Of a DNA stretch of 23,347 nucleotides, positions 1-23,347 are shown piece by piece; the first letter of the stretch is position 1, and every line of letters begins with the position of its first letter. Origin of the DNA: a virus; IMG/VR virus record IMGVR_UViG_3300001589_000122, positions 4,303-27,649 of that record. One strand, 5' to 3'. Made by a program: the position numbers and the translations under genes. The notes under the pieces are model-generated. The model was not told where the DNA came from. It was given only the letters and a program-made list of their open reading frames with translations, and ran no database searches.

Positions 1-314
1 GTAGCTCCTAATCTAGTAGATAGAACCCATAAGATAAGCCATGATACTAATGCTGATTTACCTATTCCCCTACCACTTGCCACTGCAAGTCTAAACATTT
101 CTGGTATATCTACTGTCTCATTTCTTTGAATGTGTAAGGCTATATCTTTTAAAATTTTTTCTTGCCACTTACGAGGACCTGTAAAGTGTTCAAGGGGGGT
201 ATCTTTTTTACCCCAACTGAAGGCATACATTACAAAATTGTAAGGATTATCCTTTATGTTTAATGACCAAAGATCAGCCATTAATTGTTTTTCTTCTTCT
301 ACTTTATATTTCAT
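1..314 (-). CDS. terL: Terminase large subunit, N-terminal part (cut by window edge)
   Basis: This is the ATPase/nuclease motor that packages phage DNA into the procapsid. Only the first 104 residues are visible. A P-loop (Walker A) lies at residues 79-88, reading ASGRGIGKSA, preceded by the FRLAVAS strand typical of phage terminases. An upstream adaptor-like stretch has W50-Q51, as in the usual 'PRKWQ' segment. I place the start at the ATG at 314 because an in-frame TAG lies 16 codons upstream and no other ATG lies between; no strong Shine-Dalgarno is visible. The gene follows the small terminase on the same strand, the normal order. The nuclease domain lies outside the window. Family assignment is confident; the subgroup cannot be read from this fragment. 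Confidence 0.93.
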   Translation of the reverse strand, partial: MKYKVEEEKQLMADLWSLNIKDNPYNFVMYAFSWGKKDTPLEHFTGPRKWQEKILKDIALHIQRNETVDIPEMFRLAVASGRGIGKSALVSWLILWVLSTRLGA

Positions 315-324
315 GTCTATTGGT

Positions 325-367
325 GGTAGCAGTGATAGACGAGGAGAAAGTGTGAAACACTGCTACC
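325..367. repeat. 10-bp perfect inverted repeat between terS and terL
   Basis: Arms GGTAGCAGTG (325-334) and CACTGCTACC (358-367) are perfect complements around a 23-base loop. The repeat sits in the unusually long gap between the terminase genes, just upstream of the terL start on the minus strand. In that transcript it would form a stable hairpin in the terL leader. It could be a translation control element, an RNA-processing site or a protein-binding site; nothing in the sequence decides between these. Confidence 0.6.
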
Positions 368-446
368 GTTTTGAATCGAATTAAACGGGGGAAAATCCAA
401 TTCAAAAAAAATTCAAAAAATTTAGTTATATAGTTTACATATATAT

Positions 447-472
447 CCCCCTCGCCGCAAAATTTGGGGGGG
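447..472. other. C5/G7 inverted tract between terS and terL
   Basis: Five C residues (447-451) and seven G residues (466-472) are separated by 14 bases and can pair. The G tract stands out in very AT-rich DNA. The region between it and terL also holds A-rich direct repeats (AATTCAAAAAA at about 390-420). This might mark a promoter/leader, a packaging-related site or simply a hairpin. I see no gene here that I trust. Confidence 0.4.
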
Positions 473-523
473 TCGATTATCGTCCTTCTTCTATCGTTTG
501 TGCGTGTCCGCCTTGTCATTCTA

Positions 524-1012
524 TTAGTCCTCTTCCGTGATCTTCTTGATAGGGAGTTTATCCGCTTCTTTATATGTTGAGCTGATAAGGTTCTTCTGGT
601 CTTCTGTTCTTTCTAGTGTCGGCATAGTGTCGCTAATCCTATCTCTAGCATCTTTTAAAATATTATTGAGGTTTAATTCTACGCCGATCAATGGCTCCTG
701 ATCTTGCCAATTCTCTTTATCTCTTGCCTTCAAAAAGAATTTCTGAGCCTCGATATTGTTATTTTCAACGGCGTTCTTATAAAGGCTATTGGCGACTTTG
801 GAAATTGCCTCCGCCTTTCCTTCCTCTAATGCGGTGACAAAATTAACAGATCGTTTTTTATTTCTATGGAGCGTTATCCATGAGACCCCCAGTTGTGCTG
901 AGATTTGCCTCTCAGAAAGTCCCAATCCGCCCAACCTTCGGACCTCTTCAAGATCAATTTTAATTGCTTTTCTTCCGGTCTTTTTGGGTTCTTTTTTATC
1001 TGTTTCGCTCAT
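524..1012 (-). CDS. terS: Terminase small subunit
   Basis: This protein recognises phage DNA and recruits the large subunit for packaging. The roughly 162-residue protein has a basic N-terminus, then a helix-turn-helix at about residues 23-55 (LGLSERQISAQLGVSWITLH), typical of phage small terminases. A helical oligomerisation region follows, ending with the KARDKENWQD-type segment often seen in this family. The gene lies immediately before the large terminase, which supports the call. I prefer the ATG at 1012 (MSETDKK) over the GTG at 1033, since neither has a strong ribosome site and the extra residues are lysine-rich filler; the GTG start remains possible. The gap to terL, over 200 bases, is longer than usual. 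Confidence 0.85.
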   Translation of the reverse strand: MSETDKKEPKKTGRKAIKIDLEEVRRLGGLGLSERQISAQLGVSWITLHRNKKRSVNFVTALEEGKAEAISKVANSLYKNAVENNNIEAQKFFLKARDKENWQDQEPLIGVELNLNNILKDARDRISDTMPTLERTEDQKNLISSTYKEADKLPIKKITEED

Positions 1013-1077
1013 GAAGTGTCTCTTTTTTGTCACTAATTGAAATTTATTTTAAACTTTTTTTTAAGGCTGTAACCCTT

Positions 1078-1083
1078 ATTATA
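1078..1083 (-). promoter_or_regulatory. Possible -10 element for the terminase operon
   Basis: On the minus strand this reads TATAAT, a perfect match to the bacterial sigma-70 -10 box, about 65-70 bases upstream of terS. The region at the expected -35 distance (about 1101-1106) is a poor match, so a phage activator or chance are both possible. In such AT-rich DNA a perfect hexamer is weak evidence. Confidence 0.25.
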
Positions 1084-1173
1084 TATAGTTTTCAGACATA
1101 TCATAGAGTTTTGATAATAATTATTTTCATTTTAGGGGTTGTATCTGTCCTAGATATTCTGTAATGTTTCTTC

Positions 1174-1358
1174 TGTCGCAGCCGTTACCGGCATTTTTAA
1201 GGGGAAATAACCCAAGCAAAAATGTTTCAGGAAAGACAACGAGGCTCACAGCTCAAGCGACAAAACGGTGAGGGCAACCTAGAGAGAGAATGAAGTTTTC
1301 TTACGGTTGGCAATAAGTCCCCGAATTAACGGGCTGAATGAGAATCCTAATTACGGGG
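1174..1358 (+). ncRNA. Candidate structured leader RNA upstream of the early operon
   Basis: The 351 bases between terS and the first rightward gene hold no convincing protein gene, but the part before 1385 is GC-richer than its surroundings and full of pairing segments. GCCG-TTAC-CGGC (1181-1192) is followed by a T run. CATTTTT (1192-1198) pairs with AAAAATG (1218-1224) around a GGG/CCC hairpin. TGTCGC (1174-1179) can pair with GCGACA (1257-1262), and CTCAC (1245-1249) with GTGAG (1268-1272); these last two helices cross, as in a pseudoknot. CCCCGAATTA (1319-1328) pairs with the strand at 1348-1358 with one bulged base. I do not recognise a known RNA family. It may be an attenuator, riboswitch-like leader or separate RNA. 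Pairings were found by eye, so the fold is tentative. Confidence 0.35.
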
Positions 1359-1384
1359 TTCAAGAAACTTAAACGAGGAAAAAT

Positions 1385-1588
1385 ATGACAAAGAAAGATT
1401 ATATATTGATAGCTGAGATAGTAAGCAACGCAACTTACAAAGAAGAGATCGAAGACTCTTTCGGACCTACGACAGCTACTACTTGTGACTGGACGGTACT
1501 GGTTGGGAATTTAGCTGATGCCTTCAAAAAAGAAAATCCTAGATTTAATCCATCTCTATTTTTGGACGCTTGCGAGCCAAAAAAATAA
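1385..1588 (+). CDS. Small acidic protein of unknown function, first gene of early operon
   Basis: This is a 67-residue protein that I do not recognise. It is acidic, with no signal peptide or membrane segment, and reads as a small helical protein (IAEIVSNATYKEEIEDSF, then WTVLVGNLADAFKKENPRF). The pattern resembles small accessory proteins often found next to ArdC-type genes, but I cannot name a family. The start is supported by ACGAGGA about 7 bases upstream of the ATG. Its stop codon directly abuts the first hammerhead ribozyme, so the mRNA for this protein would end in that ribozyme's hairpins after self-cleavage. Position at the head of the rightward operon suggests early expression. Confidence 0.75.
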   Translation: MTKKDYILIAEIVSNATYKEEIEDSFGPTTATTCDWTVLVGNLADAFKKENPRFNPSLFLDACEPKK

Positions 1589-1638
1589 GTCTATCTGACG
1601 AGGATTTAATATCCGAAACGCCGTGAGGCGTCATAGAC
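1589..1638 (+). ncRNA. Hammerhead ribozyme 1 (type I)
   Basis: All parts of the hammerhead core are present. Stem I is GTCTAT (1589-1594) with ATAGAC (1633-1638). The core CTGACGA is at 1595-1601. Stem II is GGAT/ATCC with loop TTAAT (1602-1614). GAAA is at 1615-1618. Stem III is ACGCC/GGCGT closed by GTGA (1618-1631). The cleavage nucleotide is C1632 in a GTC context. The molecule's ends meet in stem I, which makes it type I. It starts on the base after the stop codon of the preceding gene and would cut 34 bases before the ardC start, leaving a 5'-hydroxyl leader. Confidence 0.92.
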
Positions 1639-1666
1639 AATTTAATTAATAAACAACGGAGGAAAT

Positions 1667-2569
1667 ATGTCTAAAAAAGTAAACAAAAAAGATCAACATT
1701 TTGAGGAAATGCAAAACAAGATCATACAACTAATGGAAACAAACGGAGCCGACTGGACCAAACAATGGATAACAGCCGGACCCCAGAAAAATATAATTTC
1801 CAAAAAGGAGTACAAAGGACTTAATCAATTCTGGTTGTCAATGTCCGGATTTACTTCTAATGAGTGGGCAACCTTTAAACAATGGAGCGATAAAGATTGC
1901 AAAATTATTAAAGGTTCCAGAGGTCGTACGGTTACTTTTTTTAGTCAACTAGAAAAGACTAGAAATTTAACGGACGCTCAAAGAGAACTTAAGGCAAACG
2001 GCGGCACGCCGATTGTATGGTTTGAGAAAACTTCAACGGTTTTTAATGCTCAGCAAGTGGAAGGGTACGAGTCAAAAGAACTCGAAAAAGTTATGACTCC
2101 AGAACTTAAAAAGCTGACTATCAAAAACGCTGAAAAGTTTATTTTTAACACTCAAGCGAAAATAAATATTAGTGGTGACGCTGCATTTTATCAGCCTTCA
2201 GTTGATCAAATAACTATGCCGCCAATAGATACCTTTTTCACTGACACAGCCTATTATTCAACTCTATTACATGAGCTGACTCACTGGACCGGACACCCCA
2301 CCAGAGAAGATAGAGACATGAGCGGCGGATTTGGTTCTGAGAAATACGCCAGAGAGGAATTGATTGCTGAGATTGGTTCCGCTTTCTTATCTCAAATACT
2401 AGGCATTGAGAAAGTCATTAGAGACGATCACGCCAAATATTTAAACGGTTGGATTAAAGTTATCAAAGAAGATCAGAACGCCCTTAAAACAGCGTTTAGC
2501 AAGGCTCAGAAGTCAATAGATTTTCTAAGATCATTACAAGCAAAGGAGGAAAAGAAAAACGCCGCATAA
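1667..2569 (+). CDS. ardC: ArdC-type antirestriction protein with zincin metallopeptidase domain
   Basis: ArdC-family proteins are carried by plasmids and phages and counter host restriction of incoming DNA. The 300-residue protein has the two expected parts. The N-terminal ssDNA-binding domain (DUF1738-like, residues 1-120) includes the characteristic 'NIISKKEYKGLNQFWLSM' region and W-F-K at T47-W55. The C-terminal zinc-dependent peptidase-like domain has HELTH at 202-206, followed by GH and a glutamate-rich AREELIAEIG segment (about 228-236) that should supply the third zinc ligand. The length fits the family. GGAGG lies 7 bases upstream of the ATG at 1667. It is the only confidently named gene in the ribozyme-punctuated operon and suggests that the operon acts against host defences early in infection. 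Whether the peptidase site is active is not known from sequence. Confidence 0.9.
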   Translation: MSKKVNKKDQHFEEMQNKIIQLMETNGADWTKQWITAGPQKNIISKKEYKGLNQFWLSMSGFTSNEWATFKQWSDKDCKIIKGSRGRTVTFFSQLEKTRNLTDAQRELKANGGTPIVWFEKTSTVFNAQQVEGYESKELEKVMTPELKKLTIKNAEKFIFNTQAKINISGDAAFYQPSVDQITMPPIDTFFTDTAYYSTLLHELTHWTGHPTREDRDMSGGFGSEKYAREELIAEIGSAFLSQILGIEKVIRDDHAKYLNGWIKVIKEDQNALKTAFSKAQKSIDFLRSLQAKEEKKNAA

Positions 2570-2575
2570 TAATCA

Positions 2576-2630
2576 GTCTATCTGATGAAGGATTTAATAT
2601 CCGAAACGCTCCGCAAGGAGCGTCATAGAC
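2576..2630 (+). ncRNA. Hammerhead ribozyme 2 (type I, one extra core base)
   Basis: Stem I is GTCTAT (2576-2581) with ATAGAC (2625-2630). The core CTGATGA is at 2582-2588. Stem II is GGAT-TTAAT-ATCC (2590-2602), identical to ribozyme 1. GAAA is at 2603-2606. Stem III is ACGCTCC/GGAGCGT closed by a GCAA tetraloop (2606-2623). Cleavage is predicted after C2624. An extra A at 2589 separates the core from stem II, unlike copies 1 and 5, and may slow cleavage or be accommodated as a bulge. It begins 6 bases after the ardC stop codon and would cut 40 bases before the next start codon. Confidence 0.85.
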
Positions 2631-2664
2631 ATTAAATAATAAACGCCGAAAGGCAGGAGAAAAT

Positions 2665-2844
2665 ATGACTATAAACAAAATAGAAATGATAGACGCTCAA
2701 TGCTTAGAGTTTTACGGGCATACAAACTGGGTATTTTTATCAACACTTTCAGACGATATCATAGAGAAAACTCTAAGATCAGACGAAGGGGAAATAGGTG
2801 GAGCAATTATGTTCTTTTTTAAATCAGAAATGGAGGTGGCGTAA
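2665..2844 (+). CDS. Small protein of unknown function (59 aa)
   Basis: This open frame encodes 59 residues (MTINKIEMIDAQ... ending KSEMEVA). I do not recognise it. It is acidic in the middle (SDDIIEKTLRSDEGE) with a hydrophobic patch near the end (GAIMFFF) too short to be a clear membrane span. The start is well supported: AGGAG lies 5-9 bases upstream and touches a GCC-GAAA-GGC hairpin, the same arrangement seen before other genes of this operon. Its stop overlaps the ATG of the next gene in TAATG, indicating translational coupling. The gene is the first in the unit released by ribozyme 2. Confidence 0.75.
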   Translation: MTINKIEMIDAQCLEFYGHTNWVFLSTLSDDIIEKTLRSDEGEIGGAIMFFFKSEMEVA

Positions 2845-3026
2845 TGGAAAAATTTAAAACTGGAGACAGGGTTATATATAACGGAAATTTTGATAATATT
2901 TTTGAGAGTTATGTCTTGCGTTATATAACGGACGATATGGTTGATCTAAGACTTTGGAATGGTTCAAGACATGTCGGAGATATAGTTATGAATGAGTCAA
3001 GTTTAACCATTTGGGAGGGCAAATAA
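2844..3026 (+). CDS. Small SH3-like barrel protein of unknown function (60 aa)
   Basis: This 60-residue protein has a beta-rich pattern. It starts with a KTGDRVIYNG segment, a common opening of small SH3/KOW-like barrels, continues with alternating hydrophobic strands (YVLRYITDDMVDLRLW) and ends SSLTIWEGK. The barrel fold is inferred from this pattern only. GGAGG sits upstream of the ATG inside the end of the preceding gene, and the ATG overlaps that gene's TAA. Its own TAA overlaps the next ATG in the same way, so three small genes form one coupled unit between ribozymes 2 and 3. No function can be assigned. Confidence 0.75.
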   Translation: MEKFKTGDRVIYNGNFDNIFESYVLRYITDDMVDLRLWNGSRHVGDIVMNESSLTIWEGK

Positions 3027-3283
3027 TGGAAGATCAAATAATAAATATCGAAGCCAACTACACTACTACAGTTCATTGGAACATGGACGATTTAGCAAAA
3101 TCAGAAGGTTTTAAAGTAGAAGATGTTAAAAGAGTTGAGGTAGGTATGTGGGCAACGCTTCATATAAAATTAAATAATGGTAAGTCTATTTATGTTGAAG
3201 CAGCTCCAGTTACTACTGATTACAAAAGGGCGGATAGTTCAGCCTACTTTGATAAACATTGGGTACTGGTGGTGGAAGAATAA
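3026..3283 (+). CDS. Small beta-rich protein of unknown function (85 aa)
   Basis: This is an unrecognised 85-residue protein with strand-like segments (YTTTVHW, VKRVEVGMWATLHIKLNNGKSIYVEA, HWVLVVEE). An in-frame ATG lies upstream at 3011, but I prefer 3026: it overlaps the previous gene's stop as TAATG and has GGAGGG at about 3013-3018. The stop codon TAA ends at 3283 and the next base begins ribozyme 3. It is the last gene of the unit bounded by ribozymes 2 and 3; after cleavage its message would end with that ribozyme's long stem III hairpin. Confidence 0.75.
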   Translation: MEDQIINIEANYTTTVHWNMDDLAKSEGFKVEDVKRVEVGMWATLHIKLNNGKSIYVEAAPVTTDYKRADSSAYFDKHWVLVVEE

Positions 3284-3350
3284 ACCTACTGAAGAGACTC
3301 AGCGAAAATCTGAGCGAAACCAATCTAATTAATTTTAGGTTGGTCTAGGT
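3284..3350 (+). ncRNA. Hammerhead ribozyme 3 (type I, divergent copy)
   Basis: The sequence differs from copies 1, 2 and 5, but the fold is the same, so it is not a simple recent duplicate. Stem I is ACCTA (3284-3288) with TAGGT (3346-3350). The core CTGAAGA is at 3289-3295. Stem II is six pairs with one bulged A (G3296 to C3315, loop CGAAAAT). GAAA is at 3316-3319. Stem III is ten pairs (3319-3328 with 3335-3344), including one G-T pair. Cleavage is predicted after C3345 (GTC context). It begins directly after the stop codon of the preceding gene. Its leader to the next start is 97 bases, much longer than for the other copies. Confidence 0.85.
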
Positions 3351-3410
3351 GTCAAAGATGAAAAGTTTGCATGACAAATAAAAGTCATGTTACTATCCGT
3401 CCTAGATATT
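3344..3410 (+). promoter_or_regulatory. Structured leader that can pair with the ribozyme 3 cleavage site
   Basis: TCTAGG (3344-3349), which contains the cleavage-site bases and stem I strand of ribozyme 3, is complementary to CCTAGA (3401-3406). Between them are a short CAAA/TTTG hairpin (3353-3369) and a six-pair CATGAC/GTCATG hairpin (3370-3389). Formation of the outer helix would be incompatible with the active ribozyme, so the two folds could compete. After cleavage, the downstream RNA could still close with most of the outer helix. This is a pairing proposal, not a recognised RNA family. Confidence 0.35.
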
Positions 3411-3442
3411 AATTAACTAATTCGCTACGGCGAGGAGAAATA

Positions 3443-3856
3443 ATGGTTACATTACAAAACATAAAAAAAACAGATAGATATGAGGAAAGAATTAATTACA
3501 ATTCTGACCACCCAGAAGACACAAACCATGTCGAATTTACTAATCTCATAGATTCTTTTATTGAGGTTGCTTTGCACATGAAAAAGATATCCGATTTAGA
3601 ACTCGACAGAGGGAAAAGATACGATCTTGATTTTCTAAGTTATTGCAACATCTACGGTATAGATGACACTTCTACCGGAGTAATGCAAAACTTACCGGTT
3701 CCGTTGGTTTATTGGAATGATAAAGATACGGGTTCTTATAGTATTAGATATAACAAAACTTTAAGGGGAATTTTCGATAATATTTTTATAGATAAAATAT
3801 CTCATGATGAGATTGTCGAAACCGTTGAAGCACATGATATGTGGTGGAACAGCTAG
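3443..3856 (+). CDS. Unknown phage protein (137 aa)
   Basis: This acidic, soluble-looking protein of 137 residues has no signal peptide, membrane span or motif I recognise. Features visible are a helical stretch around residues 28-55 (EFTNLIDSFIEVALHMKKISDLELD), a tyrosine/aspartate-rich middle, and a C-terminus ending MWWNS. The start is supported by AGGAG at 3433-3437, which directly follows a CGC-TACG-GCG hairpin, repeating the hairpin-then-ribosome-site layout of this operon. The gene stands alone between ribozymes 3 and 4, so it should be carried on its own processed message. Confidence 0.75.
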   Translation: MVTLQNIKKTDRYEERINYNSDHPEDTNHVEFTNLIDSFIEVALHMKKISDLELDRGKRYDLDFLSYCNIYGIDDTSTGVMQNLPVPLVYWNDKDTGSYSIRYNKTLRGIFDNIFIDKISHDEIVETVEAHDMWWNS

Positions 3857-3857
3857 A

Positions 3858-3928
3858 GTCTAACTGAAGATCGCTAAATGCGTGAAATCCTTGTTAATCA
3901 ATCCCCCCAATTAACAAGGATATTAGAC
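3858..3928 (+). ncRNA. Hammerhead ribozyme 4 (type I, imperfect stem II)
   Basis: Stem I is GTCTAA (3858-3863) with TTAGAC (3923-3928). The core CTGAAGA is at 3864-3870. Stem II is only CGC/GCG with loop TAAAT, and its base pair next to the core (T3871, T3883) is a mismatch where a G-C is normal. GAAA is at 3884-3887. Stem III is long, twelve pairs (3887-3898 with 3910-3921). The cleavage base is A3922 in an ATA context, allowed by the NUH rule. Compared with copy 1, stem I has T-A in place of A-T at its inner pair, a compensated change. The weak stem II lowers my confidence in activity. It would cut 39 bases before the next start codon. Confidence 0.75.
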
Positions 3929-3961
3929 AAACTAAACGCCTGAAATATGGCAGGAGAAAAT

Positions 3962-4342
3962 ATGAAAGTAGAAAACTATCTAAAAGAAATTTTAGATTTA
4001 ATTATGGTTGATGATACCTACGAGTATTCATTCGACCTAGACGAGGAGTTAAGCTATGAAAAGGAAGAGAGATTCTCTGATACTTCTTTGTGTAGTGCTT
4101 CACCAGAAAACCCCTATCAAGGAGTTAATGCTGTTGATGTTTGCACAGTTAGAATCTGGAAGAACGACTTGGAAGTGGCTTGGCTAGTGTTTAACAATTT
4201 CAATGACGGAAGCGATCGCTTATTTGATTTTTGTATTATAGATGCCGGTACTTTAAGCAATTTATATGAGTCGAGGAGAAAAATTACAAAAGAAATATTT
4301 GCACACGCAGAAGACTGGCAGAAAAGATACGATCTTCTCTAA
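3962..4342 (+). CDS. Unknown acidic phage protein (126 aa)
   Basis: This unrecognised, strongly acidic protein of 126 residues has the acidic run YSFDLDEELSYEKEE at about 22-36, beta-like segments (VNAVDVCTVRIWKNDLEVAWLVFNNF) and a helical C-terminus. An in-frame ATG at 3947 would add five residues. I choose 3962 because AGGAG lies 5-9 bases upstream, directly after a GCC/GGC hairpin, matching the leader of the gene at 4853. Strong acidity is common among phage inhibitors of host DNA-binding enzymes, but that is only a possibility here. It lies alone between ribozyme 4 and the remnant ribozyme at 4344. Confidence 0.72.
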   Translation: MKVENYLKEILDLIMVDDTYEYSFDLDEELSYEKEERFSDTSLCSASPENPYQGVNAVDVCTVRIWKNDLEVAWLVFNNFNDGSDRLFDFCIIDAGTLSNLYESRRKITKEIFAHAEDWQKRYDLL

Positions 4343-4343
4343 A

Positions 4344-4383
4344 GTCTAAAACACAGATCGGGGCAATTCCGTCCCGATCTTTT
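4344..4383 (+). terminator. Hairpin with T run; probable decayed hammerhead
   Basis: An eight-pair stem AGATCGGG (4355-4362) with CCCGATCT (4373-4380) is followed by TTT, so it could work as a weak intrinsic terminator or as a 3'-end hairpin. It begins two bases after a stop codon with GTCTAA (4344-4349), exactly the stem I strand of ribozyme 4 and at the same relative place. The CTGANGA core, stem II and the closing stem I strand are missing. I read it as a hammerhead that lost its core but kept a stem III-like hairpin; a plain terminator is the alternative. Confidence 0.55.
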
Positions 4384-4399
4384 CATACGGAGAAAAAAT

Positions 4400-4744
4400 A
4401 TGAAAACTTTAAATAAAATAATAAATGATAACGGTAAACCAATCGTTGCAGACTGGGTCCCTGAAGAGTTGCTCTTGTGGGCTGATAACTTTGATAAAAC
4501 TACTTGGGATAAAACTCATTGGGACAAGGAAATTAGTCACAATTATAGGACCCAGACTGATCACGATTATCAAGTAATATTTGAAGCTCTTGAAATTGAT
4601 ATGGCAAAAATGATTGATGTTATTGAGGAGTATTTTACAGGTTACAGCGTTGACTATACTGCAAAGCAAATAGCCGCCGCTTATTATGTAAGTATGTACT
4701 CACCTTATAACGAGGCTCACAGCACAAATCAATACGAAATATAA
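4400..4744 (+). CDS. Unknown phage protein (114 aa)
   Basis: This acidic 114-residue protein is rich in tryptophan, tyrosine and aspartate (for example VADWVPEELLLWADNFDKTTWDKTHWDKE at about 16-44) and is probably helical toward the C-terminus (AKMIDVIEEYFTGYSVDYTAKQIAAAYY). No known domain is recognised and there is no membrane segment. The start is supported by CGGAGA upstream of the ATG. This is the one gene of the series whose leader lacks an intact ribozyme. Its stop codon is followed after two bases by ribozyme 5, so its message would be trimmed at the 3' side. Confidence 0.72.
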   Translation: MKTLNKIINDNGKPIVADWVPEELLLWADNFDKTTWDKTHWDKEISHNYRTQTDHDYQVIFEALEIDMAKMIDVIEEYFTGYSVDYTAKQIAAAYYVSMYSPYNEAHSTNQYEI

Positions 4745-4746
4745 CA

Positions 4747-4819
4747 GTCTATCTGATGAGGATTTAATATCCGAAAACTTAACCGATATCACTCCCAGAT
4801 ATTGGTTAAGTTAATAGAC
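4747..4819 (+). ncRNA. Hammerhead ribozyme 5 (type I, long stem III)
   Basis: Stem I is GTCTAT (4747-4752) with ATAGAC (4814-4819). The core CTGATGA is at 4753-4759. Stem II is GGAT-TTAAT-ATCC (4760-4772), identical to copies 1 and 2. GAAA is at 4773-4776. Stem III is fifteen pairs (4776-4790 with 4798-4812) with an ACTCCCA loop and a single G-T pair. The cleavage base is A4813 in a TTA context. Stem I and II match copy 1 while stem III is wholly different in sequence and length, as expected of a selected fold. It would cut 39 bases before the next start codon. Confidence 0.92.
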
Positions 4820-4852
4820 AAACTAAACGCTTGAAATACAGCAGGAGATAAA

Positions 4853-5197
4853 ATGACAGACAAGAAACTACAATTTAGCCGCAGGGAATACACAATTCTA
4901 CAGATGATGTGTGAGTTTTCTTATGCAAAATATGGAGATCAATTAGAACTTTATTCTTACTTTAATCCAACAGACATAACCTCTCTAACGAATTTCCATG
5001 ATAGGGAATTTGCCAGTTTTTACTCAAGAGATTTTCTTAATTGGGCATTGAGAAAAGATATCCCTGATTTTAAGGGTTTAGAGTGTGGTCTTCTTTTTGT
5101 CACAGACTTAAAGAATCTTTCAGAGGATACCTTAGAGGAAGCTACTGAGTTACTGCAAGATTTTATAATATGTTTTGACATAGAAAGCGAAGCATAA
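4853..5197 (+). CDS. Unknown phage protein (114 aa)
   Basis: This unrecognised 114-residue protein is soluble-looking and acidic, with aromatic-rich helices (SRREYTILQMMCEFSYAKYG, then FHDREFASFYSRDFLNWALRK) and an acidic C-terminal helix (LSEDTLEEATELLQDF). Its leader closely resembles that of the gene at 3962: the segment from the ribozyme's last stem strand to the ribosome site is nearly the same, including the GCT/AGC hairpin before AGGAG. It is the last gene of the series preceded by a ribozyme; from here on the genes overlap or nearly touch and no further hammerheads are seen. Function is unknown. Confidence 0.72.
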   Translation: MTDKKLQFSRREYTILQMMCEFSYAKYGDQLELYSYFNPTDITSLTNFHDREFASFYSRDFLNWALRKDIPDFKGLECGLLFVTDLKNLSEDTLEEATELLQDFIICFDIESEA

Positions 5198-5201
5198 GCA
5201 C

Positions 5202-5402
5202 ATGAGTAACGGATTGAATAACGAAGATTTCACGGATAGCGATTTAATTAATACTATTTTTAATTTAAATTCGCTACCGGAATACAGGAGAAAGCAGATT
5301 GCTATTCTTTTATTATCAACAACATTGACTAAAGACTGCTCCGTAGAACTATCTAGTTTTATGGACGGTCTAGCCAATACAATAACGAGGAGTTATGAAT
5401 AA
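5202..5402 (+). CDS. Unknown small protein (66 aa)
   Basis: This 66-residue protein begins four bases after the previous stop. It is hydrophilic at the start, then helical (FTDSDLINTIFNLNSLPEYRRKQIAILLLSTTLTKDCSVELSSFM), with no recognised motif. The ribosome site is weak (AAGCAC just upstream), which suggests coupling to the gene before it. Its end overlaps the next start by eight bases, where GAGGAG inside its last codons serves as that gene's ribosome site. It belongs to the compact, ribozyme-free second half of the operon. Confidence 0.65.
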   Translation: MSNGLNNEDFTDSDLINTIFNLNSLPEYRRKQIAILLLSTTLTKDCSVELSSFMDGLANTITRSYE

Positions 5403-5787
5403 CAACTACAACAAAGATTGGATAGAGCAGAGACTATATGCAATAGGCATAGAGATAGATCAAGAACAACATCTCATGTCTAAAAAAAGTTATGAAAAAT
5501 TATTACAAGAATCAGACAGATTGAGTGATGAGTTGGAAGAACTTTGCAAAGAAGATAATGCTATGGAAGATGAGGAGGATAGATTTTTTAGACACATGAG
5601 GGTTAAAACTTTTGAACCTAATAATAAATCTAATAACCCTGATCTTATAGAAACTTGGAACTCAGTCATGCAAGTTTTATTTGATAAAAGGTCCAGAGAA
5701 TATACTGAAGAAGATAGAATTTTAGATTCTAATTTAGATATTCTTGGTGAAGTTATTATGAGGGAGGCAGCAAAAGATCATGAGTAA
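5395..5787 (+). CDS. Unknown acidic, probably coiled-coil protein (130 aa)
   Basis: This is a highly charged 130-residue protein. Residues about 15-60 (IEIDQEQHLMSKKSYEKLLQESDRLSDELEELCKEDNAMEDEED) show the heptad-like leucine spacing of a coiled coil, which suggests oligomerisation or binding to a partner. The remainder is acidic with no known domain. GAGGAG lies directly upstream of the ATG. It overlaps its neighbours by eight bases on each side, a sign of tight translational coupling. Function is unknown. Confidence 0.68.
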   Translation: MNNNYNKDWIEQRLYAIGIEIDQEQHLMSKKSYEKLLQESDRLSDELEELCKEDNAMEDEEDRFFRHMRVKTFEPNNKSNNPDLIETWNSVMQVLFDKRSREYTEEDRILDSNLDILGEVIMREAAKDHE

Positions 5788-6247
5788 ATTTAATATAGAA
5801 TCAGGCATAACCAAAGAGTCTAATAGTTTGAGCGGAGAAGTTTTAAAAACTTTAAAGCTCATGAAGATAGATGATTGCGTTAGAAATTTAACAGCCAAAG
5901 AAAAATCAGCTTTTACTCAAGTAGCTAAAAGAAATAATTACCATGTAATGACCGGCAGACAGTCATGCGGTGTTTTATATACTGTGTGGTTATTAGCTAA
6001 CCCAACTAGCAACGAGTTACTTAATAGCAATCCCAAAAGATTATCTAATAATGATCTTAGAGGCGGCAGAGATTTTCATAGTGACTATGCTCCTTATGGT
6101 GTTCCTTCTGGTGTTAAGTGCTACATAGATCAAGAGTTTTATGAGGAAGATAAAATGATAGTTGATGATATGAAATCTATCTTCAAAGCTATGAATGAAG
6201 AAGAAATTTATATAAAGAATTTTAACAATGAAAAGGAGTACAAATGA
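5780..6247 (+). CDS. Unknown phage protein (155 aa)
   Basis: This 155-residue protein has an N-terminal helical part (LKTLKLMKIDDCVRNLTAKEKSAFTQVAKRN) followed by a polar region with glycine and aromatic residues (MTGRQSCGVLYTVWLLANP, RGGRDFHSDYAPYGVPSGVKCYID) and an acidic tail. I recognise no family. The ribosome site GGGAGG sits about 9-14 bases before the ATG, inside the preceding gene. Its stop TGA overlaps the next ATG in ATGA. The position in the operon suggests an early accessory role only. Confidence 0.7.
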   Translation: MSKFNIESGITKESNSLSGEVLKTLKLMKIDDCVRNLTAKEKSAFTQVAKRNNYHVMTGRQSCGVLYTVWLLANPTSNELLNSNPKRLSNNDLRGGRDFHSDYAPYGVPSGVKCYIDQEFYEEDKMIVDDMKSIFKAMNEEEIYIKNFNNEKEYK

Positions 6248-6420
6248 CATTTCCATTTAAAGATAAAAAATCAAAAAAGAAAGCACAAGATAAGTATTTA
6301 ATTAACACTCAAAATAAAGGTTTAGTTAGTGTTAAATTAATTGTCCCTAGAGATAGGTTAGATGACATTAAATCTTATGCCGCAGAGTTGAGGCTAGTAC
6401 ACAAGGTAATCAACTCATGA
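6244..6420 (+). CDS. Small basic protein, possibly ribbon-helix-helix-like (58 aa)
   Basis: This 58-residue protein has a lysine-rich N-terminus (MTFPFKDKKSKKKAQDKY) and then the pattern GLVSVKLIVPRDRLDDIKSYAAEL. A strand with alternating residues followed by an amphipathic helix is how MetJ/Arc-type ribbon-helix-helix DNA-binding proteins look. That fold is my inference; no decisive motif exists for it. AAGGAG precedes the ATG, which overlaps the preceding stop. Its own TGA overlaps the next ATG. If it binds DNA it could regulate this operon, but this is untested. Confidence 0.65.
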   Translation: MTFPFKDKKSKKKAQDKYLINTQNKGLVSVKLIVPRDRLDDIKSYAAELRLVHKVINS

Positions 6421-6704
6421 AGGAGAATATGAATAACCATGAATTAGCACTCGTTATAGGTGATCTATTAGATGAAGCTCAAGAAAGAAACATACCCGAA
6501 TATCTTGAAGAGCTGAAATTAAAAATAGGTTTTCATTTAGTAAAAAATAGCAGAGCAATTAAAGATGACGACTTGGTTTTAAATCAAGTTGAAATGAATG
6601 TTGCCAATGCTCTTATGAGGTATGTTGAAAAACAAATCTTAACTAGATTCCAAACTCAATCCTTATCTGAGTTGGAAAACAAATCCCCCCACTTCGATAG
6701 TTAA
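6417..6704 (+). CDS. Unknown helical protein, last gene of the rightward early operon (95 aa)
   Basis: This mostly helical acidic protein of up to 95 residues (ALVIGDLLDEAQERNIPEYLEELKLKIGFHLV, VNALMRYVEKQILTRF-type segments) has no recognised domain. The ATG at 6417 overlaps the previous TGA. A second ATG at 6429 has AAGGAG in front but only three bases of spacing, so I keep 6417 and mark the alternative. An inverted repeat follows the stop and the next gene comes from the opposite strand, so the operon ends here. Confidence 0.68.
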   Translation: MKENMNNHELALVIGDLLDEAQERNIPEYLEELKLKIGFHLVKNSRAIKDDDLVLNQVEMNVANALMRYVEKQILTRFQTQSLSELENKSPHFDS

Positions 6705-6710
6705 GATAAC

Positions 6711-6738
6711 GGAGGGTTAATTTTTAAGTTAATCCTCC
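6711..6738. terminator. Possible shared terminator hairpin between convergent operons
   Basis: GGAGGGTTAA (6711-6720) and TTAATCCTCC (6729-6738) form a ten-pair stem with one G-T pair around an eight-base loop. It lies seven bases past the rightward stop codon and overlaps the end of the leftward winged-helix gene. Neither strand has a good T run after the stem, so it may be a weak or processed 3' end rather than a classic terminator. Confidence 0.45.
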
Positions 6739-7175
6739 AACTCTCTAGCTAGAGAATGTCCCAGTCCTACAATTAAAATATGTTTCTTAACTCGCTGCTG
6801 TTTTGGTAGCGTTTTCATAGCTGTTGGCTTCTCACCCTCAACAGCAATCATGATCAGTCCTTGATCAGATAAATTATCCACCGCCTTAGCCACCGTTTTA
6901 CGGTTCAGAGACAGAACTTTTCCTATATATGTATAACTATCCCAACAAGAAAAAGAAATGCCCTTCAGACGCTCACAAATAACCCAGAACACTAGCTTAT
7001 CTCTTGCTGATACTTTCTTGTGATCTAACTTGGTTCTATAGAGCTTCCAAACAACAGCCTTCAGCTTGTTGAAGTTCTTATATCTCAATGATGTAGCGTA
7101 ATTAATAAACGGCGAATTTATTTCTGTGTGAGCTGTGGTTATCCACCAATACTTATTTAACTTCTTTCCTTTCAT
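6729..7175 (-). CDS. Winged-helix DNA-binding protein, possible replication or regulatory factor
   Basis: This basic protein of 148 residues has a helix-turn-helix of winged type in the middle: SYTYIGKVLSLNRKTVAKAVDNLSDQGLI at about 81-109, with the usual 'xxxIAxxLgxsrxTVxrAixxLxxxGLI' spacing seen in replication initiators and in GntR/MarR-type regulators. It may bind the repeats or palindromes at 7573-7775. It overlaps the preceding winged-helix gene by 23 bases, so the two are co-expressed and may act together. There are no catalytic motifs. Initiator-like or regulator roles are both open. Confidence 0.72.
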   Translation of the reverse strand: MKGKKLNKYWWITTAHTEINSPFINYATSLRYKNFNKLKAVVWKLYRTKLDHKKVSARDKLVFWVICERLKGISFSCWDSYTYIGKVLSLNRKTVAKAVDNLSDQGLIMIAVEGEKPTAMKTLPKQQRVKKHILIVGLGHSLARELED

Positions 7176-7530
7176 GACCTAGATATTCCACATATTTATC
7201 AAACCAACTTTTATAATCATCATGCAATTCATATTGCCTAAATCTTTTGTCTTCATTGCAACTGGTCTTAATAAAAAATTCTCTTTCTACACACTCGTTT
7301 AATATTTTTAACACACTCGACCGACTTCCTATCTGTCGAGGTATTGCGTCACATAGCTCCTCAAAAGAATATAAATTCTCCCTACCTTTCGAACTTGCCA
7401 TTGGTCTTGACCCTACTTCAATAATAATTAAAGCGTTCAGCCTACTTCTTGACATAAATTCTTTTAGATCGTTCGACCGGTCTAATACAAAATCACGGAC
7501 AAATTGATGCCCTCTTTGAAAATCATTCAT
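7153..7530 (-). CDS. Winged-helix (MarR-like) regulator candidate
   Basis: This is a 125-residue protein starting MNDFQRGHQFVRDFV. I choose the ATG at 7530 because AAGGAG stands seven bases upstream; a longer frame reaches 7587 but lacks a ribosome site. The middle region resembles a MarR-type winged helix: a first helix (LNALIIIEVGS), a helix-turn-helix (YSFEELCDAIPRQIGSRSSVLKILNECVEREFI-like) and a wing with basic residues (NEDKRFRQYELHDDY). Two palindromes lie directly upstream of the gene, as expected for an autoregulated repressor. It overlaps the next winged-helix gene. No lysogeny repressor of CI type is seen in the window, so this could fill part of that role, but that is speculation. 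Confidence 0.68.
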   Translation of the reverse strand: MNDFQRGHQFVRDFVLDRSNDLKEFMSRSRLNALIIIEVGSRPMASSKGRENLYSFEELCDAIPRQIGSRSSVLKILNECVEREFFIKTSCNEDKRFRQYELHDDYKSWFDKYVEYLGHERKEVK

Positions 7531-7572
7531 AATAAATCTCCTTCTTCCTTTCGTTCGAGAAGTAAGAATAAA

Positions 7573-7610
7573 TAATGTTATGAACATTAATAAGGATTCG
7601 TTTTAATCCT
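7573..7610. promoter_or_regulatory. Two adjacent palindromes upstream of the winged-helix operon
   Basis: TAATGTT-ATG-AACATTA (7573-7589) is a perfect seven-pair palindrome. Three bases further on is AGGATT-CGTTTT-AATCCT (7593-7610), six pairs around six bases. Both lie just upstream of the ribosome site of the winged-helix gene that starts at 7530, the usual place for operators of such regulators. The binding protein is not known; autoregulation is the simplest guess. Confidence 0.5.
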
Positions 7611-7669
7611 AACAATAACTTTGTTTTATTAAGGTTTAATTTAACAACTAAATAGTAAACAGATTTACA

Positions 7670-7696
7670 TATAGGGAACGCTAAGGCGTTCCTATA
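7670..7696. repeat. Hairpin in the candidate origin region
   Basis: TATAGGGAACGC and GCGTTCCTATA can form eleven pairs with one bulged G and a four-base loop. No T run follows on either strand, so it is a poor intrinsic terminator. It sits beside an alternating TA stretch (about 7692-7710) and the repeats at 7717-7775. Confidence 0.55.
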
Positions 7697-7716
7697 TATA
7701 TGTATATATAAGTCAG

Positions 7717-7775
7717 TGTGGGAACCCGTATGGTCAGAAACAGACCCCTTTGTGGGTACCCGTATGGTCAGAAAC
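7717..7775. repeat. Two 25-bp direct repeats (iteron-like)
   Basis: Positions 7717-7741 and 7751-7775 are identical in 24 of 25 bases (shared part includes ACCCGTATGGTCAGAAAC); the period is 34 bases, close to three helical turns. The second copy ends exactly at the stop codon of the primase-helicase gene. They adjoin an AT-only stretch and a hairpin, the make-up of an iteron-type replication origin. They could equally be operators for the winged-helix proteins encoded next to them. Confidence 0.7.
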
Positions 7776-9650
7776 TTATTTCCAATCAATGTCATTAATG
7801 CTTCCCGTTGTATTATCTTCATCAACTATGTCTAAATTAAATCCCCGTCTTACTAATGTTTTTATACTCATGTCACCCTCACTGTTAGATTTAACCATTG
7901 CCGCTTTGACAACTGCCATACGAGAATACTCAATATTCTGTTCAAAACAGATACGCTGTGTGTTTTCTTCTGAGTCCAGATAAAGAATGTTCACTGATCT
8001 GTGGGAGTCAACTAATGAGGTAGCTCCCCTCACACTGCTTCTCGCATTTAATACTGAGTTGGTGTTGCCTTCAGAGATAGCACTCTTGTTTAAATGGTGA
8101 ATTGATAACACCACACAACCAAACTCACTGGCTAAGGACGAGCAGAACTGAGAATAAAGTTGTGCTGTGCTGTTGTTATTCATGTCTCCTGAGACAAAAG
8201 ATTGAATAGGGTCTATGACTATCAACTTGAGATCATCTATCTGTCTAAGGCTCTCTTTGAAGTCCTCAGCTTGATCTGTGATATGTAGTCCATTAGCTAA
8301 GTCTTCTTTGATTAATGTTAATGGCTTCCCCATGTCCGCTACCGTGATCACATAAGTATCATGTTCACAAGTTAAATAGCTTCTCGACTTATCTATTAAA
8401 CTTAACCTCCTTCCGGTTTCTTCAGCGTCATCTTCAGCCGACAGGTAGGCACAGTTTCCCTGTTGAATTATGTCGTTACCTAAGAACTTTCCATTACCAT
8501 TATTAACATCTAAACAAAGTCTTAAACATAATCCTGATTTACCGATACCACCTATCGAGCAAAGCAAAGATATTTTTGACAGCTCCATAGTATTTTTAAC
8601 TAACCACCTTCTAGGCGGTGGCTCAGTTGTAAAGTTTTTAATAGAGTATTGTTGTAGATTAAAACTGTGCTTGATAATGATTTGTTTTTCTACAGCTTCC
8701 GGTCCTTCGTTAATATGAATGTCGTTGTAATCTCCTTTCTTATTTGGAATCCTAGATTTGCAATTAGAAACATTACTAATTATTTCTCTAGTCCTTTGTT
8801 GACCTACGCCGTTTAAATCATGATCAAAACAAATTAGAAACTCAGCGTCACAAAACTTTCTAATGTTTTCCAGTGCCGCTTGTCCAAAGTTTGCAGAGAA
8901 GGTACATATTGTAGGTAGACCTGTACTCTCATGAACAGACAAGCAAGTAGCCAGTCCTTCTGTTACTGCTATGGTTTTATATGTCCTCCACTGGTCCCAA
9001 TCAATGCCAACAGAATAGATATTAGACTTAACCTCAGAAGCAGATACAAACCTCTTATTCTTAGAGGTTATATATTGCAGACTTCTCAACTCTTTATAAT
9101 TATTTTGTGTAGAATACACCGGACAGATCAGTGAACCATTGATCTCGCTTAAACCATAATTATTTTTTAACCCTTTTTTATTTAGGTATTCATGTTCCGT
9201 AGATATTTTAGAATTTTTAAGTCTCTCCTCGCAGAGCTTAGCCGTCTCGTTGTGCCTTTTATGGCGTTCTTCTTTACTCCTTTGCAGGTTCTCGTCAATT
9301 TTCCTATTTAGTTCAGCTACCTCAACTGGACTAAGTTCTTTCATTGAGTTGGAATAAAATTTCCACTGTTGATTGGTACGCCAATTTCCATAAACACAAA
9401 TAAAATGTCCGTCTGTTTCATGATAGCTATACCAACCGGACATTTCGCCCATACCTTTATCCGGACGAGTATCTAAAGAAGCATTAACTGGTACTCTAGT
9501 TATCTCACCTGTTGTATTTATATTAGATACTCGCAGACCGTCATTGTTCATCTGTCTAACAAGATCAGATATGTCAGCACTTTCCTGTCTATATTTTAAT
9601 GTAGGACTTAGGACTTCTTGTTCGTTAAATATTTTTGAAAAATCAATCAT
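7776..9650 (-). CDS. Toprim primase fused to RecA-like helicase
   Basis: This is the replicative primase-helicase of the phage, 624 residues from the ATG at 9650. The N-terminal region is a primase-associated domain (about 1-160) of the kind found in phage and P4-like primases. It is followed by a Toprim fold with E231 in IAVTEGLAT and the D276-x-D278 pair in LICFDHDLNG. The C-terminal half is a RecA-type ATPase (RepA/AAA_25-like) with Walker A GGIGKSGL at 367-374, Walker B LIVID at 476-480 and an HHLNK segment near 518. It overlaps the upstream zinc protein by eight bases. Longer starts exist upstream (9662, 9689) inside that gene. Toprim primases make RNA primers; the ATPase part likely unwinds DNA or loads on it. 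It is the replication core of the leftward early operon. Confidence 0.88.
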   Translation of the reverse strand: MIDFSKIFNEQEVLSPTLKYRQESADISDLVRQMNNDGLRVSNINTTGEITRVPVNASLDTRPDKGMGEMSGWYSYHETDGHFICVYGNWRTNQQWKFYSNSMKELSPVEVAELNRKIDENLQRSKEERHKRHNETAKLCEERLKNSKISTEHEYLNKKGLKNNYGLSEINGSLICPVYSTQNNYKELRSLQYITSKNKRFVSASEVKSNIYSVGIDWDQWRTYKTIAVTEGLATCLSVHESTGLPTICTFSANFGQAALENIRKFCDAEFLICFDHDLNGVGQQRTREIISNVSNCKSRIPNKKGDYNDIHINEGPEAVEKQIIIKHSFNLQQYSIKNFTTEPPPRRWLVKNTMELSKISLLCSIGGIGKSGLCLRLCLDVNNGNGKFLGNDIIQQGNCAYLSAEDDAEETGRRLSLIDKSRSYLTCEHDTYVITVADMGKPLTLIKEDLANGLHITDQAEDFKESLRQIDDLKLIVIDPIQSFVSGDMNNNSTAQLYSQFCSSLASEFGCVVLSIHHLNKSAISEGNTNSVLNARSSVRGATSLVDSHRSVNILYLDSEENTQRICFEQNIEYSRMAVVKAAMVKSNSEGDMSIKTLVRRGFNLDIVDEDNTTGSINDIDWK

Positions 9651-10008
9651 CAGCCACACCATTACTTGCCTTTGCTTTTTCGCAATCAAGGTAATGGAGG
9701 ACTAATAATTCAAAAAATTTTCGCCTGTCGTCTGACTCCCATTTATGTATCTCGTAAGTATTGTGTATTTTTGAAAACTCAATGTAGTTATTTTTTGTTT
9801 GTGCTATCGCATAACTAACGCTCTCATAATTTAAATACGCTGATCTTTCTAACTGCTCTCCTTTATCTATCCTCTCCCTAATCTTTTCTATATGCTCCAT
9901 TTTATTACACACACCATAATATTTATTTTTATAATTAAACAACACCGACCCTGCCGGACGCAAACAGTGTCCGCACAGAGAAGGTTTGTTGTATTGAATG
10001 TCAAACAA
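9643..10008 (-). CDS. Zinc-binding small protein of unknown function (121 aa)
   Basis: This 121-residue protein has an N-terminal CGHC (residues 12-15) and a second cysteine in YGVCNKMEH (C34), which together with nearby histidines could bind zinc. The rest is helical and charged. Similar small treble-clef-like proteins occur in phage replication operons, but I cannot name the family. Its stop overlaps the primase start and it begins eight bases after the SSB-like gene, so it belongs to the replication operon. A role in DNA binding or in aiding the primase is plausible by context only. Confidence 0.7.
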   Translation of the reverse strand: MFDIQYNKPSLCGHCLRPAGSVLFNYKNKYYGVCNKMEHIEKIRERIDKGEQLERSAYLNYESVSYAIAQTKNNYIEFSKIHNTYEIHKWESDDRRKFFELLVLHYLDCEKAKASNGVADD

Positions 10009-10016
10009 TGAAATCC

Positions 10017-10616
10017 CTAGAAAGGAATTTCATCATTCAACTGAGGCTTAGCCGGTTCTTCAGCTTTAACTACAGCAGGTTCTACCGTTTTAGTTTCTTC
10101 AACTACTTTAACTGTTTCACCGCCTACAGCTTCCCAGTTTTTACCATGCCAACCACTGTCTATTTTAAATGAGGACCCTTCGGTTCCGTCATTCTTTGCA
10201 TACTTACCTTTCTTCATAAGACAGGTAGTAATTTTGCCTACAAGATCACTCTCTTTAGCACTCATGACAGCATCTCTTTCAAGACCCATTGACAACAAGC
10301 AATTAAATAAATTTGCTTGACCAGAAATAGCTATGGAATGAGACTGAGAATCTTCGCTGCCCTCTTTATCCCAGTTCACCATGAACCTTTCTTTCTTATT
10401 CATAATGTCAACCTCTTGAACTTCAAATTCAATTTCGATTGCATCATAAACCACACCATTATTTTTTTCGCTTCTCGAAACTAAATCATTTAGTTCTTCG
10501 ATACCTGCAAACGCTAGTGTGTATCTTCCGTCCGGATATTCCTTAAAAGAATTATCCATTTCCGCTTCAGCGTCAGGGTTAAACCCACCGCCAAACTTAT
10601 TACTTAAATCAACCAT
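10017..10616 (-). CDS. Single-stranded DNA-binding protein (DUF669-like)
   Basis: This 199-residue protein ends in the acidic tip LNDEIPF, the hallmark tail with which bacterial and phage SSBs recruit partner proteins. It is preceded by a flexible stretch rich in V, E, P and T (about 166-192). The N-terminal part (DGRYTLAFAGIEEL, YDAIEIEFEVQE, KKERFMVNW) fits the beta-barrel pattern of the DUF669 phage SSB family; the KIDSGWHGKNWE segment is also of that type. It protects single-stranded DNA in replication and helps annealing or strand exchange. Its neighbours are a Sak4-like ATPase and a nuclease, which is a typical recombination set. Confidence 0.78.
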   Translation of the reverse strand: MVDLSNKFGGGFNPDAEAEMDNSFKEYPDGRYTLAFAGIEELNDLVSRSEKNNGVVYDAIEIEFEVQEVDIMNKKERFMVNWDKEGSEDSQSHSIAISGQANLFNCLLSMGLERDAVMSAKESDLVGKITTCLMKKGKYAKNDGTEGSSFKIDSGWHGKNWEAVGGETVKVVEETKTVEPAVVKAEEPAKPQLNDEIPF

Positions 10617-10773
10617 TTTTTACCTCGCTTAATTTTGGTTTATCTATTTTAAAACAATCAGCACAGACCAGTATGTGTGACACTCTTGCCACCGGCATAC
10701 CTTCTCCGCACTCATCACATTTAAGATCGTCTTCAATCTCAGGGTCCCAATGCTCATTGAAATTATTTTCCAA
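10609..10773 (-). CDS. Small zinc-ribbon protein with TTG start (54 aa)
   Basis: This 54-residue frame is closed between the Sak4-like and SSB-like genes. It contains CDECGEG (residues 19-25) and, 18 residues after the first cysteine, VCADC, so two CxxC knuckles fit a zinc ribbon. No in-frame ATG lies before the first knuckle; the TTG at 10773 is the only sensible start, with GGAAGG upstream. It overlaps the preceding gene by eleven bases and the next by eight, which supports coding. It may bind DNA or a protein partner; function unknown. Confidence 0.72.
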   Translation of the reverse strand: MENNFNEHWDPEIEDDLKCDECGEGMPVARVSHILVCADCFKIDKPKLSEVKNG

Positions 10774-11539
10774 TGCCTAACCCTTCCTTCATAGCCTCAC
10801 TTAAAATCTTCCAACCTGTCTCCCTTTCGAGTTTTATTTCGTCCGGCAAGTTGTATCTGTTCTTCCCTATATGAGCGGAAGTTTCTCTAGTAAAAATATA
10901 TCTGTCTTGAGACATAGTAGTTTTAGTAACCATTTGTCCCTTGTCAGCTTGTTTTTTTACTTGACCATATTTGTAGTTGTAAAAGAATATTGCGTCAGCA
11001 AACTCGCTCACTTTTGCAGCAACTCTTTTGTGTAACTTTAATTGGTACTTATCATGAGGGTTCATGTCAGGTATTTCGATACGCTTTAATTCAACATGAC
11101 AAATCATGCAGACCCTCATATTTCTTTTGTCTCTAATATCATTTAAGACTTCAAGAATTTCTGTCATCTGATCACCTGCTAAAGCATAGCCTTTACCATA
11201 ACCAAAATCTTCAACATGACCTTTGCCGCCAATGTCACAAACCTTTTGAAAGACAAGAGATTCTAACCAGTCAAGTGAATCTATTATTAAAGATTTTCTA
11301 TCATGCTCTTCGTCTCTAATTGAAACTAACCTAGACATAAAATCGTCATAAGTTTTACAGACAGGGAAGGACCAAATATTATCATCATTAACAATACCTG
11401 CCATGCCGTCTTCCGTTTGAACTATGACTGGGTTTTCCATTTGTGCGGCTAGACTTGTTTTCCCTATACCACTCGGACCAAATAAAATAAATTTTGGAGG
11501 CTTTATTTTAGAACCTTTTTCTATATCAGCTAATGACAT
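10763..11539 (-). CDS. Sak4/RecA-like ATPase (AAA_24 family)
   Basis: This 258-residue ATPase has Walker A GPSGIGKTSL at residues 21-30 and a Walker B-like strand SLIIDSLDWL at about 83-92, followed by a conserved MRVCMICHVELKRIE strand with H at the position used as a sensor. This is the phage AAA_24 family, whose Sak4 members are RecA/Rad51-core proteins that promote single-strand annealing together with SSB. The nearby SSB-like and Cas4-like nuclease genes fit that role. It is expected to act on DNA ends or gaps during phage replication and recombination. The assignment to the fold is firm; the Sak4 role is from family and context. Confidence 0.8.
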   Translation of the reverse strand: MSLADIEKGSKIKPPKFILFGPSGIGKTSLAAQMENPVIVQTEDGMAGIVNDDNIWSFPVCKTYDDFMSRLVSIRDEEHDRKSLIIDSLDWLESLVFQKVCDIGGKGHVEDFGYGKGYALAGDQMTEILEVLNDIRDKRNMRVCMICHVELKRIEIPDMNPHDKYQLKLHKRVAAKVSEFADAIFFYNYKYGQVKKQADKGQMVTKTTMSQDRYIFTRETSAHIGKNRYNLPDEIKLERETGWKILSEAMKEGLGIGK

Positions 11540-11541
11540 AA

Positions 11542-11907
11542 TTACTCCTTTGTAATGTTTGTTGTTTTTAAAACAGCCTTTGGCGATAGTTCAGATTTCA
11601 AGAGTTCTAATGCTTGATTCTGTAATATAGATAAGGCGTTATCCAGTTGATTAATCTGTTGAGTTCTCCTCTTCAGAGTAATAGTTTCAGGGTCAGTATT
11701 TAATTGACCAATAGTATTAATAGACCACATAATAATTTCAGCTAACTTTTTAGGATTAGCTTTAATATTTATATCTACCAATTCATCTCTAAGGTCTTCG
11801 TCATAGACTACTACCTCTTGATCATTTTCCGTGTAATTAAAACACGCTGTCCTATTATTTTTTGCTGTTGATTGCTGCAACAACTCTTCGTTTTTTTTCT
11901 TCATCAT
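11542..11907 (-). CDS. Unknown helical protein in the recombination operon (121 aa)
   Basis: This 121-residue protein has a low-complexity start (MMKKKNEELLQQSTAKNN), a short beta segment (QEVVVYDEDLRDELVDI) and a helical C-terminal half (ANPKKLAEIIMWSINTIGQL, QQINQLDNALSILQNQALELL) that looks like a coiled coil. No family is recognised. It overlaps the nuclease gene upstream by 53 bases, and the downstream ATPase begins two bases after its stop. Context suggests a partner of the recombination proteins. Confidence 0.66.
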   Translation of the reverse strand: MMKKKNEELLQQSTAKNNRTACFNYTENDQEVVVYDEDLRDELVDINIKANPKKLAEIIMWSINTIGQLNTDPETITLKRRTQQINQLDNALSILQNQALELLKSELSPKAVLKTTNITKE

Positions 11908-12646
11908 GCTCCTCGCTTAATAAATATTGTTTATGTGTTTCACAGTTCGGTTTATGCGGACAGAAATGACAATGCTTTCCTGCTACATATTCAGGCTCCT
12001 CTATAAAACACGCTTGTATTTTTGGCTTCAGCCAATTCAAACCCCAATGTGCTAAGTCATCAGCAAATATAGTATCGCTTCTAATAGGACCGTCTTTGTG
12101 CCAACTTCTCGGCTGAACAATTACAGTCTCTACACTTTTCTTATCGGAGTACCTTGATAGAGCCATTAATCCGTAAGCTCTAAGTTGTAAATTATCCTCA
12201 ACTTGAACTGGATATTTTCCGGCTTTGTAATCTATTATTATTATCTTATCTTTTTGTAGTATTAAAATATCTGTAGTTCCCCAAAGATCAGGGTGTATTT
12301 CTGAGCCGTCTAGTTTTTCTTCAATTAATAATTTACTGCCTTCCTCTTCATTTATTCTTTTAACAACATACTCGCAATACATATCAGAAGCATCAATCAT
12401 AGTCTGATCAACAGTTACTATGTGACCTTCGTATTCTACTTCTCTATTTAACCAATACTCATGAAAGTCTATGCCTTCTAAATTTCCCTGTAATCTCATC
12501 TCATTCATTTCGTGATTTACACTTCCTTCCCATGCCGCATAACTTCCTGTATTTGGATAACCTTGACTGGCTTGTATTGAGGCTGAGCATTTTGTTGATC
12601 TTGATAATCCAGAAGGACTAACTTTTGCATGACTTGTTACTGGCAT
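11855..12646 (-). CDS. Cas4-like PD-(D/E)XK nuclease (DUF2800-like)
   Basis: This 263-residue nuclease belongs to the PD-(D/E)XK superfamily. Catalytic motifs are D in LWGTTDILIL (about residue 127) and D-x-K in IIIDYKAGK (about 138-140), with a downstream QLRAYGL helix carrying the usual QxxxY. One cysteine near the N-terminus (C20) and three near the C-terminus (C226, C229, C235) match the 4Fe-4S cluster layout of Cas4/AddB-type nucleases. Such proteins process DNA ends to produce single strands for annealing. The gene's ATG overlaps the stop of the HTH gene before it. Together with the ATPase and SSB it forms a phage recombination set. Confidence 0.8.
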   Translation of the reverse strand: MPVTSHAKVSPSGLSRSTKCSASIQASQGYPNTGSYAAWEGSVNHEMNEMRLQGNLEGIDFHEYWLNREVEYEGHIVTVDQTMIDASDMYCEYVVKRINEEEGSKLLIEEKLDGSEIHPDLWGTTDILILQKDKIIIIDYKAGKYPVQVEDNLQLRAYGLMALSRYSDKKSVETVIVQPRSWHKDGPIRSDTIFADDLAHWGLNWLKPKIQACFIEEPEYVAGKHCHFCPHKPNCETHKQYLLSEEHDEEKKRRVVAAINSKK

Positions 12647-12840
12647 TAATTGTCTTGTGTTACTTTTTTAGATTCTTCATATTTAACTATGTCTTCTTCG
12701 AGATACCGAATTGCATTACCAAACTTATGAAAGTCTGGACCCTCTCCTTTGTATCTCCATGTATCTAATGTCTTAACTGATATGCCGCCCAATCGTTCGG
12801 CACATTTTTCTCTATTGTAGTAAATTTTTTGGCTGCTCAT
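12646..12840 (-). CDS. Excisionase/AlpA-like helix-turn-helix protein (64 aa)
   Basis: This 64-residue protein has the MerR-type small HTH pattern: REKCAERLGGISVKTLDTWRYKGEGPDFHKFGNAIRYLEEDIVKYEE at about 10-56. The final 'xaIrYleeDivkye' part is the usual end of AlpA and excisionase-like proteins. These bend DNA and either help integrase excise a prophage or regulate promoters. As the first gene of the leftward replication operon it could do both: control the divergent promoters next to it and assist excision at attP about 1 kb away. No strong ribosome site is seen; GAGGA is spaced rather far from the ATG. Confidence 0.75.
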   Translation of the reverse strand: MSSQKIYYNREKCAERLGGISVKTLDTWRYKGEGPDFHKFGNAIRYLEEDIVKYEESKKVTQDN

Positions 12841-12880
12841 GTGTAGTAATTAGTCCTCGTAAGATGATATGATAACTTAA

Positions 12881-12898
12881 TTGTTTTATAAAAAACAA
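12881..12898. promoter_or_regulatory. Inverted repeat and possible promoter region between divergent operons
   Basis: TTGTTTT (12881-12887) and AAAACAA (12892-12898) are perfect complements in the 120-147-base gap between the leftward HTH gene and the rightward DUF1289 gene. On the minus strand TTGTTT with TTATCA 17 bases downstream resembles a weak promoter for the leftward operon, overlapping the repeat. A repressor or the HTH protein could bind here. AT richness makes this tentative. Confidence 0.35.
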
Positions 12899-12987
12899 GT
12901 AGAGCAGATAAAATAAATTAAATTAGTTTTACTTTTGCTCTTAAATAAAAGAATTATAAATTGAAAACAATAAGAGACAGTTTGAAA

Positions 12988-13266
12988 ATGGAAGGCAAAA
13001 GTTCTTCACTAGAAGACTGTCCTTGCATATCAGTTTGTACTTTAAGTTTTTTAACTCCTGATAATGACACTTGTATTTGTGGAAGGACCATGAAAGAAAT
13101 TTCAGAATGGAATTGTCTTGATGTTGTTGGAAAGAAAGAAATAGTAATGCGGTGTATAACAGACAAAAATTCTTATCCTAGACAGAAGCTAACTTTTTTA
13201 GCAGAAGACAATGACTTAACTGTTAATGAAGCTAAGAATGTATTTGTATTAAAGAGGACAAAATAA
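12988..13266 (+). CDS. DUF1289-like cysteine protein
   Basis: This is a protein of 92 residues. The segment CPCISVCTLSFLTPDNDTCICGRTMKEISEW is the pattern of DUF1289: CxCxxxC, then CxCGRTxxEIxxW. This small family is common in proteobacteria, and its cysteines probably bind a metal or iron-sulphur cluster. A C-terminal extension of about 45 residues is not part of the usual short domain. I choose the ATG at 12988; a TTG at 12961 would add nine residues, and neither has a strong ribosome site. It heads a rightward run of small genes before attP. The biochemical role of the family is unknown; a host origin is likely but not shown here. Confidence 0.72.
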   Translation: MEGKSSSLEDCPCISVCTLSFLTPDNDTCICGRTMKEISEWNCLDVVGKKEIVMRCITDKNSYPRQKLTFLAEDNDLTVNEAKNVFVLKRTK

Positions 13267-13365
13267 ATGCGAAAGATAGAAAATATCCGTGATCATATTG
13301 AGTTGTGCAATATGATCAAACAAAAAAATAAAACCAAAGTTAAGAGAAAAGGAAGTGGCAGGTAA
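13267..13365 (+). CDS. Small basic peptide (32 aa)
   Basis: This frame starts on the base after the previous stop codon and encodes 32 residues, strongly basic in the second half (KQKNKTKVKRKGSGR). AGAGGA lies upstream of the ATG inside the preceding gene, and the end overlaps the next gene's GTG by eleven bases. Such spacing supports a real gene, but the peptide is too short to be sure and no family is recognised. Confidence 0.45.
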   Translation: MRKIENIRDHIELCNMIKQKNKTKVKRKGSGR

Positions 13366-13495
13366 GGGAGATAGACCACGCCCATTTTCTGTAGACAAGG
13401 ATACTTACTCAGATAATTGGGATAGGATTTTTAAGAAAGATAAGGAGAAAGATGACAAAGAAAAAAACGGTACTACAAAAACAAGTAGCCGGTAA
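13355..13495 (+). CDS. Small phage protein of the 'GKGDxPRP' type (46 aa)
   Basis: This 46-residue protein begins at a GTG. Its first part, AGKGDRPRPFSVDKDTYSDN followed by WDRIFKK, matches a short protein widespread in tailed phages whose consensus is roughly 'GKGdxpRpfsv...xNwdxIFgkk'. I know of no established function. After this core it continues with a lysine-rich tail that runs 44 bases into the next gene in another frame, so the tail may be a by-product of the overlap. AAAGGA lies near the GTG. It sits just upstream of the DUF3310 gene, a pairing I consider typical of phage genomes. Confidence 0.7.
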   Translation: MAGKGDRPRPFSVDKDTYSDNWDRIFKKDKEKDDKEKNGTTKTSSR

Positions 13496-13670
13496 TCATT
13501 ATAAAGAATTAGCAATAGAGCCGATAGAATTTATCTTGGGTAATAATCTTTCTTATTGTTGTGGCAATGCTATTAAATATATTTCTAGGGATAAAGGGTC
13601 CAGAGTAGATGATTTGAGAAAAGCTATTCATTACCTAGAAATGGAAATAGATTTAGTTTTAAAAGATTAG
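13452..13670 (+). CDS. DUF3310 family phage protein
   Basis: This 72-residue protein is of the DUF3310 family, sometimes annotated as a nucleotide kinase-like protein in phages. The signature is clear: HYKELAIEPIEFILGNNLSYCCGNAIKYISRDKG at residues 16-49, then DLRKAIHYLEMEID, where the 'HY...iePiefi...N..kYi.R' positions are all kept. GGAGAAAG precedes the ATG. It is likely linked to nucleotide metabolism or to control of it, but no activity is established from sequence. Its stop codon lies nine bases before the left integrase arm repeats, so it is the last gene on that side of attP. Confidence 0.82.
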   Translation: MTKKKTVLQKQVAGNHYKELAIEPIEFILGNNLSYCCGNAIKYISRDKGSRVDDLRKAIHYLEMEIDLVLKD

Positions 13671-13679
13671 CTATAAATA

Positions 13680-13701
13680 TCGACACTAAATCGACACTAA
13701 G
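13680..13701 (+). repeat. Left integrase arm-type sites: two tandem 11-bp repeats
   Basis: ATCGACACTAA occurs twice in direct tandem (13680-13690 and 13691-13701). The same ten bases, ATCGACACTA, recur as another tandem pair at 13914-13935 on the other side of the tRNA-like core. Paired direct repeats on both sides of a core in attP are typical of arm sites bound by the N-terminal domain of lambda-type integrases. Confidence 0.75.
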
Positions 13702-13743
13702 AAAAAAACAAAAACAATTTATTTTAATTTTTGTTGGTATATA

Positions 13744-13788
13744 TGGTGAGTCCGTTCGGGTTCGAACCGAAGACAATTCCCTTAAAAG
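13744..13788 (-). other. attP core: 3' half of tRNA-Lys(UUU)
   Basis: Read on the minus strand this is a tRNA from the anticodon loop to CCA: loop CTTTTAA (13788-13782, anticodon TTT), stem strand GGGAA, variable loop TTGTC, T arm TTCGG-TTCGAAC-CCGAA (13771-13755), acceptor strand CGGACTC (13754-13748), then A and CCA. The 5' half is absent: the bases before the loop do not complete the anticodon stem. This is what an attP looks like when a phage integrates at a tRNA gene and restores its 3' end. The host target is therefore inferred to be a tRNA-Lys(UUU) gene. Phage genes on both sides show the site is not split, so this genome is in the unintegrated form. Confidence 0.85.
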
Positions 13789-13897
13789 AAGATTATAGTT
13801 GTTTATTTAATAAGTCTACGCCTAATTTTTTTTTATTATTTATTGCACAGCCTCAAATATCGTGCTAATTTATACCCATTAGTCATGAGGAGGATAT

Positions 13898-15034
13898 ATG
13901 AATACTAAGAATAATCGACACTATATCGACACTACAAAGACGGACAAAACTTTTAATAAGTTAAAGATAAGAAATCAAAACAACAAAATTTCTTATACGC
14001 TTGTCTGGTATTTAAATGGGAAAAGAAAAACAAAAACCATTCCACTTAAATTTAAAGACGAAGGTATTGCCTCTATTAGAAATAGAGCAATTAAAATGTA
14101 TGAAACATTAATAGACATACAAGAAGGAACTATTCCTGACCCTGCAGAAAATATATCTATTAATTATGAAGAATTATTTAATGATTACATTGAAGATTGC
14201 AGGTCAAGAAGTGTCACTGAAAAACACATAGAAGATTCCAAAAGGAATTATAATAATTGGGCGAAATCTTCTATAGGTAATATCTATGTTAGTGACTTAA
14301 AAAGAAAACATATAAAAGATATTTTTAAAAAAGTATCTAAACATAGCAAAACTGTAGCAAACAAAACCTTAAAGACTATTGTTGCTTCATTAAATTTTGC
14401 TGTAGATGAAGAGACTTACGGAATTGATTTTAATGTAGGCTCTAAAATAAAAGCTCACCCTGACATTAAAATTAAAAGATCATATACGGAGCTAGAGAAA
14501 GCAGCGATATTTAATGAACTGCACAGCATTGAATTAAATAATCCAGAAAGATATAGGACTGTTGGTTTTATTTGGCTGCTTGTTTTAACTGGAGCAAGAA
14601 AGGGAGAAATTTCTAAAGCTCGTTGGGAATGGATTAAAGATAATAAAATTATAATACCAGTTGATCAGCATAAGACCGGACAGAAGACCGGAGAAGAAAG
14701 AGTTATTTATTTAAATGAACCGGCTATGCAAGTTATTAATAAACTATCCACTATTTACCCTAGACCAGACACAATTACCGGAATAGGAACACCATATAAG
14801 TTATGGAAGAAAGTTATTAATAAATGTAACTGTCCTGATATAAGGCTGCATGATCTTAGACACAGCTTTGCTACTATGTGTATATCAGCTAACATTTCAA
14901 CAAGACAAGTAGGAGCTTTGTTAGGTCACAAGAGTTTAGCTTCAATGCAAAGATACGGAGAAGTTACACCACAAATATCTTCAAACAATGTTAAGTTAGC
15001 GGCTGATGTTATCAACGCTCAAATCATTAATTGA
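13898..15034 (+). CDS. int: Tyrosine recombinase (phage integrase)
   Basis: This 378-residue integrase catalyses site-specific recombination between attP and the host site. The N-terminal arm-binding region is followed by a SAM-like core-binding domain (about 90-180) and the catalytic domain. The catalytic residues are R234 (TGARKGE), K259 (QHKTG), H318 and R321 (LHDLRH), H344 (LLGHKS) and the nucleophile Y353 (MQRYGEV). The length is normal. AGGAGG precedes the ATG. Possible promoter elements TTGCAC (13843) and TAATTT (13866) are 17 bases apart. The first codons overlap the right pair of arm-type repeats (13914-13935), so integrase bound there could repress its own gene. The 3' end overlaps the convergent nuclease-like gene by 39 bases. 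Confidence 0.95.
   Translation: MNTKNNRHYIDTTKTDKTFNKLKIRNQNNKISYTLVWYLNGKRKTKTIPLKFKDEGIASIRNRAIKMYETLIDIQEGTIPDPAENISINYEELFNDYIEDCRSRSVTEKHIEDSKRNYNNWAKSSIGNIYVSDLKRKHIKDIFKKVSKHSKTVANKTLKTIVASLNFAVDEETYGIDFNVGSKIKAHPDIKIKRSYTELEKAAIFNELHSIELNNPERYRTVGFIWLLVLTGARKGEISKARWEWIKDNKIIIPVDQHKTGQKTGEERVIYLNEPAMQVINKLSTIYPRPDTITGIGTPYKLWKKVINKCNCPDIRLHDLRHSFATMCISANISTRQVGALLGHKSLASMQRYGEVTPQISSNNVKLAADVINAQIIN
13914..13935 (+). repeat. Right integrase arm-type sites: two tandem 11-bp repeats within int
   Basis: ATCGACACTAT (13914-13924) and ATCGACACTAC (13925-13935) repeat the left pair in the same orientation with only the last base changed. They lie inside codons 6-13 of the integrase gene, where they encode RHYIDTT. 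Conservation of the DNA repeat inside coding sequence argues that it is selected as a binding site. Confidence 0.75.
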
Positions 15035-15445
15035 TTTTATTAATGATTGGTAGCTATCAGTTTTTTCAAGTTCTTCAGTAGATAGAGTGATCTTAGTAGC
15101 AGGATAATTAGAGGGAATATAAGTAATTATATTTAATGGCATACAATAGAGAGCATAGATGTCTATACTATTTTCTCCGTTCTCACCGTAAAGACGGTCT
15201 TTTGTATGCCTCCCTCTTCTAAGATCAAATTGCCAACCTACCCTTCGAGCAACGCCTCCTCTTTCATAGAGTCTTTCGTTACCTTTAGTTTTAACCTGAC
15301 ATTTTAAAATCTTATCTTCATGCTCAAAAAGAATATCAGCATGAGAACCATGAGGAACTATTGATACGGTATCTGAATATAATGCAAGATGACTAGCAAC
15401 TGCAAACTCTCCGCTTCTTCCTAACCTTTCGGTCGATCTACCCAT
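14996..15445 (-). CDS. PD-(D/E)XK endonuclease-like protein (149 aa)
   Basis: This protein of 149 residues shows the pattern of small Holliday-junction-resolvase-like or restriction-like nucleases: E13 in the first helix (SGEFAVASHL), D37 in GSHADILFE and Q50-x-K52 in KCQVKTKG. These three motifs fit the E...D...(E/Q)xK active site of the PD-(D/E)XK fold. The substrate is not evident. Its start overlaps the stop of the large virion gene upstream by one base and its end overlaps the integrase gene on the other strand. It is probably the last gene of the late operon; a role in DNA trimming, resolution or degradation of host DNA is possible. Confidence 0.72.
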   Translation of the reverse strand: MGRSTERLGRSGEFAVASHLALYSDTVSIVPHGSHADILFEHEDKILKCQVKTKGNERLYERGGVARRVGWQFDLRRGRHTKDRLYGENGENSIDIYALYCMPLNIITYIPSNYPATKITLSTEELEKTDSYQSLIKSINDLSVDNISR

Positions 15446-18400
15446 TAATCAAATTGTGTTTGTTTATCTTCAAAGTATTTTTGCATTAGCTCAGGGTCTT
15501 CGGCTAATAGTAATTGTCTTGCAGCGTTATTGAATTGCTGCATAGTATTTTCAAGAATATAAATTTTTATTCCCTTACTAGCATTTTGAAATCCACTAGA
15601 AAGTATAATGTTTCTAATCGCATCTTTTGTGTTTAAATTTTTATTTAATTCCAACATTCTTGAATATTGAAAAGGATTTAATTCTATGTTGCCCATTTTT
15701 CTTGAAGGGTTACGAGGGGTAAATCCAATGTCATAAAAAGTATCAAACACAATATCTTTTTTATCTTCTGAGTAACTATAAGGAGTAAATGGTCCACCAA
15801 AACTAGGGTCCCTTTTTTGTATCTCGCCAAACATATTTCTTCTTGGAGCAAGATCAGTTTTAGTGTCACCAAAGTAAGGTATTCGTTGTATTAAAGTATC
15901 TGTTATTGTTCTTGCATCTCTAAGAACATCATCATCATATTGTCCACCATGTGCAAAAATTGTTGGGACAAACGAACCTGCAAATCTCTGAACAAATCTA
16001 TCACCATATCTTGCAGGGTCAGTTAAAACTTTAACAGCCTCACTTAAACCGGACATAAAAGTTTTATTAGTTAAGTTATTAGCTACAGAACCTACAATCA
16101 TAGCTGAGACTTTTCCTGCCTCTAACTCTAAATCTTTTGTTTCGTCTTGAGAATTGTTTACATATTTTCCAACTTCGTTTAAATCAGCAGCAATACCAAA
16201 CAAAATTCCTATAGGTTCAAATCTATTATATTTGTAATAAAAATCACCAATTTTAATTGAGTACGGTTCCCAACCTCTATCTCTGTTTCTTTGTACTCCG
16301 TTAGCGTCAAGAGGCTCTCCCTCTTTAGAAGCTCCTGCTCCAGTTATAACTCCTGAATTTGCTAAAAATCCAACCCCTAACATTGTAGAAGAACCCATAA
16401 CTAATCTGCTTGTAACTACATCTCTTTCAATTCCACCTTTTTTATAGGAGTCTTGAAATCTTTTAGTCATTAAACCAAAGGGACTTCTATCGATTGCATA
16501 CTTAACAATATTAATTGGAGTACGAACGAAGGGAAGTATGAATCTCATAGCAGGAAAAACCCTGTTCATCTTATTAATAGCCTGTCCAAAGCCGCCTACT
16601 TTATTTGTAAAGGTTTGGTATCTTCCTACTTCCAAAGCATCAAACTCAATGTCTTTACCTATTGGAGAATTAAGAGGGTCGTCTCCATGTTTCTTAACAA
16701 GTTGAGCAGCATAGTTCCAACCCTTTCTTTCTTTCGCAGCCTTTCTCATAGCTTGACCCCATATCTCTTGTCGATAAGCAATCGTCTTAAAAAACATATC
16801 TTCAGCAACTAACATTCTGCTTGGCGTTCTAACAATTTTTCCACCTATACCGCCTATAGATTTTTGTCTTGCTAGTTCTAATTTTGTAGTTGAATCCATT
16901 ACTGCATTTTCATCAAATACAGTTTTACCAAAAACTTTTAAACCTTCTAAATGTCCTAAGATTGTTCCAACTAACCTTGCAGCAGCTTCACTATATGTAA
17001 CTCGTTCCCCACCAGTAAGCATTTTAGGTGTACCCTTAATCGCAGCTCCAAAATATTCTAATGGTCGCATCAAGGCTGTAAGTTCGTTTGAAGAAACATT
17101 AACTAAATGTGTAGAAGGTGAAGACAATAATGAGTTAATCCAGAACTCTTGAATTTTATTTAATAATGTAGGGTTTTCTAATCCTGCTATATATTTTATA
17201 GCTGCATCAACATCACCGTCAAAAGCCTCAAGGTTTCTAGCTATTATTTCAGGAGAGAGCTTTGTATTTTTAGCATTTTCTAAAAATTCTTTTTGTGCTT
17301 GTGTTCTGATTTTTTCATCAGGGTTTCTTGATATTTCTCTTAACGCTCTTAAAGTTCTTCCTGCTTCCGCTCTAGCTCCTGCACTAACCTCATGCACTGC
17401 TGACACTTCGTTGCTCATTTTTTTAAAATTAAAATGATCTATTTCTCTTACTGTTCCGTTATCAATTTTAGCTAAATATATTTTTCTAGCCTTTGCTAAA
17501 TCTTCAGCCAAAGTTCTTTCTATCTGTCTAATTCTTGTTATTTCTACATCATTAAACGCTGTACCTTTTGGTGTATTAATAATGTCGTCAACAGTCCAAC
17601 CTAATTCATTTGCTCGGTCGTTTAATTTTTCACCATTCCTACCAAACTCTTGACGACCTCTTCTTTGATTAAAATATTGATCGCTGTCATCTGCTAAATC
17701 TATATATTCTTGTTTGGCTTTTTTATTCGTTCCTGTTTTATCAAGATTTATATTAGCTGCTTTGTTAGGGTCTGTTGTTGGAGTAGGTCCAATAGGTGAA
17801 GAGGGAGTTCTGCTTCCTGCTCCTGTAAATGTAGGACCAACTATTTCAGGTTCAGGAACTCTTGGACCAACTATTGGACTAGGTGGACCTACTTCTTCAT
17901 CTGCTGCTCTTTTACTAGCGTTCTTATCTATTTCCCCAGACGCTTTTTCCGGTCGGTCGTCCACTTTTTTAAACTTACCTCTTATTTTGCCTAGAGACTT
18001 TATAACACCCTCTACCGCAATACCCATTCCTGCTCCTTCAATAGCCATTTTTAAACGACCCTCAGCAACAGTGTCATCATCATCTGCTTGTAACCATTCA
18101 GTAAATTCATTAGGAGCAAGGTCTTGAATAAGGTTTGATAATCTTTCTTCGTCAGGACTAAATGCCATTTGTTCAGCAATGACACCGGCTGAAGTATATT
18201 TAGTAAATTTACCAACTTTGGTAACAGGGTCTAATTTCTTTAATTTACTAAGTTTGGATAATGCTTGTATGCCTTTTAATGTTCCAGTGTAAGGAACTAA
18301 AAATCCTGCTGCATCTCTTACAAAACTACCTAGCATATTAGTAGGTTCGGCAACTTCAGGAAGATCAGGTAAATCAACATAACCTCCAGTTACATCTCTT

Positions 18401-18693
18401 ACCAAATCTGAAGTTCCTTGAATTGTATCTCTAGCAGCTCCACCAACAACTCTAAAAGTATCTTCTAAAAAACTAACATCATTAGGGTCTTCGGCTTGTG
18501 GAGTGTTATTTAATATGACTGGTGAATTTAAATCTATTCCTGATAAATCTATTTCTTCATCTAGCGAAATATCTGATAAATCTATTTCTTCATCTAATGA
18601 AATACCTGATAAATCTATTTCTTCATCTAGCGAAATATCTGATAAATCTATTTCTTCATCTAATGAAATACCTGATAAATCTATTTCAGCCAT
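15445..18693 (-). CDS. Large virion protein, probably internal/ejected (1082 aa)
   Basis: At 1082 residues this is the longest gene of the window and lies at the end of the late operon, where short-tailed phages usually keep large internal proteins that are ejected into the host. The N-terminus holds five 11-residue repeats (EIDLSGISLDE / EIDLSDISLDE) forming a highly acidic stretch of about 55 residues. After a proline-rich linker (about 250-310), the rest is a long helical protein with Ala/Arg-rich stretches (EVSAGARAEAGRTLRALREI) and several hydrophobic or glycine-rich segments (for example about 770-800) that might contact membranes. I see no clear lysozyme or transglycosylase motif. The virion role is inferred from size, position and composition. 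Confidence 0.65.
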   Translation of the reverse strand: MAEIDLSGISLDEEIDLSDISLDEEIDLSGISLDEEIDLSDISLDEEIDLSGIDLNSPVILNNTPQAEDPNDVSFLEDTFRVVGGAARDTIQGTSDLVRDVTGGYVDLPDLPEVAEPTNMLGSFVRDAAGFLVPYTGTLKGIQALSKLSKLKKLDPVTKVGKFTKYTSAGVIAEQMAFSPDEERLSNLIQDLAPNEFTEWLQADDDDTVAEGRLKMAIEGAGMGIAVEGVIKSLGKIRGKFKKVDDRPEKASGEIDKNASKRAADEEVGPPSPIVGPRVPEPEIVGPTFTGAGSRTPSSPIGPTPTTDPNKAANINLDKTGTNKKAKQEYIDLADDSDQYFNQRRGRQEFGRNGEKLNDRANELGWTVDDIINTPKGTAFNDVEITRIRQIERTLAEDLAKARKIYLAKIDNGTVREIDHFNFKKMSNEVSAVHEVSAGARAEAGRTLRALREISRNPDEKIRTQAQKEFLENAKNTKLSPEIIARNLEAFDGDVDAAIKYIAGLENPTLLNKIQEFWINSLLSSPSTHLVNVSSNELTALMRPLEYFGAAIKGTPKMLTGGERVTYSEAAARLVGTILGHLEGLKVFGKTVFDENAVMDSTTKLELARQKSIGGIGGKIVRTPSRMLVAEDMFFKTIAYRQEIWGQAMRKAAKERKGWNYAAQLVKKHGDDPLNSPIGKDIEFDALEVGRYQTFTNKVGGFGQAINKMNRVFPAMRFILPFVRTPINIVKYAIDRSPFGLMTKRFQDSYKKGGIERDVVTSRLVMGSSTMLGVGFLANSGVITGAGASKEGEPLDANGVQRNRDRGWEPYSIKIGDFYYKYNRFEPIGILFGIAADLNEVGKYVNNSQDETKDLELEAGKVSAMIVGSVANNLTNKTFMSGLSEAVKVLTDPARYGDRFVQRFAGSFVPTIFAHGGQYDDDVLRDARTITDTLIQRIPYFGDTKTDLAPRRNMFGEIQKRDPSFGGPFTPYSYSEDKKDIVFDTFYDIGFTPRNPSRKMGNIELNPFQYSRMLELNKNLNTKDAIRNIILSSGFQNASKGIKIYILENTMQQFNNAARQLLLAEDPELMQKYFEDKQTQFD
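18539..18688. repeat. 66-bp tandem repeat at the start of the large virion gene
   Basis: Two full 66-base units (18539-18604, 18605-18670) are identical and a partial third follows (18671-18688). Each unit is itself made of two 33-base halves that differ in a few bases. On the protein level this gives alternating GISLDE and DISLDE versions of an 11-residue repeat. Identity of the long units points to recent duplication and to likely copy-number variation. Confidence 0.9.
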
Positions 18694-18702
18694 TGGGAAT
18701 GA

Positions 18703-20028
18703 TTATTTAACACTAACAATACCTGATATTTTTTCAGCAAGAGTCTCACCTGAACCACCAAAAGTATTTATGTATGTTATTTCATCAGGAGTTAAATTCT
18801 TTAAATAATGAGCATCAATATCAAATATATTATTCTTTTTTAAAGCCGCCCAAAGCTGACTATCACTAGCCTTTGGATTTTTTGCTTTTGCTTGACTAAA
18901 AGCATTTTGAACATTATTAGGAATAGAAGCAGTACCTTTCATTGCTAGTTCATTTACTTTGTCTTTTGCAACATTACCCTTAATAGCATTTTTACCGTAC
19001 TCTTCTAATCTATCCGGACTTCCGGCGATTGCTTTTTTTTCTTCATCACTAAATCTGTTATCATTTTGTAAAACTGTCAAAGCAAAATTATTGTTAGACA
19101 TTCTTGCTTGTCTTTCTTTTTCTGATTTAAGTCTAGCTGCTTCGCCTTTTTCTCTTAAAGACTTACCTTCATTAACATTTCTCATATTAAATTGATCGTC
19201 TCCTATAGCGATAGCTTCAGCTATGCCACCCCACTTCTGTTTATCTCTATTTTTAAGATAAGCCTCTCTGTCGGCTACAGACATATTGTTTAATTCATCT
19301 GCTGTTTTGTAATCATCACCACCAATCGTAGCCATAAAATTACCAAACTTAGTTCGGTCATCTACATAAGGACTAGCAGTTGGAGTAGTTGGAGTAGTAG
19401 TATCAGCTAAGGGTTTTTTTATAGCATTATGTAAATCCAAATAATTTAAAGAAGCTCCATTATCTCCCAACATATTTGAAACATTACTATTAGCTAGTTT
19501 TGGGTCGTCCATTGTAGGTAAGTCTAGGTCTACATAATTAAGGTCTGTTGGACTTTTTGCTGTAAACAAGCCAGAATTATTATTTGCAAGTGAAAGAGGT
19601 CCACCAGAAGTCTGATCATTTCGTAGAGGTGATCTATATAATGAGTCTGGTCTTTGATTAGCAGGTAAAAAAGGATTTTCTTTTCCTATATTTGCAGTTC
19701 CATTAAGACCCATAGCTCCATTTAAAGCATTGTAATCAAGAACTGGGTTGTCTGTTGGCAAATCAAAACCTGCACCGCCTCCCATATTCATATTTCCGGC
19801 TAGGTTAGTTGTTACAGGAGCATCTGCTTTTGCTTTATCAAGCTCTAATTCTTCTTCAGTTTTTAATATGTATTTTGCTCCTGCCATTGAGTTTCTTTTT
19901 CTATCGCTTGTCCATTTAGGATTTAATTTATAGTTAGGGTTATTACTTTTATCACCCGTTAACTCATAAAATAAACTCCCGAAATCTTTTAAGATACTTG
20001 TTTCTGTTCCGTCATCTCTATAAGCCAT
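18703..20028 (-). CDS. Unknown late (virion-associated) protein (441 aa)
   Basis: This 441-residue protein is rich in Asn, Gly, Asp and Ala. Its middle has many short polar repeats without a clear fold (NMNMGGGAGFDLPTDNP region, about 80-200), then a helical, charged part (about 270-360: KSLREKGEAARLKSEKERQARM). No recognised domain. It starts in TAATG overlap with the preceding gene and ends nine bases before the large virion gene, within the late operon. Composition and place suggest an internal virion or scaffold-like protein, similar to the low-complexity proteins next to the large internal protein in podoviruses. This is inference. Confidence 0.6.
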   Translation of the reverse strand: MAYRDDGTETSILKDFGSLFYELTGDKSNNPNYKLNPKWTSDRKRNSMAGAKYILKTEEELELDKAKADAPVTTNLAGNMNMGGGAGFDLPTDNPVLDYNALNGAMGLNGTANIGKENPFLPANQRPDSLYRSPLRNDQTSGGPLSLANNNSGLFTAKSPTDLNYVDLDLPTMDDPKLANSNVSNMLGDNGASLNYLDLHNAIKKPLADTTTPTTPTASPYVDDRTKFGNFMATIGGDDYKTADELNNMSVADREAYLKNRDKQKWGGIAEAIAIGDDQFNMRNVNEGKSLREKGEAARLKSEKERQARMSNNNFALTVLQNDNRFSDEEKKAIAGSPDRLEEYGKNAIKGNVAKDKVNELAMKGTASIPNNVQNAFSQAKAKNPKASDSQLWAALKKNNIFDIDAHYLKNLTPDEITYINTFGGSGETLAEKISGIVSVK

Positions 20029-21119
20029 TATCTGCTCCTGCCTGTGGCATAACTACCGCCTAAGTTTGCAAAGTAACCAAGAGCATCACCTAAGCCTAAT
20101 TTTTGTTCTGAAGTTCTAGTACCAGTCGTATTAATTAATGTTGGTACTCCTGATATTGCACTTGTTGACGCTGCAAGGTTTGTAAATGGTTGCTGTTGTT
20201 TTCTCATAAACTCATCATAAGCAGCATCTATTTCAGCTTGGTTCAAACCTCTTTGTAAATTACCCGATTTGTTTAAGTCATCTGCACTCATAAACTGAGT
20301 ATCTAATAAATCGTTGTAAGCTCCATAATCAAAATTTCTTTTGGATTCATCTATTGCAGCTTGGCTATTAGTAAATTCATTTCTAACGCCTGTGTTATAC
20401 CTCATGTTGTCATCATCTCTTAAACCCAAGTTGTAAGCCATATCATTTCTTCTAGCTAATAAGTCTGAATCTACTCCTGCATTAAATTGAGTATCTTGAG
20501 AGCCATAATCCATATCTCCTCTAATGTTAGCCATAGCATCATTGTAAGCATTCTCTCTTGCTCCAGTAATAAAATCAGACGCTTGATCATTAAAGTTTTT
20601 GTTTGTTTCTGATTCTAACAATGCTGATCTTGAACCGCCAAAAGCATTACTGCCAAGAGCGGCATCTTGATCTGATTGAAGAGACATTTGTCTATATTTA
20701 TTTATGTCCGTTAATCCTTTATTAATAACATTGTCTGTATAAGGGTTTGAATAAGCACCTACATTTCTATCTAAAATGCTTCCAGTGTTTGCCTCTCTAA
20801 CATTTGATCTATCAAAATTTGTATTAATTGTATTAGGATTTAATTGATAAGGATTTCCTAAATCAATTTTGTTTTGTGTTTCACCATACATTCTAGCAAC
20901 AGGGTCATATCCTTTAATCGTGCTGTTAATGTTTCTAAACTGACCTTGTGCTTCTAATTCATCTGCAGTAAATGGAGCTACTGTTTCTCCTGTATATGGT
21001 GTGAAGGGAGTTTCATTAATCTTCATACCTTGATTTAAAAGATACTCAAAACCTCTTTTTTGCCATTCAGGAAATTCTTGTGTTGATGATTCTTGTACTA
21101 CTGTTTTGCCTTTACTCAT
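20028..21119 (-). CDS. Unknown late (virion-associated) protein (363 aa)
   Basis: This 363-residue protein is rich in Asn, Asp, Gln and Gly. The first 60 residues (EFPEWQKRGFEYLLNQG ... PFTPYTGETVAPFTADELEA) are of a type I associate with internal or tail-related proteins of marine and other podoviruses. The long middle is helical and polar with repeated 'GSRSALLES/NKNFND/ARENAYNDA'-like motifs. The C-terminus is glycine-rich (GLGDALGYFANLGGSYATG). No enzyme motif or membrane span is seen. It lies between the GNAT-like gene and the 441-residue gene with almost no spacing, so all are made together late. The role is inferred from context. Confidence 0.62.
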   Translation of the reverse strand: MSKGKTVVQESSTQEFPEWQKRGFEYLLNQGMKINETPFTPYTGETVAPFTADELEAQGQFRNINSTIKGYDPVARMYGETQNKIDLGNPYQLNPNTINTNFDRSNVREANTGSILDRNVGAYSNPYTDNVINKGLTDINKYRQMSLQSDQDAALGSNAFGGSRSALLESETNKNFNDQASDFITGARENAYNDAMANIRGDMDYGSQDTQFNAGVDSDLLARRNDMAYNLGLRDDDNMRYNTGVRNEFTNSQAAIDESKRNFDYGAYNDLLDTQFMSADDLNKSGNLQRGLNQAEIDAAYDEFMRKQQQPFTNLAASTSAISGVPTLINTTGTRTSEQKLGLGDALGYFANLGGSYATGRSR

Positions 21120-21122
21120 ATT

Positions 21123-21515
21123 TTATATATCCTTTGATATTACATATTCAGACTTAAAGCCTAATTCTTTTGGAATTTTACGAAGCCACCCTACACGACC
21201 GCCTCCATGTAAGCGTTTAATTCCACACGCTTTAGCGAAACTTATAATGCTTGGCAACATTGACTCTAATTCTTCATAGTCACCACCGCAAAAAAGTAAG
21301 TTCATTGTCTTCATTTGTGGAAACTCAATACATTCAGTAACCATAGCTGAGTCATTACCGACCCATAGAAGCATTATACCTTTCTCTATTCTACACTCAA
21401 TATCTTCCAAAGAGTAGAGGTCCTGCCTGTTTATAGCTCTTTCTATGTAGGGTTTAGCAAACTCCCATTTGCTTTTCCAATCATTAAACGACTGCTGTTG
21501 TTGTAATGATTCCAA
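21123..21515 (-). CDS. GNAT-like phage protein (130 aa)
   Basis: This protein of 130 residues resembles the small GNAT-fold proteins found between tail and internal-protein genes in many short-tailed phages. The typical end is present: a strand with NLLFCGGD, a helix (LPSIISFAKACGIKRLHGGGR), then GRVGWLRKIPKELGFK near residues 106-121. It lacks an obvious acetyl-CoA loop (Q/RxxGxG/A), so it may have lost enzyme activity and serve in assembly. The gene overlaps the upstream small gene by 32 bases. Assignment rests on motif pattern and position. Confidence 0.65.
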   Translation of the reverse strand: MESLQQQQSFNDWKSKWEFAKPYIERAINRQDLYSLEDIECRIEKGIMLLWVGNDSAMVTECIEFPQMKTMNLLFCGGDYEELESMLPSIISFAKACGIKRLHGGGRVGWLRKIPKELGFKSEYVISKDI

Positions 21516-21711
21516 GATTGTTTACCTCTATTTTAAATTTAGTTCCGTTAGGAGATATCAATACTAATTCTGTTCTATCTCCTGCATTAATTTCAATTCT
21601 TTCTCCTTTAGTTATGCTTAAACCAGACATTGATTCAAGTTCAGATATTAAGTATGAAAAATAAGTTTTGTCGTAATCATCTTTTGGTTGTGCAAAAGTT
21701 TTTCTAGCCAT
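21484..21711 (-). CDS. Small unknown late protein (75 aa)
   Basis: This 75-residue protein has a helical start (DYDKTYFSYLISELESM), then strands (GERIEINAGDRTELVLISPNGTKFKIEVNNLG). The beta-rich half could be a small head-tail or tail-associated domain. Its ATG overlaps the stop of the gp10-like gene by one base and its end overlaps the GNAT-like gene, so it is embedded in the late operon. No family is recognised. Confidence 0.65.
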   Translation of the reverse strand: MARKTFAQPKDDYDKTYFSYLISELESMSGLSITKGERIEINAGDRTELVLISPNGTKFKIEVNNLGIITTTAVV

Positions 21712-23222
21712 TATCTTTTACCTCTAGTTTGAACATCAGCTCTAATGTTCCCTACCTTGTATTTTTCTGTAGTAGTCCCTGTAACGGTCATAGACAGTTG
21801 TCTCGCAGTAATTCTACAATCTGTGTACCCGTCACTAGAATTAAAAGAAAAGCTGCCAAAATCGGTTTCTGGTCCATTAGGGGTAAAACTTCCCTTCATA
21901 GATATAGTTAAAGCTGAGATATTTTCGCTTTCTTCATCTGTCACAAGTTGAGATACATGAGAAACTTTATCACCACCTGCTATTTCTAAAGGAGCTGTCT
22001 TGCAAAAAGGTACGGCGGTTCCTAGTCCCTCACTATTAAATAAAGTTGTACTTTCGTGTTCGTAAACTGTTCCATTTGAAGCACAAGCTAAAGGATAATC
22101 ATTAACTCCTTGATCTAACCATACTGAACGGTCCATAGCTCCTATAGACCAAGAATTAGTATTATAGTTCCAGATCACATATTTATTCGGTGTCTTGTTA
22201 TCGCCTGTTGCAAAATGCCATATTATTTCTGAGAAATTACTATTGTGTCCTCCCGAAGTAACAGCTCTAAAAACATAATTAAGATCATCAAAAACAAAGT
22301 CGTGAACATCACAAGGTATTTGTTTAACACTACCGTCATACATATAAAAACCATTCTCTCCAATCCATGCTAAAAAGTTTCCAGTAGCTACGATAGACCT
22401 AACTGAAGATGTAGCACAAGATGTACCTGCATCTTGGATACCGTATATAAATGGACTACCTGTGTAATACATTTTATTTATTCCAGTATCGGTAAAGATA
22501 ATAATATCTGAGTTCCATTGTTTAGCTCCAAGTATTCTTCCGCCTGTCGGTATATTTAAATCACCGGCTGTATTTGTTGAAGCTGCGGTCCATGTAGTAT
22601 TTGATTCTCTTGAAGACCATGCAACTTTTCTTGGGTCGTTTGCTGAACCAAAGCAAATAAGGTGTCTTTCGTTTGAAACTAATAAAGATGTATTGCCTGT
22701 TGGAGCATTTGTAAGTTGTATGCCTGTAGCATCTGGACTTCCTGAACCTGCATCTGGTCGCCATTGATATATCTTGCCGTCCGACCCACAACAAAACATT
22801 AAGTATTCTCCCCAGTTGTCAAAAGAAAAAGACTTAGTATTAAAATCTAATCCAGATTGTGTACGAGCATCTCCATAGTCCTCAACATTATAGTTGTAAG
22901 CTCCAAAACCTAAAGGTGAAGTCTGAGCATCATTAACGAAACCTGCAGGAGTTATGTCATACCAGACATCATCATATTGCACATATACTTTTTCTCTAGT
23001 GCCGATTGCTATAACTGATTTACCTGCATTGGTATTGTAGGCATACATACCTATAGGGGTTCCTATTAAAACTGTTTCTTTAAATTTATTCCACCCACCT
23101 ATCGGCTGAAGAGTTCCGTTTTCAAACCTAACTAAATTGCCGTCTACCCAACGACCAGTATTAGAATAAGGTGTTCCATTTGTTACTATTCCTGCAGGGG
23201 GAGTTATCGGTACTAAAGCCAT
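21711..23222 (-). CDS. Tail hub / DNA-stabilisation protein, P22 gp10-like
   Basis: This is a 503-residue structural protein. Its N-terminus (PPAGIVTNGTPYSNTGRWVDGNLVRFENGTLQPIGGW) is the characteristic opening of the phage family related to P22 gp10, the packaged-DNA stabilisation and tail-hub protein of short-tailed phages. The body shows repeated beta segments with W and G (WSSRESNTTWTAAS, IIIFTDTGINKMYYTG, LAWIGENGFYMYDG), consistent with a beta-propeller-like fold. In assembly it closes the filled head and makes the platform for tail parts. It has no signal peptide, as expected. It lies in the late operon with a partial structural gene upstream. The family call is by recognition of pattern, not a search. 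Confidence 0.7.
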   Translation of the reverse strand: MALVPITPPAGIVTNGTPYSNTGRWVDGNLVRFENGTLQPIGGWNKFKETVLIGTPIGMYAYNTNAGKSVIAIGTREKVYVQYDDVWYDITPAGFVNDAQTSPLGFGAYNYNVEDYGDARTQSGLDFNTKSFSFDNWGEYLMFCCGSDGKIYQWRPDAGSGSPDATGIQLTNAPTGNTSLLVSNERHLICFGSANDPRKVAWSSRESNTTWTAASTNTAGDLNIPTGGRILGAKQWNSDIIIFTDTGINKMYYTGSPFIYGIQDAGTSCATSSVRSIVATGNFLAWIGENGFYMYDGSVKQIPCDVHDFVFDDLNYVFRAVTSGGHNSNFSEIIWHFATGDNKTPNKYVIWNYNTNSWSIGAMDRSVWLDQGVNDYPLACASNGTVYEHESTTLFNSEGLGTAVPFCKTAPLEIAGGDKVSHVSQLVTDEESENISALTISMKGSFTPNGPETDFGSFSFNSSDGYTDCRITARQLSMTVTGTTTEKYKVGNIRADVQTRGKR

Positions 23223-23228
23223 ATCTAA

Positions 23229-23347
23229 TTATATCCTACTATCTACTTTCTTATAATGACTAAGGAGTTCATACCATTTAGGCTTTATATCTTCCCAAAC
23301 AGGAAACTCTTTTATCTGTAATTCTTTTCTAACTTCATCTATTGGAG
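23229..23347 (-). CDS. Late protein, C-terminal fragment (cut by window edge)
   Basis: An open frame enters from the right edge and ends at TAA six bases before the gp10-like start. The visible 38 residues (PIDEVRKELQIKEFPVWEDI then KPKWYELLSHYKKVDSRI) are charged and helical. Position just before the hub gene suggests a head-to-tail connector or another structural protein, but the fragment is too short to identify. Confidence 0.6.
   Translation of the reverse strand, partial: PIDEVRKELQIKEFPVWEDIKPKWYELLSHYKKVDSRI

Follow-up and report, generated by a model that had tools for sequence, protein, structure and literature searches.

An array of five hammerhead ribozymes predicted to punctuate a phage operon at its gene boundaries

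A rightward operon with five hammerhead folds

The window, a stretch of 23,347 nucleotides, comprises bases 4303-27649 of the 27,649-base virus record IMGVR_UViG_3300001589_000122 and contains a rightward operon (1385-6704) with a leftward module on either side. The operon opens with a gene for a protein of 67 amino acids that belongs to no family (1385..1588, + strand), followed by the gene for an ArdC-type antirestriction protein (1667..2569, +; PF08401, E 1e-20; PF18818, E 7e-46; phrog_7245), which lies amid genes for small proteins of unknown type. Further along the same strand are a tightly joined block of three small genes (2665..3283), a gene for a protein of 137 amino acids (3443..3856), whose homologue in the related contig L145 adjoins a different hammerhead, a gene pair (3962..4744) and a run of tightly packed downstream genes (4853..6704). 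The source, a marine and probably temperate phage, gave no megablast match to known phages, and no tRNA that could serve as an att site for host assignment was found. Since its internal virion protein is just ~25% identical to the counterpart in Pelagibacter and Roseobacter phages, a marine alphaproteobacterium as host is only a guess. The same protein, encoded at 15445-18693 (- strand), carries an N-terminal run of EIDLSGISLDE / EIDLSDISLDE repeat units.

A structural descriptor requiring the hammerhead core and three stems, applied to both strands, matched the window exactly five times, always on the + strand, and returned no match on either strand of 200 dinucleotide-shuffled windows; the five complete type I folds that the initial annotation had placed at 1589, 2576, 3284, 3858 and 4747 were thereby recovered. 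All five copies possess the CUGANGA and GAAA core strands, a U-H at the cut site and three stems with stem I open. In single-sequence folding the hammerhead is the minimum-energy structure for HH1 and the minimum-energy or centroid structure for HH2-HH5 (the centroid for HH3), with fold z-scores of -2.6 to -5.7. Cleavage is predicted after C1632 in HH1 (1589..1638, +; z -2.6), after C2624 in HH2 (2576..2630, +), which has an extra A before stem II, after C3345 in the divergent HH3 (3284..3350, +), after A3922 in HH4 (3858..3928, +; z -4.6), which has U-U at 10.1/11.1 and so lacks that base pair, and after A4813 in HH5 (4747..4819, +). Both the extra base that separates core and stem II in HH2 and the U-U at 10.1/11.1 of HH4 recur in other phages.

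The placement of the five copies is narrow. They begin 0, 6, 0, 1 and 2 nt past a stop codon, within the 0-6 bases first reported, and their predicted cuts lie 34, 40, 97, 39 and 39 nt ahead of the next start, HH3 being the one copy outside the range of 34-40 bases given for four of five. The accompanying description of successive gaps stands in a restricted form: every operon gap longer than 57 nt holds a hammerhead, while gaps of 4 nt or less hold none, the ribozyme-free gaps within 2665-3283 and from 4853 on measuring -8 to +4 nt, and a 57-nt gap (4343..4399, +) is likewise without a ribozyme. This last gap carries GTCTAA 1 base past the stop codon and then a strong hairpin (z -3.6), and may possibly be a decayed hammerhead copy that has kept GTCTAA after the stop. 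That plain hairpin, together with the strong stem III hairpins of the five copies, is what could be expected if ordinary intergenic hairpins, acting as terminators or 3' stabilisers, mimicked hammerheads by chance; with core bases intact in 5/5 copies, nothing in the 200 shuffles, no U-tract after the folds and none of the five listed by a terminator scan, such mimicry is hardly credible.

Other elements accompany the array. The near-palindrome TATCYGTCCTAGATA occurs ahead of the operon as TATCTGTCCTAGATA (1142..1156) and again, between HH3 and the gene at 3443, as TATCCGTCCTAGATA (3394..3408), and is conserved in L128 and L145; it is a possible operator, and its second copy a possible internal control site. 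A sigma-70 promoter near 3376-3405, inside the array, was suggested by eye and is absent from the output of the promoter scan. The leaders after HH2, HH4 and HH5 contain, at 2645-2654, 3938-3951 and 4829-4842, a short stem (GCC/GGC or GCT/AGC) immediately 5' of AGGAG, the two forms representing a compensatory pair change that is also found in L128 and L145.

A conserved fold in a sub-type that Rfam misses

The expectation that the Rfam type I model would match all five copies failed: at gathering cut-offs, Rfam reported 0/5. Searches down to E 10 gave no type I match, and RF00163 (Hammerhead_1), which shares its topology (stem I open) and core with the window copies, reported none of them; the sole match was that of HH3 to RF03152 (RAGATH-1-hammerhead) at 34.4 bits (E 0.0044) against a cut-off of 56.3, the two being alike over the core and minimal stem II, with the upstream hairpin of the family matched poorly. 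Of the roughly 50 copies that the descriptor finds in eight related contigs, a single one reached the RF00163 cut-off. This silence is attributed to a failure of the Rfam models to capture the sub-type. Covariance support for the fold came instead from R1, a model trained on 30 viral hammerheads that include HH1 (68.9 bits, E 5e-14). R1 detects HH2 (59.2 bits, E 9e-12), HH4 (50.9 bits, E 8e-10) and HH5 (54.6 bits, E 1e-10) and matches HH3 more weakly. Because HH3 reaches only 19.2 bits (E 0.022), it is read as a separate architecture and is the least certain of the five copies; in its stem II, G10.1-C11.1 is followed by a bulged A, and a G replaces the usual A after stem I, which leaves it without the 3' flanking A.

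The claim that pairing is kept while the stems vary was upheld by several comparisons. Among viral contigs chosen by core and stem II sequence alone, 124 of the 132 core matches having enough flank form both stem III and a stem I of 5 bp or more, as against 1.1% in a control with random upstream bases. The 6-bp stem I is flanked by A on either side (207/211 and 205/211 copies), although these residues played no role in finding the copies, and loop II is a near-invariant UNAAU. An alignment of 30 sequences has 137 cells changed on both sides, compared with 39 for shuffles; the count is inflated because the aligned members were picked for pairing. At the gene boundary of HH5, L128 also has a hammerhead, which differs in stems I and III by compensatory changes at 50-56% protein identity; the boundary of HH2 likewise carries one in L128, with U as the extra base, and in L145, without the extra base. 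The stem covariation of a type I hammerhead is thus found in the alignment, in the core-picked contigs and in the pair formed by the window and L128.

Natural hammerheads need a contact between loop II and stem I for speed, and the near-invariant flanking A residues and UNAAU loop would fit such a tertiary contact. Pairing of loop II (UUAAU) with AUUAA 3' of stem I as a pseudoknot suits HH1 and HH2 by eye; HH4 and HH5 do not fit it, and the idea gave way to the flanking A residues. The evidence supports HH1-HH5 as real type I hammerheads, for which core and fold predict self-cleavage.

Hammerheads at gene boundaries in other viral contigs

Whole-record searches recovered 14, 11, 10 and 8 hammerheads in single contigs. 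L053 (22,483 bases) is one example, in which the covariance model places 14 copies on one strand, most of which lie in a stretch of about 6.3 kb. Among 238 non-redundant copies, an ORF stop lies near the fold start in 221, nearly always at -20 to +20 nt and often inside the fold, and the distance from the cut to the next start, which has a Shine-Dalgarno sequence, has a median of 36 nt. Types I, II and III number 288, 8 and 12 in a sample that was seeded by a pattern type II cannot match and scanned with descriptors differing slightly in strictness. In bacterial genomes, the narrow core pattern found no match and a broader one found 13; the model matches just three of these, L216, L217 and, weakly, L214. 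L216:1-5798 (5.8 kb), binned as an Aliivibrio MAG, has eight hammerheads, and its leaders, for example TTAAAATTTATTATTATG, lack a Shine-Dalgarno sequence, as in Bacteroidota; the bin label is therefore doubtful, and a Bacteroidota phage contig that was mis-binned is suggested. The leaders of L009, L032, L014 and L041 consist of the 3' half of stem I and then a second copy of the 5' half (TTAGACaatcaaGTCTAA), so that a hairpin could form at the 5' end of the cut product.

Comparison with related genomes was among the checks that the initial annotation had proposed. Where the same gene neighbours occur in two contigs, 40 cases have the ribozyme in each contig and none in one alone; many of these junctions are in near-identical contigs, and just 5 are below 90% identity. 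At the edge of ArdC, a type I, II or III hammerhead occurs in 12/63 loci versus 2.1% of random stretches; the ArdC boundary has none in the other 51 of these 63 relatives, and in the cultured relatives considered, the Pelagibacter phages Hodr and HTVC011P and the Roseobacter phage CRP-804, the regions around ArdC contain no such ribozyme. The hammerheads are therefore optional and their function dispensable. The ArdC edge is occupied by type I in the relatives of the window and by type II in L147, L148, L153, L154 and L182; the type II copies stand directly 3' of ArdC, in L147 about 1 base past its stop codon. Because different topologies occupy the same boundary, the sequences point to selection on the cut itself and not on one RNA shape. 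The association parallels that with ardA in Perreault et al. (PMC3088659).

Gene order varies between L128, L145 and the window, hammerheads being retained at the junctions, and the gene products of the phage include an exonuclease and a Sak4-like annealing protein. Both observations would suit a role of the repeated ribozyme sequence as a site for gene-cassette exchange, with RNA cleavage incidental. Neighbour changes, however, are not enriched at hammerhead junctions (107/147, compared with 323/452 at junctions without one), and the core, flanking A and pairing are kept while the sequence of stem III varies, the reverse of the pattern that a homology linker requires, so that exchange as the function is highly improbable.

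Predicted processing of the operon message

The folds, their conservation and the fixed stop-to-start placement of the hammerheads are observed. The reading we favour, with a probability of about 0.78, is that five self-cleaving hammerheads punctuate the operon and divide its RNA into mRNAs of single genes or small blocks, cleavage being expected from hammerhead chemistry. Predicted cutting at gene boundaries is well supported, and self-processing of the polycistronic mRNA, as originally put forward, remains its most likely result in view of the folds and their placement. During transcription, each ribozyme would fold just past the stop codon of the preceding gene and cut itself; the message 5' of the cut would then end in the ribozyme body, which bears a 2',3'-cyclic phosphate, and the one 3' of the cut would begin with a 5'-hydroxyl and a short leader bearing its own ribosome-binding site. 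The units released would be the gene at 1385, ArdC, the three small genes, the gene at 3443, the two genes between HH4 and HH5, and the rest.

The benefit would most likely be the separate decay and translation of each unit or block. A weaker 5'-dependent attack by RNase E on the 5'-hydroxyl leaders is plausible: 5'-hydroxyl ends weaken 5'-end-dependent cleavage, and E. coli seems to be without a kinase that rephosphorylates them (PMC4191395). The resistance to RNase E that was first proposed is nevertheless only half right, since 5'-independent 'direct entry' is a major pathway of the enzyme and would limit the gain (PMC4191395). The stem III hairpin at the 3' end may, as was also proposed, hinder 3' exonucleases.

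The statement that no operon was known to be organised this way does not stand. In Perreault et al. 2011 (PMC3088659), hammerheads flank genes in prophages, with several per genome, and processing into operon- or gene-length mRNAs is proposed; the same paper reports cleavage of similar tandem arrays from prophages in vitro, in one case also in E. coli, with native polycistronic RNA cleaved for three arrays other than that of the window, and inactivity in vitro for 4/18 consensus hammerheads. The window, with multiple hammerheads flanking genes and blocks in a phage, belongs with these clusters, which share with it single genes or short blocks flanked by hammerheads, an antirestriction neighbour (there ardA) and the proposed mRNA processing. 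The array tested most closely there is a triple, although larger ones may be described there, whereas five copies are present here and 14 in a related contig; the copies here are also almost all type I, with a narrow stop-start register, an A-flanked 6-bp stem I and a UNAAU loop II. The hammerhead of haloviruses HF1/HF2, as described in the same paper (PMC3088659), resembles those of the window in lying shortly 5' of an early-gene (helicase) start, where a 5' end was mapped near the cut, and differs in being a single copy with a core altered for high salt. A search of open-access literature, with most subscription journals outside its scope, found nothing newer on phage hammerhead arrays. The window is best read as an unusually dense and regular case of the known prophage-array kind, in a sub-type that Rfam misses.

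The similarity of the stems raises a further explanation, in which the ends of a released unit re-form stem I, thereby closing and protecting the message and perhaps ligating it to circular or re-ordered mRNAs. Stem I is GUCUAU/AUAGAC in HH1, HH2 and HH5 and nearly so in HH4, and because it is shared, an excised unit would start with AUAGAC (UUAGAC) and end in a ribozyme body with GUCUAU (GUCUAA); ArdC is the only gene that flanking hammerheads with an identical stem I would excise. Each of the 16 combinations of the four canonical window copies pairs at no fewer than 5 of the 6 positions. Across arrays, 52% of neighbouring pairs are fully compatible, compared with 10% of pairs between contigs, and L128 carries the same AUAGAC leader ahead of a gene without a ribozyme. 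Non-neighbours within a contig, however, reach almost as high a value (41%), so that common descent within the genome may explain the compatibility. Stem I is identical throughout some arrays and not in others, so that no general rule of identity within a phage applies; all copies differ in L038, L073 and L104, and stem I of HH3 is incompatible with the other copies of the window. Circular or spliced products were sought by Perreault et al., and none was found (PMC3088659). Retrozymes and viroid-like circular RNAs (PMC7761336) likewise have an RNA unit between two hammerheads with compatible ends; the units here, in contrast, are protein-coding genes with no sign of a circular RNA or a replicating unit. 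Re-joining of ends is accordingly an unlikely account of the array. Its fuller form, in which the arrays are a phage expression system whose released mRNAs re-pair or ligate their complementary stem I halves in cis into closed or circular mRNAs, would explain the within-genome similarity of stem I as a shared end code; it is distinctly unlikely, and cis end-pairing stays speculative because the excess over non-neighbours is small (52% vs 41%).

The arrays bear on two wider matters. Because the public RNA library detects hardly any members of this sub-type, hammerhead arrays of this kind are probably under-counted. The role of phage hammerheads has been a standing question since 2011, and dense arrays, with as many as 14 copies in one contig, a fixed stop/start register and varied topologies bordering one gene family, offer a clean test bed for it.
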